Assembly: GCF_026410385.1 (NCBI RefSeq) | Contig: NZ_JAPMLT010000001.1 | Location: forward strand, 372,001-436,000 | DNA: 64,000 nucleotides | Direction of reading: 5' to 3' | DNA from: Tumebacillus lacus | Lineage (GTDB): Bacteria; Bacillota; Bacilli; Tumebacillales; Tumebacillaceae | In this document: positions 1-64,000 of the stretch, in pieces | How positions within the stretch are numbered: position 1 is the first letter of the stretch | How the letters are laid out: each line of letters begins with the position of its first letter | Translations under genes and position numbers: made by a program | The notes under the pieces: generated by a model | What the model was told of the DNA's origin: nothing | What the model saw: only the letters and a program-made list of their open reading frames with translations | Database searches by the model: none

Positions 1-464
1 AGCATATCACCTTTCATCAGCGATTCGAAGATGTTTTTCGGTACGATATTGACGAATGTTTCAGCAAAGCCGTGGCTTTTAGTCTCACCGGCTGTGTCTA
101 CATACTTTTGAATATCCGATTGGGTCAGGGCGTTCATGTCGATGCCTGCACCGGGTTGGAACAGATTGGCGATCACCAGACCGAGGATGATCGCAACGGT
201 GGTGATGATCTCAAAATAGAGAATCGTCTTCAAGCCCAGTCGGCCCAGTTTTTTGATATCCCCCGCGCCGGCGATGCCGACGATCAAGGTGGAGACCACA
301 ATCGGGACGACGATCATTTTGATCAGGCGAATGAAGATATCGCCGATTGGCTGCAGGTAGGTCGCCACCGCCGGGTTGCCGTAGAAGATGGCACCGACGA
401 GGATACCGAGAGTCAGACCGATCAAGATTTGCAACGCCAGTCCAAATTTGAATTTCTTTTTCAT
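1..464 (-). CDS. gltP: Proton/sodium-glutamate symporter (DAACS family), 5' part only
   Basis: Partial: the first 154 or so residues lie in the window and the gene runs off the left edge. The translation begins MKKKFKFGLALQILIGLTLG and shows hydrophobic segments typical of the DAACS (SLC1-like) carriers. The stretch IKMIVVPIVVSTLIVGIAGA matches the third transmembrane region of GltP/GltT/DctA proteins. Members of this family take up glutamate, aspartate or C4-dicarboxylates with H+ or Na+; which substrate applies cannot be decided without the C-terminal half. A GAGGTGA ribosome binding site lies 6 nt before the ATG. The gene is divergent from the aminotransferase gene. Confidence 0.9.
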   Translation of the reverse strand, partial: MKKKFKFGLALQILIGLTLGILVGAIFYGNPAVATYLQPIGDIFIRLIKMIVVPIVVSTLIVGIAGAGDIKKLGRLGLKTILYFEIITTVAIILGLVIANLFQPGAGIDMNALTQSDIQKYVDTAGETKSHGFAETFVNIVPKNIFESLMKGDM

Positions 465-573
465 GTTAGATTCACCTCGCGAGTTGCGTACGTTCTACCA
501 GTTGTTTGATCTATACGAGACATTGAGTAACTATACTACATACCCGACTGTTATGCTAGGATAAGTTTTTGCC

Positions 574-603
574 TTGGCACCAGAGGAAAAAAAGGGGTAT
601 AAT
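574..603 (+). promoter_or_regulatory. Sigma-A promoter of the aminotransferase gene
   Basis: TTGGCA (574-579), an 18-bp spacer and a perfect TATAAT (598-603), about 55 nt before the start codon at 659. Confidence 0.6.
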
Positions 604-658
604 AAAGGGATGTAATTTTTGGAACAACTGTCAGCCAAGTGAAAGCGGGGTAGTCATC

Positions 659-1816
659 ATGGAACATCTATTGAACAAGCGCGTGCAAGAGATTCAGATC
701 TCGGGGATTCGCAAGTTCTTCAATAAAGTCGTCGAATTTCCGGATGCAGTCTCGATGACGATCGGGCAGCCTGACTTTCCGACGCCCCTGCATATAAAGG
801 AAGCGGCCAAAGCGGCCATCGATCACAATCGCACCTCCTACACTCACAACGCCGGTTTGCTGGAACTGCGTGAGGCGGCGGCACGATTTGTGCAGAGCCG
901 GTATGATCTGACTTACAATGCCGAGGATGAGGTGATCGTCACGGTCGGCGCGAGCGAAGCGATCGACATCGCGCTGCGCACGATCTTGGAAGAGGGCTCG
1001 GAAGTAATTCTGCCAGGTCCGGTCTATCCGGGCTATGAGCCGATCATCAAGCTGTGCGGCGCCGTGCCGGTGCATGTCGACACACGCCAAAGCGGATTTC
1101 GCGTCAACGCGCAGATGATCGCCGAGAAGATCACCGACAAAACGCGCTGCGTGATCCTGCCGTATCCGAGCAATCCGACCGGCTGCGTCCTTGATGCACA
1201 GACGTTGCGCGGGATCGCCGATCTGCTGCGGGACAAGGAGATCTTTGTGATCTCCGACGAGATCTACAGTGAACTGATCTATGGGGAACGGCACCAGTCG
1301 ATCGCCCGGTTGCCGGGAATGCGGGAGAAGACGATTGTGATCAACGGTCTGTCAAAGTCGCACTCGATGACCGGCTGGCGGGTGGGGCTGGCGTTTGCGC
1401 CGAGCTATATCGCCCGTCAGATGATCAAGGTGCATCAGTACAACACCACCTGTGCGTCGTCGATCTCACAGTTCGCGGCGTTGGAAGCGCTGACGAACGG
1501 TGCGGACGACGCGCTGCCGATGCGGGAGGAGTACAGACAGCGCCGGGATTACGTATACGACCGTTTGGTCGCGATGGGGCTGGATGTGGTCAAGCCGGAC
1601 GGGGCGTTCTACATCTTCCCGTCAATTGAAAAGTTTGGCCTGCCGTCGTTTGAGTTTGCCATTCGGATGCTGGAAGAGGCCCGTGTAGCGGTCGTGCCGG
1701 GCGATTCGTTCTCTTCGTACGGCGAAGGGTACGTGCGGTTGTCGTATGCGTACTCGATGGAGCAGTTGGAAGAAGGACTGAATCGCATGGAGAAATGGAT
1801 CAGCGCCAGGACTTGA
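659..1816 (+). CDS. patA: Class I/II PLP aminotransferase (aminotransferase A, PatA-like)
   Basis: A 385-residue fold-type I aminotransferase. The PLP-binding lysine is K233 in NGLSKSHSMTGWRVG, and the substrate-binding signatures YPSNPTG and SDEIYSEL are present. Family knowledge: Bacillus PatA is annotated as an N-acetyl-L,L-diaminopimelate or aromatic/aspartate-type aminotransferase acting in the cytoplasm; the true substrate is not readable from sequence. The ATG at 659 is preferred to upstream in-frame codons because the protein then begins MEHLLNKRVQEIQISGIRKF, as in the family, and a GGGG-type ribosome binding site lies about 10 nt upstream. It overlaps or abuts the pentapeptide gene, which may share its transcript. 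Confidence 0.88.
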   Translation: MEHLLNKRVQEIQISGIRKFFNKVVEFPDAVSMTIGQPDFPTPLHIKEAAKAAIDHNRTSYTHNAGLLELREAAARFVQSRYDLTYNAEDEVIVTVGASEAIDIALRTILEEGSEVILPGPVYPGYEPIIKLCGAVPVHVDTRQSGFRVNAQMIAEKITDKTRCVILPYPSNPTGCVLDAQTLRGIADLLRDKEIFVISDEIYSELIYGERHQSIARLPGMREKTIVINGLSKSHSMTGWRVGLAFAPSYIARQMIKVHQYNTTCASSISQFAALEALTNGADDALPMREEYRQRRDYVYDRLVAMGLDVVKPDGAFYIFPSIEKFGLPSFEFAIRMLEEARVAVVPGDSFSSYGEGYVRLSYAYSMEQLEEGLNRMEKWISART

Positions 1817-1854
1817 GTTTCACATCTTTCGAAGCGACAGGTGGTTTTTTGAGG

Positions 1855-2460
1855 ATGACGGAGTGGGAAGGCAAAGAATTTCATGATGAGACATTTTCCG
1901 GCGACGATCTGACCGGCTTTACGATGCGGGATTGCCGATTTTTCAATTGCAACTTTCGCGGTGTCAATCTTTCGGAGGCGGCCACAGAAAAATGTTTGTT
2001 TGCCGGATGTGATTTCAGCAACGCGACGATGAACGGATCGATGCATGACGGGTCTGCGTTCACGAACTGCATCTTCAAAGGAGCCAGCCTGTTTGTGTCG
2101 CGGTTTGTCCGCTGCAAGATGACCGGCTCGGATCTGACGGAGACAAATGTCGGCGGCGCGCATTTCGAAGGCGGCGATTGGTCGTATGCCAATCTGCGGA
2201 TGCTCGATCTGAAAGCGCAGAAGTGGCGCGGGGTACAATTAAAAGAAGCGGATCTGTACGGAGCCAATTTGGAAAAGACAGATCTGCGCGACGCCGATCT
2301 GACCCATGCGATCCTCGACCGGGCGCGGTTGAAAGGGGCCGACCTGCGCGGTGCGCAGACGGAGGGCGTCAACTGGACGGCGGTGGACATGGCCGGGGTC
2401 AGAATCGACATCGGGCAAGCGTTGGAGTTTGCTCGTGCGTTCGGTGCGAAAGTGGAGTAG
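1855..2460 (+). CDS. Pentapeptide repeat protein, Qnr/MfpA-like
   Basis: About 201 residues made almost wholly of pentapeptide repeats (pattern A/C-D/N-L/F-x-x), for example CRFFNCNFRG, ADLYGANLEKTDLRDADL and ARLKGADLRGAQ. Such proteins fold as a right-handed quadrilateral beta-helix. Some of this size (Qnr, MfpA, AlbG) mimic DNA and protect gyrase from quinolones or toxins. The length, the short N-terminal lead-in and a C-terminal helix after the last repeat resemble Qnr, but function is inferred. The ATG at 1855 has AGGTGG 10 nt upstream; an in-frame ATG at 1795 lies inside the aminotransferase gene and lacks a well-placed ribosome binding site. No terminator separates it from hflX. Confidence 0.78.
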   Translation: MTEWEGKEFHDETFSGDDLTGFTMRDCRFFNCNFRGVNLSEAATEKCLFAGCDFSNATMNGSMHDGSAFTNCIFKGASLFVSRFVRCKMTGSDLTETNVGGAHFEGGDWSYANLRMLDLKAQKWRGVQLKEADLYGANLEKTDLRDADLTHAILDRARLKGADLRGAQTEGVNWTAVDMAGVRIDIGQALEFARAFGAKVE

Positions 2461-2484
2461 AGAGACAGGAGGGATTCTCCGTTC

Positions 2485-3855
2485 ATGCATGAGATACAAG
2501 AACAAGCAAATCGCCGCGAACGCGCGGTGCTGGTCGGTTTGAAACTGGCGCGGGATGAGGAAGAGATCTGGGCGATGGCGTTTGAGGAACTGCAAGGTCT
2601 CGTCGAGACGGCGGGGGCGGAAGTGGTCACGCATGTGACGCAAAACCGCCAGTTGCCCGATAGCTCTACCTATGTCGGGCGGGGCAAGCTGGAAGAGCTG
2701 AAGGCGATCATCGAAGAGCTGGACATCGATCTGGTGGTATTTGACTCGGAACTGTCGCCCAAGCACGTGCGCAATCTGGAAAATGCGCTGCGCCCGTGCC
2801 GCGTGCTGGACCGGACGCAGATCATCCTCGATATCTTTGCGATGCGGGCGAACACGCGCGAGGGTAAGCTGCAGGTCGAGTTGGCGCAGCTCAACTATCT
2901 GTTGCCGCGTCTGGCCGGTTCGGGACTTGGTGCCGGGCTGTCGCGACTTGGCGGCGGTATCGGGACGCGCGGTCCGGGTGAGACGAAGCTTGAGACCGAC
3001 AGACGGCACATTCGCGGCCGACTGCTGGAGTTGACCCGCCATCTGGAAGAGGTGCGCAAACACCGCCATCTGCATCGCCGCAGCCGGAAAAAGCACGAGG
3101 TGCCGGTGATTGCGTTTGTCGGTTACACCAACGCAGGCAAATCGACGCTGATGCGGGCGATTGTCGAGCGGTACGGCACGGGGAGCAAAGAGGTGTCGGA
3201 AGGGCGCGACCGTTTGTTCGATACGCTGGACACGACGACGCGTCAGGTGCGGTTGCCGGATGGCAAGACCTCGATCTTCTCCGATACGGTCGGCTTTATC
3301 CAACAACTGCCTCATGCGTTGGTGCGGGCATTCCGCTCGACGCTGGAAGAGACGGCCGAGGCGGATCTGATCGTCCATGTGGTAGATGCCAGCCATCCGA
3401 ACTTTGATGTGCAGATGGACACGGTCTATCACGTGTTGCAGGAGTTGCAGGTGCTCGACCGGCCGATCCTGACGGTGTTCAATAAGATCGACCGGGTGCC
3501 GGGGACTTGGTTTGGCAACGACCCGAACTCCACGGCGACGATCCGCGTGTCGGCATTGAACGGCGACGGAGTGGCCGATATGATGGAGAAGGTCGATGAT
3601 CTGGTCGGCGTCCGCTCGCTGATCATCAAAGCGGTCGTGCCGTACCAAGAGAGTGCGCTGGTCGCTCGCCTGCATCGGGAAGCGCGGGTGTTTGAAGAGG
3701 AGCACCGCGAGAGTGGCACCTATCTGCGCGCCGAAGTGCCGCAGCGGCTGGCAGACGAGTTGCGTCCTTATTTGGAAGAGGAGGCGCGTGAGCAAAAGCC
3801 GCCGAAACCGGCGCAAAAGATCGTGTTCGACGTGACCGACTCGACGCTTCAGTAG
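2485..3855 (+). CDS. hflX: GTPase HflX
   Basis: A 456-residue translational GTPase. The N-terminal HflX domain carries STYVGRGKLEEL and the glycine-rich GAGLSRLGGGIGTRGPGETK. A G domain follows with GYTNAGKSTL (P-loop), DTVGF (G3) and NKID (G4). HflX binds the 50S subunit and splits or rescues stalled 70S ribosomes, notably after heat or antibiotic stress. The length is normal for the family. A GGAGG lies 12 nt before the ATG. The gene follows the pentapeptide gene by 24 bp and precedes the VUT-family gene by 20 bp, so these look co-transcribed. Confidence 0.96.
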   Translation: MHEIQEQANRRERAVLVGLKLARDEEEIWAMAFEELQGLVETAGAEVVTHVTQNRQLPDSSTYVGRGKLEELKAIIEELDIDLVVFDSELSPKHVRNLENALRPCRVLDRTQIILDIFAMRANTREGKLQVELAQLNYLLPRLAGSGLGAGLSRLGGGIGTRGPGETKLETDRRHIRGRLLELTRHLEEVRKHRHLHRRSRKKHEVPVIAFVGYTNAGKSTLMRAIVERYGTGSKEVSEGRDRLFDTLDTTTRQVRLPDGKTSIFSDTVGFIQQLPHALVRAFRSTLEETAEADLIVHVVDASHPNFDVQMDTVYHVLQELQVLDRPILTVFNKIDRVPGTWFGNDPNSTATIRVSALNGDGVADMMEKVDDLVGVRSLIIKAVVPYQESALVARLHREARVFEEEHRESGTYLRAEVPQRLADELRPYLEEEAREQKPPKPAQKIVFDVTDSTLQ

Positions 3856-3875
3856 GAGTAGGAGGGAACGGGAGC

Positions 3876-4373
3876 ATGTTGTGGGTGTTGTATCTGGCGG
3901 CAATTGTGGCGGCCAATCTGTCTGTGGCCTATTTCGGTCCGCAGTCCACGATCATCAACGCCTTTTTGTTCATCGGGCTGGACATCACGATGCGGGATGT
4001 GTTGCACGAACGCTGGCAAGGCCGGCGTCTGTGGATCAACATGGCGTTGCTGATCGGGGCAGGCTCGATCCTTTCGTACCTGCTCAACCGGGACGCGGCC
4101 AGCGTGGCGATGGCGTCGTTTGCGGCGTTTGCACTGTCCGGAGCGGCCGACACGGTGGTGTATCAACTGATGCGCCGCTTTCCGAAGTTCGCCAAGGTCA
4201 ACGGTTCGAACGCCGTGTCGAGCGCGGTCGATTCGGTGGTGTTTCCCACCATCGCGTTCGGCTCGTTTTTGCCGGAGATCGTGATCGGTCAATTTTTGGC
4301 CAAGCTGTTCGGCGGCTATGTGTGGTCGCTGCTGCTCGACCGACTGTGGTGGGGCAAAAAAAGAAGCGCCTGA
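3876..4373 (+). CDS. VUT family (YhhQ/DUF165-type) membrane transporter
   Basis: A 165-residue membrane protein of five or six hydrophobic segments. The family motif lies around FIGLDITMRDVLHE and again at NGSNAVSSAVDSVVFPTIAFG. VUT proteins include YhhQ and QueT, which import queuosine precursors (preQ0/preQ1) or vitamin-like substrates. The compact size matches the short Firmicutes versions; the substrate is not established here. A GGAGG lies 8-9 nt before the ATG. Its stop codon lies within the upstream arm of a strong terminator, marking the end of the hflX transcript. Confidence 0.82.
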   Translation: MLWVLYLAAIVAANLSVAYFGPQSTIINAFLFIGLDITMRDVLHERWQGRRLWINMALLIGAGSILSYLLNRDAASVAMASFAAFALSGAADTVVYQLMRRFPKFAKVNGSNAVSSAVDSVVFPTIAFGSFLPEIVIGQFLAKLFGGYVWSLLLDRLWWGKKRSA

Positions 4374-4403
4374 GGGGGAGACCCTGCAGGCGCTTCTTTT
4401 TCT
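4359..4403 (+). terminator. Rho-independent terminator after the VUT gene
   Basis: GAAGCGCCTG pairs with CAGGCGCTTC around a GC-rich loop and is followed by TTTTT. Confidence 0.85.
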
Positions 4404-4513
4404 ATAAAGACAAGACTCATCAAGACGTATCCTCTCCGCAAAGGGTACACGCCCTGTTCGAAATCTGTGGTATGATGACAAAAGAGGTTCCAATAGATAG
4501 GAGAGAACGTGCT

Positions 4514-5782
4514 TTGTCCTTGTTGCAATTGATCAAAGACCCTGCTTGGCAAGCGACGGCTGCCAAGATTGAAGCGAAGATTTCAGATCGTCTGCGTCAG
4601 ATCGACGAGACGGTCCTGTACAACCAAGCCAAGGTGTTGGAAGCGTTCCAGGACGAGCAGGTGGCCGACTTCCATTTTGCCTCGTCGACCGGCTATGGTC
4701 ACAACGATGCGGGGCGCGAGACGCTGGAGCGCGTCTATGCGAAAGTGTTCGGAGCGGAAGCGGCGCTGGTGCGGCCGCACATCGTCTCCGGCACGCATGC
4801 GATCTCCTTGGCGTTGTACGGCGTGCTGCGCCCTGGAGACGAACTGCTCTACATCACCGGCAAGCCTTACGACACGCTGGAAGAAGTGATCGGCGTGCGC
4901 GGCGAGGCGGGAGAAGGCTCGCTGGCGGAGTTTGGTGTAAGTTTTGACTCGGTGCCGCTGCTGGAGGGCAAAGTCGATTTTGCCGAGGTGGCGAAAAAGA
5001 TCAAGCCGAACACCAAGATGATCGGCATCCAGCGGTCGGCCGGCTATGCGTGGCGTCCGTCGTTCACCGTCGAGGAGATCGGCGCGATGGTGCGCTTCGT
5101 CAAGGAGATCAAGCCGGACGTTGTCGTGTATGTTGACAACTGCTACGGCGAATTTACGGAAGACCTGGAGCCGACGCAGGTCGGCGTCGATCTCGCCGTC
5201 GGTTCGCTGATCAAAAATCCGGGCGGTGGCCTCGCGCACAGCGGAGGCTATGTCGTCGGTCGCGCCGATCTCGTACATCGCGCCGCGTGCCGTCTGACCG
5301 CGCCTGGCATCGGGGCAGAGCAAGGCGCAATGCTCGGCACGAACCGTACGCTGTTCCAAGGCTTCTTCCTCGCGCCGCATGTGGTAGGGGAAGCGTTGAA
5401 ATCGGCAGTGTTCGCAGCCGGGCTGTTTGAAGAGATCGGTCTGGAGACGCACCCGTCCTCGCAGGCGCGCCGCACCGATATCATCCAAGCGGTGCGGCTC
5501 GGCTCCCGCGAGCGGCTGATCTCGTTCTGCCAGTCGATTCAAGCGGCCGCGCCGGTCGACTCGCATGTCAAGCCGGAGCCGTGGGCGATGCCGGGCTACG
5601 CGGACGAAGTGATCATGGCGGCCGGAGCGTTCATTCAAGGCTCGTCCATCGAGCTGTCGGCCGACGGTCCGATCCGCGAACCGTTCGTCGGATTTTTGCA
5701 GGGCGGGCTGACCTATGCGCACGGTAAAGTGGCGGTGCTGTCTGCTGTCGCTTCTCTGAAGGCACGCGGGCTGCTCGACTGA
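4514..5782 (+). CDS. YnbB-like PLP enzyme (methionine gamma-lyase family protein)
   Basis: About 422 residues of a fold-type I PLP enzyme long annotated as aluminium resistance protein or YnbB. Conserved blocks include DFHFASSTGYGHND near the N-terminus, PHIVSGTHAISLALYG, VYVDNCYGEFTE and the PLP-lysine segment SLIKNPGGGLAHSGGY. In Bacillus the homologue lies beside glnRA, as here. The best start is TTG at 4514, with GGAGAG 8 nt upstream; ATG codons at 4472 and 4475 are in frame, but they overlap a possible -10 box (TATGAT) and have no ribosome binding site. The gene ends in its own terminator. Confidence 0.88.
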   Translation: MSLLQLIKDPAWQATAAKIEAKISDRLRQIDETVLYNQAKVLEAFQDEQVADFHFASSTGYGHNDAGRETLERVYAKVFGAEAALVRPHIVSGTHAISLALYGVLRPGDELLYITGKPYDTLEEVIGVRGEAGEGSLAEFGVSFDSVPLLEGKVDFAEVAKKIKPNTKMIGIQRSAGYAWRPSFTVEEIGAMVRFVKEIKPDVVVYVDNCYGEFTEDLEPTQVGVDLAVGSLIKNPGGGLAHSGGYVVGRADLVHRAACRLTAPGIGAEQGAMLGTNRTLFQGFFLAPHVVGEALKSAVFAAGLFEEIGLETHPSSQARRTDIIQAVRLGSRERLISFCQSIQAAAPVDSHVKPEPWAMPGYADEVIMAAGAFIQGSSIELSADGPIREPFVGFLQGGLTYAHGKVAVLSAVASLKARGLLD

Positions 5783-5796
5783 CATAGTAAACAGGG

Positions 5797-5844
5797 AAAA
5801 AGACCATGCTAGGGGTGACATCATCGCCAAGCATGGTCTTTTTT
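5797..5844 (+). terminator. Rho-independent terminator after the ynbB-like gene
   Basis: AAAAAGACCATGCT and AGCATGGTCTTTTTT form a long stem ending in a T run. Confidence 0.88.
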
Positions 5845-5860
5845 CATCTGAAAATTATCG

Positions 5861-5877
5861 TGTCAACTTTCCTTACA
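5861..5877 (+). promoter_or_regulatory. GlnR/TnrA operator 1 before glnRA
   Basis: TGTCAACTTTCCTTACA is an exact match to the GlnR/TnrA consensus TGTNA-N7-TNACA. It lies just upstream of the -35 box, the same place as glnRAo1 in Bacillus subtilis. Confidence 0.85.
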
Positions 5878-5881
5878 CGCG

Positions 5882-5910
5882 TTGACAACTAATAGTGACG
5901 CGCATATAAT
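5882..5910 (+). promoter_or_regulatory. Consensus sigma-A promoter of glnRA with overlapping second GlnR half-match
   Basis: TTGACA (5882-5887), a 17-bp spacer and TATAAT (5905-5910) make a perfect sigma-A promoter. TGACAACTAATAGTGAC (5883-5899) overlaps the -35 box and resembles the weaker second operator of Bacillus glnRA; binding there is inference. Confidence 0.85.
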
Positions 5911-5935
5911 GAGGGTGTACCAAGGAAAGGCGATG

Positions 5936-6367
5936 ATGAACATGAACGATGAGATCAGACGTAATCTCGCCCTGTTCCCCATCGGGATCGTTCAGAAACT
6001 CACCGAGTTGAGCGCCCGGCAGATCCGGTATTACGAAACGCACGACTTGATCCGCCCAGCGCGAACGGATGGGAATCAACGGCTGTTCTCTTTCAATGAT
6101 GTGGAGAGACTGCTGGAGATCAAGCAACTGATCGATCAGGGCCTGAACATCGCCGGCATCAAAGCGGTCGTCGGTGCTGCCAAGACCACGTCCGATCTGT
6201 TGCCGGAGAGCGAGAAAGAGCAGGCGAAAAAGGCTGCTCAAAAGCTCGAAAAGGACCTGTCCGATCGGGAAGTGCGCGAGATGTGGAAAAGGGAAATGGT
6301 GCGCAGACCGAGCATGCCGGGTGTTAACACCTTCAACGCCGGTGATCTGTCGCGCTTCTTCCACTAA
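5936..6367 (+). CDS. glnR: MerR-family repressor GlnR
   Basis: About 143 residues. A MerR-type winged helix lies at the N-terminus (LFPIGIVQKLTELSARQIRYYETHDLI), followed by a helical region and the C-terminal tail NTFNAGDLSRFFH. In GlnR and TnrA this tail interacts with feedback-inhibited glutamine synthetase. GlnR represses glnRA, and other nitrogen genes, when nitrogen is plentiful. The start was placed at 5936 from the AAGGAAAGG ribosome binding site; ATG at 5933 or 5942 is also possible. A perfect promoter and a consensus operator precede it, which supports autoregulation. glnA follows by 56 bp. Confidence 0.95.
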   Translation: MNMNDEIRRNLALFPIGIVQKLTELSARQIRYYETHDLIRPARTDGNQRLFSFNDVERLLEIKQLIDQGLNIAGIKAVVGAAKTTSDLLPESEKEQAKKAAQKLEKDLSDREVREMWKREMVRRPSMPGVNTFNAGDLSRFFH

Positions 6368-6423
6368 ATATATAAAGCCTGAGTCCGAGATCTTCGTGAC
6401 GGGGCCAAGGAGGAGAAAAACCA

Positions 6424-7764
6424 ATGAACCGCAACTACACGGCTGACGACATCCGTCGTCTGGCAAAAGAAGAGAACGTCCGTTACATCCGACTGCAATT
6501 CACCGACCTGCTCGGGATCATCAAGAACGTCGAGATCCCGGTCTCTCAGCTCGACAAAGCACTGGATAACAAAATGATGTTCGACGGCTCCTCCATCGAT
6601 GGTTTCGTCCGCATTGAAGAATCTGACATGTACCTCTACCCGGACCTGTCCACCTGGCTGATCTTCCCGTGGGAGATCGAAGAAGGCCGCAAAGTGGCGC
6701 GTCTGATCTGTGACATCTACATGCCGGACGGCACCCCGTTCGCGGGCGACCCGCGCGGCATCCTGAAAAAAGCGATGGAAGACGCTCGATCCCTTGGCTT
6801 CACCCAGTTCAACGTCGGCCCGGAGCCGGAGTTCTTCCTGTTCAAACTGGATGACAAGGGCAACGTCACCACGGAAGTCAACGACCAAGGCGGTTACTTC
6901 GACTTGGCACCGGTCGACCTCGGCGAGAACTGCCGCCGTGAGATCGTTCTGACCCTGGAAGAGATGGGCTTTGAAGTCGAAGCTTCTCACCACGAAGTGG
7001 CAGTCGGTCAGCACGAGATCGACTTCAAATACTCCGACGCTGTCACCGCAGCAGACAACATCATGACCTTCAAGCTGGTTGCTAGAACGATCGCTCGCAA
7101 ACACGGCCTGCACGCGACCTTCATGCCGAAGCCGGTCTATGGCATCAACGGCTCGGGCATGCACTGCAACATGTCGCTGTTCAAAGGCAACGAGAACGTC
7201 TTTGTTGACGAGTCTGATGAACTCGGCCTGTCCAAGACGGCAAGACACTACCTGGCGGGCATTTTGGCACACGCACGCGGCTTCGCTGCGATCACCAACC
7301 CGACCGTCAACTCCTACAAGCGTCTGGTACCGGGCTATGAAGCGCCGTGCTACATCGCTTGGTCGGCGAAAAACCGTTCGCCGCTCGTCCGCATCCCGGC
7401 ATCCCGCGGTCTGTCCACCCGTGTCGAAGTTCGCAACCCGGACCCGGCTTGCAACCCGTACCTGGCACTGGCTGCGATGCTGCAATCCGGCCTCGACGGC
7501 GTCCGCCGCGAACTGCCGCTGGCAGCACCGGTCAACCGCAACATCTACGTGATGGACGAAGCAGAGCGTCTCGAAAACGGCATCCTGTCGCTGCCGTCTT
7601 CCCTCAAGGAAGCGATCGACGAACTGCTGGCTGACGAACTGCTCCTGAAGACCCTCGGTGAGCACGCTGTCACCCACTTCGTTGAAGCGAAGCAAATCGA
7701 GTGGGATATGTTCCGCACCACCGTCACCGAGTGGGAACGCAACCAGTACCTGACCACCTACTAA
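6424..7764 (+). CDS. glnA: Glutamine synthetase type I
   Basis: A 446-residue class I-alpha glutamine synthetase, which makes glutamine from glutamate, ammonia and ATP as a cytoplasmic dodecamer. Visible family signatures are FDGSSIDGF, the metal and glutamate site GPEPEFFLF, the ATP/ammonia region [14 protein letters not shown], the flexible-loop [13 protein letters not shown] and the arginine-rich RSPLVRIPA. The length is that of the Firmicutes enzyme, which is regulated by feedback inhibition and GlnR rather than by adenylylation. Codon choice is strongly biased to C-ending codons compared with neighbours, consistent with high expression. AAGGAGGAG lies about 9 nt upstream. Confidence 0.98.
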
Positions 7765-7770
7765 GAATCA

Positions 7771-7817
7771 GAAATGAAACAAGACCCCGTCCTTGCGACG
7801 GGGTCTTGTTTCATTTC
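7771..7817. terminator. Bidirectional terminator after glnA
   Basis: A 21-bp perfect inverted repeat (GAAATGAAACAAGACCCCGTC and its complement) around a 5-base loop, with T-rich ends. Confidence 0.85.
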
Positions 7818-7826
7818 TGTTAGATA

Positions 7827-7849
7827 GAAAAAGCCCGTCGGAGACGGGC
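7827..7849 (-). terminator. Terminator after lexA
   Basis: On the minus strand GCCCGTC-TCC-GACGGGC is followed by TTTTTC, directly downstream of the lexA stop. Confidence 0.8.
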
Positions 7850-7866
7850 AGGGGAGACAGAATCGA

Positions 7867-8490
7867 TCAGTCGACGTTGCGGAAGACGCCGATGACTTTG
7901 CCGAGGATGGTGACATTGTTGTAGCGCATCGCGTCCATCGTCGGGTTTTCCGGCTGGAGGCGAATGTGGTCCGCCTCGCGGAAGAATCGCTTGACGGTCG
8001 CTTCATCGTCTTCGGTCATCGCGACGACGATCTCGCCGTTGTGCGCGGTGTTTTGTTGACGGACGATCACGAGGTCGCCGTCGAGGATGCCGGCATCGAT
8101 CATCGACTCGCCGACGACTTCCAGCAGGAAGACGTGGGAGTCGCCGACAAAGCGGGACGGCAGCGGGAAGTAGTCGTCGATGTTTTCGACGGCGGTGATC
8201 GGAATGCCTGCGGTGACACGGCCGACGATCGGCGCCATGATGGTCGAGTATTCAAAACGGGACTGCGGCGCGTCCAGGTCGTCAAGCACCTCAATGGCGC
8301 GCGGCTTGGTCGGGTCGCGGCGGATCAGACCCTTTTGCTCAAGGCGGGCAAGATGTCCGTGCACGGTGGAGCTGGAGGCGAGGCCGACTGCTTCGCCGAT
8401 CTCACGGACGGACGGCGGATATCCTTTGTCCCGGACTTCACGCTTGATGTAGTCGAGGATCTCCTGTTGTCGCTTGGATAATTTCAACAT
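7867..8490 (-). CDS. lexA: SOS repressor LexA
   Basis: A 207-residue repressor with an N-terminal winged helix ([22 protein letters not shown]) and a C-terminal S24 peptidase domain. The self-cleavage site is A94-G95 (RVTAGIP). The catalytic dyad is S129 in VGESMIDAG and K167 in ATVKRFF. RecA filaments on single-stranded DNA trigger self-cleavage and derepress the SOS genes. All key residues are intact. The gene is divergent from yneA, and the shared intergenic region holds several LexA boxes, so it is almost certainly autoregulated. Confidence 0.98.
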
Positions 8491-8521
8491 CTATAACACT
8501 CCCTCACGAGATTCCGATGAT

Positions 8522-8535
8522 CGAAAATATGTTCG
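8522..8535. promoter_or_regulatory. LexA (SOS) box 1, lexA side
   Basis: CGAAAATATGTTCG agrees at 12 of 14 positions with the Gram-positive consensus CGAACRNRYGTTYC. It lies downstream of the predicted lexA start site. Confidence 0.75.
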
Positions 8536-8552
8536 CAATTTGATTTGATGAA

Positions 8553-8581
8553 ATTATACCACGGATGGTAATAGAATACAA
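8553..8581 (-). promoter_or_regulatory. Predicted lexA promoter
   Basis: On the minus strand TTGTAT (8576-8581), a 17-bp spacer and TATAAT (8553-8558). Confidence 0.65.
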
Positions 8582-8592
8582 ACATGAGTTCC
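8579..8592. promoter_or_regulatory. LexA box 2
   Basis: CAAACATGAGTTCC agrees at 12 of 14 positions with the Gram-positive LexA consensus and overlaps the lexA -35 region. Confidence 0.6.
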
Positions 8593-8600
8593 TATTTCTC

Positions 8601-8629
8601 TTGACAGGAACATACATTCGCCATATGAT
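8601..8629 (+). promoter_or_regulatory. Sigma-A promoter of yneA
   Basis: TTGACA (8601-8606), a 17-bp spacer and TATGAT (8624-8629). GGAACATACATTCG (8607-8620) in the spacer is a weak LexA-like match, 11 of 14. Confidence 0.8.
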
Positions 8630-8643
8630 AAAAACACCAAACG

Positions 8644-8657
8644 CGAACATGTGTTCT
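8644..8657. promoter_or_regulatory. LexA box 3, yneA side
   Basis: CGAACATGTGTTCT agrees at 13 of 14 positions with the Gram-positive LexA consensus. It lies between the yneA promoter and its start codon. Confidence 0.85.
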
Positions 8658-8679
8658 AAATGTGGGGGGGACTGCAAAT

Positions 8680-8970
8680 ATGGACAAGTTTACGGTGAAA
8701 AAAGCGGGACTCGGCATCGGCATCTTGCTTTATGGGGGATTGCTGCTCTTGCTTGGAGTGGAGGCAGGGGCGGAAAAAGCGGAAGGCGTATCCGGGCAGG
8801 AGTATGTCGTCTCATATGGGGACACGCTCTGGGGGATTGCGGAACGCCATCAGGAGCAGGCGGGGAAGCGCGACGTGCGGGAGATGGTCTACACGCTGAG
8901 GAAGATCAATGCACTGGACGACGGCTACCTGCATCCGGGGCAAACGCTGATCTTGCCGGAGACTTGGTGA
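8680..8970 (+). CDS. yneA: SOS-induced cell division suppressor YneA-like, LysM protein
   Basis: A 96-residue protein with an N-terminal transmembrane or signal segment (IGILLYGGLLLLLGVEAGA) and one LysM domain (YVVSYGDTLWGIAERH to LHPGQTLILPE). Architecture, size and position divergent from lexA match YneA, which delays cell division during the SOS response and acts outside the membrane before being degraded. ATG at 8680 has a G-rich ribosome binding site 9 nt upstream; an in-frame GTG at 8662 is too early. A consensus promoter and LexA boxes precede it. The next gene, also LysM-containing, starts 96 nt later and might be read through. Confidence 0.9.
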   Translation: MDKFTVKKAGLGIGILLYGGLLLLLGVEAGAEKAEGVSGQEYVVSYGDTLWGIAERHQEQAGKRDVREMVYTLRKINALDDGYLHPGQTLILPETW

Positions 8971-9066
8971 GTCGTTGTCACCCTGACAGCCGCCTGCATA
9001 CGATAGCGGTGACGGAATGCATCGGTGCACCTTTTCTGTCGAGAATGCGGAATGGAGGCTGGCAGG

Positions 9067-10236
9067 ATGGAAGGATCTCGGCTCACCTATGTCGTCGTAC
9101 AACAAGGTGAGACTTTGGCCGAACTGTCGGAGCGTTATCGAACTTCCATTGAGGAACTGGCCCGGCTCAACGGCGGGCTCCGGCAGGTAGAGTCAGGTGA
9201 TGTCATCAAGGTGGGGGAGGAAGCGCCGCAGTTTCGCGAGCCGCGAGTGCCGACTCGCCATGTGCTGGGGTTTTACACAGGTCCCATGGGGGCGGCGATG
9301 CCGGGGAGTGCCGCTTCCTTTGAGAGGCATGCACGGTTGTTGTCGAGTGTCGCGCCATACTGGTTTGATCTCGACCGCAAGGCGTTGGGTCAGATCAAGC
9401 CGCGCGTCTCGCCGACGATCATCCTTGAACTGGTAGAGAGCGCTCGACGCCGCGGGGTGAAGATCCTTGCGTCGATCCACAACACCGATCAGGCGGCAGG
9501 CACCACGGCGGCCGACACGCTCAGCGCTGTGATGCGGTCGCATCGCAACACGTTTTATCGAAATCTGTTTTCTTTGATCAACGAATACCAGTTTGACGGG
9601 GTCAACCTCGACTTCGAGCAGCTGCGCGATGAAGACCGTGCGCTCTACACCGAATTTGTCCGTGAATTGTCTGAGCGCGCGCACAGTCAAGGAAAGCTCG
9701 TCACTGTCGACGTTCTTGGCGATGCGAGGAAGGTACCGTATTCGGTCGACTTCGATTATCCGGGATTGGCTCAGTCGGCCGACTATCTCGGGATCATGAC
9801 GTACGATCAATATAAACCGACGGAGGCTGCTCCCGGACCGGTCGCAGCTCTGCCGTGGGTGCGCGACACGCTGGCGATGGCGTTGGAAGACGGCGTGCCG
9901 CCGCGAAAGATCTTGCTCGGCATTCCGTTTTACGGCTACGACTGGACGATCGGCAAAGCGGGTGCCCGTGCCCTGTCCCATGAGGCGGTCGAAAAACTCC
10001 GGGCCGAACACGGCGGCGTCGTGAAGTTTCATCCGACGTACAAAGTGCCGTACATGGTCTACACCGACAAGAGCGGGGGCAACCACGAAGTATGGTTTGA
10101 GAACGCACGTTCGATATCGATGAAACTGGACCTTGTGCGCCGCTACAATCTGGGCGGGGTGATCATCTGGCGTCTTGGGCTTGAAGATCCTACCGCCTGG
10201 AGCGCGATCCGCGCCAAGCTCTCCCCGATCGAATAA
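9067..10236 (+). CDS. LysM-GH18 peptidoglycan hydrolase (YaaH/SleL-like)
   Basis: About 389 residues: an N-terminal LysM (YVVVQQGETLAELSERYRTS, residues 7-50) and then a glycoside hydrolase 18 domain. The catalytic motif FDGVNLDFE is complete, with E184 as the acid. Related spore proteins SleL/YaaH are N-acetylglucosaminidases that act on cortex peptidoglycan or sit in the spore coat. No signal peptide is seen, as is usual for spore-deposited members. GGAGG lies 8 nt before the ATG at 9067. It is followed after 21 bp by a paralogue, so the two probably form an operon. Confidence 0.88.
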   Translation: MEGSRLTYVVVQQGETLAELSERYRTSIEELARLNGGLRQVESGDVIKVGEEAPQFREPRVPTRHVLGFYTGPMGAAMPGSAASFERHARLLSSVAPYWFDLDRKALGQIKPRVSPTIILELVESARRRGVKILASIHNTDQAAGTTAADTLSAVMRSHRNTFYRNLFSLINEYQFDGVNLDFEQLRDEDRALYTEFVRELSERAHSQGKLVTVDVLGDARKVPYSVDFDYPGLAQSADYLGIMTYDQYKPTEAAPGPVAALPWVRDTLAMALEDGVPPRKILLGIPFYGYDWTIGKAGARALSHEAVEKLRAEHGGVVKFHPTYKVPYMVYTDKSGGNHEVWFENARSISMKLDLVRRYNLGGVIIWRLGLEDPTAWSAIRAKLSPIE

Positions 10237-10257
10237 ACGCGTGTGGAGGTGAGCGTC

Positions 10258-11493
10258 GTGGCTCAGACAGTGGTCACCTATGTGATCGTGCAAAACGGCG
10301 ACACCTTGGAATCGATTGCCCGCCGCTACAGGACATCGGTACTGACCGTCGCCCGTCTCAACGGGCTGACGAAGGAGGCAGCGATCACCGCGGGCCAACT
10401 GCTGCAGGTGCCCAAACCGCGGCCGGAACCGGGGTACAAACAGCATCTGCTCGCTCGACCTCGCACTCCACGCTATGCGTTTGCTTTTTGCACCGGACAG
10501 GAGGGTATCTACCCCGGCAGCGACAAAGCGCTCGTACGTGAAGGAGAGGAGGGGCTGAGCGGGATCTTTCCGCTATGGTTTCAAGTGGCGCCCTCCGAGC
10601 CGTGGCGGTTGCAGTCATTTGTGGCGGAAGAGCAGATCCTGCGTACTGTACAAACGGCTCGCGAGCGGCGCGTCAACGTGTTGCCCGCTCTGAGCAATCT
10701 CTACTATAACGGCGGCATCGGCGGCCGGGAAGTGGTCCGGCAGGCGATGCGAAGTCATCAGCATCAGTTGGCGGAGACGTTGATACGAACGTACAGTCGC
10801 ATCGGGGCGGACGGGATCTGTTTGGATTGGACCGATCTGCATCCGGAGGACAACGCTTTATTTGTCCAATGGGTGGAGACACTGGCTGAGGCGTGTCGAC
10901 AGGCCAGTCTGCGGCTGGTCGTTCAAATTCCTCTGCTGGCAGGCGATGACGGCCAGCCGCGCTGTCCGGTCTCGGAGCTTCAACGACTGAGCAGGTCGGC
11001 CGATCTGGTTTCCCTGATGTTGAACACGGAGCATCGGATGTATACGCTGCCTGGCCCGATCTCCTCGCTGGATTGGGCTGAATCGGGGATCCGATCCGTT
11101 TTGGCACAGGGTTTGGAGCCGGGAAAGACGCTGCTCGGGCTCGCCGGGTATGCCTATGATTGGAAAGAGTCAAGTCAGGTGCCGGAGTACCTGTCGTTCG
11201 ACGGGGCGATGAATCGTGCCAGACAGTATCGGGTCCATGTAGTGTTAGATGCGGACAGTCAGACTCCAACCTACACGTACCGGGATTCCAGCGGCACCCC
11301 GCATCAGGTTTGGTTTGAAAACACATCGTCCCTTTCACAAAAGATTACATTGATCAACCGCCACGAACTCGCCGGTCTCTCGCTCTGGAGGCTCGGGATC
11401 GAGGACCCCAACATGTGGCCGTTGTTACGCGGGCGGTGGGGAGCGGTGAAAAAGTGGGACGCTGGTTTCCGTAACAAATATTATGACAAGTAA
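10258..11493 (+). CDS. LysM-GH18-like protein lacking the catalytic glutamate
   Basis: About 411 residues with LysM (YVIVQNGDTLESIARRYRTS) plus a GH18-like fold that parallels the upstream gene; both end in WRLG-ED-P--W. In place of the DGVNLDFE motif it has DGICLDWT, so the general acid is T192 and no nearby Glu takes its place. It is likely a non-hydrolytic peptidoglycan-binding paralogue of the upstream protein; function is unknown. GTG at 10258 is chosen because GGAGGTGA lies 5 nt upstream. No signal peptide. The reading frame is intact, which argues against simple decay. Confidence 0.85.
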   Translation: MAQTVVTYVIVQNGDTLESIARRYRTSVLTVARLNGLTKEAAITAGQLLQVPKPRPEPGYKQHLLARPRTPRYAFAFCTGQEGIYPGSDKALVREGEEGLSGIFPLWFQVAPSEPWRLQSFVAEEQILRTVQTARERRVNVLPALSNLYYNGGIGGREVVRQAMRSHQHQLAETLIRTYSRIGADGICLDWTDLHPEDNALFVQWVETLAEACRQASLRLVVQIPLLAGDDGQPRCPVSELQRLSRSADLVSLMLNTEHRMYTLPGPISSLDWAESGIRSVLAQGLEPGKTLLGLAGYAYDWKESSQVPEYLSFDGAMNRARQYRVHVVLDADSQTPTYTYRDSSGTPHQVWFENTSSLSQKITLINRHELAGLSLWRLGIEDPNMWPLLRGRWGAVKKWDAGFRNKYYDK

Positions 11494-11525
11494 AAAAGCC
11501 GTGCCAATAGATCGGCATGGCTTTT
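11493..11525. terminator. Bidirectional terminator between the GH18-like gene and the recombinase gene
   Basis: AAAAAGCCGTGCC and GGCATGGCTTTTT form a stem with T runs on both strands, between convergent genes. Confidence 0.8.
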
Positions 11526-11586
11526 TCATCGGACTCGGAGTGGACAAGCAACATAACATTATTACAGACAACCCCGAGTTGCTATC

Positions 11587-12537
11587 CTAAATTTGAACTT
11601 GATTGATGTAACTGCCTGCACTCTCGCTCAGTTCGCGAATGTCATGGAGATAGCGTTCGGTGGTTCGCAGGCTGGAGTGGCCCATCTGCCGTTGCACTTG
11701 CAGCAGCGGGGCCTCCGCTTCCAAAGCAAACGTGGCGCAGGTGTGGCGCAAGATGTGCGGGGAGATTCGGCGGGAGAGGCCGGCCGCATCGGAAAGGCGG
11801 TACATCATATCTCGCACTGCGTTTTGTTGATAGCGGGTGTAGCGCGTGGTAAAGACCAGGGGCGTACGATCGCTGGGATCGAGCTCCGGATTTTTGCCGG
11901 TCTTGCGTCGGAAGTCCTGCAACAGGGTCCAGACGTCCGGACGAATCAGCACCGGACGGTCCTTATCGCCTTTCCCCCGCACCATCCAGCCGATGTTGCC
12001 GCGCATGTCTTCATAGAGATCGCACCATTTTGCTGAACACAGTTCTTCTACGCGAACGCCGGTGGTCATCAGGAGCACGACGATCAGGTAGTAGCGATCC
12101 TTCCCGCGAGCTGTTTCCAAGATCCGTTGTGCTTCGGCAATGGACAGCGAACGTTTATGCGTTGCCCGAACAGGAACGCTGGGAGCGGCGATGAGGATCG
12201 CCGGGTTCTTTTGCAGATAACCGAGCCGGTGGGCAAACAAGAACAGGGAGCGCATCACGTTGATCATCCGCTGCTGGGTGGCCGGTGCATAGTGTTGAAT
12301 GGAATAGCAATACTCCACCAACTTTACATATGTAACTTGGGCGAGGGGAGTGCCGTCGATAAATTTCAAAAAAGCTTCCAAGTCGCGATGGTAGGCCTTG
12401 CGGGTCATTTTCGACCAGACCTTCGGACGGGGACGATTGAGGAAGAGGGTGATGAGGTGTTCATCATGCAGCACGCCCATCTCCTGAGCAACAGTAGGAA
12501 CGTACGTTTGGCTCAATACAGGGAACCGATCAGACAC
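11587..12537 (-). CDS. Tyrosine recombinase / integrase
   Basis: A 316-residue phage-integrase-family recombinase. An N-terminal SAM-like core-binding domain (about 20-120) is followed by the catalytic domain. Catalytic residues are all visible: R in TGVRVEEL, K in GKGDKDRP, the HxxR box HILRHT, the GHSS histidine and the nucleophile Y in TTERYLHD. Such enzymes resolve chromosome dimers (XerC/D) or integrate mobile elements. No other mobile-element gene adjoins it, so it may be a housekeeping or stranded recombinase. A possible recombinase-type dyad and a dif-like half-site lie just upstream of its start. Confidence 0.92.
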   Translation of the reverse strand: MSDRFPVLSQTYVPTVAQEMGVLHDEHLITLFLNRPRPKVWSKMTRKAYHRDLEAFLKFIDGTPLAQVTYVKLVEYCYSIQHYAPATQQRMINVMRSLFLFAHRLGYLQKNPAILIAAPSVPVRATHKRSLSIAEAQRILETARGKDRYYLIVVLLMTTGVRVEELCSAKWCDLYEDMRGNIGWMVRGKGDKDRPVLIRPDVWTLLQDFRRKTGKNPELDPSDRTPLVFTTRYTRYQQNAVRDMMYRLSDAAGLSRRISPHILRHTCATFALEAEAPLLQVQRQMGHSSLRTTERYLHDIRELSESAGSYINQVQI

Positions 12538-12574
12538 TAACGATCATTCCTTTCGTCAAGTCTTTATACTTAGA

Positions 12575-12605
12575 TTATAGCGATAAGGGGTTATTATCGC
12601 CATAG
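12575..12605. repeat. Imperfect dyad upstream of the recombinase gene
   Basis: TTATAGCGATAA and, on the other strand, CTATGGCGATAA agree at 10 of 12 positions and are separated by 7 bases. Two roughly 11-12 bp arms around a 6-8 bp spacer is the layout of a tyrosine recombinase core site; an operator is the alternative. Confidence 0.45.
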
Positions 12606-12830
12606 TATTTGCTAGATTGTTTTATTTTCTATTTTTCGCTCCAAAAGTGGGTGTGTATGATCTACATTGTCTTTTTATGTAAACTCATTTTCCGATCTCC
12701 TCAAAAAACACCCCCTCTATTTGCCTTGTATTCGCGTTTTCTACTACCCCTCAATACCATAACACCAGAACAGGACTAAATCCCTCAAACGGGCATACAG
12801 GGCCCTTGTCGTCCATTCGCTCCAAAAACG

Positions 12831-12856
12831 AAAAAAAGCCGCCCGCTTGGACGGCC
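12831..12856 (-). terminator. Terminator after murC
   Basis: On the minus strand GGCCGTCC-AAGC-GGGCGGC, with one mismatch, is followed by TTTTTTT. Confidence 0.75.
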
Positions 12857-12871
12857 TTTACCTGCCATTTT

Positions 12872-14242
12872 CTATTCCGATTGCGATTCCAAGAGCAGAG
12901 ACAGCGAGTCTTCCCCGATGCCGCGCACATTGCCGGCCCCCATCGTCAGGACGATGCCGTCGCGACCTTTGGCGATTTGTTGGATATAGCGCGAGCCTTC
13001 CTCCAGGTTTTCAACGAACGTGACCGTCTTGCCCCGATTGCGAATCGCGGTGGCCAGTTGTTCGGAGAGGTTGTCACCGGGATCTGTCTCGCGGGCCGAG
13101 GAGAACAGTTTGACGAGCAACACTTCGTCGGAAAGCGTCAACGACTCGGCAAATTCCTCCAGAAACTTCTTCGTCCTCGAATACGTGTGAGGTTGAAACA
13201 CGGTGATCAACGGATCATTCGGAAAAGAGGCTTTCACCGCCCGCAGCGTCGTGGTGATCGCGCTGGGATGATGCGCGTAATCATCATATAACTCCAGTTT
13301 ACCGAGGCGACCCATGTAATCAAAGCGGCGGTACACCCCTTGGAATTGAGTCAGCGACGCTTGCACATCTTGGAAGGAGAGACCCATCGCACGGGAGACA
13401 GAGATCGTCGCCAGCGCGTTCAGCACGTTGTGCTCCCCGAGCGAGCGGAACTGGACGCTGCCCAGCGGTTGGCTGCCTTCCCACACATCGAAGCGCAGCA
13501 CGCCGCGCGACTCGACGATATTGGTCGCATAGATGTCGTTGCCCGACTTCAAGCCGAAATAGATCGTGTTGGCCGACGTTTGCAACCTCCGGCACAGCGG
13601 ATCGTCGCCGCATGCGACCAGCACACCCTCCGGCGACAGTTTATCGGTCAACTGTTGGAAGGCCAGAAAGACGTCGTTGAGGTCGTGAAAATAATCCGGA
13701 TGATCGAAATCAATGTTGTTGACAACGAGAATGTGCGGCTGGTAGTGAAGGAAATTGCGCTTGTACTCGCAAGCCTCCGCGACCAATGCGCCGTCGCCGT
13801 ACCGGGCATTGCTGCCGATGTTGTAGTTTTTGCTGCCGATCACGACCATCGGGTCTTGCCCCACATGGGCGAGGAGCGATCCGACCATCGAGGTCGTCGT
13901 CGTTTTGCCGTGCGTGCCGGTGATCAAGATCGACGGGCGCTCCGTGGTCAGTTTGCCAAGCAATTGCGGATAGGTGTACACCGGGATTCCGAGTTCCAGC
14001 GCCCGTTTAATCTCCGGGTGTTCGTGGTTGTAGGCCGGCGAATGGCAGACCAAATCGACCTGCTCTACCTGCGCTGCGTTCGGTGTGCCGATATATGTGA
14101 TGCCCGCTTTCGAGAGCAATTCATCCGTGAAGAAAATCTCCTGGCTATCCGAGCCGGACACCTCGTAACCCATCCGAGCGTACAATTGCGCCAAGGCGCT
14201 CATTCCCGTCCCTTTGATACCGACAAAATGAATCTTTTTCAT
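12872..14242 (-). CDS. murC: UDP-N-acetylmuramate-L-alanine ligase MurC
   Basis: A 456-residue Mur ligase that adds L-alanine to UDP-MurNAc, the first amino acid of the peptidoglycan stem. The N-terminal Rossmann domain opens KIHFVGIKGTGMSALAQL. The ATP-binding P-loop is ITGTHGKTTTTSM, the central domain has VAEACEYKRNFL and NNIDFDHPDYF, and the C-terminal domain has DDYAHHPSAI and FQPHTYSRTK. The EACEYKRNFL variant occurs in clostridial-type MurC; the Mpl recycling ligase is less likely because the opening and length are those of MurC. It has its own terminator and stands apart from any dcw cluster. Confidence 0.94.
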   Translation of the reverse strand: MKKIHFVGIKGTGMSALAQLYARMGYEVSGSDSQEIFFTDELLSKAGITYIGTPNAAQVEQVDLVCHSPAYNHEHPEIKRALELGIPVYTYPQLLGKLTTERPSILITGTHGKTTTTSMVGSLLAHVGQDPMVVIGSKNYNIGSNARYGDGALVAEACEYKRNFLHYQPHILVVNNIDFDHPDYFHDLNDVFLAFQQLTDKLSPEGVLVACGDDPLCRRLQTSANTIYFGLKSGNDIYATNIVESRGVLRFDVWEGSQPLGSVQFRSLGEHNVLNALATISVSRAMGLSFQDVQASLTQFQGVYRRFDYMGRLGKLELYDDYAHHPSAITTTLRAVKASFPNDPLITVFQPHTYSRTKKFLEEFAESLTLSDEVLLVKLFSSARETDPGDNLSEQLATAIRNRGKTVTFVENLEEGSRYIQQIAKGRDGIVLTMGAGNVRGIGEDSLSLLLESQSE

Positions 14243-14354
14243 CGCTTTGCACCCTTTCTTCTAAAGGAGCGAGCTCCTGCGATTGATGAGATGGGGGAGT
14301 GGTGTTACATAGTACGCATGCCGTACCGTCGTTGTGCCTGTTGCTCCGGTCAGG

Positions 14355-14612
14355 TCAGTCCAACTCCCAGTTGGACAGATGTTCCGGTTCCGGTTGCAGG
14401 ACACCCGCGATGAACGACTGGCGTTCCGATTCGGATCGCATCAGTTTCTTGAGGTAACTGGTCTTGCTCAATTTCAGCCGCATGTGATGGTTCCGCTCGT
14501 AGGCGGCATGAAAGCGCGGATCGGCCATCAGCGCCTGCCACCAAGGGGTCTCATGCAATTCTTCCGACCAATGCCGGTGTTGGAACATGTCGGCGAAAGA
14601 ATATTCGTTCAT
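14355..14612 (-). CDS. Small hypothetical protein (85 aa)
   Basis: Eighty-five residues beginning MNEYSFADMFQHRHWSEELH, rich in His, Trp and Arg, with no membrane segment or signal peptide. I do not recognise the family. AAGGAGGG lies 8 nt before the ATG, which makes this a convincing gene. It lies between the DUF456 gene and murC on the same strand. The C-terminus (LQPEPEHLSNWELD) is acidic while the centre is basic. It may be a cytoplasmic helical protein, but nothing firmer can be said. Confidence 0.72.
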   Translation of the reverse strand: MNEYSFADMFQHRHWSEELHETPWWQALMADPRFHAAYERNHHMRLKLSKTSYLKKLMRSESERQSFIAGVLQPEPEHLSNWELD

Positions 14613-14684
14613 GAAAAACGCCCTCCTTTTCTTGGTACTATTCCCAAGAATGCAGAGGGCCAACCGGAAAAAATCCATTTTCTT

Positions 14685-15191
14685 TTAGAATATCGCCATG
14701 TAGAACCATGTCACTTGGATCATCACCAGCACAAATTTAAAGAACGTGCCAGCGAGGAAACTGAGGGCAGAACCCCAGCCCACTTTCACGATCTCATTTG
14801 ACTGGCGACGGGCGATCATCTCGCCGAGCATCGCCCCGATCACGGCACCGACCAACGGGCCGAGGAACAGGGCCAGCAAGCCGAGCGGCGAGATCAACAA
14901 CGGCAGAACGAACATGCCGATCGTGCCGCCGATCATTCCGTGTTTGGAGCCGCCCATCTTTTTGATCCCGAGCAGTTGGGCGATGTTATCGGAGACAAAG
15001 TTGATCAGAGTCAGCGCGATCTGACCGACCCAGAACCACATCGTAAACGGGGAGAAATCCACCATAAAGCCATACACCAGCACCGCCGGGTACAGGAACA
15101 GCGTGCCGGGGATGATCGGCACGACCGTAAACCCAATCGCCAGCAAGATCAGCAGCGAACTGATCACGATGGCGATGATCTGCATGGTCAT
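14685..15191 (-). CDS. DUF456 family membrane protein
   Basis: About 168 residues, largely hydrophobic, with five or six membrane segments. It matches DUF456 in its layout: an N-terminal segment with TVVPIIPGTLFLYPAVL, the soluble-facing IKKMGGSKHGMIGGTIG and the glycine-rich GPLVGAVIGAMLGEM. The function of the family is unknown. ATG at 15191 has AGGAG 11 nt upstream; ATG at 15185 is an alternative. The gene is divergent from the HipA-like kinase gene. Confidence 0.8.
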   Translation of the reverse strand: MTMQIIAIVISSLLILLAIGFTVVPIIPGTLFLYPAVLVYGFMVDFSPFTMWFWVGQIALTLINFVSDNIAQLLGIKKMGGSKHGMIGGTIGMFVLPLLISPLGLLALFLGPLVGAVIGAMLGEMIARRQSNEIVKVGWGSALSFLAGTFFKFVLVMIQVTWFYMAIF

Positions 15192-15335
15192 CGTTTTTGT
15201 CACTCCTTTTAGACTCGATACACCTCTAGTACGTTTGGACGGGCAAAAGGTTCCCGATCTGCACCCTTTTACCATAGGATAACAAAAAGCAAGCCTTTCC
15301 GCTGAGAGAATCACCGAGAAAGGGGAGATGACCGC

Positions 15336-16148
15336 ATGTGGAGACGACGTTGGAAATGGGTCGCCGTCCGCAAAGCCAAGCGCCAAGGTCAGATCTGGGT
15401 CGTCGCCGATCAACAGGGCGTACGCGGCGATTTTAAATTTGCCACCACCCGCCACTGGTATGAGAGCGGCCCGATCGTCGCCAACGAATATGTGGCAGCC
15501 GCCCTGGCCGAGCGGCTCGGCTATCCTGTCGCCGCTCTGGAACAAGCAACGGTGCTCGGACCTGAAGGAGAGGCACAGAGCGGTATCGTCACCGTCGAAG
15601 CCCGCGCTGTCGAGATCATCCCTTGGTCGGAAGCACCGCAACGAGTGCAAGAGCGGCCGGAGGAATCTCTGCACGATGTCGAGCAACTTGCCTCGCTGAT
15701 CGTGTTCGATGCCTGGATCGCCAACCCGGAGCGGGCGGCCGGCCACAACTTGATCCTCTATCGGAACGATCCGAATGAAAAATACGACTGGTACCTGACC
15801 GATCATTCCCGCGCCCTGTACGGATCGCCCCGCAAGTGGAAGCGCGGCTCATGGAATTCGGCGGTCTGGGAGCAATTGTGGCTGTTTTACCGCGTGCCGC
15901 AAGGACTGCTGCACTTGCAATCGCGGCTCGACCTGCTGGAGCCGATGATCGATCAGATCGAACGGCTCCAAGAATCGGACATCAACAACGCCTTGAACAA
16001 AGTACCGCGCGGGGCGTTGCGCGAACGGGAGCGCCAGTTTATCAAGCGTCTGCTTTTGCAACGACAGCGGCGGTTGCGCTCGATCATCCACCGTTGGCTG
16101 GAGTATCAAGGTCATAAAGAATACGGCAATGAGGTCCGCGGTTCTTGA
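15336..16148 (+). CDS. HipA-like kinase family protein
   Basis: A 270-residue protein with a HipA-like PI3/4-kinase-type fold. GVRGDFKFA near the N-terminus would hold the ATP-binding lysine. The catalytic-loop-like segment is FDAWIANPERAAGHNLIL, followed by YDWYLTDHSRALYG in the metal-binding position. Classic HipA toxins phosphorylate glutamyl-tRNA synthetase and pair with HipB, but no HTH partner gene is adjacent, and solitary members of this shorter family have no established role. GGGGAG lies 8 nt before the ATG. A short hairpin (GGTTC-TT-GAACC) covers the stop codon. Confidence 0.72.
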   Translation: MWRRRWKWVAVRKAKRQGQIWVVADQQGVRGDFKFATTRHWYESGPIVANEYVAAALAERLGYPVAALEQATVLGPEGEAQSGIVTVEARAVEIIPWSEAPQRVQERPEESLHDVEQLASLIVFDAWIANPERAAGHNLILYRNDPNEKYDWYLTDHSRALYGSPRKWKRGSWNSAVWEQLWLFYRVPQGLLHLQSRLDLLEPMIDQIERLQESDINNALNKVPRGALRERERQFIKRLLLQRQRRLRSIIHRWLEYQGHKEYGNEVRGS

Positions 16149-16265
16149 ACCGGGCCTTTTTGGCCTGATCAGTATAAAAAAACATTTCTGAAATCACTTT
16201 CATTTCGTATAATAGAAACAATTGGGATCTGAACACCCTGTACACCAAAGGAGGCATGCGAGTTG

Positions 16266-16709
16266 ATGATCTCCCCTGACCTGATCGGGAAGTCGTCCAA
16301 GCCCGTACAAAACGAGATCGAAAAAGGCGCGATCCGCCGATTTGCCGAGGCGATCGGCGATCCGAACCCGCTGTATCGCGACCCGGACTATGCGGCGACC
16401 ACACGTTACGGGCGAATCATCGCACCGCCGACGTTTTGCATCACCTTGAACTGCGGCGTGATCGAAGGGCTGAATATCAAGGCGGACGGCTTGATCCACG
16501 GTGAGCAGGAGTTTCGCTACAGTCGGCCGATCCATGCCGGCGATGTCCTCACCTGTTCGCTGACTGTCAAGGACGTCTATGGACGCAATGGGAAAAGTGG
16601 CGGCATGACGTTCGTCGTCGTAGAGCAGGAAGGCTACAACCAGCACGGCGAACACTGCTATACATCGACGCTCAAGATCATCATCCCGCAGCGAAAGGAG
16701 GAGGCGTAA
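16266..16709 (+). CDS. MaoC-like dehydratase, FAS1/HadA-type N-terminal hot-dog protein
   Basis: About 147 residues with a hot-dog fold of the MaoC N-terminal type. RRFAEAIGDPNPLYRD matches the substrate loop and PPTFCITL follows. In this family (HadA/HadC-like) the subunit usually lacks the full catalytic Asp-His pair and works with a MaoC partner, encoded here immediately downstream with 1 bp between the genes. The pair plus FabG suggests a (3R)-hydroxyacyl dehydratase acting on acyl-CoA or acyl-ACP. AAAGGAGG lies 11 nt before ATG 16266; TTG at 16263, at 8 nt, is an alternative start. TATAAT at 16208-16213 may be the -10 box. Confidence 0.82.
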   Translation: MISPDLIGKSSKPVQNEIEKGAIRRFAEAIGDPNPLYRDPDYAATTRYGRIIAPPTFCITLNCGVIEGLNIKADGLIHGEQEFRYSRPIHAGDVLTCSLTVKDVYGRNGKSGGMTFVVVEQEGYNQHGEHCYTSTLKIIIPQRKEEA

Positions 16710-16710
16710 C

Positions 16711-17127
16711 ATGGCGCTTCGTGACTTTCAACCGGGCGATGCTCTGCCGGAACTGACCAAACCGACGGTGACGAAAACACAGCTCGTCATGTACTCCGGC
16801 GCATCCGGCGACTTCAATCCGATCCACACAGTTGAAGAATACGCGCAGGAGGTCGGTCTCGGCGGTGTGATCGCCCACGGCATGCTGACGATGGCGTTTG
16901 TCGGTCAACTCCTGACCGAGTGGATCGGGCTGGACGGGCAGATGGAAGGGTTCAAGGTGCGGTTTACCGGCATGGTGCGCCCTGGTGACGTGATCACCTG
17001 CAGCGGGCGAGTCACCGAACGCTTGGAAACGGACGGGACGCTGCGTCTCGTCTGCAAGGTGCAAGCGATCACCCAACAGGGCGAGGTCGCGATGAAAGGG
17101 ACCGCCACCGTCGCTGTTCTCGAATAA
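16711..17127 (+). CDS. MaoC family dehydratase (HadB-like)
   Basis: A 138-residue hot-dog dehydratase subunit. The catalytic hydratase-2 motif is complete: SGDFNPIHTVEEYA with Asp and His, followed by VIAHGMLTMAF. It would dehydrate (3R)-hydroxyacyl thioesters. With the preceding FAS1-type subunit it probably makes a heterodimer, as in mycobacterial HadAB, and the downstream FabG supplies the reductase step. AGGAGG overlaps the end of the upstream gene. Whether the set serves fatty acid synthesis, degradation or polyhydroxyalkanoate metabolism is not decided by the sequence. Confidence 0.87.
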   Translation: MALRDFQPGDALPELTKPTVTKTQLVMYSGASGDFNPIHTVEEYAQEVGLGGVIAHGMLTMAFVGQLLTEWIGLDGQMEGFKVRFTGMVRPGDVITCSGRVTERLETDGTLRLVCKVQAITQQGEVAMKGTATVAVLE

Positions 17128-17158
17128 AAACCTGTTCCATCTGAAAGGGGAATTTTAC

Positions 17159-17911
17159 ATGCGTGTAAAAGATAAAGTCGCCCTCATCACCGGCTCCGGC
17201 CGGGGCATCGGCGCTGCGACCGCCATCCGACTGGCAGAAGAAGGGGCGAAGGTGGTCGTCAACGACATCAACGCCGAACATGCCGAGCAGACAGCCGCTC
17301 TGATCAACAACTCCGGCGGCACTGCGGTGGCGCACCCGTGCGATATCACCGACAAAGCGGCGGTGACCGGCCTGATTCAACGCGCCATCGATGAATTTGG
17401 CCGCCTCGACATCCTCGTCAACAACGCGGGGGTCACGCGGGACAACCTCATCCATAAGCTCAGCGAAGACGACTGGGACACCGTGATGAATGTCCACCTC
17501 AAAGGCGCTTTTTACTGCTCGCAAGCCGCGCAGCAACACATGGTCGCAGCCCGCTACGGCAAGATCGTCAATTTCTCCTCGACCTCTGCCCTCGGCAACC
17601 GCGGTCAGCTCAACTACGCCACCGCCAAAGCCGGTCTGCAAGGCTTCACCAAGACGCTGGCGATCGAATTGGGCAAATTCAACATCAACGTCAACGCGGT
17701 GGCACCGGGCTTTATCGAGACCGATATGACTCGCGCCACGGCGGAGCGAATGGGCGTCGACTTCGAACAATTCAAAGCGTATGGTGCGCAGCAATCTCTG
17801 CTCGGCCGCGTCGGTCAGCCGATCGACATCGCCAACGCGGTCCTGTTCCTCGTCTCGGACGAGTCGAGCTTCATCACCGGTCAAACGTTGTACGTGCGCG
17901 GCGGCATTTAG
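17159..17911 (+). CDS. fabG: 3-oxoacyl-ACP/CoA reductase, SDR family
   Basis: A 250-residue short-chain dehydrogenase. TGSGRGIG binds the nucleotide, NNAG stabilises the fold, and the catalytic Ser-Tyr-Lys set lies in NFSSTSALGNRGQLNYATAK. The C-terminal SSFITGQTLYVRGGI is typical of FabG. It is expected to reduce 3-oxoacyl thioesters with NADPH. It follows the two MaoC genes by 31 bp and closes that operon; a terminator comes 20 bp after the stop. Because it is not in a fab cluster, it may be a paralogue of the housekeeping FabG. Confidence 0.88.
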   Translation: MRVKDKVALITGSGRGIGAATAIRLAEEGAKVVVNDINAEHAEQTAALINNSGGTAVAHPCDITDKAAVTGLIQRAIDEFGRLDILVNNAGVTRDNLIHKLSEDDWDTVMNVHLKGAFYCSQAAQQHMVAARYGKIVNFSSTSALGNRGQLNYATAKAGLQGFTKTLAIELGKFNINVNAVAPGFIETDMTRATAERMGVDFEQFKAYGAQQSLLGRVGQPIDIANAVLFLVSDESSFITGQTLYVRGGI

Positions 17912-17929
17912 CCGTTCCCACACAAAATT

Positions 17930-17960
17930 TTACCCCTTTCTGAACAGGAAGGGGTTTCTT
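17930..17960 (+). terminator. Terminator after fabG
   Basis: ACCCCTTTC and GGAAGGGGT form a stem followed by TTTCTT. Confidence 0.7.
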
Positions 17961-18063
17961 CATATTTTCTTAAGAACTTTTCTACCTTTTCCTTCAATTT
18001 TTTGCCGTAGAATGCGTCTAATGAAGTAGGCACAGGGGAGACAGAAATTGGAGGAATGTGTGA

Positions 18064-18984
18064 ATGCAACCTGTATTGCAAGTGGAAGGTCTGACCAAAG
18101 CGATCAAATCGCGCACGCTGGTCGACAACATATCATTTGAGATCGGACGCGGTGAAGTGTTCGGCCTGCTGGGGCCAAACGGCGCCGGCAAAACAACGAC
18201 GATCCGCATGCTGGTCGGTCTGGCCCGTCCGTCATCCGGTCGGATCGCCATCGACGGCCACGACGTGCAAAAGGATCGGTCCGCCGCGATGAAGCGAGTG
18301 GGCACCATCGTCGAAAACCCGGAACTGTATCCGTATCTCAGCGGATTAGAAAATCTGCAACAGTTTGCCCGACTGAGCGGCAACATCACCGAAGCCCGCA
18401 TCCGCGACGTGGTGCGCCTCGTCGGTCTGGAGGAGCGGATCGGTGACAAAGTGCGCCGCTACTCGCTCGGCATGCGTCAGCGGCTCGGTGTGGCGCAGGC
18501 GCTGTTGCACGATCCCGCCTTGCTGATCTTGGACGAACCGACCAACGGCCTCGATCCGAGCGGCATTCGCGAGTTTCGCGAACTGCTCCGCTCGTTGGCA
18601 GCGCAGGGCACCAGCATCTTGATCTCCTCACACTTGCTGGCGGAGATCGAACTGGTGTGCGACCGTGTCGGCGTTATTCAACAAGGCAAATGGGTGACGA
18701 CCGCGACGGTGCACGACCTGCAACAACGCTCGCAGCAAAATCGCCTGATCCTGCACGTCGACCGGGCCGAACTGGCGCACGATACAGTCTGGTCGGTCGC
18801 ATCCGACCTACAGCCGGTCGTAGAAGGACCGGGTCTGCTCTCTGTGGATCGCCCGAGCGGCAGTCTGAACGCGCTGCTCGGCAGCCTGATCAAGGCGAAC
18901 ATTGAGATCCTGCGCATCGAAGAGCAGTCCTCGACGCTGGAAGACGTATTTTTGGAGATGACCGGAGGGAATCAACGTGCGTGA
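18064..18984 (+). CDS. ABC transporter ATP-binding protein (BcrA-like)
   Basis: A 306-residue ATPase. Walker A is GPNGAGKTT (37-45), the signature is [12 protein letters not shown], and Walker B is [15 protein letters not shown]-terminal extension of about 90 residues is typical of the bacitracin/lantibiotic-resistance type (BcrA, DrrA). It would energise export through the ABC-2 permease encoded next, whose start overlaps its end by 8 bp. The substrate is unknown; an antimicrobial peptide, drug or lipid is the usual range for such pairs. Confidence 0.92.
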
Positions 18985-20188
18985 GATCGTGGCGATCATA
19001 CAGAATGAATGGATCAAATTGTTGCGGCGGCGGCGGTTTCTCGTCGTGTTGCTGCTGAGTTTGGCGGTGGTCGGCCTGTTCTCTGTCGGCTCCTATTATG
19101 AAGCAAAACAGATGGAGCGATACAACTCTCCGGAGTACCAACAGCAGATGCTCGAAGACCAACTGCGCCACCTCGATGAGATGATCGCGGACGAGAACAT
19201 ACCGGCCGCTGACAAAGAACACATGAAACTGGAGCGAACGAACACACAAGAGCGGCTCGACCGCGTGAAATCGGGCCAACCGTCCGGAACCAAGATGACA
19301 GCCGAGATGTTGCGCACCCAGATCGAGCAAATCAAAGAAAACATCAAAAATCTCCCGCCTGACCAAAAGTGGCAATCAGGCGATATGGAGCAACAGATCC
19401 TCACCTATGAGTACTACATCGCCCGCGACATGACGCCCAATTTGGAAGACTTCCGCCCGGCATCGTCCTGGCAGATGATCGAGACCTTTTTGATGATCGG
19501 CGCGATGGTGCTGTTCCCGCTGCTGGCGGTGTTGCTGGTGGCCGACATGGTGTCGGGCGAGATGACAGGCGGCACGATCAAACTGTTGCTGGCGCGTCCT
19601 GCCTCGCGTTCGAAGATCCTGTTTGGCAAATACATCACCTCCCTGATCGCCAGCATCATCCTGATCGCGCTGTTGCTCGGGGCGCTGACCGGCGCCATGT
19701 TTGCTCTGTTCGGCACGGATGGCTACGAGCATCCGAAAACGATCGGCGTCAGACACTACGAGGAGCAAGTGATGATGGGCGGTCAGATGCAAACCATCTT
19801 CGCTGTTGACGCGTCCAACGCAAAAGTCATTCCGCTCGGCACATTTGTTCTGAACGGCATGCTGCTCACCGTGGCGGCGACGGTGGCGATGACCACGCTC
19901 GGTTTCTTCTGCTCGACGATGGTGCGTTCAGCGGCTGTCTCGACCGGCCTCGCGATGGGGGTGGTCGTCTGCGGCACGATCGTGACACAGGTGTCCATGG
20001 GGAGCGAATGGCTGAAGTGGTTGCCGACCACCCATTTCAATCTGCCTTCGATCTACTCCGGCGAGGTGGGGCAGATGTTCCGACTCCACATCACATTGGG
20101 GGAAAGCGCGCTCTGGCTGATCGGCTGGACCGTCGCGTTGTATCTGATCGGACAGTGGCGTTTTACCAAGCAAGATCTGCTCGGATAA
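18977..20188 (+). CDS. ABC-2 type transporter permease
   Basis: A 403-residue permease. One N-terminal membrane segment (FLVVLLLSLAVVGLFSVGSYY) is followed by a large soluble domain of about 130 residues rich in Glu, Lys and Gln. A cluster of membrane segments comes next, with the typical FGKYITSLIASIILIALLLG and AATVAMTTLGFFCSTM. It pairs with the upstream ATPase as an exporter. The extracellular domain between segments 1 and 2 resembles that of BcrB/NatB-type permeases. A terminator follows, and then a two-component system that may sense the same stress. Confidence 0.88.
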   Translation: MREIVAIIQNEWIKLLRRRRFLVVLLLSLAVVGLFSVGSYYEAKQMERYNSPEYQQQMLEDQLRHLDEMIADENIPAADKEHMKLERTNTQERLDRVKSGQPSGTKMTAEMLRTQIEQIKENIKNLPPDQKWQSGDMEQQILTYEYYIARDMTPNLEDFRPASSWQMIETFLMIGAMVLFPLLAVLLVADMVSGEMTGGTIKLLLARPASRSKILFGKYITSLIASIILIALLLGALTGAMFALFGTDGYEHPKTIGVRHYEEQVMMGGQMQTIFAVDASNAKVIPLGTFVLNGMLLTVAATVAMTTLGFFCSTMVRSAAVSTGLAMGVVVCGTIVTQVSMGSEWLKWLPTTHFNLPSIYSGEVGQMFRLHITLGESALWLIGWTVALYLIGQWRFTKQDLLG

Positions 20189-20204
20189 CTACCATCGGAT
20201 AAAA

Positions 20205-20240
20205 AGAGAGGGCTTGGGACCTAGTTCCAGGCCCTCTTTC
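20205..20240 (+). terminator. Terminator after the ABC-2 permease gene
   Basis: AGAGGGC and GCCCTCT form the base of a longer stem, followed by TTTCT. Confidence 0.75.
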
Positions 20241-20249
20241 TGGTACAAT
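20241..20249 (+). promoter_or_regulatory. Extended -10 box before the response regulator gene
   Basis: TGGTACAAT is a TGn-extended -10 element, 40 nt before the ATG. No good -35 box is visible. Confidence 0.5.
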
Positions 20250-20288
20250 AAAAGAGTTCCAAACTCTCATGCGTTCCGGAGGGAAGCC

Positions 20289-20966
20289 ATGATCATTCAC
20301 ATCCTCATCGCAGACGATGATCCGAACATCCGCACTTTGCTGCGGTTTTATCTGCAAAAAGAAGGCTATACCGTGCACGCTGCCGAAGACGGCCTCCACG
20401 CGGCGGAGATCTTGGAGCGGGAACGCATCCATCTGGCGGTCGTCGATGTGATGATGCCGGGCAAAGACGGCTACGAACTGTGCCAAGAGATCCGCGATGT
20501 CTATGACCTGCCTGTGATCCTGTTGACAGCCAAGCGGGAAGTAGAAGACAAGGAGCGAGGCTTTTTGGCCGGGACGGACGATTATCTGGTCAAACCGTTC
20601 GAACCCCGCGAGCTGCTGTTTCGCATCAAGGCACTGCTGCGGCGGTATCAAGCGGTCTCTGAAGAGATCATCTCCTTCGCCAAAACGACGATCAACAGGC
20701 GCAACTACGAGGTGCGCGTCGGCGACGAATCTCTGGTCCTGCCGCTAAAAGAGTTTGAGCTGCTGGCGCTGCTGGGCAGCAATCCAGGGCGGATCATGAC
20801 GCGCGATCAACTGATCCAGCGCATCTGGGGCATCGATTACCAAGGGGACAGCCGCACGGTCGATGTCCACATCAAACGCCTGCGCGAACGGCTGGTCAAC
20901 GCCGAGGACATCGCCATCGTCACCGTGCGCGGACTCGGCTATAAACTGGAGGTGCGGGAGAGCTGA
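20289..20966 (+). CDS. OmpR-family response regulator
   Basis: A 225-residue two-component regulator. The receiver domain has the acidic pair DD at residues 9-10, the phosphoacceptor D53 in VVDVMMPG, T in LLTAK and K in YLVKPFEP. A winged-helix DNA-binding domain follows (LPLKEFELLALLG, RTVDVHIKRLRERL, TVRGLGYKLE). It overlaps the kinase gene by 4 nt. Likely targets include the MMPL transporter gene downstream, whose promoter region carries 11-bp direct repeats. GGAGG lies 6 nt before the ATG. Similar to HssR/PhoP-type regulators; the signal is unknown. Confidence 0.93.
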   Translation: MIIHILIADDDPNIRTLLRFYLQKEGYTVHAAEDGLHAAEILERERIHLAVVDVMMPGKDGYELCQEIRDVYDLPVILLTAKREVEDKERGFLAGTDDYLVKPFEPRELLFRIKALLRRYQAVSEEIISFAKTTINRRNYEVRVGDESLVLPLKEFELLALLGSNPGRIMTRDQLIQRIWGIDYQGDSRTVDVHIKRLRERLVNAEDIAIVTVRGLGYKLEVRES

Positions 20967-22342
20967 AAACGCTGTACGTTCGTATCACCATGCTGACCGT
21001 CATCGTCGTCCTCGCCAGCGGGGTACTGGCTTTTTTGCTCTCCAATCTCTACTACCAATGGCAGCTCAAGTCTCACAACGAAGAAAGGCTCATGCACATG
21101 GCTCAATCGATCGCGTCCGAATATGAGAGGCATCCCATGCTCGATCTGCATGAGTATCTGACCTTGATCGCCGATCTGAACTACCGCCTGTACATCGTCG
21201 ACGAGCAGGGGCACGGTACGATGTACGGCTCGCCGTTCAAAGACACGCACCCGGACCCGGCCATCGTGGAGCGCGTGCGCAACGGACAACCGTATCACGG
21301 CGTCAAGGAACGGAAGCACGAGTTGTTTGTTACCGGATATTTTGAAAATACGCTCGCCAACAGCGTCGGCGTCCCTTTGAAAACAGCTAACCAAACGTAC
21401 GTTCTGTTCTTGCGTCCGGACATCGAAAGCGCATTTGGAGAACTGCGCGTGTTGCTGGCGTGGCTGCTCGTGCTGACGTTTGGCATCTCGTTGATCTTTC
21501 TGACCATCTTGACCCGGTTGCTCGTCCAACCGATCAAACGGCTGACGGCCGCGACGAACCAGATCGCCGAGGGTGACTTTGATGTACACTATGAGATCGC
21601 GCGCGGCGATGAGATCGGCGAATTGGCCCGCCATTTTTCCAAGATGGCGGGCGAGCTGAAGAAGTTGGAGGCGATGCGGCAGGAGTTCGTGTCGAACGTC
21701 TCCCACGAGATCCAATCGCCGCTGACCTCGATCCAAGGTTTTTCGCAGGCGTTGCGCACCGAAGAGATGTCTGCGGAGGAACGGGAGGTCTACCTGTCCA
21801 TCATCGAGTCGGAGAGCAGACGGCTGTCCTCGATCAGCCAACAACTGTTGACGTTGGCCGCGCTGGACAAAGGGAATGCCGCGCTGGACAAGACCGAGTA
21901 CCGCCTCGATGAACAGCTGCGCGAGGTCGCGCTGATGCTCGAATGGCAGTGGCAAGAAAAAGACTTGCACTTGGAACTGGAGTTGCCGGACGTGACGGTC
22001 CGGGCCGACCGTCAGCTCTTGCATCTCGTCTGGATCAATCTGCTGACCAACAGCATCAAGTTCACCGAAGCAGGAGGCGCGATCACCTTGCAGTTGTCCT
22101 CCGACGTGGGAGAGGTGCACCTGCTCATTCGCGACACCGGCATCGGCATCGCGGCTGCCGAACTGCCGCACATCTTTGATCGCTTTTATAAAGCGGACAA
22201 GTCCCGCAACCGCAATCGGTCGGGTAGCGGACTCGGTTTGTCAATCGTGCAAAAGATCATCCGCCAGCATCGCGGTCAGATCGAAGTGGACAGCACTCCC
22301 GGCATCGGGACGACCTTCTTGATTCGATTGCCTCGTTTGTAA
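20963..22342 (+). CDS. Sensor histidine kinase, apparently starting at CTG
   Basis: About 459 residues: TM1 (about 9-31), an extracellular sensor of about 130 residues, TM2 (about 155-180), a HAMP domain, the HisKA box NVSHEIQSPLTSI, and an ATPase domain with NLLTNSIKF, DTGIG and GSGLGLS. It would phosphorylate the adjacent regulator. The start is unusual. The only ATG early in the frame (20990) falls inside TM1 and has no ribosome binding site. CTG at 20963 has GGAGGTG 8 nt upstream, overlaps the regulator stop as CTGA and gives the N-terminus MKTLYVRIT, common in kinases of this type. No ATG, GTG or TTG lies between it and the in-frame TAA at 20942. Confidence 0.9.
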   Translation: MKTLYVRITMLTVIVVLASGVLAFLLSNLYYQWQLKSHNEERLMHMAQSIASEYERHPMLDLHEYLTLIADLNYRLYIVDEQGHGTMYGSPFKDTHPDPAIVERVRNGQPYHGVKERKHELFVTGYFENTLANSVGVPLKTANQTYVLFLRPDIESAFGELRVLLAWLLVLTFGISLIFLTILTRLLVQPIKRLTAATNQIAEGDFDVHYEIARGDEIGELARHFSKMAGELKKLEAMRQEFVSNVSHEIQSPLTSIQGFSQALRTEEMSAEEREVYLSIIESESRRLSSISQQLLTLAALDKGNAALDKTEYRLDEQLREVALMLEWQWQEKDLHLELELPDVTVRADRQLLHLVWINLLTNSIKFTEAGGAITLQLSSDVGEVHLLIRDTGIGIAAAELPHIFDRFYKADKSRNRNRSGSGLGLSIVQKIIRQHRGQIEVDSTPGIGTTFLIRLPRL

Positions 22343-22348
22343 TTGTTC

Positions 22349-22370
22349 GTTCATCTTCTGTTCATGTCTG
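22349..22370 (+). promoter_or_regulatory. Direct repeats, likely response regulator binding site before the MMPL gene
   Basis: GTTCATCTTCT followed at once by GTTCATGTCTG: two 11-bp direct repeats sharing GTTCAT. Their end lies 5 nt before a -10-like TACAAT (22376-22381). Tandem repeats with 11-bp periodicity are usual for OmpR-family regulators. Confidence 0.6.
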
Positions 22371-22419
22371 TCACTTACAATCCGAGATGTAGAGGACAGA
22401 GGACAGGAGGGAACTGAAC

Positions 22420-24594
22420 ATGATGAAAATTCTTCATACGATCACCGACTTTGCCAGCAGCAAAACTGGCGCCAAAGTCGTGCTCGTTTTCTGGTTGGTG
22501 CTGGCAGCCGTATTGGCAAGCTTCGCACCTTCCAGCGATACGTTTGCCGTAAACTCAAACCGCACCGATCTGCCGGACGGGGTCCCGTCGGAGATCGCCA
22601 GAAATGCAATGGAAACTCATTTTCCGGGAGACGGCAGCGTCACGGCGCTGGTCGTGTTTCATGATTCACAGCCGCTCACAGAGGAAGAGCTGGAGCGGGT
22701 CAAGGAGATCAGCCGCACGATGACGGAGCAAAAACCGGACGGTGTGAAACAATCGGTACCGTTGCATGCGATGCCGCCTGCTGCCTGGGCCGGTCTGTAT
22801 TCGGAGGATCGCACCACCTTGATGTTGCCCGTTCAATTGGAGCAGGACCTCGACACGCACCAAGTGCACGATGTCGTCACCGCCCTGAGCGCGCAACTCC
22901 AAGAAGCCGCTGCAAACAAGATGCAAGTGGCCGTCACTGGTCCGGCCGGGATCGCGTCCGATGCGATCGGCATTTTTGCCGGAGCGGATGTCGTGCTGAT
23001 GCTCGCCACGGTGGCTTTGATCTTGGTCTTGCTGATCGTGCTGTACCGCTCGCCGGTGCTGGCCGTCGTACCGTTGGTCATCGCGGGCATTCTGCATCAG
23101 ATCGTGGACCGTATCCTTGGCATCGCCGGGGAGAGAGCTTGGTTTGTGGTCGAAAGTCAGGCACTGTCGATCATGATGATCCTGCTGTTTGCCGTGCTCA
23201 CCGACTACTGTCTGTTCGTGTTTTCACGGTATCGGGAAGAACTGCGTCGCACCGAATCGCAGTATGAGGCGATGCGAGTGGCGATGACCCATGTCGGAGA
23301 GCCGATCTTTTTCTCCAGCGGCATCATCTTGGTCGCCGTGCTGGCGTTGTTCGGCACTCTCTTTAAACCGTATCAGCACTTCGCTCCGGTATTTGGGGTC
23401 GCGTTGCTGGTGATCATGCTCGGCGGCTTGACCTTGATCCCGGCTGCGTTTTCTCTGATCGGACGAAAGGCGTTCTGGCCGTTCGTGCCGAAAATCGGAG
23501 AAGAGTCAAAAGGGGAGCGAGGATTTTGGGTCGCTGTGGGACGCTTTGTCACACGCAAACCTCGCCTGATCATCGCGGTGCTCGTCGTGCTGCTCGGCAG
23601 TTCTTCATTGGCCGTGGGAAATATCCAGTATTCGTTTAATCTCTTGCAGTCGTTCCCCGAAGAGATGGAATCGCGGGCCGGATTCACCGTCTTGGAGCAA
23701 CATTTCCCGAAAGGAACGCTCGCCCCGGTGCAAGTGATCGCGACCTCTTCGCAAGCTTTGCCGGAGGGCCGACTGGGTGAGACGTTGGCCGGCATGGAAG
23801 GCGTAGCGTCTGTATCGTCTGAAAAGGAGATCTCTTCTGACGGGCTGGCTGTGCGCGTCGAAGTGGTGCTCAAAGACGACCCGTATGGCGACGACGCGAT
23901 GCGGACGGTGGAGCACCTGCGCGAACAGTCGCGTCAAATCTTGAGCGACAGCGGGTACGACCCGGCTCTCACCACGCTGCATGTGGCCGGTCAGACGGCG
24001 GTGCAGGTGGATACGCGCAGCGTCAACGACCGGGACACGCTGTGGGTGATGCTGTCCGTGACGTTTTTGATCACCTTCTTCCTGATCTTCCAGTCCCGTT
24101 CATTGCTTGCTCCGCTGTACATGATCGGCACGATCCTGATCACCTACGGGGCATCACTCGGGTTGAGTTGGCTGATCTTCACCGGGGTGTTCGGATATGA
24201 TGCGATCTCGTACCGGATTCCGGTCTACACGTTTGTGTTTCTCGTCGCATTGGGCGTCGACTACAACATTCTGCTGTGGTCCCGCGTCCGGGAAGAAGCG
24301 ACCAAACAGGATCTCGTCACCGCGATCCAAGTGGCCGTCGCCAAAACGGGCAAAACGATCTCGTCGGCCGGATTGATCCTGATCGCGACGTTTGCCGTAC
24401 TGATGACACAACCGTTGCTGGAACTGTTTTTGTTTGGCTTCGTGGTCGCACTGGGCGTACTGATCGACACGTTCCTCGTGCGCGGGATGCTGATGCCTGC
24501 GATCATGGTCTTGCTCGGTCGCTGGAACTGGTGGCCGAAACTTCAACATGTACCTACAATCAAGAGAACAGAGGAGGAACATCTAAATGCTTGA
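22420..24594 (+). CDS. MMPL/RND family transporter
   Basis: A 724-residue RND-type membrane protein with two repeats, each of one membrane helix, a large extracytoplasmic loop and five further helices. FAVLTDYCLFVFSRYREE in the first half and FLVALGVDYNILLWSRVREE in the second contain the helix-4 acidic motif that couples proton flow. MMPL proteins export lipids, siderophores or drugs; YdgH/YdfJ are the Bacillus examples, YdfJ being controlled by a two-component system. It is directly downstream of such a system, with probable regulator sites at 22349-22370. AGGAGG lies before the ATG, and the last 8 bp overlap the next gene. Confidence 0.92.
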   Translation: MMKILHTITDFASSKTGAKVVLVFWLVLAAVLASFAPSSDTFAVNSNRTDLPDGVPSEIARNAMETHFPGDGSVTALVVFHDSQPLTEEELERVKEISRTMTEQKPDGVKQSVPLHAMPPAAWAGLYSEDRTTLMLPVQLEQDLDTHQVHDVVTALSAQLQEAAANKMQVAVTGPAGIASDAIGIFAGADVVLMLATVALILVLLIVLYRSPVLAVVPLVIAGILHQIVDRILGIAGERAWFVVESQALSIMMILLFAVLTDYCLFVFSRYREELRRTESQYEAMRVAMTHVGEPIFFSSGIILVAVLALFGTLFKPYQHFAPVFGVALLVIMLGGLTLIPAAFSLIGRKAFWPFVPKIGEESKGERGFWVAVGRFVTRKPRLIIAVLVVLLGSSSLAVGNIQYSFNLLQSFPEEMESRAGFTVLEQHFPKGTLAPVQVIATSSQALPEGRLGETLAGMEGVASVSSEKEISSDGLAVRVEVVLKDDPYGDDAMRTVEHLREQSRQILSDSGYDPALTTLHVAGQTAVQVDTRSVNDRDTLWVMLSVTFLITFFLIFQSRSLLAPLYMIGTILITYGASLGLSWLIFTGVFGYDAISYRIPVYTFVFLVALGVDYNILLWSRVREEATKQDLVTAIQVAVAKTGKTISSAGLILIATFAVLMTQPLLELFLFGFVVALGVLIDTFLVRGMLMPAIMVLLGRWNWWPKLQHVPTIKRTEEEHLNA

Positions 24595-25045
24595 TACCAT
24601 CCTGTATTTCCTACACCTTTCCGGGCTGGCCCTGTGGCTCGGCTCGACCGTTCTGCTGGTGATTCTGCTGCTGTCCGTGCGCCGTCATCTGACGGAGGGG
24701 AACGGCAAGCCCGTGTTTTTGCTGTCGATGAAGGCGGTCAAGCGATTTGTCAACTTCGCCGCTCTGATCGTTCTGGTTTCCGGCGCGACATTGGTGCAGC
24801 GTCTGGGCTTCACCCACTCGGAAAAACCGCTGTGGCTCTCTTTGATGGAGCAGGCGGGCGGCATGACCGTGCTGCTGTTCATCATCGTCATGACCTGGAT
24901 GAGCAACCGCGCCGCGAAAAAATTGGCAGGCAGCCAGGGAGCAGGGGAGTTTGCCAAGCTGGTCGGCCGCTATTCGATTGCGTTGTCCATGTTTGCCCTC
25001 GCCACGCTGACCGTCGTGTTTGTCGTCAGCATGCGCTTGGTGTAA
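24587..25045 (+). CDS. Four-helix membrane protein, CopD/DUF2269-like
   Basis: About 152 residues with four predicted membrane helices. The opening YFLHLSGLALWLGSTVLL, with a His in helix 1 and a following Trp, resembles CopD/DUF2269-type integral membrane proteins, some of which bind haem or copper. Assignment to a specific family is uncertain. GAGGAGG lies before the ATG and the gene overlaps the MMPL gene by 8 bp, so they are co-translated. It may assist the transporter or belong to the same stress response. A strong terminator follows 20 bp after the stop. Confidence 0.75.
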   Translation: MLDTILYFLHLSGLALWLGSTVLLVILLLSVRRHLTEGNGKPVFLLSMKAVKRFVNFAALIVLVSGATLVQRLGFTHSEKPLWLSLMEQAGGMTVLLFIIVMTWMSNRAAKKLAGSQGAGEFAKLVGRYSIALSMFALATLTVVFVVSMRLV

Positions 25046-25063
25046 TCATCGCATAGAGAAAAC

Positions 25064-25110
25064 AAAAAACCTGTGATTCTGAACATTTCGTTTAGAATCA
25101 CAGGTTTTTT
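25064..25110. terminator. Terminator after the MMPL operon
   Basis: AAAAAACCTGTGATTCT and AGAATCACAGGTTTTTT form a 17-bp perfect stem. Confidence 0.9.
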
Positions 25111-25201
25111 AATGTTGAATATGTGATTTCATTACAAAATTTCTGTATCTTTCAGTCGATTTTTGAAAAAATATACGAAATATCATGAATTAAGGTTAAA
25201 A

Positions 25202-25241
25202 ACTATTGCCATGTACGTAACACCTTTATATACTATTGCCA
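25202..25241 (+). promoter_or_regulatory. Promoter region with 30-bp-spaced direct repeats before the M15 peptidase gene
   Basis: ACTATTGCCA occurs at 25202-25211 and again at 25232-25241. The first copy supplies TTGCCA (25206-25211), which with a 17-bp spacer and TATACT (25229-25234) makes a plausible sigma-A promoter. The second copy overlaps the -10 box. Confidence 0.5.
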
Positions 25242-25292
25242 GGGATACTATATTATTCCTAATAAACAGATAAGAGAGAGAGGGATATGACT

Positions 25293-26021
25293 ATGTTGAA
25301 ATCCAAAAAGTCTCGGGTTGCCGCTATGATGCTGGCAACCGCCATGCTGCTCCCGTTTGTAACGGTTCAAGATGCTCACGCGTACACCTGGACCCGCACC
25401 CTGCAACAAGGCTCCAGCGGTTCCGACGTAAAGGAATTGCAAGTACGCGTGGCTGGCTATGCAGCGGACTCCGCTTCCCAAACCTACGTAGCGAAAGACG
25501 GCGTATTTGGTGCCGGCACCAAAGCGGCTGTCATCCGCTTCCAACGTGCACACGGCCTGACCGCTGACGGCATCGTTGGCCCGGCTACTCAATCCAAGCT
25601 CAACGCACTGGAAGACACCGGTGACGGTTCGACCCTGCACTTCGAGTTCAGCGAGTTCTACTCCAAAGACGGCAGCGGTTTCTCCGGCGGCAAAGTCAGC
25701 TCGACCACCGTCAAAGAAAACGTCCGTCAGCTGATGTGGAAACTGGAAGCTGTTCGTCAAAAAGCAGGCAACGCGGCGATCACCATCAACTCCGGCTTCC
25801 GTTCGATCAACCACAACACGAATGTCGGCGGTGCTTCCAACTCCCAACATATGTACGGCATCGCAGCTGACATCGTGATCAGCGGCAAATCCGTTTCCAC
25901 GATGCAATCGATTGCAAAGACCAGCGGCTTCTCCGGAATCATCCCGTACTCCAGCTTCCTGCACGTAGACAGCCGTGTCGAATACCCGTACGGGTCGCAA
26001 TCCTGGTACTGGGCGAACTAA
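25293..26021 (+). CDS. Secreted peptidoglycan-binding D-Ala-D-Ala carboxypeptidase (M15)
   Basis: About 242 residues: a signal peptide (basic KSKKSRVA, hydrophobic core, cleavage near DAHAYT), then a PG_binding_1 domain with GSSGSDVKELQVRV and FGAGTKAAVIRFQRAHGL, then an M15-type zinc peptidase. Zinc ligands are expected in SQHMYGIAADIVI and FLHVDSR, and NSGFRS precedes them. The enzyme would trim peptidoglycan stem peptides outside the cell. AGGG at 25281-25284 fits ATG 25293 (8 nt) better than ATG 25287. Strong codon bias suggests high expression. It is monocistronic: a promoter region precedes it and a terminator follows. Confidence 0.9.
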   Translation: MLKSKKSRVAAMMLATAMLLPFVTVQDAHAYTWTRTLQQGSSGSDVKELQVRVAGYAADSASQTYVAKDGVFGAGTKAAVIRFQRAHGLTADGIVGPATQSKLNALEDTGDGSTLHFEFSEFYSKDGSGFSGGKVSSTTVKENVRQLMWKLEAVRQKAGNAAITINSGFRSINHNTNVGGASNSQHMYGIAADIVISGKSVSTMQSIAKTSGFSGIIPYSSFLHVDSRVEYPYGSQSWYWAN

Positions 26022-26032
26022 TCTCATACAAA

Positions 26033-26064
26033 AGAAAAACCCGCCAAAAGGCGGGTTTTTCTTT
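26033..26064. terminator. Terminator after the M15 peptidase gene
   Basis: GAAAAACCCGCC-AAAA-GGCGGGTTTTTC, a perfect stem with T run. Confidence 0.9.
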
Positions 26065-26090
26065 TTGGACGGACGGGGAAGAGTAGCAGT

Positions 26091-26528
26091 ATGAAGAGGA
26101 CAACGATTGCACTGTCGGTCGTATGCGTTGTTTTGTTGCTGTTTTCCATGCAAACATACCGTCAGCATCAACAATTGAAAGATCAGATTGTGACGCTCCA
26201 GAGCATTCAGTTGGAGCAAGTCGCCCGTCACACGCAAAATTTGAGAGAAGTCGTTCAAAAACTGGCCGTAGCGACTGCTGTGGCCGAACGTGAAGGACTG
26301 CACGAGAAAGCTCTTCACGAAACGGCAGCCATCAAGTACACCTATGAAGCATACGCTGCGAGCGCGATTCCAGCCGGTACGAGAGTTTTGGAGCGAACAC
26401 ATGACGTCGCGGATCAGTTTCGGCAGGTCTGGACTTGGATCTCGGGAGACCTTGAGGAGAAAACCCCAACCGAACTGCATGAGATCGCAGAACGTTTGCA
26501 GACAGCAGAGGAGGTTTTTAAAAAGTAG
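26091..26528 (+). CDS. Small membrane-anchored hypothetical protein (145 aa)
   Basis: An N-terminal hydrophobic segment (IALSVVCVVLLLFSMQ) is followed by about 120 residues of Gln/Glu/Lys-rich helix with heptad-like spacing, likely a coiled coil facing outward. I do not recognise a family. A GGGGAAGAG-like ribosome binding site lies near the ATG. The gene sits between two terminators, so it is probably transcribed from a promoter near 26060-26085 that I cannot identify. The C-terminus ends in FKK just before the next terminator. Confidence 0.7.
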   Translation: MKRTTIALSVVCVVLLLFSMQTYRQHQQLKDQIVTLQSIQLEQVARHTQNLREVVQKLAVATAVAEREGLHEKALHETAAIKYTYEAYAASAIPAGTRVLERTHDVADQFRQVWTWISGDLEEKTPTELHEIAERLQTAEEVFKK

Positions 26529-26560
26529 AAAAGCCCGCCGGTTTGGCGGGTTTTCTTTGT
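26527..26560. terminator. Terminator after the 145-aa gene
   Basis: AAAAGCCCGCC and GGCGGGTTTTC form a stem followed by TTTG. It also lies 3' of the convergent gerC-type gene. Confidence 0.8.
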
Positions 26561-26601
26561 CCGGACTAAACGTCCGATAATATATATTATGTTAACTAAA
26601 A

Positions 26602-27756
26602 TCAATAGAAGCTGTTTAGCTTCATCTTGCCGGTGGAAACCAGTTTTACTTTTACCTCGATATTCTCCAACATTTGTTCATCCAGCGGGAGATCTCCACC
26701 TTTGGTCAGTTTTTTCCATAACTTTGGGTCTTTGCGATACAGTGTCTCTTCGAGCCCCAGCACGTCCGCTTGGATCGCCAGCCCTTCCCGGTAGAGGCCG
26801 CGGACTTCTTCTTCGACTTTTTTGGTCCCGAGTTTGATCAATTCTTTTTCGTCCACCGCCTGAATGCGTTCGATGACGGGGCCCGATGCTTTGATTTGTA
26901 AAGAAAATCGCGGTTTGCCGTCCACGATGCGGTATTTGATCTTGCATTTGGGCTTCAAGAGAGCCAGTACGCCGACAGGTCCTTTTTCGTTGCGCAGATA
27001 AACCGGGGCTCTTGAGGAGCCTTTCTGCACCCACCGCATGCCGATCAGTTTGACGCGGTCCAAGGAGCCTTTGTACTTTTTGTTCTTAACAAAAGCTGCT
27101 CCGTCGACTTCCATCACCGGATGTCCCTTTTCATTTGCCTTCCAACGCTCCGAGTTGACCCGCAGGAAAGGCACCGCCATCGTGCTCGCAGGCTCGTGCA
27201 AGTACTTGCCCAACTCACGGATCGTCAACGGCTTGATGAGCGAATATTGCCGGTATATATCTTTTGGGTTGATCAAACGGGTGTAAAAAGCGGATTGATT
27301 GAGAATCGGTTTGGCTGTCAACAGTTTTTCCAGTGATTCCTTTGTCGCATAAAACGACATCTCATGGCGAATCTCCGGATAGCGGTTGAACGAGTCGAAC
27401 ATCTCATCGTACTGCCCGGTTTTGAGCGCTGCTTCGCTGAGCACAACTCCTTTCACATGCGCCCATGAGATTCGTTGCTGTGACGACGGATAGAGGTTGT
27501 CTGTCGCAATGTCGATCGTGCTCCCGTAGCCGCGACCTACCCACACTTCCTCCGGCATGCGTGCGCCGCCCTCCTGCTTCCCCAGATTGGAGAAATTGAC
27601 GATTTGCGCGTAGGTCGTATACTCCCCGTCCTTGTAATCGAAACCGAGCGCATTGAGATAGATCATCTGTTCCAATTCTTTCGCGTCCCAACAACCGGTC
27701 ACCATCACAGACAATGCCAACACCAGTAGCCCGCCTCTGAGCAACCGCCCCCTCAT
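26602..27756 (-). CDS. Ger(x)C-family spore germination lipoprotein
   Basis: A 384-residue GerAC/GerKC-type protein. It opens with a lipoprotein signal, LALSVMVTGCWDAKELEQM, where Cys22 would be lipidated and WDAKELE matches the family's W-D/N-x-x-E-L/I start. The three-domain fold typical of GerC follows. It anchors the nutrient germinant receptor to the outer face of the inner spore membrane. It is the last gene of the operon and overlaps gerA by 4 bp (ATGA). Confidence 0.93.
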   Translation of the reverse strand: MRGRLLRGGLLVLALSVMVTGCWDAKELEQMIYLNALGFDYKDGEYTTYAQIVNFSNLGKQEGGARMPEEVWVGRGYGSTIDIATDNLYPSSQQRISWAHVKGVVLSEAALKTGQYDEMFDSFNRYPEIRHEMSFYATKESLEKLLTAKPILNQSAFYTRLINPKDIYRQYSLIKPLTIRELGKYLHEPASTMAVPFLRVNSERWKANEKGHPVMEVDGAAFVKNKKYKGSLDRVKLIGMRWVQKGSSRAPVYLRNEKGPVGVLALLKPKCKIKYRIVDGKPRFSLQIKASGPVIERIQAVDEKELIKLGTKKVEEEVRGLYREGLAIQADVLGLEETLYRKDPKLWKKLTKGGDLPLDEQMLENIEVKVKLVSTGKMKLNSFY

Positions 27757-29192
27757 CCCTCATCGCCCCCTGACGTTTCGTCTTTCAGACGCAAAAATTT
27801 GGCGCGTTTACGCAACTCGTGATACGGCAGGAACAAAGTAGCAGCGAACAGTTGGCGGAAGTTGCTGTAGTTGATCGAGGCGAGGTAATGGACTCCAAAG
27901 TATTCAATATTGGTCCAGCAGAGGATCAATCCGATAAACGACAGCACCACTCCGTACATCCCCAACAACGTGCTCACCAGCAAGAAAAACATCCGCAACA
28001 ACGATGCCGTGCCGGTCAACGAGTGATGCACCAGCGTGGAGGTGGCGACAAACGACATCGCGATGACGACCACCTGCCCGGGCGAAGCGAGGCCGGCGCG
28101 AATCGCCGCATCCCCGATGATCAAACCGCCGACAACAGACAGCGTCTGCCCCACCGCCTTGGGCATACGTGCCCCGGCTTCGCGAAACAGCTCAAACAAA
28201 AACAGCATGATGAAAGATTCAAATCCGGCTGGGAACGGCACCCCTTGCCGCGCCATCGTGACGGTGGCCAGCATCCGATACGGCAGTTGATCCTGATGAT
28301 AGACGACCAGCGCCGTCCAGAAGGCCGGCATAAAGAGTGCAAAGAACAGACCGACCAGCCGGATCATCCGCTCGGCCATCACATAGACGGACGCAAGGCG
28401 GTTGTCTTCCGCCGTCTTCAACAGATAGAGCAGTTCGACCGGGGCGATCATGCAGGTCGGATCTCCGTCCATCAGGATCAGGAAACGGCCATTGACCAAC
28501 GCATCGGCCGCAAAATCAGGACGACCGGTAAAAATGAAGGCTGGAAAAAAGCGATACGAGGAGGTGGCGACCGTTTTGCCCAGCGACTCGATGCTGGGAA
28601 GCAGATCGACGTCGACCTGCTTGATCCGATCCCGCACCTCGGCGATCACATCATCGCGCGTGATATCGGTCATATACAGCAACGCCACCTGGGTCTTGGA
28701 CCTTCTGCCGATGACAAACTGTTCATACGTCAACGTCGGCGTTCGCAGCCGTTTGCGGATCAATGCGATGTTGGTGTTCAGGTCTTCGATAAATCCGTCG
28801 CGCGGTCCGCGAACCGACACTTCGGTGTTCGTTTCTTCCACGTTTCGATTGGGTCGCTTGGACATGCCCAGAGTAAACAGCGCACCCGTCTGCTCATGAA
28901 AGAGGATCAGCGTGCCGCCGAACACCTCTTCGACAAGATACTCTTCGTTGAACTCCATCGGCACGGCCGACAACAACTGGGGAATCGTCTTAACCAACTG
29001 GCGTCCGCCGCCGGCACTCGCCGCGCGATACAACCGCGGAAGCACGATCTCGTCGATCCTTTCGATGTCACAGAGCGTCGTACAAAAGATCAGGAGAATC
29101 GTTTCCGCACTGCGCCCTTCACCAAATGCGACCGGGCGGATCACCACATCGGGACTCCGATCAAACAGCTTCCGGATGCTCGTTTCCCTCAT
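27753..29192 (-). CDS. GerA-family spore germination protein (A subunit)
   Basis: About 479 residues, in the usual range. The soluble N-terminal half has VRGPRDGFIEDLNTNIALIRKR, a GerAA hallmark, and RSKTQVALLYM. The C-terminal membrane half has five or six helices, including PAFWTALVVYHQDQLPY and RQGVPFPAGFES. The A subunit is a likely part of the ion channel opened by germinant. ATG at 29192 is chosen, with AAAGGAGGG about 12 nt upstream; GTG at 29201 is possible. Its start overlaps the end of the B-subunit gene by 32 bp. Confidence 0.93.
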   Translation of the reverse strand: MRETSIRKLFDRSPDVVIRPVAFGEGRSAETILLIFCTTLCDIERIDEIVLPRLYRAASAGGGRQLVKTIPQLLSAVPMEFNEEYLVEEVFGGTLILFHEQTGALFTLGMSKRPNRNVEETNTEVSVRGPRDGFIEDLNTNIALIRKRLRTPTLTYEQFVIGRRSKTQVALLYMTDITRDDVIAEVRDRIKQVDVDLLPSIESLGKTVATSSYRFFPAFIFTGRPDFAADALVNGRFLILMDGDPTCMIAPVELLYLLKTAEDNRLASVYVMAERMIRLVGLFFALFMPAFWTALVVYHQDQLPYRMLATVTMARQGVPFPAGFESFIMLFLFELFREAGARMPKAVGQTLSVVGGLIIGDAAIRAGLASPGQVVVIAMSFVATSTLVHHSLTGTASLLRMFFLLVSTLLGMYGVVLSFIGLILCWTNIEYFGVHYLASINYSNFRQLFAATLFLPYHELRKRAKFLRLKDETSGGDEG

Positions 29193-30294
29193 CGCCCTCA
29201 CGTCCCTCCTTTCGTTTTGCAAGCAGAGCAATCACTCCCAAAATCACCGACAGTCCGAGCAAGGTGTAAACTTTTAAAGGCAAGACCAACGTCTTCAACA
29301 GTCCAATAAACTGGATGTCATTCAGCGGCACGGCAAAAATCATCAGCAGCCCCGCGCCGAGGATTCCCAACGCCCACAGCCGTACCTTGCGTTTCTTCTG
29401 TTCGTGCAAACGATATAGTTCAAGAATCAAATACACATGCAGGGACAATCGCACGTACGCTCCGGTGATCCATTGAAAGATTGAAAGGAAGTCCACATGT
29501 TCGATATAATCGCCGATCTTCACCAACCGCCATTCCTCAAATGCCGGATATCGCATGTTGGCCGCGACCGATGGTCCAAATTCTACGATTGCACCGATGA
29601 GCGGTCCCACAGTCAGACCGAACATGAGCAGCGTAATCACCGTCATCCCCTTAAAAAGCGGAGCAGACCTGTCCAACCGGTGTTGCAACAGCACGATCCA
29701 GATGATCTCGAGAAATCCGGACAGCGCGTATTGTGTCCCTCGCACCACGGGGTGCCAGCCTTGCTCCAAAACGGGCAGAAGCATCGTGTAGTCTTTATAT
29801 GACATGTTCGCAGTCGCCACAAATATTCCAAAAAGAATGACGAACGGCAACAGCAACGACGCTGTCTTTCGCACCGAATAGATGCCGTGGTACGCGTTGT
29901 ACAAACACAAGCCCAAGATCGGAATCAGCAAGATCACTCTCGGCGTGTTCGTCAAATAGGTGTTGTTCGTCCAATAGATCAGATCAATAAGCGTAACAGC
30001 CGTCGGCAAGAACAATATCACCGTCATCCACGCGATCAACAGATAGGTGACGGGCCGTCCCACCGTTTGTTGCAGCCAGTCGCAGAGATGCTTTCCCTGC
30101 ATTTGGCGAATGATAAAGACCAACAAAACACTCCACAGAATGGTGAATCCAGTGGCACCGAGCGGCCCGGTCCACGAATCGCGCCCTGCCACTTCCAACA
30201 GAATGGGGATCAGCGTGACGTGGTTGAGCAATCCGGTCGACATCATGTACACCATCGATAATTGAAAGAAATTCAGTGAATTCTTGGGCTGCAC
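29161..30294 (-). CDS. GerB-family germination permease (B subunit)
   Basis: A 377-residue protein with about ten membrane helices, related to the amino acid-polyamine-organocation transporters. SLNFFQLSMVYMMSTGLLNH at the start and NTPRVILLIPILGLCLYNA are typical of endospore germination permeases. The B subunit binds the nutrient germinant. The start is GTG at 30294, with GGAGGAG 10 nt upstream. It is the first gene of the operon, giving the order B-A-C. A forespore (sigma-G) promoter would be expected, but I found no convincing match in the 100 bp upstream. Confidence 0.92.
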   Translation of the reverse strand: MQPKNSLNFFQLSMVYMMSTGLLNHVTLIPILLEVAGRDSWTGPLGATGFTILWSVLLVFIIRQMQGKHLCDWLQQTVGRPVTYLLIAWMTVILFLPTAVTLIDLIYWTNNTYLTNTPRVILLIPILGLCLYNAYHGIYSVRKTASLLLPFVILFGIFVATANMSYKDYTMLLPVLEQGWHPVVRGTQYALSGFLEIIWIVLLQHRLDRSAPLFKGMTVITLLMFGLTVGPLIGAIVEFGPSVAANMRYPAFEEWRLVKIGDYIEHVDFLSIFQWITGAYVRLSLHVYLILELYRLHEQKKRKVRLWALGILGAGLLMIFAVPLNDIQFIGLLKTLVLPLKVYTLLGLSVILGVIALLAKRKEGREGDEGNEHPEAV

Positions 30295-30406
30295 GTTCGT
30301 TCTTCTCCTCCGGATTCTGGACGTGTTTTTTCTTTCAACTTAGAGTCAGCAGAGCGCGGGGAATTTATACCAGAACGCCACCTTCGGACGGGATCTGGCT
30401 GGATAC

Positions 30407-30436
30407 AAAAAAAGAAGCACCTGAGTGCTTCTTTTT
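30407..30436. terminator. Bidirectional terminator between SRPBCC and germination genes
   Basis: AAAAAGAAGCAC-CTGA-GTGCTTCTTTTT, perfect stem with T runs on both strands. Confidence 0.88.
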
Positions 30437-30445
30437 GATGATCAA

Positions 30446-30844
30446 CTAAGCGGATTCCACAGCCAGACGCAGGCGTTGATCCAGGATCTCCTGCCAGCCG
30501 TGGTTCATGCGCTCTCGGTTTGCGGCCATCTCTTCCACCCAGCCGGAGTGCGTCAGCGTAACCTCGGTCTTGCCGTCAGCCTGCTCTTCGAGCTCGATGG
30601 TGATCAGCCATTGCGTGCCCCATGTGAACGCGAGCCGGGTCGGCGGCTCGACGACGGTGACTTCGCAGGACTGGTCGCCATACGGCGAATGAATGGTGAA
30701 CGTGTGACCCAGTACCGGTGCAATGTCATTTTTCATAAACCATGCGGACAGACCTTCCGATGTGGAAACGGCCTCCCAGACCTTTTGAATCGGCGCTGCG
30801 TATACGTATGTATGCCGGATGTCCGGCACGGTGCTGTGTTGCAT
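30446..30844 (-). CDS. SRPBCC (AHSA1-like) domain protein
   Basis: About 132 residues with the START/Bet v1-like fold of the AHSA1 family: IRHTYVYAAPIQKVWEAVST at the start, the central AWFMKNDI and PPTRLAFTWG, and the closing helix GWQEILDQRLRLAVE. These proteins bind hydrophobic ligands or, in Aha1, stimulate Hsp90; the bacterial members mostly have no assigned role. GGAGGTAG lies 5 nt before the ATG at 30844. A near-consensus sigma-A promoter precedes it, partly within the tail of the upstream chorismate-mutase-like gene. Confidence 0.85.
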   Translation of the reverse strand: MQHSTVPDIRHTYVYAAPIQKVWEAVSTSEGLSAWFMKNDIAPVLGHTFTIHSPYGDQSCEVTVVEPPTRLAFTWGTQWLITIELEEQADGKTEVTLTHSGWVEEMAANRERMNHGWQEILDQRLRLAVESA

Positions 30845-30911
30845 GTTGTCTACCTCCGTATCTTTTCCTAGAGAAGAGTTCGAATGCGAAACCTTTTGGT
30901 TTCCCGTCCAC

Positions 30912-30941
30912 ATTATAGGATACCGTTTGGTTACGTGTCAA
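30912..30941 (-). promoter_or_regulatory. Sigma-A promoter of the SRPBCC gene
   Basis: On the minus strand TTGACA (30936-30941), an 18-bp spacer and TATAAT (30912-30917). Both boxes are perfect. Confidence 0.8.
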
Positions 30942-31134
30942 GCTCCCCCAACCACCTCATCGCCCGGTAGATCCGTTCGGTGATCGGCGGGTCGATGCCG
31001 TTCCAGTCGGCCCGTCCTCTCACCCGCTGGATGATCTCCTCTTTGCGGTGTCGTTCGGCGATCAGGCGCACGTTCTGGTCATCGATGCGGTCGATACAAT
31101 CGTGAACTTCTTCTATACTGGCACATTCAAGCAC
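30931..31134 (-). CDS. Internally shortened chorismate mutase (AroQ)-like protein
   Basis: Sixty-seven residues. IEEVHDCIDRIDDQNVRLIAER matches helix 1 of PchB-type chorismate mutases and IIQRVRGRADWNGIDPPITERIYRAM matches their last helix. The middle, which in the family carries an active-site Lys/Arg and the QAARFK segment, is missing: an in-frame loss of roughly 20-25 residues. The enzyme is therefore probably inactive. The start is GTG at 31134, 3 nt after the preceding stop, with a weak AGGG. It may be a decaying gene at the end of the O-methyltransferase operon. Confidence 0.6.
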   Translation of the reverse strand: MLECASIEEVHDCIDRIDDQNVRLIAERHRKEEIIQRVRGRADWNGIDPPITERIYRAMRWLGELDT

Positions 31135-31137
31135 CGC

Positions 31138-31395
31138 TCATTCCCTATTTGTTTCATAAAGATAGACCGGATACGAAACCAGCCCTTGCACCACGCATCC
31201 GAACGCCTTCAATTCGGACAAGGCTTCGTCCATGAACGCGTCTTCGCCGGGTCGTTCCACATCGGGGATGAAGTAGCCCCGCGCGGCCCGAGAAATGCAA
31301 CTAGCGGCTCCACTCAGCATCTTCTCCTTCGTCCAAATTTGAGGACAAGGTGGTGACTCTGTGCGATGTATGAAAAGCGCGCACACGAGACTCAA
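31138..31395 (-). CDS. Hypothetical protein of 85 aa or less
   Basis: An open frame fitted exactly between the O-methyltransferase gene (4-nt TTGA overlap with its stop) and the chorismate-mutase-like gene. Residues 35-85 (GYFIPDVERPGEDAFMDEAL onwards, ending PVYLYETNRE) look protein-like, while the first 30 do not. An internal ATG at 31320 has GGAG close upstream. I do not recognise the family. It could be a real small gene or the remnant of a longer one, which would fit the damaged neighbour. Confidence 0.4.
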   Translation of the reverse strand: MSLVCALFIHRTESPPCPQIWTKEKMLSGAASCISRAARGYFIPDVERPGEDAFMDEALSELKAFGCVVQGLVSYPVYLYETNRE

Positions 31396-32033
31396 CTGAT
31401 CGAATCTTTTACTCTCGCTACGATCAATCCGTCGCCGGTCGTGACCATCATCGCTTCCAGGCGGGGATCGGCCGCGACAAGGTCGTTGAAGGCTCGCAGA
31501 TAGGTCGTTGATTCCTCTTGATTGGTCTCATCATGCACGCGCCCGCCCCAGAGGACGTTGTCGGCGGTGATCACGGCGCCTTTGTTGGCCAGTTTGATCG
31601 CCCATTCGAGGTAGTTGGCATAGTTGGCTTTGTCCGCGTCGATGAAGAAGAAATCAAATCGGCGCTCTTCCTGCTCCAAAGCTGCCAGATGGTCGAGCGC
31701 TTCCCCCACGCGGTATTCCACAACGTCACCATACCCGGCCTGTTTCAAATTTTCATGAGCAAAATCCGCATACTCCTGTTTGAGCTCCAGCGACACGAGT
31801 CGGCCGTCTGCAGGCAGTGCGCGAGCCAGGCAGATGCCGCTGTAACCGCCCAGTGCCCCGACTTCCAGCACGGTTTTGGCGCCGCTGATGCCGACAAGCA
31901 AACTGAGCAGGTTGCCCGTCTCCGGCGCAACGGAGATCGAGGGCATGTCACGGTCCTTGATCCCTTGTCGCACAGCCGTCAGCACGTCGTCTTCCTTCGC
32001 AAAACGTTCTTTGATATACGTGGTGGCGTTCAT
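31392..32033 (-). CDS. SAM-dependent O-methyltransferase (YrrM/caffeoyl-CoA OMT family)
   Basis: A 213-residue class I methyltransferase. SAM-binding motif I is VLEVGALGGYSGICLARALP, with LVSLELKQEYADFA after it. The metal-binding and catalytic region is FDFFFIDADKANYANYL, followed by VITADNVLWGGRV. Members methylate catechol-type hydroxyls or, in TrmR, wobble hydroxyuridine of tRNA. ATG at 32033. It heads a small operon with the two short genes downstream. Confidence 0.9.
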   Translation of the reverse strand: MNATTYIKERFAKEDDVLTAVRQGIKDRDMPSISVAPETGNLLSLLVGISGAKTVLEVGALGGYSGICLARALPADGRLVSLELKQEYADFAHENLKQAGYGDVVEYRVGEALDHLAALEQEERRFDFFFIDADKANYANYLEWAIKLANKGAVITADNVLWGGRVHDETNQEESTTYLRAFNDLVAADPRLEAMMVTTGDGLIVARVKDSIS

Positions 32034-32261
32034 TTCGTTTCCTCACTTTCGCAATTTTCTCATCAGCTTCCTATTCGAGCCCAGCCTCTATTAATCCTTG
32101 CAAAACTCATTCCTCTCGACTATTAAGTTCAAAGGACTATAGAACCAATACAGTTTACCTATATTTTTTCAGGTTTTAGGAAGGTTTTTGTCAAAGAATG
32201 GAGAAACTGTTCCTCTATTGAACATAAAAATAGCTAAATTTGATTGAAAGGTGATCGATCC

Positions 32262-33917
32262 GTGTCATTTCAACGGCTTGCCATCGGAACGATTCTTCTC
32301 GGTGCGCTACTCGTCAGTGTGGTGGCGGCCACCAACGCACAGCCAACGTTCGGGCTGGCCGACTCTTCCATTCTTTTGGTCTTAATCGCGTTTTATGCGT
32401 TTACCGAATTTTTCCCGCTGAAGCGGTTGCAGCACACGATCTCGCTGTCTTCCAGCGTCGAACTGCTGATCTTTCTCAAATTCGGTCTGATCCCGGTCGT
32501 GCTCATCTCCCAAGTGTTGATCTCTGTGTCGCGCTGGGCCAATGAGAAAAAGCTGGACCTGTGGAAGATCATGGCCAACGGCGGCATGTTTCTGGTGCTG
32601 AGCGGCGGCTCGGCTTCCGTGTTTTATTTGATGGGCGGATCACACAGCGCCGCTTTGTTTCATAATCTGCTGCCGCTTTTGACCTACATTCTCGCTCATT
32701 TTGTGCTCAACTACCTCTTGCTCTTCATCTTCTTGCGCAACTTGAGCGGCATCCGGCTCAAGGACTTTCTCTCCGATGCCAAATTTGATCTGATCTCCTC
32801 GTTGTTTGCGGCGAGCCTTGGGCTGCTGGTGATCCTCCTATACGAAGGGGACGGGCTGTACGGCCTGCTCGCGATCGGCATCCCGATGATCCTGTGCGTG
32901 TATGTCTTCAAGCTGTTCAACGACGTCTGGCGTTCCAACGCCCTGTTTCGCAATCTGGCGGCACTCACCGGTATCGTCTCCGGCGAACTGGCGGTGAGTG
33001 CGCTGTCCAGGCAAGTGACGCAGGAACTGCCAAAGTGGTTTCAAGCTGCGCACTGCGTCATCTTTATGCAGTCCAACTCGGACATCGTCCCTCTCTCGGT
33101 CTCCGCCGATTGTCCCGAGGATGCGGTGGCGGCGATGCGCGAGTATTTGATCCGCACGTCGGGCCCGAGCCGGATGCCCTATCTCGCCAAACGGCTGTCG
33201 GAAGAGCCGGAGTTTACACCGCTGTCGTATCGTGCGTTGCTGGTCACACCGTTCCTTACAGAGCCCGGTCAGTTCGGGTATTGCTGCCTGCTCTCGAACG
33301 AAAACGAATTTGACTCGACATCGCTGGACGCCACGGCGATTCTCGCCAACCAACTCGGTGTCTCCTACCGCAATGCCATGCGATACGAACATGTCGAGAA
33401 ACAAAGCTTGTACGACGAATTGACGCAACTCCCCAATCATCGCTTTTGCGAACGTCGCCTGCGCGAGGAAGTCGAACGGTTGCACGGTTCGGCACCGCTG
33501 TCCTTGCTGCTGATCGATCTCGATCATTTCAAGCAGATCAACGACCGCTACGGACATCTCGCGGGCAATACGGTGTTGCGCTCCTTGGCCCGCACATTTG
33601 AAAACTGCCTGCGAAACAATGACTTTGTGTCCCGCTACGGCGGTGAGGAGTTTATCGTCGTCCTGCCCGGCGCCGATAAAGAAATCGCCCTGACCATCGC
33701 TGAAAAGATCCGCGCTTCGGTCGCATCGAAAAAGATTACGGTGTCCGACATGGACAATGTCCTCTCACAGATCTCGCTGACAGTCTCCATCGGCGTGGCC
33801 ACGATCCCGGACGACACCGAAGATGAGCAACAACTGCTCCGCTTCGCCGACCGGGCGATGTACTACGGGGCCAAACAGGCCGGCCGCAATCGTGTCGCCG
33901 CCTATGAAATAGACTAA
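32262..33917 (+). CDS. Membrane diguanylate cyclase with GAF-like domain
   Basis: About 551 residues: seven or eight membrane helices (about 1-230), a GAF-like sensor region (about 240-385) and a GGDEF domain (about 390-551). The active site is GGEEF near residue 460, complete, and RNND five residues earlier is a product-inhibition I-site. It should make cyclic di-GMP from GTP; no EAL domain is present. GTG at 32262 is preferred, with AAAGGTG 8 nt upstream; the in-frame TTG at 32244 has none. It is monocistronic, with its own terminator. Confidence 0.92.
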   Translation: MSFQRLAIGTILLGALLVSVVAATNAQPTFGLADSSILLVLIAFYAFTEFFPLKRLQHTISLSSSVELLIFLKFGLIPVVLISQVLISVSRWANEKKLDLWKIMANGGMFLVLSGGSASVFYLMGGSHSAALFHNLLPLLTYILAHFVLNYLLLFIFLRNLSGIRLKDFLSDAKFDLISSLFAASLGLLVILLYEGDGLYGLLAIGIPMILCVYVFKLFNDVWRSNALFRNLAALTGIVSGELAVSALSRQVTQELPKWFQAAHCVIFMQSNSDIVPLSVSADCPEDAVAAMREYLIRTSGPSRMPYLAKRLSEEPEFTPLSYRALLVTPFLTEPGQFGYCCLLSNENEFDSTSLDATAILANQLGVSYRNAMRYEHVEKQSLYDELTQLPNHRFCERRLREEVERLHGSAPLSLLLIDLDHFKQINDRYGHLAGNTVLRSLARTFENCLRNNDFVSRYGGEEFIVVLPGADKEIALTIAEKIRASVASKKITVSDMDNVLSQISLTVSIGVATIPDDTEDEQQLLRFADRAMYYGAKQAGRNRVAAYEID

Positions 33918-33952
33918 AAACCGCTCCCGATACGATCAGGAGCGGTTTTTTC
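33916..33952 (+). terminator. Terminator after the GGDEF gene
   Basis: AAAAACCGCTCC and GGAGCGGTTTTTT form a perfect stem. It overlaps the 3' end of the small opposing frame at 33936-34055. Confidence 0.88.
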
Positions 33953-34055
33953 CTGCGAGGATGACTTGAAACAGGACCAAGACCAAAAAGAAAGCGCCGA
34001 CGAACTCCAGCATCGTCACCACAGTCCAGATCGCCGGATCGTTGATGTTGAACAA
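33936..34055 (-). CDS. Putative 39-residue single-pass membrane peptide
   Basis: A TTG-started frame giving MFNINDPAIWTVVTMLEFVG and then a hydrophobic helix ending in AGKNRS. A GGAGAGGGGG ribosome binding site lies about 8 nt upstream, but it also forms one arm of the MFS gene's terminator, so transcript read-through would be needed for expression. Codon use and the amphipathic start look gene-like. The tail overlaps the diguanylate cyclase terminator. Real gene or chance frame is unresolved. Confidence 0.4.
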   Translation of the reverse strand: MFNINDPAIWTVVTMLEFVGAFFLVLVLFQVILAGKNRS

Positions 34056-34061
34056 AAAAGA

Positions 34062-34115
34062 TCGCCCCCTCTCCTATCTTCGTATCAGATAGATATGCGA
34101 GGGGGCGTCTTTGCA
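34062..34115 (-). terminator. Terminator after the MFS gene
   Basis: On the minus strand GACGCCCCCTC and GAGGGGGCGATC form a long stem-loop, followed by TTTTTTG. Confidence 0.75.
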
Positions 34116-34118
34116 TGT

Positions 34119-35345
34119 TTAATTTGCCGGAGCTTGCTCGGTCAGTTTGTGTTTGAGCAGCGGCAGGATGAACATCATGCCGACGAAGAACAGGGCGCCG
34201 GCGATGATGTAGACGGTCATCAGCGAGCTCATCTCTTTCAAGGTGCCCGAGAGACTCATCAGCACAACCATCATCCCCATGAACAACGGGTTGAGGATGC
34301 CGTTGACGCGACCGATAAACGCTTCCTCGGTCGACTGAAGCATGATCGTGTTGATTCCGATCTGGATCATCGGCATAAACAGCGACGAGAGGAATTGAAC
34401 GGCGAGCGTCAGCGCCCAGATCTCAGACCAGCCGGTGATCACCATTGCGATGGCGGAGACCAGCATGCCGACGAAGAGCATGCGCGCCGGTGCGATCTTT
34501 TTGGCCAGGCCCATCGCCAATCCGCCGCCGACCAGCATGCCGGCACCGGTGCAGACCATGAACCATTGCAGAAACTCTTTGGGCATGCCGAGCCGTTCGA
34601 CGACGATGAACACGCCGAGCGGCTGAATCAGACCGACGGCCGCACCGGCTGCCATGAAGCAGCCACCGAGCGATTTGAGGATCGGACGGCTGAGCACGTA
34701 CTGGATGCCCTCTTTCATCTCTTGCTTGAGCGACGTTTGCTCCGCTTTCTCCTCTTCCGGGCGGTCTGCCGGGAGATAGGTCAGGACGGCGGCCGAGAGC
34801 AGGAAGGCGATCCCCATCACCGCGATGGAGACGTCGATGCCGTAGCGCTGATAGACGAACGTACCGATCACAGGACCTGCGATCAGGAAGAGAGCGATCA
34901 GCGACTGGAACAGGCCCATGCCCATCTGCAGTTGCTCGGCGGGCACATGCTGTTTGAACAATTTCATCGCGGACGGCTGCGAGAATTGCGAAAGGATCGC
35001 CGAGACGAGTGTCGCGAAGAAGATCGCTTGCCAGATCCCGGAGACCAACGCCCCCAGCACGACGAAAACGGAGACGGCACTGAGCAGTTCGCTCGCGATC
35101 ATCGTGCGCTTGGGACGCCAGCGGTCGGCAAACGCACCGCCGATAAAGGAGAACAGGAAGATCGGCACAAACTCCGCGACGTAGATCAACGAGACGGACA
35201 TCGGGTCGTTGCCGGTCTTCTCCATCACATACAACAGGATGGCAAAATTGCGTACCCAAACCCCGATCTGTACAAACAGCGTCGAGAGGATGATCGCTTG
35301 GACGAATCGATTGCGAAAGAAACTAGACATGGTGGACACGTGCAT
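34119..35345 (-). CDS. MFS transporter (MFS_1/MFS_3 exporter type)
   Basis: About 408 residues with twelve predicted helices. The loop 2-3 motif is present as GGAFADRWRPKRTM, and a charged cytoplasmic loop (ADRPEEEKAEQ) separates the two halves. It resembles the enterobactin/macrolide exporter branch; the substrate is unknown. ATG at 35345 is preferred, with AAAGGGTG close upstream; ATG at 35330 is possible. It lies downstream of hutG on the same strand, about 80 bp away, but is probably a separate unit. Confidence 0.88.
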   Translation of the reverse strand: MHVSTMSSFFRNRFVQAIILSTLFVQIGVWVRNFAILLYVMEKTGNDPMSVSLIYVAEFVPIFLFSFIGGAFADRWRPKRTMIASELLSAVSVFVVLGALVSGIWQAIFFATLVSAILSQFSQPSAMKLFKQHVPAEQLQMGMGLFQSLIALFLIAGPVIGTFVYQRYGIDVSIAVMGIAFLLSAAVLTYLPADRPEEEKAEQTSLKQEMKEGIQYVLSRPILKSLGGCFMAAGAAVGLIQPLGVFIVVERLGMPKEFLQWFMVCTGAGMLVGGGLAMGLAKKIAPARMLFVGMLVSAIAMVITGWSEIWALTLAVQFLSSLFMPMIQIGINTIMLQSTEEAFIGRVNGILNPLFMGMMVVLMSLSGTLKEMSSLMTVYIIAGALFFVGMMFILPLLKHKLTEQAPAN

Positions 35346-35423
35346 TTCCACACCCTTTCTCTGGTGTATCTCGATCATACCTGTTTCGATACGTTTGTGT
35401 CGAGGTGTGGAAGGAATTTTTTG

Positions 35424-36404
35424 TTAAATTTTCGCACGTTCCGCCACGCCGGCGAAGAAAGTCAGCATAAATTGCACGGCGAGGCGCGATGTGACGTTGC
35501 GAATGTCGACCGTCGGGTCGATGCAGACAAAGTCCAGCCCTTGTACCTGCGGCAACGTGCCCAGCCGGTACAGCGCATCGAGCGCATCCCACGGGTGCAT
35601 CCCACCTGTGCCGATCGCCGGGCATCCCGGTGCATACGCTTGGTCGATCACGTCGACGTCAAAGGAGACGTACAGAACATCCGTTCCCTGCCCCGCAATT
35701 TCGAGCGCTTGATCGATGATTTTCTCGATGCCTTGGCGATAGACATCGCGGGAGGAAAAGACGGTGACTCCGTGACTGGTCACGTAGTCGTGGTACGGCT
35801 TCGAGTTCATGAAGCCGCGGATCCCGATCTGGACGATGTTGCGCCCGTCGACCACCCCCGACTCCAGGATGCCGCGGAACGGGGTGCCGTTGGTCACGCC
35901 GCCGTCGGTGAAGTTGCGAACGTCGTGGTGCGCGTCAAAGTGAATGATGCCGACTTTTTTGCCCGGATGGCGGTCGGCAAACGCCTTGACAGCCGGGCAG
36001 GTGATCGAGTGGTCGCCGCCTATCAGCACCGGGATCAGTGCCGGGTGGGCTTGGAACAAGGCCCGCAAACTGTCTTCGATGCGACGGTGGTTGCCCATCA
36101 GATCGGTCGCGTGCATAGCGATGTCACCGAGATCGCGCACAGCGAGATCTTGCAGGTCGACACCGTACTCCATGCTGTAGGTGGTGAACGACTTGAACGC
36201 GGTGCGGACGGCTGCCGGGGTGGTCGACGCTCCGGAGTGCGAGATCGACGTTTTCGAGAGCGGTACGCCAATTACGCCGGCCAGCAGTTCCTCTTGACCG
36301 TCCCACGGGCGAATCCACTGGGCGACCTTGGTCTCCATGTGGTCGCGAAACGCCGCTTGGTCGACCGGTTTAAGGAATTGGTAGGTGTTCTCTTGCTCAG
36401 CCAT
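35424..36404 (-). CDS. hutG: Formimidoylglutamase HutG
   Basis: A 326-residue arginase/agmatinase-family hydrolase that splits N-formimidoyl-L-glutamate into glutamate and formamide, the last step of the hut route. Dinuclear manganese ligands lie in GGDHSITCP, HFDAHHDVR and SFDVDVIDQAYAPG. ATG overlaps the hutI stop (ATGA). Final gene of hutHUIG. Confidence 0.96.
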   Translation of the reverse strand: MAEQENTYQFLKPVDQAAFRDHMETKVAQWIRPWDGQEELLAGVIGVPLSKTSISHSGASTTPAAVRTAFKSFTTYSMEYGVDLQDLAVRDLGDIAMHATDLMGNHRRIEDSLRALFQAHPALIPVLIGGDHSITCPAVKAFADRHPGKKVGIIHFDAHHDVRNFTDGGVTNGTPFRGILESGVVDGRNIVQIGIRGFMNSKPYHDYVTSHGVTVFSSRDVYRQGIEKIIDQALEIAGQGTDVLYVSFDVDVIDQAYAPGCPAIGTGGMHPWDALDALYRLGTLPQVQGLDFVCIDPTVDIRNVTSRLAVQFMLTFFAGVAERAKI

Positions 36405-37681
36405 CAGGAGATGTTCCCTCCCCAGACCGCGACGCGGCCGTTTTTGATCACGCCGAACGTGTGGTTGATGCCGAAATGGTACGGCAGGTAGGCAAGATTG
36501 GGCGCATCGAAGATCGCGAGGTCCGCCCGCTTGCCCGGCTCCAACGAGCCGATGTCAAAACCGCGCCCGAGCGCGTTCGCCGCGTTGATCGTGCAGGCGG
36601 TGAGGATCTCTTCCGGCGTCATTTTCAAGTTCAGCGAGGCGAGCATGATGATCAGTTGGATCGACTCGGTCGGGCAGGAGCCGGGGTTATAGTCGGTGGA
36701 CAGGGCGACCGGTAGTTCGTAGCGGTCGATCATGTCCCGTGCCCGCGCATGGGTGGACAGGCCGAGGTTGAACGATGTGCCCGGCAACAGGACCGGGATG
36801 ACACCGTTGTCTGCCAGTTCCTTCAACCCCTCATCGGTGGCGGCCAGCAAGTGTTCGGCGGAGATCGCCCCCACTTCCCCGGCCAACTCCGCCCCGCCGA
36901 GCGGTTCGATCTCGTCGGCGTGCAGTTTCGGGATCAGGCCGTTGCGCTTGCCTTCCAGCAGGATACGGCGGGACTGCTCGACTGAAAACACGCCGTGTTC
37001 GCAGAAGACATCGCAGAATTCGGCCAACTGTTCTTCTGCCACACGCGGCAGCATTTCCTCCACGACGAGGTCGACGTATTCATCGGTGCGCCCTTTGTAC
37101 TCCGGCGGTACCGCATGCGCGCCCATGAACGTCGAGACGACGTCGACCGGATGGGTGTCGTGCAGCTGTTTGGCGACGCGCAGTTGTTTGAGCTCGTCAC
37201 CCGTGGTCAGGCCGTAGCCGCTTTTCGCTTCGACGGTGGTCACGCCTTGGCGCAGCATCTCGTCGAGGCTTTTCCGTGCCTTGGCGTACAGGTCGTCCTC
37301 GCTGGCCGCTCGGGTCGATTTGACCGTGGAGAGAATGCCGCCTCCTTGGGCGAGGATCTCCAGATACGGCACGCCGGAGCGCTTCAGAGCCAGTTCGTTC
37401 TCACGAGTGCCGCCGTGGACGAGGTGGGTGTGCGGGTCGACGAGGCCGGGCACCACAAGGCGGCCGCCGACGTCAAGCGTTTCGACGACCTGCGCGTCGC
37501 CGATCTCGGCGCGCACGTCCGCCTCCGTACCGACACTGACGATGCGGTCGCCTGCGATGGCGACGGCCGCGCCTTCGATCTCGCGGACGTCACGCATTTG
37601 AGCGCCAAAGCGCGGGGAGTTCCCGGGCGGTGTCACCAGCCGCCCGATCCCCGTCACCAGCAGGTCGATTTTTTCAGCCAT
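36404..37681 (-). CDS. hutI: Imidazolonepropionase HutI
   Basis: About 425 residues of the amidohydrolase superfamily; it opens the imidazolone ring to give N-formimidoylglutamate. Metal ligands lie in the PGLVDPHTHLVHGG motif, KLHADE, and STDYNPGSCP. The ATG at 37681 has GGGGAGTGAGG upstream and follows the hutU stop by 4 nt; earlier in-frame codons lie inside hutU. The active site looks complete. Confidence 0.96.
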   Translation of the reverse strand: MAEKIDLLVTGIGRLVTPPGNSPRFGAQMRDVREIEGAAVAIAGDRIVSVGTEADVRAEIGDAQVVETLDVGGRLVVPGLVDPHTHLVHGGTRENELALKRSGVPYLEILAQGGGILSTVKSTRAASEDDLYAKARKSLDEMLRQGVTTVEAKSGYGLTTGDELKQLRVAKQLHDTHPVDVVSTFMGAHAVPPEYKGRTDEYVDLVVEEMLPRVAEEQLAEFCDVFCEHGVFSVEQSRRILLEGKRNGLIPKLHADEIEPLGGAELAGEVGAISAEHLLAATDEGLKELADNGVIPVLLPGTSFNLGLSTHARARDMIDRYELPVALSTDYNPGSCPTESIQLIIMLASLNLKMTPEEILTACTINAANALGRGFDIGSLEPGKRADLAIFDAPNLAYLPYHFGINHTFGVIKNGRVAVWGGNIS

Positions 37682-37685
37682 TCCC

Positions 37686-39368
37686 TCACTCCCCTTCGCG
37701 CATCGGGATGCGGATGCCGTGTTTTTCTGCCGTCTCGATCGCTTCGTCATAGCCTGCGTCGACGTGGCGGATGACGCCCATGCCCGGGTCGGAGGTCAGC
37801 ACCGCTTCCAGACGCTCCGCTGCCGCATCGGTGCCGTCCGCGACGACGACCATGCCCGCATGCAGCGAGTAGCCCATGCCGACGCCGCCGCCGTGGTGAA
37901 CGGACACCCACGATGCGCCTGCCGAGGTGTTGATCAGGGCGTTGAGGATCGCCCAGTCGCCGACAGCGTCCGAGCCGTCTTTCATCGCTTCGGTCTCGCG
38001 GTTCGGCGACGCGACGGAGCCGCAGTCGAGATGGTCGCGGCCGATGACGATCGGCGCTTTCAGCTCGCCGGTGCGGACCATTTCGTTGATGGCGAGGCCG
38101 AGCTTGGCACGGTCGCCGTAGCCGAGCCAGCAGATGCGCGCCGGCAGTCCTTGGAACGCCACGCGGTCGCCCGCCATCGTGATCCAGCGGCGAAGGTGTT
38201 CATTTTCCGGGAACAGTTTGAGCACCAGTTCGTCCGTTTTGCGGATGTCTTCCGGGTCGCCGGACAGTGCCGCCCAGCGGAACGGGCCTTTGCCTTCGCA
38301 GAACAGCGGACGGATGTAGGCCGGAACGAAGCCCGGGAAGTTGAACGCGTCCTTCACGCCTTCGTCGAGCGCGACTTGGCGAATGTTGTTGCCGTAGTCG
38401 AACACCACAGAGCCCATTTTTTGCAGGTCGAGCATCGCTTGGACGTGTGCGGCCATGCTCTGTTTCGACAGGGTGACATAGCGCTCCGGGTCTTCGGTGC
38501 GCAGTTTCGCCGCTTCTTCCAGCGAGTAGCCGGCCGGGATGTAGCCGACGAGCGGGTCATGCGCCGAGGTCTGATCGGTCACGTAGTCCGGCTTGATGCC
38601 GCGCTTGACAAACTCCGGGAAGATCTCCGCCGCATTGCCGAGCAGACCGATGGACAGCGCGCGGCCCTCCGCTTTTGCTTCTTCAGCGATGCGCAGCGCG
38701 TCGTCGAGCGTCTCCGCCATTGTGTCGAGGTAGCGGTGTTCGATGCGGCGTTCGATGCGGGTGCGGTCGACCTCGACGCAGATCACAACGCCGTCGTTCA
38801 TCGTGACGGCCAGCGGTTGCGCGCCGCCCATGCCGCCAAGGCCAGCGGTCAAGGTCAGGGTGCCTTTCATCGTGCCGTTCGAATGCTGGCGAGCCGCTTC
38901 CGCAAACGTTTCATACGTGCCCTGCAGGATGCCTTGCGTGCCGATGTAGATCCAGGAGCCGGCCGTCATCTGGCCGTACATCATCAGACCTTTTTGCTCC
39001 AGCTCGCGGAAATGCTCCCAGTTAGCCCACGCCGGGACGAGTACGGAGTTGGAGAGCAGGACGCGCGGTGCGCGGCTGTGCGTTTTGAAGACGCCGACCG
39101 GCTTGCCGGACTGCACCAGCAAGGTCTCGTCATCGCCGAGGCGTTGCAGCTCGCGGACGATGGCGTCGTAGGACGCCCAGTTGCGCGCCGCTTTGCCGAT
39201 GCCGCCGTAGACGACGAGATCTTCCGGGCGTTCGGCGACTTCCGGGTCGAGGTTGTTCATCAGCATGCGCATCGCCGCTTCCTGTACCCAACCTTTGCAG
39301 GACAGTTCCGTGCCGCGCGGGGCACCATAGGTTTTTCTTTTTTCGGTCGTGTTGGTGTTGGTGGTCAT
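37686..39368 (-). CDS. hutU: Urocanate hydratase HutU
   Basis: A 560-residue urocanase that converts urocanate to imidazolonepropionate with a tightly bound NAD+. The length is normal. Conserved blocks include [31 protein letters not shown] (nucleotide binding), [17 protein letters not shown] and [22 protein letters not shown] lies 9 nt before the ATG. It follows hutH by 36 bp and precedes hutI by 4 nt. Confidence 0.97.
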
Positions 39369-39404
39369 ATCAGTTCATCCTCCTAGAAGTTAGTTAGAAA
39401 GGTA

Positions 39405-40931
39405 TTAGAAAAGAGTGCCTGTCACTTGCTCAACTGCGTCCACCCAGTCACCGGACAGCAGTCGCTCTGCCACGTGTTCGATCTCTGCGCTTGTGGAGCG
39501 GTCTTCCAGCACCGGCGGCACCACGGCGCGCAGATGGTCGTACAGGACGCGAGTGGCCGGAGCCAATTGGTCTGCCCCGACAAACTCGGCCGCCTCGGCT
39601 GCGCAGATCAACTCGATGGCGAGCACTTTTGCCGCGTTGTGGACCACTTGCGCCGCATGGCGCGCTGCGGTGGTGCCCATCGAGACATGGTCCTCTTGGT
39701 TAGCCGAGGACGGGATCGAGTCAACGCTGGCCGGGTGAGCAAGCACTTTGTTTTCCGACACCAGCGAGGCGGAGACGTACTGCAAGATCATCATGCCGGA
39801 TGCGAGGCCCGGCTGATGGCTCAGGAAAGCCGGGAGACCGGACAGCGCCGGGTTGACGAGTCGTTCGGTGCGGCGTTCCGAGATGTTGGCGAGCTCGCTC
39901 ATGCCGATCTTGAGGAAGTCCATCGCGAACGCCATCGGTTGCCCGTGGAAGTTGCCGCCGGAGATGACTTTGCCCTCTTCGAGGAAGATCAGCGGGTTGT
40001 CGGTGGCGGAGTTGATCTCGATGCTCACTTTATCGGCGGTGTAGGCGAGCGACTGGCGCGTCGCCCCATGCACCTGCGGCAGGCAGCGCAGCGAGTAAGC
40101 ATCTTGCACGCGCAGTTCGCCTTGCTCGGTCGTGAGCCCGCTGCCGGCGAGCAGGGTGCGCAAGTTTTTCGCGACGCCGATCTGCTCCGGGTACGGGCGG
40201 ACGCGATGCACTTCCTCGGCAAACGCCTCCGGGATGCCGCGCAAGCACTCGGTCGTCAGGGCGGCGATCATGTCGGCCGCCTTGGCGAGACGCTGCGCTT
40301 GCACCAGCGTCAAGGTGCCGATGGAGGTCATCGCTTGCGTGCCGTTGATCAGGGCGAGGCCCTCTTTGGCTTGCAGTTGGATCGGGAACAGGCCCGCACG
40401 GCTGAGCGCGTCGGTTGCGGTGAGACGCTCGCCTTCATAATACGCCTCCCCTTCCCCGATCAGCAGCAGAGCCAGATGGGACAACGGCGCCAGATCGCCG
40501 CTCGCTCCGAGCGACCCCTGCTCCGGTACCACCGGATGCACGCCGGCGTTGAGACAGTCGACGAGCAGTTGCAACGTCTCCGGGCGGATGCCGGAGTACC
40601 CTTTTGCCAGCGCGTTGGCCCGCAGCATCATCAGAGCGCGGACGGTCGGGATCGGCAGCGGTTGACCGACAGCGCAGGCGTGGCTTCTGATCAAGTTGGT
40701 CTGGAGTTGCGCTGCATCCTCCTTCGAGATGTGCACGTCGCTGAATTTGCCAAAGCCGGTCGTGATACCATAGACGACCTGCCCGGTGTCCACCAACTCC
40801 TCCACTCGGCTGCGGCATGCGGCCACACGCTCCATCGTCGTTTCATCCAGCGCCACCGGCACGCGGTCAAACGCGACCTGTGCCACCTTCTCTGCGGTCA
40901 CGCTCTCTCCATCAAGAAAAATCTGATTCAT
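39405..40931 (-). CDS. hutH: Histidine ammonia-lyase HutH
   Basis: About 508 residues. Ala143-Ser144-Gly145 in QGSLGASGDLAPL form the MIO prosthetic group. YGITTGFGKF and the later FHGQPMAFAMD are further family signatures. The enzyme deaminates histidine to urocanate. ATG at 40931 has GGAG upstream. It is the first gene of the operon; a leader of about 170 nt with a large hairpin separates it from its predicted promoter. Product ammonia links the operon to the GlnR/GlnA genes in this window. Confidence 0.97.
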   Translation of the reverse strand: MNQIFLDGESVTAEKVAQVAFDRVPVALDETTMERVAACRSRVEELVDTGQVVYGITTGFGKFSDVHISKEDAAQLQTNLIRSHACAVGQPLPIPTVRALMMLRANALAKGYSGIRPETLQLLVDCLNAGVHPVVPEQGSLGASGDLAPLSHLALLLIGEGEAYYEGERLTATDALSRAGLFPIQLQAKEGLALINGTQAMTSIGTLTLVQAQRLAKAADMIAALTTECLRGIPEAFAEEVHRVRPYPEQIGVAKNLRTLLAGSGLTTEQGELRVQDAYSLRCLPQVHGATRQSLAYTADKVSIEINSATDNPLIFLEEGKVISGGNFHGQPMAFAMDFLKIGMSELANISERRTERLVNPALSGLPAFLSHQPGLASGMMILQYVSASLVSENKVLAHPASVDSIPSSANQEDHVSMGTTAARHAAQVVHNAAKVLAIELICAAEAAEFVGADQLAPATRVLYDHLRAVVPPVLEDRSTSAEIEHVAERLLSGDWVDAVEQVTGTLF

Positions 40932-40962
40932 GTCAACGTTCTCCTTTCTTGCTTTAGCTAAA

Positions 40963-41006
40963 GAAAGGGACCGGGCGGAAGCATCTGCTTCCACTCGGTC
41001 CCTTTT
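40963..41006 (-). promoter_or_regulatory. Leader hairpin (attenuator-like) upstream of hutH
   Basis: GGGACCG and CGGTCCC form the base of a stem, with an inner GGAAGC-AGAT-GCTTCC hairpin. It is followed on the minus strand by TTTCTTT and on the plus strand by TTTTTT. The location between promoter and hutH recalls the HutP antitermination site of Bacillus, but no hutP gene is in the window. Confidence 0.6.
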
Positions 41007-41108
41007 TTCCAAAGCGACGTCGTATTCGATTGTCTGACCTGGTCCTGCCGTATGGTCTCTCATCGCGACTCACTCACAATTCTTTAAAATTTGGATGTAT
41101 TCTATGTT

Positions 41109-41137
41109 ATTCTCACATGCCTTGGATGGTACGTCAA
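41109..41137 (-). promoter_or_regulatory. Predicted hut promoter
   Basis: On the minus strand TTGACG (41132-41137), a 17-bp spacer and GAGAAT (41109-41114). Confidence 0.45.
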
Positions 41138-41209
41138 GGGGGCAATCAGTTTCAGTCGCCGAACAATTGTGTTACGATGGCAGAAAGACCCATTCTGAGG
41201 AGGTTCCAT

Positions 41210-41734
41210 ATGAGACTGTCTGGCAAAAAAGTGATTCAGCTCGTCGAGCACGAGTTTGAAGACCTCGAACTGTGGTATCCGGTGCTCCGGCTGCGTGAAG
41301 AAGGGGTGACGGTCCATATCGTCGGCCCGAAGGCGGGCGAAACGTATACGGGCAAATACGGCGTTCCGGTCACATCCGACTATGCGTTTGAAGACATCGA
41401 CGCATCCGACTACGACGGCATCCTCGTGCCAGGCGGTTGGTCGCCGGATAAGTTGCGCCGCTATGCGGGCGTGATCCAGTTGGTGAAAGACATGCATGAG
41501 ACGAAAAAGCCGATCGGCCAGATCTGTCACGCAGGATGGGTGCTGATCTCCGCAAAGATCCTGCAAGGCGTGAAAGTGACCTCTACGCCCGGCATCCGCG
41601 ACGATATGGAAAATGCGGGTGCGATCTGGATCGATGAGCAGGTCGTTGTCGATGGCCACTTTATCTCATCTCGCCGTCCGCCGGATCTGCCGCCCTATGC
41701 GAAGGCGTATGCAGATGCGTTGGCGGAAGCATAA
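41210..41734 (+). CDS. DJ-1/PfpI family protein (YhbO-like)
   Basis: About 174 residues of the class I glutamine amidotransferase-like fold. The nucleophile cysteine lies in the elbow GQICHAGW, with His beside it, and the acidic partner is expected near VEHEFEDLE at the start. This subgroup (PfpI/YhbO/YraA) contains proteases, glyoxalase-type deglycases and stress proteins; the activity cannot be told from sequence. GAGGAGG lies 6 nt before the ATG at 41210. A lipoprotein gene follows by 13 bp, likely in the same transcript. Confidence 0.9.
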   Translation: MRLSGKKVIQLVEHEFEDLELWYPVLRLREEGVTVHIVGPKAGETYTGKYGVPVTSDYAFEDIDASDYDGILVPGGWSPDKLRRYAGVIQLVKDMHETKKPIGQICHAGWVLISAKILQGVKVTSTPGIRDDMENAGAIWIDEQVVVDGHFISSRRPPDLPPYAKAYADALAEA

Positions 41735-41747
41735 GGCGGTGACGGAC

Positions 41748-42284
41748 ATGCTGCAGTGGATCTTGTTGGCGGCGATGGCTTTGACCGGCGCGGCAGGTTG
41801 CGCCACCGACGCAGGTCAAGCACCGCCGCCCGCCTCGGCTCCTCAACATGTGGAAGACTCGAACGGTGCGCGTTTTAAAGTGACCATGAACGGTCAGGAG
41901 TTCACCAAGGAAGAGGAGATCCGCGTGGAAGTGGAGATTCTCAATGTGACACAACAGCCCATTGCGTACAACGGGCTGAACGGCTGCGACGACGGGATCC
42001 GCGTGTACGTCTCGACCGACGGCATCAAGCAAAAATTCGTCGAGAAGCGTCCCGAAAACGCCGGCGAACCGAAAATCTGCCACCAAGCGATCACGAACAA
42101 ACAGCTCGATCCGGGACAATCGGTGAAAAAATCGGTCACCCTGATGCCGGCAGTTGAAAAAACCTCCGGCGTGATCGAGCCTGTTCCACCCGGCCGCTAC
42201 GAACTCCGGGCCGAACTGACCCGCATCCTCGAGAACGACGTAAAAATCGGTGTCAGCCTTCCGATCACGATCAAGGAAAAATAA
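41748..42284 (+). CDS. Lipoprotein of unknown function
   Basis: About 178 residues. A short signal sequence (MLQWILLAAMALTGAAGCAT) ends in a lipobox-like AAGC. The mature part has an immunoglobulin-like, beta-rich look: FKVTMNGQEFTKEEEIRVEV, LNVTQQPIAYNG, then a C-terminal GRYELRAELT. I do not recognise a named family. Its domain may be an extracellular binding or protease-inhibitor type fold. AAGGCGGTGA lies just before the ATG. It ends directly in front of the tandem terminator repeats. Confidence 0.75.
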   Translation: MLQWILLAAMALTGAAGCATDAGQAPPPASAPQHVEDSNGARFKVTMNGQEFTKEEEIRVEVEILNVTQQPIAYNGLNGCDDGIRVYVSTDGIKQKFVEKRPENAGEPKICHQAITNKQLDPGQSVKKSVTLMPAVEKTSGVIEPVPPGRYELRAELTRILENDVKIGVSLPITIKEK

Positions 42285-42600
42285 AAGGAGCCTCGCAGGG
42301 TGAAAATGACCTTTCGTCTCCTCATAACCCCGTTTCTGCACATGAAAAGGAGCCTTGACTGGCTCCTTTTTGCGTGAATAAGACCTTTCATCTCCTCATT
42401 CCCCGTTTCAGGACATGAAAAGGAGCCTTGACTGGCTCCTTTTTGCGTGAATAAGACCTTTCATCTCCTCATTCCCCGTTTCAGGACATGAAAAGGAGCC
42501 TTGACTGGCTCCTTTTTGCGTGAAAATGACCATTCGTCTCCTCAATTGCCCCGTTTCAGGACATGAAAAGGAGCCTTTTTCAAGGCTCCTCTCTTTATCA
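42282..42600. repeat. Tandem array of about 73-bp units with terminator hairpins
   Basis: Units start at 42282, 42344, 42417, 42490 and 42565, giving periods of 62, 73, 73 and 75 bp; the fifth is partial. The 73-bp copies at 42344 and 42417 are identical. Each full unit holds GAAAAGGAGCC-TTGACT-GGCTCCTTTTT, a rho-independent terminator hairpin, and TTTCAT matched by ATGAAA. The array fills the gap between the convergent lipoprotein and M24 peptidase genes. Confidence 0.92.
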
Positions 42601-42608
42601 CAATTTCC

Positions 42609-43856
42609 TTACTTCCGATTGGCCATGAACGCTTCGATCTCGTCGACGGTTTTCAGGATCTGCTTCGACAGCACCTCATGCCCCTCTTCCGTGATCAGCA
42701 CGTCGTCTTCGATACGGATGCCGATCGCTTCTTCGGCGATGTAGAGGCCCGGTTCGACGGTGAGGACCATTCCCGGCTCCAGTACGGCGTCGCGGTAGGC
42801 ACCGACGTCGTGGGTGTCGAGACCGAGATAGTGGGAGACGCCGTGGTAGTAGTACTTGGTCAGTTCCTCCTCTTTCTCGATCAGCCCGATGCGGATCAGT
42901 TCCTCCGACAGCACCGCTTTGCAGATCTTGTTCAACTCCGCTACCGGCAGACCCGGCTTCATCGCAGCGATGACCGTCTCTTCCGCCTTGAGGACAATGT
43001 TGTAGATCTCCTTCTGACGCTCCGTAAATTTCCCGCTCACCGGGAACGTACGCGAGATGTCCGCGCTGTAGTGCCCGTAAGAAGCCCCGAGGTCGAGCAA
43101 CACCAGATCGTTGTCGCCCACCACCGCGTCGTTGCTCTCATAATGCAGCACCGTCGCATTGGCACCCGACGCCAGGATCGTGCCGAACGCCCGGTCGCGC
43201 ACGCCGTTGGAACGCAGCGTGAAGTCGAAATACGCCTCCAGTTGATACTCCCGCATCCCCGGCTTCGCATGGGCGATCACATGGCGGATGCCTTCATCCG
43301 TGATCTCAATCGCCCGCTTCAACATCGCCACTTCCTCCGCCGATTTGGTACGGCGCAGGTGCGCGATCTCGTGGTACAGATTTGCGATGTTCAAGAACGG
43401 ATATTTCTCCAGCGACTCGCGCGCAAACTCCTGCTCATGCGTGTACGGCAGGTCCCACGCGTCGCGCTCCAAATCGAGGTACAGATTTTGATAATCATCC
43501 ATCAACCGACGGCGGAACTGGTCCAAAAACTGGTCGAGGAACATCACGTTTTCCACGCCCGTGATCTCCTTCGCCTCCTCCTCCGTCATCACTTTTCCTT
43601 CCCACTTTTCCTTCACCGGATCGGGACGCTCGATAAACAGCGTCTCGTGCACCTCATCGCCCCATTTGGTGAGCAGCAAAGTCGCGTGCGGCTTTTCAAA
43701 CCCGGTCAGGTAGTAAAAGTTGCGGTTTGGCGTAAAGTCATAGATCTGGTCGCCCGTCTTTTTCGGTGCGCGTCCTGCAAACAACACCGTGAGGGAACGA
43801 TCCGCCAGCTTTCCGTGCAGTTTCTTGCGGTTGTTTTCAAAAAACTCTCTATTCAT
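42609..43856 (-). CDS. Xaa-Pro aminopeptidase (M24B, PepP-like)
   Basis: About 415 residues: an N-terminal creatinase-like domain (FTPNRNFYYLTGFEKPHATLLL) and a pita-bread metallopeptidase domain. The five metal ligands can be placed: D and D in LLDLGASYGHYSADISRTF, H in YYHGVSHYLGLDTHD, E in LTVEPGLYIA and E in IRIEDDVLIT. It removes N-terminal residues ahead of proline in peptides in the cytoplasm, with Mn2+. ATG at 43856 has AGGAGAG upstream; earlier in-frame codons lack one. Confidence 0.93.
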   Translation of the reverse strand: MNREFFENNRKKLHGKLADRSLTVLFAGRAPKKTGDQIYDFTPNRNFYYLTGFEKPHATLLLTKWGDEVHETLFIERPDPVKEKWEGKVMTEEEAKEITGVENVMFLDQFLDQFRRRLMDDYQNLYLDLERDAWDLPYTHEQEFARESLEKYPFLNIANLYHEIAHLRRTKSAEEVAMLKRAIEITDEGIRHVIAHAKPGMREYQLEAYFDFTLRSNGVRDRAFGTILASGANATVLHYESNDAVVGDNDLVLLDLGASYGHYSADISRTFPVSGKFTERQKEIYNIVLKAEETVIAAMKPGLPVAELNKICKAVLSEELIRIGLIEKEEELTKYYYHGVSHYLGLDTHDVGAYRDAVLEPGMVLTVEPGLYIAEEAIGIRIEDDVLITEEGHEVLSKQILKTVDEIEAFMANRK

Positions 43857-43918
43857 CGATCTCACTCTCCTAAAGAATGCCCTATGTATGCCCTTCCTTG
43901 CCTCTATCATACCATACG

Positions 43919-43946
43919 AAAAAAAGCCGGGAACCAGTCCCCGGCT
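43919..43946 (-). terminator. Terminator after the PAP2 gene
   Basis: On the minus strand AAAGCCGGGGACTGG pairs with TTCCCGGCTTT, then TTTTT. Confidence 0.8.
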
Positions 43947-44873
43947 TTATTTCTCTTCTTCCTTTGTCGCTGCCATCTGCAGGTTTGCAGGCTGACCGCT
44001 CAGCTTGTTTGCCATCGCTTCGAAACGAGTAGCAAACTTCTCAAAGAACTTCGCCTTCACGATCAAATCGGCCAGTTTGACACAACCGTATGCAAACGCC
44101 ATGCCGCCCAACACGTCGATGACCCAGTGGATCTTCAGGTACATCGTCGAGAGGATGATCGAACCGCAGTAGATCCCGATCAACCAGCGGAACCAACGGC
44201 TCTTTTCGCGCATCGCCAGCACGATGGCCGCAAACGCAATCGACGTGTGCATCGACGGGAAGCAGTTCCACGCCGTTGTATACTGCTCCGCCGGCGTCAG
44301 GTCACGGGCGAGCATATCCGGCACGCCTTGCACGTACCAGATCTCTTGGAGCAGGATCGTGTTGTAGAACGGCAGGATCAGCGGCACTTGCAACAGATAG
44401 CCGCCGAGCGAGTACAGAGCCAGTTTCTTCACGTCTTTCGTAAAGAACGCGCGAATGACACAGATCCAGTAGGACAAAGTAAAACCGTTCAAATACACCC
44501 ACTGCATGTAGCCGGTCAGCCAATCCGGTTGCCACACGCGCAGCCAAGCCGCGTCGTTGAACGGGATCGAGTTGAACAGCTCGTTCCATTGGAAATAGTG
44601 CTTGATGTTGTCGGTCTGCCAACCGACGACGGTGCTCCACAGCGGACCTGCGTATTTATAGATCATGTAGAACACGAGCAATGTGACAAAACCGACCGGC
44701 ATAAACCGCGCCCAGGAGATGTCTTTCGAATCTTTGCGCACGCCGATCAGCGCAAGGGCCAGAACGACCAGAGAAGCCCAACCCCAGCTCTGGACTTGGA
44801 AGATGCCGAGCATGACAACAGCCGTTGCGAGGATCAGCAGCGGCGTGGAAAATTTGCGAAGTGTTAGAGCCAT
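43947..44873 (-). CDS. PAP2-superfamily membrane phosphatase / Aur1-like protein
   Basis: About 308 residues with six or more helices. NCFPSMHTSIAFAAI matches the second PAP2 phosphatase motif (SMHT) and STMYLKIHWVIDVLGG the third (H and D); the first motif is replaced, as in the inositolphosphotransferase branch of PAP2 (Aur1/Ipt1). It would act on lipid phosphates or phospholipid head groups at the outer face of the membrane. GAGGAGAG lies 6 nt before the ATG at 44873. Confidence 0.82.
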   Translation of the reverse strand: MALTLRKFSTPLLILATAVVMLGIFQVQSWGWASLVVLALALIGVRKDSKDISWARFMPVGFVTLLVFYMIYKYAGPLWSTVVGWQTDNIKHYFQWNELFNSIPFNDAAWLRVWQPDWLTGYMQWVYLNGFTLSYWICVIRAFFTKDVKKLALYSLGGYLLQVPLILPFYNTILLQEIWYVQGVPDMLARDLTPAEQYTTAWNCFPSMHTSIAFAAIVLAMREKSRWFRWLIGIYCGSIILSTMYLKIHWVIDVLGGMAFAYGCVKLADLIVKAKFFEKFATRFEAMANKLSGQPANLQMAATKEEEK

Positions 44874-45016
44874 TCTATCTCTCCTCTCAAACCATGACAC
44901 ACATCTTGAGATTATATCACCTTTTCTCGTGCTGTTGTAGAACTGTTTGCCTTCTTACAGAAACTGAGTGCCTTCCTCTGCTACTCTAAGAGCAGATACC
45001 AAAAGGAGTGAGTCTC

Positions 45017-45250
45017 ATGGAGAAAAAAGTCATCCTCTATTCGCAACCGACCTGCCCTCCGTGCTTCCAAGCAAAAGCATGGCTGGCAGATGAAGAGATC
45101 CCGTTCGAAGTCCGCGACATCCGCGAGAAGCGGGAATACCTTGAAGAACTGGTCAACCTCGGTGCCAACGCGACCCCGGCTTTTGTCATTGGCGATGAAG
45201 TCGTGCTCGGTTTTAACAAAGACAAGATCCGCGCCGCACTGGCGAAATAA
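45017..45250 (+). CDS. Glutaredoxin-like redox protein (NrdH type)
   Basis: About 77 residues with a thioredoxin fold. The active site is CPPC in YSQPTCPPCFQAKAWL, the cis-proline lies in NATPAFVIGDEVVLGF, and a final helix ends IRAALAK. Such proteins reduce disulphides, for instance of ribonucleotide reductase. AAGGAGTGAG lies 5 nt before ATG 45017. The gene is alone, convergent with kynU, and shares its terminator. Confidence 0.9.
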   Translation: MEKKVILYSQPTCPPCFQAKAWLADEEIPFEVRDIREKREYLEELVNLGANATPAFVIGDEVVLGFNKDKIRAALAK

Positions 45251-45287
45251 AGAAAGAGCCTCGACAGCCGAGGCTCTTTCTTTATTA
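45246..45287. terminator. Bidirectional terminator between glutaredoxin and kynU genes
   Basis: AAATAAAGAAAGAGCCTCG and its complement around ACAG make a 19-bp perfect stem that includes the stop regions of both convergent genes. Confidence 0.9.
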
Positions 45288-46559
45288 GGCGACCACTTCG
45301 CGGTCTTTCGGGAACTTTTCGTATTCCTTGTTGTCGATGATCTGCTTGAGTGCCTCGACCGTCTGCCAGACTTCTTCGAACGTGTTGTACAGCGCGACCG
45401 GCGCCAGTCGGATCACGTTCGGGAAGCGGAAGTCCGGGATGATCCCGTGCCCTTTCAACGCTTTGCAGATGCGGATCGCTTCCTCATGCTCCAGCGCGAC
45501 ATGTCCGCCACGGCGGTCGGCTTCCCGCGGGTTGCCGATCGAATAGCCGTAAGACTCCGGGAGCGCGTCGATCAACTCCATCAGATAGTCGGTCATCCGC
45601 AGCGACTTCGCCCGCAGACGGTCGATGCCCGCCTCTTGGAAGATCTTCAGCGAGCCGAGCAGCGGGGCGGACGAGAGCAGGTGCGTCGTGCCGATCTGCC
45701 ATGCGCCGGCCGACTCTGCGCCTTCAAAGTCGTACACCATGTCAAACTGCCGATCCTTGCGATACCCGAACCAGCCGGACAGGCCCGGACGGGTGCCGAA
45801 GTGCTTTTCGTTCACATAGAGCCCGGCCGTCGCGCCCGGGCCGCCGTTGAGGTACTTGTAGTTGCACCACATCGCAAAATCGACGCCCCACTCTGACAGG
45901 CGGTGCGGCACCGCGCCGACCGAGTGACAGCCGTCAAAGCCGATCAGAATGCCTCGTGCATGCGCTTCACGGGTCAGGCGCTCGACGTCGAGCAGTTGCC
46001 CGGAGCGGTACAGCACGACCGGGAGGAACACCAGCGCGATCTCGTCGGTCATCGCTGCGATCAGATCGTCCTCACTGATCGTGCGGCCGTCACGGCTCTT
46101 CACGACAACGAGGTGCTCAGCGGGGTCGAGCCCTTTGAGCAGCAGTTGGCTTTGCAGCGCGTAGTGGTCGGACGGGAAGTTCAGATCATCGGTCAAAATC
46201 TTCGTCCGCTTGCCCTCCGGTTGGAAAAACGTCGCGACGAGGTTATGCAGATTGATCGTGTTCGAACCGGCGACGACCAGCTCCTCCGGTTTGGCCCCGA
46301 CGAGATCGGTCTGCATCCGGCCCAGTTCCTCCGCCAGATAAAACCACGGCGGATTGCCGCCCATCCAGCCTTCGATGCCGAGCGTCTTCCAATCGTTGAG
46401 CGCGTTCAATGCCGCTGCCTCCGCGTCGCGGGACATCAGGCCCAGCGAGTTGCCATCCATATAGATCGTGCCCGGCTGCAGATAAAAACGCTCGCGAAAA
46501 CCGGCGAGCTCATCCCCTTTGTCGAGCGAACGGGCATATTCCAACGTTTGATCCTGCAT
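45285..46559 (-). CDS. kynU: Kynureninase
   Basis: A 424-residue fold-type I PLP enzyme that cleaves kynurenine to anthranilate and alanine. [17 protein letters not shown] at the start, [20 protein letters not shown] (PLP aspartate) and the lysine segment [12 protein letters not shown] are kynureninase signatures, and the ending includes [15 protein letters not shown]. kynA and kynB are not nearby, so the route here is incomplete or scattered. It starts 21 bp after the glycosyltransferase stop and is probably co-transcribed with it. Confidence 0.95.
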
Positions 46560-46580
46560 CTGTGAGTCCTCCCTGCGTTT

Positions 46581-47819
46581 TTAGTTGCGTTTTTTGTTCC
46601 CAAGCTTTTCAAACAGACCGGCCAGCTCCCCGACCACCGTCTCGGAGCGGTAGCGGTCGACCAACTCCAGATGGCGTGCGCGCTCCTGATATTCCGTCAA
46701 CTCGCCGAGATAGCGTTCCAAAGCGAGGGAGATGCCCGCCACGTCGTCCGGGTGATGGACGTTCCACCCGCACTCGGCGATCAGGCGGCCGGCCGTGCCT
46801 TTCGTCGACGTGATGCCGAGGATCGGACGGCGGGCGCCAAAATAGTCGATCAGCTTCGACGACAGAAACAGATTGACATCGCTCGGCGCATCGACGAGCA
46901 ACAGCAGGTCAGCCTGCGCCATCCGCACAAGCGAGGTGCGGTACGGCACCTGCCCGACGCGGTTGACACGCATCCCCAGTCGCTTTTCCGCGTCTTCGAG
47001 CTGCCCGTGGAACGTGCGCTCCACGTTGCCGATCACATCGAGCTGCAGCCGCTCGACGAGATCCGGCCGCCGCTCGCGCAGCTCGGTCAGTGCTTTCAAC
47101 AGCGGCTCCGGGGAGCGCAGGCCGTAGAAATCGCCGATGTACGCGAGACTGATCTTGCTCTCGTCCTGTTTCTCCGGCTGACCTTCCCCGTACAACGCTT
47201 GGTCAAAATGATGCGGCAGAACGGTTGAACGCTGCTTGACCTTCAACTTTGGGTAGACCGAGGCATAGAGGTCGCGCATCTCCACCGTCGGGAAGATCAA
47301 GTGGTCCGCCAGTTCGATCACCTCCGACTCGTACCGCTCGATCACCGCTTTGCGACGACCGTGGTACGGATGGTACGGATTGTGCCCCCACGGGTCGCTG
47401 AACTGGGCGATCCACGGGATGCCGAGCTTTTTCTTGGCTGAAAGCGCGGCGATGTGACTCGCCCCCGGCTGTGACCGCGAGTAGATCACGTCGTAGGCGT
47501 CGGGCAGCCGTTCCACCGCCTGCAACGCCTTGCCGAGCCACAGAGGGTTGTCCACCATCGAGAAGCGGTTCATCACCTCGCGATAGATCTTGCGCAGGAC
47601 GCGCGACTGCGGTTTGGGATTGCGGAAGCGGCGGACCTTCGTGCCTTCGCCCATCTCCTCGATGAGGTACGGGTCTTCTTTGAAATCAGAGTCACGGGAG
47701 ACGGTCAACAGCTCGACGTCAAACGTTTGCGACAGAAATTTCAGCGTCTTCGCCACGAGGATCGACTCCGCGTTGAGCATCGGCGGTGCGTAGTAGGAGA
47801 TCATCAGCATTTTCTTCAA
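46581..47819 (-). CDS. Glycosyltransferase, GT4-like GT-B fold
   Basis: About 412 residues. It opens MKKMLMISYYAPPMLNAES and contains WIAQFSDPWGHNPYH, LAYIGDFYGLRSPEPLLKAL and the C-terminal donor region NLFLSSKLIDYFGARRPILG. It is expected to transfer a sugar from a nucleotide donor to a surface polymer or lipid. The start is taken as TTG at 47819, with GGTGGA 7 nt upstream; ATG at 47834 lacks a ribosome binding site. No other polysaccharide genes adjoin it. Confidence 0.85.
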   Translation of the reverse strand: MKKMLMISYYAPPMLNAESILVAKTLKFLSQTFDVELLTVSRDSDFKEDPYLIEEMGEGTKVRRFRNPKPQSRVLRKIYREVMNRFSMVDNPLWLGKALQAVERLPDAYDVIYSRSQPGASHIAALSAKKKLGIPWIAQFSDPWGHNPYHPYHGRRKAVIERYESEVIELADHLIFPTVEMRDLYASVYPKLKVKQRSTVLPHHFDQALYGEGQPEKQDESKISLAYIGDFYGLRSPEPLLKALTELRERRPDLVERLQLDVIGNVERTFHGQLEDAEKRLGMRVNRVGQVPYRTSLVRMAQADLLLLVDAPSDVNLFLSSKLIDYFGARRPILGITSTKGTAGRLIAECGWNVHHPDDVAGISLALERYLGELTEYQERARHLELVDRYRSETVVGELAGLFEKLGNKKRN

Positions 47820-47983
47820 GATGAGTTCCACCATTTCTATGTAAGGTTTTCATAAGTATTGTTATGTAACCACGTTACGAGTGGCATCGCACTTCCATCT
47901 TACCCTAACCTCCCCCGCCTGTCACGATTGCTCTTCTGCATGTCCTTCCTCCCGCATATGAGTGGTACAGGAGGTGACAGGCC

Positions 47984-48700
47984 CTGACAAAAAACAAACG
48001 CAACGAACGCCGGCCGCCGTTTCTGCTCTACGGTCTGATCGTGTTGATCGCCTCACTCTTCCTTCCCTCTTCGGCGATGGCGCACAAACCGCTCTTTGTC
48101 GAGGAGCAGCCCTCCGGCTTTGAGCAGGCGTTTCGCATCCCGGATGCGAACGTGTCCTACGCGACGTACAGCGATCTGGCAGCGGCGGGAGAAGTCGATC
48201 TCTTTGCCCTGACCTTGACAGAAGAAACACCCTTTTACGCCCGCATCTCGGTGCCAAAACGGGAGGGCCATGCCGACTTCGCCCCCGCCTTGGTCCTGAT
48301 CGGCCCCGGCCTGCCGACGAGCAACACGCCGCCAAACTTTCCGATTGAGCTGAGCCGCGAACAAGGACGCGCGATTTTTCTCCCGGAAGGCGAAGCGGAT
48401 GAATTTTTCGAACCCTTCACCCAGACCACCCTTTTTCAACGACAATGGATCTCCCGCACGCTCGCACCCGGCACCTACTATCTGGCCGTCTACGATCCGG
48501 CGGGAAAAACGGGAAAATACGTCCTCGCCACCGGCGAAAAAGAAGCGTTCCGCCTCACCGACTGGCTGACCTTTCCCGCCACGTGGTGGAAAGTCCGCAT
48601 GTGGTACGACCCGGTGCAGACCTGGCTCCTGCTCGGCGGCGCGGCCGCAGCCGTCGCAGGGATCACGTATTTGATCCGCATGCGGCGCGATGACGAGTGA
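47984..48700 (+). CDS. Exported membrane-anchored protein, apparently starting at CTG
   Basis: About 238 residues: a signal peptide (TKNKRNERRPPFLLYGLI, then a hydrophobic core to SSAMAHKP), an extracytoplasmic beta-rich domain, and a C-terminal helix (WLLLGGAAAAVAGITYLI) before RMRRDDE. I recognise no named family. AGGAGGTGA at 47969-47977 lies 6 nt before CTG 47984. An in-frame TGA sits at 47975 and the next usual start, GTG 48041, falls inside the hydrophobic core without a ribosome binding site. The CTG start alone gives the basic N-region a signal peptide needs. Confidence 0.8.
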   Translation: MTKNKRNERRPPFLLYGLIVLIASLFLPSSAMAHKPLFVEEQPSGFEQAFRIPDANVSYATYSDLAAAGEVDLFALTLTEETPFYARISVPKREGHADFAPALVLIGPGLPTSNTPPNFPIELSREQGRAIFLPEGEADEFFEPFTQTTLFQRQWISRTLAPGTYYLAVYDPAGKTGKYVLATGEKEAFRLTDWLTFPATWWKVRMWYDPVQTWLLLGGAAAAVAGITYLIRMRRDDE

Positions 48701-48740
48701 AAAAAGGTTGCATCCTCCTCGGAGAGATGCAACCTTTTTT
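48698..48740. terminator. Terminator after the exported protein gene
   Basis: AAAAAAGGTTGCATC and GATGCAACCTTTTTT form a 15-bp stem. Confidence 0.88.
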
Positions 48741-48759
48741 CTGGTTAAGGATCTCTGTG

Positions 48760-49602
48760 TTAGAACCGGTTCTTTAACTCATTCTGCGGTCGGCTCGTCA
48801 ACGCCGCGATGTAGCGGTCCGCCGAGCGGATCACCGCCTGCCGCGCATCCGTTTCCACCACCGAATGCGGCCACGCGCCGTACAGCCGGTCAAACTCATA
48901 CGCCTGCACGAGATCGCGAATGCGCTCCACTTCGAAGGCGGGCAGCGGGATCAGATTGGGGTAGCTGTACATGAAGCTCACCCATTTACGGTCGGCCACG
49001 ACGTAGATCGTGTCGCCTGTGAGCAGGACGCCTTTCCCCGCCTGCCCTTGCTGCCAGTGCAACACCGCACTCCCGGTGAAGTGCCCGCCCACGCGCAGCA
49101 TCGTTACACCCGCTGCCAACTCCAACGCGTCCCCCGACCAGAACGTGATCCGCTCGCTCGGGCGCATCACCCACTCCTTCGAATCCTCGTGGAGCACGAT
49201 CTGCGCATCAAACGCCTCTGCCCACTCCACCATCGCCGAGTAATAATGCGGATGTGAAATGGCGATATAGCGAATCCCGCCCAGTTGACGGATCGCCTCG
49301 ACTGTGGCATCATCCAAATACGTTACGCAATCCCACAGCACATTGCCCGCATCGGACTGCACAAGCAAGGCCCGCTGCCCGATAGCCACGCGCGGCTCCG
49401 TCTGCACGGAGTACAGGCCTGGCTCGACTTCGATCACCCGATTCACCCGCTCCGTTTCTCGCAACGCCTCCAGCGTCGTCCACGCCTGACCCTCGCGGCG
49501 CACATACTGCCGCTCATCCTCGCAGACCGGACACGACACCGGCGGCGACGCGATCGTTCCTTCGTACTGCACCCCGCACGCTACACAGATCGGCAAACTC
49601 AA
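48760..49602 (-). CDS. MBL-fold protein with N-terminal zinc ribbon
   Basis: A 280-residue protein. The first 30 residues carry CVACGVQY and CPVCEDE, a four-Cys zinc ribbon. A metallo-beta-lactamase fold follows, but the usual HxHxDH is altered to SHPHYYSAMVEW, leaving two of three His. GGHFTGS, LLTGDT and the late WPH still offer metal ligands. It resembles a widespread group of hydrolase-like proteins with no assigned activity. The start ATG has GGAG upstream. Convergent with the exported protein gene. Confidence 0.82.
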   Translation of the reverse strand: MSLPICVACGVQYEGTIASPPVSCPVCEDERQYVRREGQAWTTLEALRETERVNRVIEVEPGLYSVQTEPRVAIGQRALLVQSDAGNVLWDCVTYLDDATVEAIRQLGGIRYIAISHPHYYSAMVEWAEAFDAQIVLHEDSKEWVMRPSERITFWSGDALELAAGVTMLRVGGHFTGSAVLHWQQGQAGKGVLLTGDTIYVVADRKWVSFMYSYPNLIPLPAFEVERIRDLVQAYEFDRLYGAWPHSVVETDARQAVIRSADRYIAALTSRPQNELKNRF

Positions 49603-49924
49603 AACTCTCTCCTCCTTCTCTCCTCCCTATTTTACAAGATTTACCTCACCCAAAAACAGTCCTCCGGTCGCTTTTCAAATAAAAATCCTTGAAACTGGCA
49701 CATTTTTAACTCATGTCGGTCCGTCCGCTCCAAATAGCGCACCCGTGCGCACTGGATCAAGATCCGCCCCCCATCCCACTTTGGTTCAAAGATGCAGTCC
49801 TCATCATCGAACGCCTCACCTCCCCTACAGTGTGACCCCGATGTATCGGAACTTGTTCTCGTGGAACAAATAAGACAACTTCATGCGACCCAAAATCGGG
49901 ACTTGACGGAAAGAGGTGCAGACG
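49603..49924. other. Intergenic region between MBL and lipoprotein genes
   Basis: About 320 bp. It holds the possible remnant at 49641-49807 and a 19-codon minus-strand frame at 49825-49884 that lacks a ribosome binding site. No clear promoter for the surface cassette was recognised. Confidence 0.5.
49641..49807 (-). pseudogene. Possible frameshifted short gene or ligase-like remnant
   Basis: A strong GGGGAGGTGAG precedes ATGATG (49802-49807), but that frame stops after 16 codons. The neighbouring frame reads on for about 55 codons to TAA at 49641-49643 and looks protein-like: FDDEDCIFEPKWDGGRILIQ, later QGFLFEKRPEDCFWVR. EPKWDGGRILI resembles motif I (KxDG) of ATP-dependent DNA ligases. One base change in length would join start and frame. 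A sequencing error, a decayed gene or chance are all open. Confidence 0.35.
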
Positions 49925-50506
49925 ATGCCAGCCATCCGGAACGTGGTTCTCCTTCTCGTGACTTGTCTCTCTTTGTTGACCGGATGTCAGTCTCCGGATC
50001 AACAGGCGCACGAGGAACCGCCTGCCATCCAAAAAGACGCGAAACGAGCCCGCCTATTGCAGCGGAAACAGCCTTTTCACGTTCCTTTGCAAGAGTTTGC
50101 CGAGCGGTGGAATGCCGTGTCTGCCGATATGGGATCAGAGCTGGTCATTCATGATCCGGCCGCGTTTCGCTGGCGGGCGGGCGGACGGTATACCTATGCG
50201 TTCCGCCCGGGACTCCGCCTTCGCTTGACGCCTGAACACGACAACACCGTCTCGAGAGTTGAAGTGATCAGTTCCGCCCGCACGATAGCGGAGCGTTATC
50301 AAATGCTCAGTGCCTGGGGCCAGGTCTTCACCATGAACCATCCGGAGACCCCTCCTTTCGAAGCGGACGCGTTGTTCCATAAACTAGGTGTGCGGCCGGA
50401 TGCCGATCTCACCCGGCTCACGTCATCCCCCGTCGAAGTGGAAGGCGTGCGCTATGAGATCGCTTCGCAAAAGAACACGCTGACCTTCCAGGCGAGCCTG
50501 TCATGA
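49925..50506 (+). CDS. Lipoprotein of unknown function
   Basis: About 193 residues. The signal sequence ends in the lipobox LLTGC (NVVLLLVTCLSLLTGCQSPD), so the protein is tethered to the membrane. The mature part (EFAERWNAVSADMG to the end) is a compact domain of mixed type with YTYAFRPGLRLRLTPEHD; I do not recognise a family. GAGGTG lies 6 nt before ATG 49925. It overlaps the GH18-SLH gene by 4 nt (ATGA), so it should be translated with it and probably works at the same surface. Confidence 0.8.
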   Translation: MPAIRNVVLLLVTCLSLLTGCQSPDQQAHEEPPAIQKDAKRARLLQRKQPFHVPLQEFAERWNAVSADMGSELVIHDPAAFRWRAGGRYTYAFRPGLRLRLTPEHDNTVSRVEVISSARTIAERYQMLSAWGQVFTMNHPETPPFEADALFHKLGVRPDADLTRLTSSPVEVEGVRYEIASQKNTLTFQASLS

Positions 50507-52143
50507 AAAAATCCAAACTCGCCGCCGTAATGGCCGCTGTATTCGGTCTGGTCTTCCTCACGATGCCGCTCTCCGTCACATCGTCGCAAACTCTGGAGGA
50601 TCGGTTCAATATGTCGTATCTTTTCTTCGGCTCCCCGACTTCTTATGTAGGCCAGGTAGACAAAACACAGAACAGCCTCGACGTCGTCTCTCCGAACTAT
50701 TTCGACATTCTCGAAGACGGCACGCTGAACATCACATGGAAACTGCAGTCTTCGTTTATTGACACGATGCACCGGCGCGGCATACGCGTCGTCCCGTTTT
50801 TGAGCAATCACTGGAACTACAAGGCGGGCACCCAAGCGCTTGCCAACCGGGAGGCGCTGGCTGCCAAAATCGCTGAAGCGGTCGACGCGTACCATCTGGA
50901 CGGCGTGAATGTCGACATCGAGGGCATCGGGCACGAGTATCGGGACGCCTTCACCGATTTGATCCGACTCTTGCGCAGTCATCTGCCGTCCGGCAAAGAA
51001 GTCAGCGTGGCCGTCGCAGCCAATCCGAACGGCTGGAATCTCGGCTGGCACGGCCTGTACGATTACGAAAGTCTTCACCCGCACACCGACTACCTCATGC
51101 TGATGACGTACGATGAAAGCTGGGAAGGCAGCGACCCGGGGCCTGTTTCAAGTCTCTCGTTTTTTGAGCGTTCCATCCAATATGCGATCAACAAAGGCGT
51201 GCCCAAAGAAAAGATCGTGGCCGGACTGCCTTTTTACGGCCGGATCTGGAAGACAGACGGGCCGACGCTGGACGGCCAAGAGATCATCGGCCTCGGTGTC
51301 TCCAACGTCCGCGTGCAACCGTTGGTCCAGCAATTCGGCGGAACGGTCGCCTTCGACGAAACGGCGCAAAGCGCCCACGTCACCCTGACCGTGCCGACAG
51401 GAGCGCAGTTTTATCTCGCCAACACCAAACTCAGCGCGGGACACTATCTGATCTGGTATGACAACGAACGAGCGATCAAAAGCAAGCTCTCAATACTCGG
51501 GAAATACGGCATCCGCGGCACCGGATCTTGGAGTTTGTACCAAGAGGAACCGGCGATGTGGAGCTATTATACCAACTGGCTAAACGGCCGCTTCTTCTCC
51601 GATGTCCCGGTGGAGCACTGGGCGGGTGAAAGCGTTCTGGCCGTGTCGGCGAAGGGCTGGATGAACGGCGTGTCGGGCACGTTGTTCGCTCCGCAGCAAC
51701 CGTTGACCCGCTCCCAAGCGGCGGTGATCTTGGTGCGGGCGCTGCGACTCGACCATCTGACGCCGAGTGCCCGCACCTTTACCGACACGCAGGGGCACTG
51801 GGCACAAGATCTGATCGAAGTCGCCCGCGAGCACGGCCTGATCAACGGCGTGGGCGCCCAGCGCTTTGCCCCCAACGATCCGATGACCCGCGAACAGCTC
51901 GCAACCCTGCTCAACAACGTCTTTCACTTCACACCGGGCGATGTGGCGCAAAGTCCGTTCACAGACGTCGATCCGAACCGCTGGTCCTACCCCAACATCG
52001 TGGCGATGCAGCAAAGAGGGATCATCACCGGGATCGGCCACGACCTGTTTGCCCCGACCGCACGATCCACCCGCTCGCAGGTGGCTGCGCTGATGTACCG
52101 ACTGGCAGCCGACATCGAAGCGGCTGCCGAGCAAAGGAGATGA
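50503..52143 (+). CDS. Secreted GH18 glycosidase with three SLH domains
   Basis: A 546-residue protein: signal peptide (about 1-27), GH18 catalytic domain (about 35-365) and three S-layer homology domains (about 368-540). The catalytic motif DGVNVDIE is complete with E140. SLH repeats begin FSDVPVEHWAG, FTDTQGHWAQDL and FTDVDPNRWSYP. It would cleave peptidoglycan or chitin-like glycans while bound to pyruvylated wall polymer. It overlaps the upstream lipoprotein gene and is followed after 7 bp by the subtilisin gene. Confidence 0.93.
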   Translation: MKKSKLAAVMAAVFGLVFLTMPLSVTSSQTLEDRFNMSYLFFGSPTSYVGQVDKTQNSLDVVSPNYFDILEDGTLNITWKLQSSFIDTMHRRGIRVVPFLSNHWNYKAGTQALANREALAAKIAEAVDAYHLDGVNVDIEGIGHEYRDAFTDLIRLLRSHLPSGKEVSVAVAANPNGWNLGWHGLYDYESLHPHTDYLMLMTYDESWEGSDPGPVSSLSFFERSIQYAINKGVPKEKIVAGLPFYGRIWKTDGPTLDGQEIIGLGVSNVRVQPLVQQFGGTVAFDETAQSAHVTLTVPTGAQFYLANTKLSAGHYLIWYDNERAIKSKLSILGKYGIRGTGSWSLYQEEPAMWSYYTNWLNGRFFSDVPVEHWAGESVLAVSAKGWMNGVSGTLFAPQQPLTRSQAAVILVRALRLDHLTPSARTFTDTQGHWAQDLIEVAREHGLINGVGAQRFAPNDPMTREQLATLLNNVFHFTPGDVAQSPFTDVDPNRWSYPNIVAMQQRGIITGIGHDLFAPTARSTRSQVAALMYRLAADIEAAAEQRR

Positions 52144-52150
52144 TCGCGCA

Positions 52151-53821
52151 GTGCACAAATCGATCGTCCTGATCCTGACCCTCGCCCTACTCTGCACATC
52201 GTGCGGCACGCGCGCGGCCGAGCCGGACACCTCCGCACGGATGCGCATTTCCCAGCAGACAACCCCCACCGGGCGGTACGTCATCCTGTTCAAAGATCGA
52301 AACGACCCCGCGCTCATCCAAAAATCCAGCGGGCAGCTCATCGATCACGTCGAGTCTCCGTATCTGCACATGATCACCGCGCTCCTCCCCGCTGCCGCCA
52401 TTCCTGTGCTGCGGGCAGACCAGGCGGTCGCAGCCGTCGAGCCGGACGTTGTGCAGGAGGTCAAGCCCCAGCACGTCGACTGGGGACACGCCAAAACACT
52501 CCTCCCGCAGGCCAACGCAGCCGGGCTGACCGGCAAAGGAGTGAAAGTGGCGGTGCTCGACACCGGCATCTCGTCTCATCCCGATCTGGTGCTGGCCGGG
52601 GGCGTATCCTGTGTCGAGTACACCTCCTCCTATGCGGATGACGACGGACACGGCACGCATGTGGCCGGTATCATCGCCGCGTTGAACAACGGGATCGGCG
52701 TCGTCGGTGTCGCACCGGATGCGCAGTTGTACGCGGTCAAAGTCCTCGACCAGACAGGCGAAGGATACACCTCCGACATCGTGGCCGGGATCAATTGGTG
52801 CATCACCAACGGGATGAACGTCATCAACATGAGCTTTGGCACCTACACCGGCTCCTACGCCATGACGATGGTCCTGCGTCAAGCGGTCGAAAACGGCATC
52901 CTCTGCGTCGCCGCAGGAGGCAACGAAGGCGACCCGGAGGGCGCCGGAGAGACGGTGAATTATCCAGGCCGCTATGAATCGGTGATCGCCGTCGCCGCGA
53001 CGGACGCGTACAACAGGCGCGCCCCCTTCTCGGCGTCAGGGTCGAAGATCGAACTGTCCGCTCCCGGTGTCAATGTGCTCAGCACCTATCCCGGCAACGA
53101 CTACGCCTATATGGACGGCACCAGCATGGCCGCCCCCTACGTGAGCGGGATCATCGCGCTGTGGAAGGAACGCTACCCCGACGCGACACCTGCCCGGCTG
53201 CGGCAGATCTTGCAGGGCACCGCACTCGATCTGGGCGCGGTGGGGCGCGATCCTTATTACGGCTACGGATTGGTGCAAAGCCCTGTCCTCTTTCGCGACA
53301 TCGCCGGACACTGGGCGGAACCGGAGATCCAATCCGCCTACGAACACGGTTGGCTGAGAGGCACTTCCCTGACGACCTTCACCCCAAACGGCTCACTCAC
53401 CCGTGCGCAGGCTGCCGTGATCTTGTCGCGAGCCTTGGCTCTGCCCCGCCTTGGAGGCGGCTCTCCCTTCGCCGATATCCCGGCGGGGCACTGGGCCCGA
53501 GATGAGATCGAACGCGCTTATCAAAACGGCGTCATGCAAGGGCTTGGCCCGATCACCTTTGCACCGAACGCTCCCGTGACAAGGGCACAGATGGCAGTGA
53601 TGCTCAGCCGGATCTTGAAATTGCCTGCGGACGAAACGTTGCCAAATCCCTATACAGATGTGTTTCCCGGCCATTGGTCGTATGCAGCCGTGCTCGCCGT
53701 GAGTGCCCAGAACATTTTTACCGGCATGACCGCGACCACGTTTGCCGGAGGGGACGTGCTGACGCGGGCGCAGTGCGCGACGCTGCTGAACCGGATCGCA
53801 GATCGGTTGCCGGCAAACTAA
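52151..53821 (+). CDS. Subtilisin-like protease (S8) with three SLH domains
   Basis: About 556 residues: export signal (1-25, with CTSC that may be lipidated), an I9-type propeptide (GRYVILFKDRND to VEPDVVQEVK), the S8 domain and three SLH domains (from about 375). The triad is complete: D137 in VAVLDTGIS, H167 in DGHGTHVAG and S325 in GTSMAAPYVSG. The start is GTG at 52151, with AAAGGAGA upstream. It is likely a wall-anchored protease that processes surface proteins, made together with the GH18-SLH protein. Confidence 0.94.
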   Translation: MHKSIVLILTLALLCTSCGTRAAEPDTSARMRISQQTTPTGRYVILFKDRNDPALIQKSSGQLIDHVESPYLHMITALLPAAAIPVLRADQAVAAVEPDVVQEVKPQHVDWGHAKTLLPQANAAGLTGKGVKVAVLDTGISSHPDLVLAGGVSCVEYTSSYADDDGHGTHVAGIIAALNNGIGVVGVAPDAQLYAVKVLDQTGEGYTSDIVAGINWCITNGMNVINMSFGTYTGSYAMTMVLRQAVENGILCVAAGGNEGDPEGAGETVNYPGRYESVIAVAATDAYNRRAPFSASGSKIELSAPGVNVLSTYPGNDYAYMDGTSMAAPYVSGIIALWKERYPDATPARLRQILQGTALDLGAVGRDPYYGYGLVQSPVLFRDIAGHWAEPEIQSAYEHGWLRGTSLTTFTPNGSLTRAQAAVILSRALALPRLGGGSPFADIPAGHWARDEIERAYQNGVMQGLGPITFAPNAPVTRAQMAVMLSRILKLPADETLPNPYTDVFPGHWSYAAVLAVSAQNIFTGMTATTFAGGDVLTRAQCATLLNRIADRLPAN

Positions 53822-53863
53822 AAGAGCCGCATCGTCACCTTCGACGATGCGGCCCTTTTCCCG
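53821..53863. terminator. Terminator after the SLH protease gene
   Basis: GCCGCATCGTC-ACCTTC-GACGATGCGGC followed by CCTTTT; on the minus strand it precedes a run of T as well. Confidence 0.85.
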
Positions 53864-53864
53864 T

Positions 53865-54041
53865 TCAACCCTTCTGGTCGCAGATCGGACATTTCCCATC
53901 CCGGTAGCTCTGCTCGCGGAGTTCGATCCGTGAGAGGGCGCGGCCGCCCTCCAGGCCGTTTACGTAGCCAATGCGGCGTCCGACCGAGTAGCCGACCAGA
54001 ATCGAAAGCAGCAACAGCAGCAAGATCACGCCTGTGCTCAT
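53865..54041 (-). CDS. Small membrane protein with C-terminal CxxC (58 aa)
   Basis: An N-terminal membrane helix (TGVILLLLLLSILVGYSVG) is followed by a basic and charged tail that ends GKCPICDQKG. The CPIC pair could bind metal or act in redox. AAGGAGGAG lies 5 nt before the ATG, which overlaps the UbiA-like stop as ATGA. It is the last gene of the four-gene operon and ends at a terminator shared with the SLH protease gene. I know of no family for it. Confidence 0.78.
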   Translation of the reverse strand: MSTGVILLLLLLSILVGYSVGRRIGYVNGLEGGRALSRIELREQSYRDGKCPICDQKG

Positions 54042-54649
54042 CCAGACTCCTCCTTCCGACCTCGCAGTTCCAGCCCGGTGAGCAGTGACAGCACGATATG
54101 CACGAGCGGCATCGCCAGCATCACTTCCACCGTGCGCAGCGGCGAGAGCAGCACCGCCGCCAACAGACAGATGAACATCAGGATCGTCACCTCGACCAGC
54201 CCGTACCGCAACACGAGATTGTTCTGACCGGAGCGGCGGTCCTTTTGCACATCCATCAGATCATCGAGCAACTGGATCATCCCCATCGCGCACACCGCCC
54301 ACACCGTCAGCCAAAAGCCGCCGACAAGAACAGAGAGCAGCACCGCGAGGATCGATTCCAACCAACCGGGCAACTGCGTCGGCATCCGTTCCCGCAGATC
54401 ATGGCCCATCCCGATCGCATAGGCGGCAAAGAACAGCGTCAACGCCACCTCCGGAGCCAAGGCCATCGCCAAGGCCAGCGAGACCAGCGCATACGGCAGG
54501 CAGGCCCGCCCGAGGCGGATCGCCAGCGTGTGCCGGCCGATGCACTGGTCGTACTCGATGTCGAGCCAGTCATCCATCAATTTGATCGTCAGTCCCGCCA
54601 GCACGATGCCGAGAGTCTCGACCAGCAGGCTAGACCAGACGCCAAACAT
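54038..54649 (-). CDS. Short UbiA-like prenyltransferase homologue
   Basis: A 203-residue membrane protein with about six helices. Two aspartate-rich motifs, DDWLDIEYDQ near residue 27 and DDLMDVQKDRRSG near 130, match the Mg-diphosphate sites of UbiA prenyltransferases. Ordinary UbiA enzymes have about 290 residues and nine helices, so this is a reduced version. GGAGGTGAAAG lies just before the ATG. It overlaps the GTPase gene by 20 bp and the CxxC gene by 4 nt. Substrate unknown; a polyprenyl or geranylgeranyl transfer is inference. Confidence 0.8.
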   Translation of the reverse strand: MFGVWSSLLVETLGIVLAGLTIKLMDDWLDIEYDQCIGRHTLAIRLGRACLPYALVSLALAMALAPEVALTLFFAAYAIGMGHDLRERMPTQLPGWLESILAVLLSVLVGGFWLTVWAVCAMGMIQLLDDLMDVQKDRRSGQNNLVLRYGLVEVTILMFICLLAAVLLSPLRTVEVMLAMPLVHIVLSLLTGLELRGRKEESG

Positions 54650-55238
54650 GTTCTTTCACCTCCCGGAACCCGTGGCGGTACAAAGCGGAGATCGGCAGCA
54701 GGTTTACCCCTTTTAACTCCTTTTCCAGCAAGCGAAACCCGCGCTGCCCCTCGGGCAGATCCGTCTTGTTGACGAGGCAGAGATACCCGCTTTTGCGCTG
54801 GCCGATCTCGGCGACCTGCTGGTCGAGCTCGCCCAGTTTGCCAAGCCCTCCTGCCCTGTGGATCTCCGGCGCGTCCACCATGTGCAACACACAGTCCGCC
54901 TGTCGCAGTTGTTCCAACGTTTGCGCCATCGCCTCGCGCATCTCGAGATCGGTCGGAATGCCGTCTGCCAGTCCCGTCGAGTCGGTCAGTTTAAACTCGC
55001 GCACCCCTTTGCCGCGCGGCAGTTCCAGCGAGATGGACTGCAGATTGCGCGTCTTGTGGATGCCGCCGCCCGACAGTTCGTGGCGGGCTTTGACCATGTC
55101 GTATTTGCGTTGACGGGTGGTGCCGTCCGGCAGTTGAAAGAGGACCTCCATGCGGGTCAACCCGAGATACTCGGCGAAGTTGATGCAAAAGATCGTCTTA
55201 CCGACGTTGGTACGGCCCACCAAAAGACAGTTCTTCAT
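54630..55238 (-). CDS. Small Era/TrmE-like GTPase
   Basis: About 202 residues forming a single G domain: P-loop GRTNVGKT (8-15), G3-like DSTG, and NKTD as G4; ISALY may be G5. An insert, FQLPDGTTRQRKYDMVKARH, lies between P-loop and switch regions. No extra RNA-binding domain is present. GGAGGG lies about 10 nt before ATG 55238. Its start lies 41 bp inside the AAA ATPase gene and its end 20 bp inside the UbiA-like gene, implying coupled translation. Role unknown; probably acts with its operon partners at the membrane. Confidence 0.85.
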   Translation of the reverse strand: MKNCLLVGRTNVGKTIFCINFAEYLGLTRMEVLFQLPDGTTRQRKYDMVKARHELSGGGIHKTRNLQSISLELPRGKGVREFKLTDSTGLADGIPTDLEMREAMAQTLEQLRQADCVLHMVDAPEIHRAGGLGKLGELDQQVAEIGQRKSGYLCLVNKTDLPEGQRGFRLLEKELKGVNLLPISALYRHGFREVKEHVWRLV

Positions 55239-56226
55239 CTCGGGGTCCCTCCTCGAAAACCAGATCATCCGGCTCGATCTTCATCAACTCGTCACGGGTC
55301 GGATTGCGCGCTTCCAGCAACCGCACCGCTTGCAGGCGCACCGCCCGCTCAATCACGTTGCGCACCATCCGCGCGTTGCTGAAGTTCCGTTTTCCCTGCT
55401 GCTGCGTCGAATTGCGCAAGTAGGTGCGCAATTTTGACGATGACTCCGGCGACAGTTTGTATTCCCGTTTGCGCAGCATCGTATCGGCGATCTGCATCAG
55501 CTCTTGCTCCGTATAGTCTTCGAAGTTCAGCACGATGGGAAAGCGGGAAGGCAAGCCCGGATTGGTGCGCAGGAATTGTTCCATTTCCGTGTCGTACCCG
55601 GCGAGAATCAGGACAAAATCGTTTTTGTGGTCCTCCATCGCCTTTACCATCGTGTCGATGGCCTCTTTGCCAAAGTCTTTTTCCCCGCCGCGAGCCAGGG
55701 AGTACGCTTCATCGATAAACATGATCCCGCCCAACGCCTTTTTGACGTGGTCGCGGGTTTTTTGCGCTGTGTGCCCGATATATTCTCCGACGAGGTCTGC
55801 CCGTTCGACTTCCACGAGATGACCTTTTGATAGTACGCCCATTTCACGCAAAAGTTTTGCCAAGATTCGCGCGACAGTCGTCTTCCCCGTTCCGGGGTTG
55901 CCTTTGAAGATCATATGCAACACGATCGGCTCGGTGGCGAGTTTCGCCTGCTGGCGTTTTTGCTGGATCTGGATAAACGCGTAGATCTCCTTCACCAGCG
56001 TCTTCACCTGCCGCAGTCCGATCAATTGATCCAGCTCATTCATGATCGACTGAAAGCGTTGTTTATCGGTCGGAGTCGAGCGGTGCGCATCGCGGAGGAT
56101 CGGCGTATGCGACCCATGCAGTTTGCGTAGTGCTTCATTCAAAGCCACCTCCCCGTTGCGGAACTGATCGATCACATCAACCGACGAGCCCCCGCCCCGC
56201 TGAGGCGGCCTTTGACCGCTCCTCAT
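55198..56226 (-). CDS. spoVK: SpoVK/CbbX-type AAA ATPase
   Basis: About 342 residues from ATG 56226 (GTG 56229 is an alternative with better spacing to GAGGTGG). Walker A is FKGNPGTGKTTVARILAKLL, Walker B GGIMFIDEAYSL, with sensor segment LAGYDTEMEQFL and arginine finger region NPGLPSRFP. SpoVK is a mother-cell sporulation protein; CbbX relatives remodel Rubisco. A short N-terminal helix precedes the AAA domain, as in SpoVK. It heads an operon with a GTPase, a short UbiA-like protein and a CxxC peptide, which is not the usual SpoVK setting. Confidence 0.88.
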   Translation of the reverse strand: MRSGQRPPQRGGGSSVDVIDQFRNGEVALNEALRKLHGSHTPILRDAHRSTPTDKQRFQSIMNELDQLIGLRQVKTLVKEIYAFIQIQQKRQQAKLATEPIVLHMIFKGNPGTGKTTVARILAKLLREMGVLSKGHLVEVERADLVGEYIGHTAQKTRDHVKKALGGIMFIDEAYSLARGGEKDFGKEAIDTMVKAMEDHKNDFVLILAGYDTEMEQFLRTNPGLPSRFPIVLNFEDYTEQELMQIADTMLRKREYKLSPESSSKLRTYLRNSTQQQGKRNFSNARMVRNVIERAVRLQAVRLLEARNPTRDELMKIEPDDLVFEEGPRDEELSFGGPYQRR

Positions 56227-56229
56227 CAC

Positions 56230-56682
56230 GTTGGCTTCCACCTCACTTTTTGAGAGATTGTTACAAGGTATGATGCAAGGGGTGAATGGGTGATTGCCCA
56301 AGGGGGATCTTTTAATCCCGTACCTTCTCTTCATTAAATAAGCATGAGACCAAGTTTGTCCTTTCAATGAATAAATATAAACATCGTCGCAGGACCGATT
56401 CGATGTGCCGCTCGCCTGTTTTATAAATGCCCTTACCGATTGCGTGCAACCGCTTTCAAGCGTGATCCCGCATGCTGACTGGTGTTGTGAGTTGTGCGAC
56501 ATTCAATTTAACGCTTTATCACGATCCAGAGCTACTGAATTGAAACTATTCAAAAATATTCATTCCACCATAAAAATATTCGGAAAATTAGTTGACAGAA
56601 AGTTTTGGTATGGTGTAGATTTCTTGCAAGGGCGACACAAAAACAAAAAAAACGCCCTCGAACAAAAGGGAGGAATTACCAA
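56230..56682. other. Intergenic region between spoVK-like and protease genes
   Basis: About 450 bp, AT-richer than the flanks, holding divergent promoters. TTGACA at 56592-56597 with TAGATT at 56616-56621 (18-bp spacer) may serve the protease. On the minus strand CATACCTT near 56260-56270 loosely resembles a sporulation -10 box. No coding frame is convincing. Confidence 0.5.
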
Positions 56683-58275
56683 ATGAACAAGAAAGTCATC
56701 ACCACCCTTGTGCTGTCCTCGATGGTTGCTTCGGCACTGTCGATGAACGCAGGCGCCGCAAGCGACAAGCAAGTCCTGAAAAACGAGACGGGTCACGTGC
56801 ACAACGTCGTCGGCAAACTCGGCAAAGTATCGGGTGCCACCGCTGATGAACGCGCACTGAAAGCTCTCGACAAAGTCAAAGGCGACTTTGGCTATGCTCA
56901 GGCAAACGGCCACTTCAAAGTGACCAAGTCCCACAAGGACGACAACGGTGTCTCGCACACCAAACTGGCTCGCGTGATCGACGGCATCCCGGTCTTTGGC
57001 GGCGAGATGATCGTCCACGAGAAAGACGGCAACGTCCAAGGCGTAACCGGCAGCTACAAAGATCTGGCTCCGACCGCTAAAAAAGCGTCGCTCTCCTCTG
57101 CTGAAGCGATCAAAAAAGCTGTGGCAAGCACCGGCTTCACTGGTGAGCTGACCGAAGAGGCTCAGGCGAAACTGGTGTTTGTCCCGAAAGCGGACAAGGC
57201 AGTTCTCTCCTATGAAGTATCCGTTCGCTACATGGATGAGACTCCGGGCAACTGGTCGATCTTCGTCAATGCGGTTGACGGCTCCATCGTCGATTCGTTC
57301 AACCGTGTGGAATACGCCAACCACACCCTCGTCAAAGCCAAACCGGGCGGCGGCACCACGCCGACCACCGGCACCGCTGCTGTCGGTACCGGCACCGGCG
57401 TTCTGGGCGACACCAAGACGTCCCTGAACACCATGCTCAGCAACGGCACCTACTACCTGCAAGACAAGACGAAAGCTACGTCTGTCCAAACCTACGACTA
57501 CGCGAACAGCACTTCCAGCAAGACGCTGATGAGCGACATCGACAACGTATGGGATACCAGTGTCCAGCGTGCAGGCGTTGACGCTCACTACTACGCTGGC
57601 AAAGTATACGACTACTACTTCAACGAGCACAACCGCAACTCGTACAACAACAACGGCGCGACCCTCGTGTCCGGCGTTCACTACTCCCGCAGCTACAACA
57701 ACGCGTTCTGGAACGGTTCGCAAATGACCTACGGCGACGGCGACGGCGTGACCTTCATCGCTCTGTCCGGCGCATATGACGTTGTCGCGCACGAACTGAC
57801 CCACGCAGTCACCGAATACACCTCCGGTCTCGTGTACCAGAACCAATCCGGTGCACTGAACGAGTCCTGGTCCGATGCGATGGCGGCTGTCATGGACAGC
57901 GACGACTGGCTGATCGGCGAAGACGTCTACACCCCGGGCAAGGCAGGCGACGCTCTGCGTTCGATGTCCAACCCGAGCGCGTACGGCGATCCGGAGCACA
58001 TGAACCAATTCGTGAACACGACCTCCGACAACGGCGGCGTGCACACCAACTCCGGCATCCCGAACAAAGCGTTCTACAACTTCGCAACGGCAATCGGCTC
58101 CCGTTCGATCGCAGGCAAGGTCTGGTACACCGCTTCCCGCGACTACATGACCTCCTCGACCAACTTCTCGGGCGCACGCGCAGCCACCCTGCAAGCGGTA
58201 GCAGCTCTGTACGGCACGTCTTCCTCCTACTACACGGCTCTCCAAACCGCTTGGAGCAACGTAGGCGTGAACTAA
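56683..58275 (+). CDS. Thermolysin-like neutral metalloprotease (M4)
   Basis: About 530 residues: signal peptide (to about NAGAAS), FTP and PepSY-type propeptide (to about 225), mature M4 protease. The zinc site is HELTH at 370-374, with the third ligand Glu in GALNESWSD near 394, and the catalytic His in DNGGVHTNSGIPN. It is secreted, calcium-stabilised and digests proteins, usually in late growth. AAAGGGAGGA lies 8 nt before ATG 56683. Strong C-ending codon bias points to high expression. It has its own terminator. Confidence 0.97.
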   Translation: MNKKVITTLVLSSMVASALSMNAGAASDKQVLKNETGHVHNVVGKLGKVSGATADERALKALDKVKGDFGYAQANGHFKVTKSHKDDNGVSHTKLARVIDGIPVFGGEMIVHEKDGNVQGVTGSYKDLAPTAKKASLSSAEAIKKAVASTGFTGELTEEAQAKLVFVPKADKAVLSYEVSVRYMDETPGNWSIFVNAVDGSIVDSFNRVEYANHTLVKAKPGGGTTPTTGTAAVGTGTGVLGDTKTSLNTMLSNGTYYLQDKTKATSVQTYDYANSTSSKTLMSDIDNVWDTSVQRAGVDAHYYAGKVYDYYFNEHNRNSYNNNGATLVSGVHYSRSYNNAFWNGSQMTYGDGDGVTFIALSGAYDVVAHELTHAVTEYTSGLVYQNQSGALNESWSDAMAAVMDSDDWLIGEDVYTPGKAGDALRSMSNPSAYGDPEHMNQFVNTTSDNGGVHTNSGIPNKAFYNFATAIGSRSIAGKVWYTASRDYMTSSTNFSGARAATLQAVAALYGTSSSYYTALQTAWSNVGVN

Positions 58276-58297
58276 TCCGGCAACCACACGTTTCAAA

Positions 58298-58341
58298 TAA
58301 AAAGGAGGCAGCCTTCCCTGTGCGGAAGGCTGCCTCCTTTC
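58298..58341. terminator. Terminator after the neutral protease gene
   Basis: AAAGGAGGCAGCCTTCC-CTGTGC-GGAAGGCTGCCTCCTTT, a 17-bp perfect stem. Confidence 0.92.
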
Positions 58342-58446
58342 TGTTTCCGCTATCTCATGCCATCATTTACTATTTACGTTTGTGTAGGTTTATGTCTGGT
58401 TAAGTCGAATATAACCAAACAAACGAATGATGGAGGTTTTCTCTAC

Positions 58447-60123
58447 ATGACGCTTGGTCAGAAGATACTCGCTTTTTTCTCCGTCCTGTTGCTCTTGGTA
58501 GCCGGGATCGGCGCGTTTAGTCAGTATGGAATCATGGCATTTGAAACGCAGGTGGAACGGTCGATCACGCAGGAATTGCCGATGATGATGTCTTATGAAA
58601 AATTGCGCTTTACCGTGGCGGATCGGATGGCTCTGACTCGCGCGTATGTGTTGAGCGGTGAAGAGAATTTAAAAAACATCTTCCGAGCAAATAAAGAAGA
58701 GAGCCAGGCCATTTCCCAAGAGTTAATGAAGCGAGGTGTCTCCCAAGAGATACAAGCTCTGCTCCAGCAGGACGCAGCGTGGAGCAAACTGGTGGAAGAA
58801 AAGGTATTCCGCGTCTATGACAGCGGGGACAAAGAGACGGCCACCACGATGGTCATGACCGAGGTGATCGTCCAAGGCGTGCCGTTGATCGACGGGTATT
58901 CCAAGGCAGTTCTCGACCTGGAAAATCAAATGAAGGCCAACGGAGCCAGCATGTTGGAGCAAGGCAAGCAGCTCTCGATGACCAACCTGATCCTCTCCCT
59001 CGCCGTGCTGGCGTTTGGGATCGGGATCGCCATCGTCTTCACCCGCATGCTGGTCAAGCCGATTTTGGCCGTGGTGGATCGGTTGCGTCTCGTCGCAGCA
59101 GGTGATCTGAGCCAAGACGAGATGACGGTGCGATCCCGTGATGAGATCGGTCAATTGGTAAAGTCGACGAACAGCATGGTCCAAAATTTGCGCCATCTGG
59201 TCCAACAGGTCGGGGCAACGTCCGAACATGTCGCATCGTCGGCCGAGCAGCTCACGGCGAGCGCGGAACAAACCTCTCAAGCCACTGAGCACATCGCAGA
59301 GTCCGCACAGTCGATGGCGGCCGGCAGCGAGCAACAGATGTCGCTCGCAGAACTGAATGTCGGCACGATGGAAGAGATGTCCCTTTCCATCCGGCAGATC
59401 GCCGGCGTGACGCAACAGGTGACGGAAAACGCCATGACCGCCACCGAGAACGTCCGCATCGGCAACCAGTCGATTCAGACCGCCATCTCGCAGATGAATT
59501 CGATCTCGCAGACGATGACCGAACTCGAACACTCCGTCAAAGGACTCGGCGAGCGTTCGCAGGAGATCGGCCGCATTCTGGAAGTCATCACGGGGATCTC
59601 CACCCAGACCAACCTGCTCGCCTTGAACGCTGCCATCGAGGCGGCCCGTGCCGGAGAACACGGCAAAGGGTTTGCCGTCGTGGCCGATGAAGTGCGCAAA
59701 CTGGCCGAACAGTCCAATCAGGCCGCGCAGCAGATCGCCACGCTGATCTCCTCCATCCAGGCGGAGACGCTGACGGTCGTGGACTCGATGGCAGACGGCA
59801 CGCAAGAGGTCACTCGCGGGTTGCAGACTGTCAATCTGGCAGGCGCCTCGTTCAAACAGATCCAGCACTCGATCCAAGCTGTAACCGACCAGATCCAAGA
59901 AGTCGCCGCTTCCACCCGGCAACTGTCCGTCGGCTCGGAACAAGTGGTCTCCACCATGCAGTCGATGGCGATGAACACGCAGAACGCCGTTTCGTCGACG
60001 CAAAATGTGTCGGCCGCGGCAGAAGAACAACTCGCCTCGATGGAAGAGGTCGCCGCTTCTTCGGAAGCTCTGGCGCAGTTGGCAGGCGAACTGCAAGAAC
60101 TGATCAAGCAATTCAAAATATAA
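58447..60123 (+). CDS. Methyl-accepting chemotaxis protein
   Basis: About 558 residues: TM1 (about 5-27), a four-helix-bundle sensor (about 30-180), TM2 (about 183-205), HAMP, and a cytoplasmic signalling hairpin with the conserved tip [20 protein letters not shown] and [20 protein letters not shown]. It would transmit ligand binding to CheA/CheW. GGAGG lies 10 nt before ATG 58447. It is a lone gene; TGGTTA (58397-58402) and TAACCA (58412-58417) form a small dyad upstream that may be regulatory. Confidence 0.95.
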
Positions 60124-60211
60124 GCGCAGCCCTCTGCTATACGGGGCAAAGGCATCGATGCAACCCATCCCGTTCTGCACCGGGCAAGCGGTCACACGCA
60201 TCCCTCTCATC

Positions 60212-60252
60212 AAAAAAGACGCCTCACCGACGTATCGGAGGGCGTCTTTTTT
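60212..60252. terminator. Bidirectional terminator between MCP and MFS genes
   Basis: AAAAAAGACGCC and GGCGTCTTTTTT form the stem between convergent genes. Confidence 0.85.
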
Positions 60253-60268
60253 CTGTCCATCAGGTATT

Positions 60269-61504
60269 CTACGGCGTATGCAGATGTTTCGATCTCTGGA
60301 CGGTAAACAGCTTGCGGGTGGCGAGCACACCTGCGAAGCTGACGGCCAGCACCAAGGCCAACACCAGCAGCGCGGTATCCACGCCCGAGAAGGCCACGAC
60401 CTGGGTCGCCATCCCGATCATCAGCACGCGCATGCCCATCCCGGCTGCGTTGAAGAAGCTGTTGACCCGGCCCATTACGTGGTTCGGTACCGTTTCCATC
60501 ATGATCGTGTTGCGCGCCACCCGCGTCCCGGAGTTGCCCCAACCGTTGAGGATCTTCACCGCGAGAAAGACGCCGACGATGGGAAACGCATAGATCAGCA
60601 ACACCGACGCGGTGAACGTGAGAAATGTGACGATCACTGTCCCATACGAGCCAAAACGTTGGATCAAAAACGGGATCGTCAACCCGGCCAACACCGCGCC
60701 GACCGCGTAGATCATGTCGGACGCGCCCAGCACGGACGCGGTGCCGTGCAGGATGCTCTGCACGTACACCGGGTACAGATAGTTGCCGAGCATCACGCCG
60801 ACGAACGGCATCAGCGTACATAGGAAGAAGACGGTGAGCAACGGCTTTTGCTTCAGATAATGAAAACCCTCGCCGATGTTGCGCCACATGGATACGTTAG
60901 CTGCCGCAGAACCTGCAGTCTCGGCACTTCGTTGGTACGGGATCAGAAGAAAGAGAATAAATCCGGCCGCATACGTCAGCGCATCGGCCAGCAAGATCCA
61001 TGAGAAATCAATTCGGTCGATCAGCAGACTCGCCAGCCCCCCGGCAATCATCGAAGCCGACTGGTTTTGCACTTCCAGCACGGAGTTGAGCGCTTTGTAC
61101 TGGTCGCGGGAGAAGATCTCCTGTGTAAACGCAAACTGCGTCGGATAGTGCATGGAATAGTACAGCGATCCACCGAAATAAATCAGGATTAACTGCCAAG
61201 TCTCATAGTGCCCGGCGATCAATCCCCACAGGGCAAACACGATCATAAACGTGCCGCCGACGATTTCACTGCCGAGCAGCAGCGTCTTTCGTGAATAACG
61301 GTCGATCAAAGCGCCCATGTACGGGGAGAAAAAGAACAGCGCCGCCGTCGTCGCCAACGTGGTATAACCAAAGATCGCGTCCCCGCCGTCGCGGGTGACG
61401 AACAGCCACGGGATGCCGATCATTGTGATACCGGACCCCACAGAAGAAAATAAGTTTGCAAAGATCAAAAAAGCCATTCGCCGATCTTTCATCAACGACC
61501 ACAT
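60269..61504 (-). CDS. MFS transporter, multidrug or siderophore exporter type
   Basis: A 411-residue protein with twelve helices. The loop 2-3 signature reads YMGALIDRYSRKTLLL, and MHYPTQFAFTQEIFSRDQYKALN is typical of the MFS_3 group that includes macrolide and enterobactin exporters. It is not closely similar to the other MFS gene in the window. ATG at 61504 has GGGGAGTG upstream. Divergent from the PhzF-type gene; the substrate is unknown. Confidence 0.88.
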   Translation of the reverse strand: MWSLMKDRRMAFLIFANLFSSVGSGITMIGIPWLFVTRDGGDAIFGYTTLATTAALFFFSPYMGALIDRYSRKTLLLGSEIVGGTFMIVFALWGLIAGHYETWQLILIYFGGSLYYSMHYPTQFAFTQEIFSRDQYKALNSVLEVQNQSASMIAGGLASLLIDRIDFSWILLADALTYAAGFILFLLIPYQRSAETAGSAAANVSMWRNIGEGFHYLKQKPLLTVFFLCTLMPFVGVMLGNYLYPVYVQSILHGTASVLGASDMIYAVGAVLAGLTIPFLIQRFGSYGTVIVTFLTFTASVLLIYAFPIVGVFLAVKILNGWGNSGTRVARNTIMMETVPNHVMGRVNSFFNAAGMGMRVLMIGMATQVVAFSGVDTALLVLALVLAVSFAGVLATRKLFTVQRSKHLHTP

Positions 61505-61648
61505 CGTGTGTCACTCCCCTTTGACTTCCATTTTACCCCTCTTAGCAAAACTTTCAATACATTTATGTATAAAAAATGCCCCTTCCCTAAAAAATGCCAT
61601 CGCGGTATAGTGGACGTACAGACAGACAAAAAAGGAGCGATCAAAACA

Positions 61649-62551
61649 ATGAAACAAATCCCCGTTTATCATGTGGATGCCTTTACGTCAACGCCTTTCA
61701 CCGGAAATCCGGCCGGTGTGGTGCCCGATGCCGGCGCGCTGACCGAAGAGGAGATGCAAAACATCGCCCGCGAGCTGAATTTGTCGGAAACGGCATTTCT
61801 TCTGCCGCCGCAACATCCGGAGGCCGATCTGAAAGTGCGGTTTTTCACTCCGACCTCGGAGATCGGGTTCTGCGGTCATGCGACCGTCGGGTCGGCGTGG
61901 GTGCTGGCGACAGACTACGGCTGGCTGGAAAAAGCGGAGCGACTCGTGCTGGAGACCAACATCGGCCTCGTGCCGGTCGAATGGCAGACGACGGACGGCC
62001 GGCTGACCGACGTCGTCATGACGCAGGTGACCCCGAAGGTACGCGATGCGGAGGTATCCGCTGCGGACGTCGCCCGGTGGGTCGGGGTGCAAGAGTCCGA
62101 TCTGGACACACGTTACCCGATCCGGCTCGGCCATACCGGCAACTGGCATCTGCTGGTACCGGTGAAGACCCGCGCAGCCATCGATGCGGCACAACCGATG
62201 CTGAGTGAGTTGGAAGCGATCAATAGAAGACAGGAAGCGGTGACGACGCACCTGTTCACGTTGGAATCGAAAGGCGGCGACTACGACCTCTACACCCGCG
62301 ACTTCGGTCCGGCTGTCGGCATCCCGGAAGATCCGGTCACCGGATCGGCCAACGGAGCGCTCGCCGGCTACCTCGTGCTGGAAGGCGTCTTGGACAACGC
62401 GACGGAGCATCGTCTGACGTTTGCTCAAGGCGATGCGATGCGCCGTCCGGGTCGTTTGCAGATCTCGATCTCCTCTTCCCCGGACGGTGCCGTGATCCGC
62501 GTGGGCGGAGCTGCTGTTCCGACGCTGAAAGGGATGCTTACTTTACCGTAA
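61649..62551 (+). CDS. PhzF-family isomerase/epimerase
   Basis: About 300 residues with the two-fold alpha/beta barrel of PhzF/DapF-like proteins. Key blocks are VDAFTSTPFTGNPAGVV, LNLSETAFL with the catalytic Glu, TPTSEIGFCGHATVGSAW and EDPVTGSANGALAGYL. PhzF itself isomerises a phenazine precursor, but most relatives have unknown substrates and no phenazine genes are present here. AAAGGAG lies 11-12 nt before ATG 61649. Single gene with its own terminator. Confidence 0.93.
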   Translation: MKQIPVYHVDAFTSTPFTGNPAGVVPDAGALTEEEMQNIARELNLSETAFLLPPQHPEADLKVRFFTPTSEIGFCGHATVGSAWVLATDYGWLEKAERLVLETNIGLVPVEWQTTDGRLTDVVMTQVTPKVRDAEVSAADVARWVGVQESDLDTRYPIRLGHTGNWHLLVPVKTRAAIDAAQPMLSELEAINRRQEAVTTHLFTLESKGGDYDLYTRDFGPAVGIPEDPVTGSANGALAGYLVLEGVLDNATEHRLTFAQGDAMRRPGRLQISISSSPDGAVIRVGGAAVPTLKGMLTLP

Positions 62552-62567
62552 TCAAACTATCGACAAC

Positions 62568-62609
62568 AAAAAAAGAGCATCTCACAATCGCTGTGAGGTG
62601 CTCTTTTAG
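62568..62609. terminator. Terminator between phzF-like and spo0E-like genes
   Basis: AAAAGAGCATCTCACA and TGTGAGGTGCTCTTTT form the stem, with T runs on both strands. Confidence 0.85.
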
Positions 62610-62657
62610 AAAGAAATGCCTCTCCCAAGCGGGAAGGCGTGTATGGCTTCTATAAGG

Positions 62658-62828
62658 TCAATTCATACGTTGCATCTTCATACGTTGCAATTGCACCAAA
62701 TAGGTGTCGAGCTCCTGGCTGATGCGAATCACATCCTGATCGGTCAGGGAGCGGGTTCGTTCGGCCGTTGAGATCATCTTGGCTCGCAGTCTGGCGATTT
62801 GTTTTTGCAGCAGCAGGTCTTTCTCCAT
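62658..62828 (-). CDS. Spo0E-like sporulation regulatory phosphatase
   Basis: Fifty-six residues in two helices. SLTDQDVIRISQELDTYLVQ matches the Spo0E family signature (S-x-x-L/D-x-x-V ... SQ-x-LD), whose Asp-containing helix docks on Spo0A and removes its phosphate, delaying sporulation. It opens MEKDLLLQKQIARLRAKM. GAGGGGGA lies about 6 nt before ATG 62828. Short members of 50-60 residues are common in Bacillales. Confidence 0.85.
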   Translation of the reverse strand: MEKDLLLQKQIARLRAKMISTAERTRSLTDQDVIRISQELDTYLVQLQRMKMQRMN

Positions 62829-62950
62829 CGGTAGTCCCCCTCGTTGCATTCCCACGAAGGATAGTATATGACAGATCCTGAAACTTTTCGATGAGTGATT
62901 TTGACTGTTTTTGTCAGACGCCGACGAATACGCTTCATTCAATTAAAGTT

Positions 62951-63466
62951 CTATTTTTCTGAATGTGCTGAATCTCGACAAAAAGCGTCCTTGGAACGAT
63001 CCAGACGGGCGACACCAAGCGCTCCTTGCTGCCACAGTACCCTTACTGACGCATCCGCTTCATCCTGACGGCAATACAGGAGCAACACGACCTCGGTCAT
63101 CGGTTTTTTCAACTGTTTCACCTGCTGGCTCCGAGTCCAAAGATAATCCAGTCCAAAACCGATCAGTCCCCCGATAAACAAGCCGATGATGCCCCAGAGG
63201 ATCGGCCCCCATTTCCAGAGAAAACCGTAAATGCTGCCCAACACCATCATCACGGTCCCGAGAGCCGCTGCTCCGTCAAACAGAGAACGTCCGTCCGAGC
63301 GGCTGATCGTGTCGAAAAATTGCGGTGGCATCGACCTGCTCTCCAACGGCACGGCAAACAATTGACTGCGGACTATCCCGATCTGTTCCAAATGGACCAG
63401 CGCCATTTCAAAATGAGTATTCTGTTCAAATGAAGCGACAAGGCAGATCGCAGTCTCTTGGCTCAT
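62951..63466 (-). CDS. Hypothetical membrane protein with glycine-rich helical hairpin
   Basis: A 171-residue protein. A ferredoxin-like N-terminal part (ICLVASFEQNTHFEMALVHL) is followed by two membrane helices with glycine-zipper spacing (GPILWGIIGLFIGGLIGFGL), then a C-terminal part (TEVVLLLYCRQDEADASVRV). The arrangement recalls general-stress-type proteins, but I recognise no specific family. Its ATG overlaps the stop of the upstream gene by 4 nt, so the two are translated together. Confidence 0.72.
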   Translation of the reverse strand: MSQETAICLVASFEQNTHFEMALVHLEQIGIVRSQLFAVPLESRSMPPQFFDTISRSDGRSLFDGAAALGTVMMVLGSIYGFLWKWGPILWGIIGLFIGGLIGFGLDYLWTRSQQVKQLKKPMTEVVLLLYCRQDEADASVRVLWQQGALGVARLDRSKDAFCRDSAHSEK

Positions 63467-64000
63467 TGGTTTGGCTCCGGCAACGGGAAGGATGAGGACT
63501 GATAGTGCTCGATCAAATACTGTGTTTGCTCGCGACGAAACAGATTATTCAGCTCGACGATGGTGATGTACGCTTCGTAGCAAGCAAATCCGTAAATCGA
63601 CGGCAGGAAGAGCAGCCATTCCATATCGACCACCGCTTTGGCCCGGACAAAATCGCCGATACATGTGAAATAGACCGCCTCCGTCACATGGGAGAAATAG
63701 GCGATGACGATCCACCAAATTAAAATGAAAAAGCCGGTGACCAAGCGATGCACATAGAGCTGTCCGAGTCCTGGCATCAAGAGCGAATAGATCATACCAA
63801 CCCACGGAATACGCCGGTCAAGGAAGTTGACGCTGATGCTGTCCATATGAAAGGAATTGATCCTGGCATTTTCAAAGACGGCCATCCCGTAGCTGTTGTT
63901 GAGACTGACCGTGGTGCGATAGCTGTCCCAGATCCCGTAGATAAAAACGGGCGTGTACAGAAAAAACCAACGATGATCCAACACCAATTTGGCGCGCTCA
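63463..64000 (-). CDS. TM2-like membrane protein, 5' end beyond the window
   Basis: Partial: the frame stays open to the right edge. At least 178 residues with about four helices. MPGLGQLYVHRLVTGFFILI resembles the TM2-domain motif found in membrane proteins of unknown role. The first visible hydrophobic part, WFFLYTPVFIYGIWDSYR, suggests the true N-terminus lies upstream. It overlaps the next gene by 4 nt (ATGA). Function unknown. Confidence 0.75.
   Translation of the reverse strand, partial: ERAKLVLDHRWFFLYTPVFIYGIWDSYRTTVSLNNSYGMAVFENARINSFHMDSISVNFLDRRIPWVGMIYSLLMPGLGQLYVHRLVTGFFILIWWIVIAYFSHVTEAVYFTCIGDFVRAKAVVDMEWLLFLPSIYGFACYEAYITIVELNNLFRREQTQYLIEHYQSSSFPLPEPNQ

Follow-up and report, generated by a model that had tools for sequence, protein, structure and literature searches.

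The sporulation gene spoVK opens, in the 64,000-nucleotide stretch of Tumebacillus lacus DNA that we analysed (the window), a run of four overlapping genes whose other three members encode a GTPase, a reduced UbiA-like membrane protein (mini-UbiA) and a membrane peptide with a CxxC motif, and this module ranges over Tumebacillus, Alicyclobacillus, Sporomusa and thermophilic anaerobes. Judging from sequence, we tentatively propose an old mother-cell sporulation operon in which a mini-UbiA complex might handle the polyprenyl carrier for the cortex at the outer forespore membrane. The features of the locus are as follows:

56264..56291, minus strand: promoter of sigma-K type, AC-N17-CATACCTTG, differing from the consensus at one position (aligned with relatives)
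55198..56226, minus strand: spoVK, which encodes an AAA+ ATPase and leads the operon, uninterrupted in the window, start codon ATG (TIGR02881, PF00004, PF17866)
54630..55238, minus strand: TRAFAC-type GTPase of 202 aa, undescribed family, start ATG with GAGGAGGG upstream (MMR_HSR1, AF2 model, Foldseek)
54656..54663, minus strand: Shine-Dalgarno GGAGGTGA of mini-UbiA, upstream of its start and inside the GTPase reading frame (sequence)
54038..54649, minus strand: mini-UbiA, 203-aa membrane protein of two homologous halves with seven long predicted helices, start ATG (PF01040, AF2, hhalign)
54548..54574, minus strand: Asp motif 1 of mini-UbiA, DDWLDIEYD, residues 26-34 (alignment of relatives)
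54239..54265, minus strand: Asp motif 2 of mini-UbiA, DDLMDVQKD, residues 129-137 (alignment of relatives)
53865..54041, minus strand: 58-aa peptide with a single TM helix, a GxxxGxxxG stripe and a CxxC tail (relatives compared)
53880..53891, minus strand: CPIC (CxxC) motif (both Cys invariant in 24 sequences)

Overlap and linkage of the four genes

The order on the minus strand is SpoVK, GTPase, UbiA-like and CxxC, and the coordinates confirm the overlaps of 41 bp (SpoVK/GTPase), 20 bp (GTPase/UbiA) and 4 bp (UbiA/CxxC) that the earlier note had given for this set. With start codons picked by a script that favours Shine-Dalgarno sequences, the 20-bp overlap recurred in 66 of 73 loci, and the two GTPase codons holding the UbiA Shine-Dalgarno sequence were GAG in 66/66 and GTG in 59/66, against gene-wide frequencies in the GTPase of 53% for GAG and 41% for GTG. 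Because both the overlap and these codons are so constant, we infer, as the earlier note had, that the genes are strictly co-translated.

Across the 76 named loci found by the UbiA profile, the GTPase, UbiA and CxxC genes occurred together in 70, and a SpoVK match was present in 74. Since the order recurs phylum-wide, we rejected chance or a merely local gene order as its cause; homologues are linked rather than scattered, as the earlier note had expected, and its proposal to search among Bacillales proved too narrow in scope, given the arrangements found behind spoVK in other Bacilli (below). When the first 40 UbiA-positive and the first 40 UbiA-negative genomes (in handle order, from 398) were compared, SpoVK (E<=1e-80) was found in 40/40 of the former vs 26/40 of the latter (Fisher p 3e-5), and UbiA lay within 1 kb of SpoVK in 34/40 UbiA-positive genomes and at least 3.6 kb away or on a different contig in 6/40. 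SpoIVA, a poor discriminator alone, was present in 40/40 vs 34/40 (p 0.026). Because 26 of the 40 UbiA-negative genomes keep SpoVK, and Bacillus subtilis sporulates without the GTPase/mini-UbiA/CxxC module, SpoVK does not generally depend on the module.

A survey of other Bacilli (31/35 genomes matched, 30 loci read) revealed spoVK followed by hflX, by a different gene or by the GTPase alone. The UbiA and CxxC genes mostly travel together, and neither was found behind spoVK-GTPase in 11 Bacilli loci. Recurring neighbours of the module include mutL, miaA, hfq, hflX, glnA and lexA, among which no acceptor-making gene stood out. Our literature search found no description of the set spoVK, GTPase, mini-UbiA and CxxC, in agreement with the earlier note, which knew of no such system, and nothing joining spoVK with UbiA or with prenyl.

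Sigma-K signal and interrupted spoVK genes

At the position aligned with the sigma-K-like site of the window, T. avium (L062) has an exact site and L064 one with a single mismatch; L065 has none. Ahead of uninterrupted spoVK genes, an exact sigma-K site was present in 19/43 regions (shuffled mean 0.38, maximum 3 in 100) and missing in 24/43, the 43 being 64 regions minus 21 interrupted-spoVK loci, in which the scored stretch is not the real upstream region; sigma-K was left unscored in 13/76 named loci. The signal is seen in about half of the lineages. Over the 64 regions, the other patterns gave no clear signal: sigma-E was found 0 times in its relaxed form (shuffled mean 0.65) and once in its strict form (shuffled 0.15), sigma-F/G twice (shuffled 2.43) and sigma-A once (shuffled 1.36). 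Taken together, linkage, SpoVK co-occurrence and the sigma-K signal support a sporulation operon, which the earlier note had suspected.

In 22 loci, none of them that of the window, spoVK is apparently interrupted at one place, and a serine recombinase gene is present in 16 of these. This arrangement is reminiscent, by analogy, of skin in sigK, and a search of the literature on spoVK with intervening DNA and a recombinase returned only work on skin. No exact sigma-K site was found upstream of interrupted spoVK in the 10 loci (7 of them named) where the front part was reached. In L092, whose spoVK is interrupted, the upstream stretch is just 216 bases.

Proteins of the operon

The SpoVK of the window passes TIGR02881 (430.4 bits, cut-off 422.95), a cut-off that most relatives fall slightly below (10/80 phylum genomes pass), and no other AAA match in its genome exceeds 45% identity.

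The GTPase passes MMR_HSR1 (37.8 bits, cut-off 21.9), and its AF2 model (pLDDT 93.2, pTM 0.90) matched in Foldseek the G domains of Nog1-like, Era and HflX proteins (E 1.5e-9). In an alignment of 53 sequences (52 locus proteins and the window protein), G8, N11, G13, K14, D86, G89, N157, K158, D160 and A185 were invariant; both the G motifs and the fold of TRAFAC GTPases are therefore present. The protein scored below each NCBIfam equivalog cut-off listed (HflX 40.6 vs 216.75; Der 27.8 vs 306.7). We considered and rejected the view that it is an HflX fragment, as the match is confined to the common G domain, the score is far below the HflX cut-off, and hflX itself recurs downstream.

Mini-UbiA passes PF01040 (38.4 bits, cut-off 34.2), a profile that 46/63 of its relatives match at E<=0.1, and was modelled by AF2 at pLDDT 94.4 and pTM 0.89; short, truncated, near-duplicate and frame-split rows were excluded from the alignments used for AF2 for both this protein and the GTPase. 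Its two halves are mutually alike (hhalign 98.3%, E 2.2e-14, controls run), and canonical UbiA was matched weakly, at a best probability of 59.1% for the whole protein and 73.5% for its second half. Among 63 aligned sequences (62 locus proteins and the window protein), D26 and D30 of motif 1 and D129 and D133 of motif 2 were invariant, while D27, D130 and D137 were kept in at least 90%. Over the loci, motif 1 as D-[DNE]-xx-D was present in 76/76, with the final D also present in 61/76 and missing in 15/76, and motif 2 as DDxxD in 73/76. The UbiA prenyltransferase consensus, as given in an excerpt of PMC4106721, is NDxxDxxxD and DxxxD; the window protein carries DDxxDxxxD twice, with D in place of N in motif 1, and thus has Asp motifs of the UbiA kind. 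The reduced UbiA with Asp motifs that the earlier note had predicted is therefore borne out, and is neither restricted to this locus nor disrupted in its motifs.

UbiA prenyltransferases typically have eight or nine transmembrane helices, a number that the seven long helices of the AF2 model do not reach, and the aligned part corresponds to AfUbiA residues 43 to 235, so that the canonical first helix and the end are absent. On these grounds we class mini-UbiA as a UbiA superfamily relative, not a canonical UbiA, and its seven predicted helices could mean a loss of catalysis. The top Foldseek rows were isoprenoid synthases and UbiA homologues with weak scores (best E 0.099, best UbiA E 0.18), and VIA-align Z values of 6 to 8 fall in the chance range for helical bundles.

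The CxxC membrane peptide of the earlier note is confirmed as such; it has one helix, and CxxC was found in 73/73 relatives read. K and R were richer after the TM helix than before it in 70/72 CxxC peptides. Locus L169 keeps both Asp motifs and has no recognised CxxC gene.

Discussion

The operon that we tentatively propose would act late in the mother cell, on the cytosolic side of the outer forespore membrane. There, mini-UbiA would bind a polyprenyl lipid, as its phosphate or diphosphate, via Mg2+ on its two Asp motifs, and would convert, recycle or hold this lipid so that cortex can be made. The most likely lipid is the undecaprenyl carrier on which lipid I and II are built, although the sequence itself does not specify undecaprenyl. 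The small membrane partner of mini-UbiA would be the CxxC peptide, perhaps dimerising via a shared metal. Within this complex the GTPase would act as a switch, and SpoVK might remodel or activate cortex enzymes there, MurG included.

Other explanations share part of this evidence. If mini-UbiA were a true prenyltransferase, attaching prenyl chains to some small acceptor molecule, the product might be a spore-specific lipid or quinone, as the earlier note had suggested, and the two Asp-rich motifs and the PF01040 match are as in UbiA enzymes. However, in 18/80 UbiA-positive genomes (80 of 91 were counted) there is no other PF01040 protein (E<=1e-8), making an ordinary MenA/UbiA quinone pathway unlikely there and disfavouring a quinone role, and the recurring neighbours offer no obvious source of an acceptor; we therefore regard this explanation as unlikely. 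Rather doubtful, too, is the view that mini-UbiA has lost catalysis and, together with the CxxC peptide, serves as a docking site in the membrane, which would bind a polyprenyl phosphate and bring SpoVK and the GTPase to the forespore. The missing first helix and end, the small partner peptide, the weak fold match and the loci lacking the final Asp of motif 1 would all suit such a dock, but DDxxD-type motifs are kept in both halves phylum-wide and therefore suggest Mg-diphosphate chemistry.

Quite improbable, in our estimation, is a bystander role, in which the three genes serve some other process of the spore and have nothing but a late mother-cell promoter in common with spoVK. SpoVK functions without them in B. 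subtilis, the UbiA and CxxC genes of T. flagellatus adjoin each other apart from spoVK, and UbiA is distant from SpoVK in the six genomes mentioned above; on the other hand, the overlapping genes stay together across the phylum and SpoVK was missing from 0/40 UbiA-positive genomes. In a bolder form of this carrier-handling model, which we consider somewhat unlikely, the three genes would provide a mini-UbiA that is linked to a metal, switched by GTP and able to process the undecaprenyl carrier at the outer forespore membrane. The set would be an ancestral trait of endospore formers that the Bacillus line has lost, and in some lineages the operon would become functional only once, in the mother cell, a recombinase had excised an element from spoVK.

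Most knowledge of sporulation comes from B. subtilis, whose spoVK locus presumably lacks the GTPase, mini-UbiA and CxxC partners, and model genetics was therefore hardly able to find the module. Three unstudied genes beside spoVK in many spore formers may be a missing part of the mother cell's spore-wall building. They are deletable in tractable spore formers and make testable the coupling of lipid carrier supply to GTP/ATP control in cortex building, and mini-UbiA, which fits two homologous halves into about 200 residues, may reveal a minimal UbiA fold.

Several known systems resemble parts of this operon. The B. subtilis SpoVK-MurG cortex system, as described in an excerpt of PMC10659427, involves the same AAA+ protein, is sporulation-specific and acts in the mother cell, SpoVK being reported to activate MurG and to promote MurG and lipid II for the cortex; in the text of that paper the terms UbiA and prenyl are absent, and GTPase occurs in two reference titles only. 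In many Bacilli hflX comes next after spoVK, and the three module genes are absent from loci of this type. YabQ/ShfA, according to the portion of PMC13232292 available, ties undecaprenyl phosphate to the outer forespore membrane, where a role with the lipid carrier alongside MraY, MurG and SpoVK is proposed for it, as it is here for the module, but is described there as a three-helix YabQ domain unconnected to the module genes. The interrupted spoVK loci resemble skin (PMC517825, in extract) in that a mother-cell sporulation gene is split by DNA carrying a site-specific recombinase gene; in contrast to skin, the target is spoVK, in genomes other than that of the window, and the excision is putative. 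HflX, Obg, Era and Der have the TRAFAC GTPase core in common with the window GTPase, which differs from them as a bare G domain below all listed equivalog cut-offs. Finally, AfUbiA, DGGGP synthase and MenA share with mini-UbiA two Asp-rich motifs, a PF01040 match and a pseudo-twofold layout, whereas mini-UbiA differs in its length of about 200 aa, its seven long helices and its weak fold score, and, unlike them, has two recognisably homologous halves with a DDxxD-type motif in each.

Conservation and linkage of the spoVK operon

The module occupies the following minus-strand positions in the window.

55198-56226, minus strand: spoVK, passing its NCBIfam cut-off
54630-55238, minus strand: TRAFAC-type GTPase gene, overlapping spoVK by 41 bp
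54038-54649, minus strand: UbiA-like gene (mini-UbiA, 203 aa), overlapping the GTPase gene by 20 bp
53865-54041, minus strand: CxxC membrane peptide gene (58 codons), overlapping the UbiA-like gene by 4 bp

All three overlaps, from which the earlier note had proposed co-translation, were confirmed from the window sequence. The remaining AAA matches in the same genome were at most 45% identical to the window SpoVK. Downstream of the operon, on the opposite strand, GH18 glycosidase and subtilase genes lie adjacent (50503-52143 and 52151-53821), each product having three S-layer homology repeats.

The UbiA-like protein was present in 14/14 genomes of the order Tumebacillales, in 45/398 sampled class genomes with a single-sequence query (two of the 45 being weak, stop-broken matches) and in 91/398 sampled phylum genomes with a profile query. 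The 76 loci found with the UbiA profile in named genomes came from Tumebacillus, Alicyclobacillus, Sporomusa, Pelosinus, Anaerospora, Propionispora, Lucifera, Thermovorax, Fervidicola, Thermohalobacter and many uncultured Bacillota. Of these loci, 74 had a SpoVK match and 70 carried all of the GTPase, UbiA and CxxC genes, demonstrating that linkage is conserved across genomes. Six loci were exceptions: the UbiA and CxxC genes of T. flagellatus (L063) are located away from spoVK, the GTPase gene is split by a frame change in L091 and L117, and the CxxC gene was not recognised in L127, L131 and L133, SpoVK being 4.8 kb distant in L127. Gene order is altered in locus L114, where the CxxC gene precedes UbiA.

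Several of these loci have features of their own. In L091 (Thermovorax, 6395-6987) and L117 (Fervidicola, 6392-6987), the GTPase frame shifts at the same place, an A run of 10 and 12, respectively, through either transcript slippage or sequencing error. What stays at spoVK-GTPase in T. flagellatus (L012 1381-1599, minus strand; L011/L063) is a short remnant of UbiA with a fused CxxC-like tail, which looks like the product of recombination between the two repeat halves. The uncultured genome of L131 has a 319-aa UbiA-like frame (7049-8008), whose tail includes an extra hydrophobic helix followed by YRRGRREG and resembles a CxxC peptide without the cysteines; this frame is possibly a natural fusion.

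Co-occurrence was scored in 80 of the 398 phylum genomes taken in handle order, 40 UbiA-positive and 40 UbiA-negative. SpoVK (E<=1e-80) was found in 40/40 UbiA-positive versus 26/40 UbiA-negative genomes, and SpoIVA (E<=0.001) in 40/40 versus 34/40. The curated SpoVK cut-off was passed by 10/80 genomes (six UbiA-positive, four UbiA-negative), the others scoring 355-423 bits. UbiA lay 599-821 bp from SpoVK in 34/40 UbiA-positive genomes, which is space for one GTPase; in the other six it was 3.6-16 kb away (five) or on a separate contig (one).

UbiA was absent from 30 spoVK loci read in other Bacilli. In 11 of these the GTPase followed spoVK, and a profile search of their genomes found no UbiA; in 13 of the remaining 19 the next gene was HflX-like, as called from sequence, with two confirmed by NCBIfam. 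Recurrent neighbours of the module were mutL, miaA and hfq upstream and hflX, glnA and lexA downstream. On the simplest reading of these gene orders, the ancestral arrangement would be spoVK-GTPase-UbiA-CxxC-hflX, lost stepwise toward Bacillus; the rival reading is that the module was gained horizontally.

Promoter and translational coupling

Upstream of uninterrupted spoVK, 43 regions of 340 bases were scored, and 19 contained the sigma-K consensus AC-N15-17-CATANNNTA, compared with a mean of 0.38 (maximum 3) in 100 shuffles and of 0.685 (maximum 4) in random stretches from the scored loci (200 draws of 63). Spacing was 17 in 17 of the 19 exact sites, and matches along the loci formed a single peak, with 22 in the 500-base bin 5' of spoVK and 0 to 2 per other bin. 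In alignment, the sigma-K-like site of the window, AC-N17-CATACCTTG, coincides with an exact site in T. avium and, in T. permanentifrigoris, with one that has a single mismatch. Counting against the sigma-K reading, 0/10 interrupted spoVK genes with a scorable true upstream stretch had an exact site. Passages of PMC3789822 assign a -35 element of AC to sigma-K and of ATA to sigma-E, and part of PMC517825 describes both sigma-E and sigma-K promoters for B. subtilis spoVK, the sigma-E one being dispensable.

Among the 73 loci where both genes were read, 66 had a GTPase-UbiA overlap of 20 bp. In these 66, the GTPase codons carrying the UbiA Shine-Dalgarno were GAG in 66/66 and GTG in 59/66, against gene-wide frequencies of 53% and 41% (p 1e-18 and 2e-16, with related genomes treated as independent). 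Because both overlap and codons are kept, translational coupling of the two genes likely exists and is under selection.

Mini-UbiA, GTPase and CxxC peptide

The mini-UbiA structure model was confident (pLDDT 94.4, pTM 0.89), with seven long helices. Since it aligns only to AfUbiA residues 43 to 235, the first helix and last part of canonical UbiA are absent from the modelled protein. The two halves of the protein proved homologous by hhalign (98.3%, E 2.2e-14), against 1.9% for a reversed control and 0.1-0.2% for five column shuffles, and each of them matches the second half of PF01040; for canonical UbiA, an origin by duplication is suggested in excerpts of PMC4106721. Fold scores against UbiA and against soluble isoprenoid synthases were weak.

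Residues D26, D30, Y53, Y77, G80, M81, E98, D129, D133 and G150 were invariant in 63 sequences. The Asp motifs proved intact in relatives, with a DDxxD-type motif in 76/76 first and 73/76 second halves, of which 61 and 73, respectively, also have the last Asp. In one Alicyclobacillaceae genus (L169, L170) the CxxC gene was not recognised; both UbiA Asp motifs are lost in L170 and kept in L169.

The GTPase model, also confident, matches the G domains of Nog1-like, Era and HflX proteins, and the window GTPase fell below all listed equivalog cut-offs. CxxC occurred in 73/73 members of the peptide family (CPxC in 39), and the tail was predicted to be cytosolic in 70/72 by the positive-inside rule. 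Pfam gave only two single weak matches among 24 members.

Proposed function

We conclude that the module is probably a conserved mother-cell sporulation operon; the further steps we infer. In B. subtilis, according to PMC10659427, the AAA+ protein SpoVK acts in the mother cell, binds MurG and is required for normal cortex precursor flow; selected gene orders in Figure 3A of that paper, where the legend gives ZnBd as zinc-binding, might include that of this module. Part of a 2026 preprint (PMC13232292) places recognition of undecaprenyl phosphate by YabQ/ShfA at the same membrane. UbiA-type Asp motifs bind Mg2+ together with prenyl diphosphate at the cytosolic face (PMC4106721), which is also the side of SpoVK, the GTPase and the CxxC tail. 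From the SpoVK-MurG link, YabQ/ShfA and the side of the Asp motifs, we propose that the module may serve the polyprenyl carrier of lipid I and II for the cortex. The earlier note had considered quinone modification; this role is disfavoured, since in 18/80 UbiA-positive genomes no further PF01040 protein was found (E<=1e-8).

Apparent interruption of spoVK in relatives

In 22/76 loci (L067, L069, L072, L082-L085, L092, L099, L101-L104, L107, L108, L111, L113, L115, L118-L120, L126), spoVK appears broken in a single codon neighbourhood: just the rear part, starting at about query residue 178-190, adjoins the GTPase. In seven of these loci the front part could be located, 3.1-5.2 kb upstream, and the gene is broken within AID-x-(M/L)-V-K, from window residue 189 on; the corresponding site is intact in the window spoVK, near 55662. 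In three further stretches (L172-L174), one apparently the L069 contig, the front part lay 3.7, 13.2 and 14.3 kb upstream. Beyond the loci where it was located, interruption is presumed. A recombinase gene was recognised in 16/22 loci, all 16 with large serine recombinase domains. The seven Alicyclobacillus loci have it next to the rear part and in the same orientation; in the other nine, from Sporomusa, Pelosinus and relatives, it lies on the opposite strand.

A limited literature search found no account of a skin-like spoVK rearrangement. If excision occurs, the three downstream genes would be cut off from the spoVK promoter until then. The interrupted spoVK resembles sigK cut by skin, an element that carries a site-specific recombinase gene, and a developmental rearrangement of spoVK through putative excision is likely.
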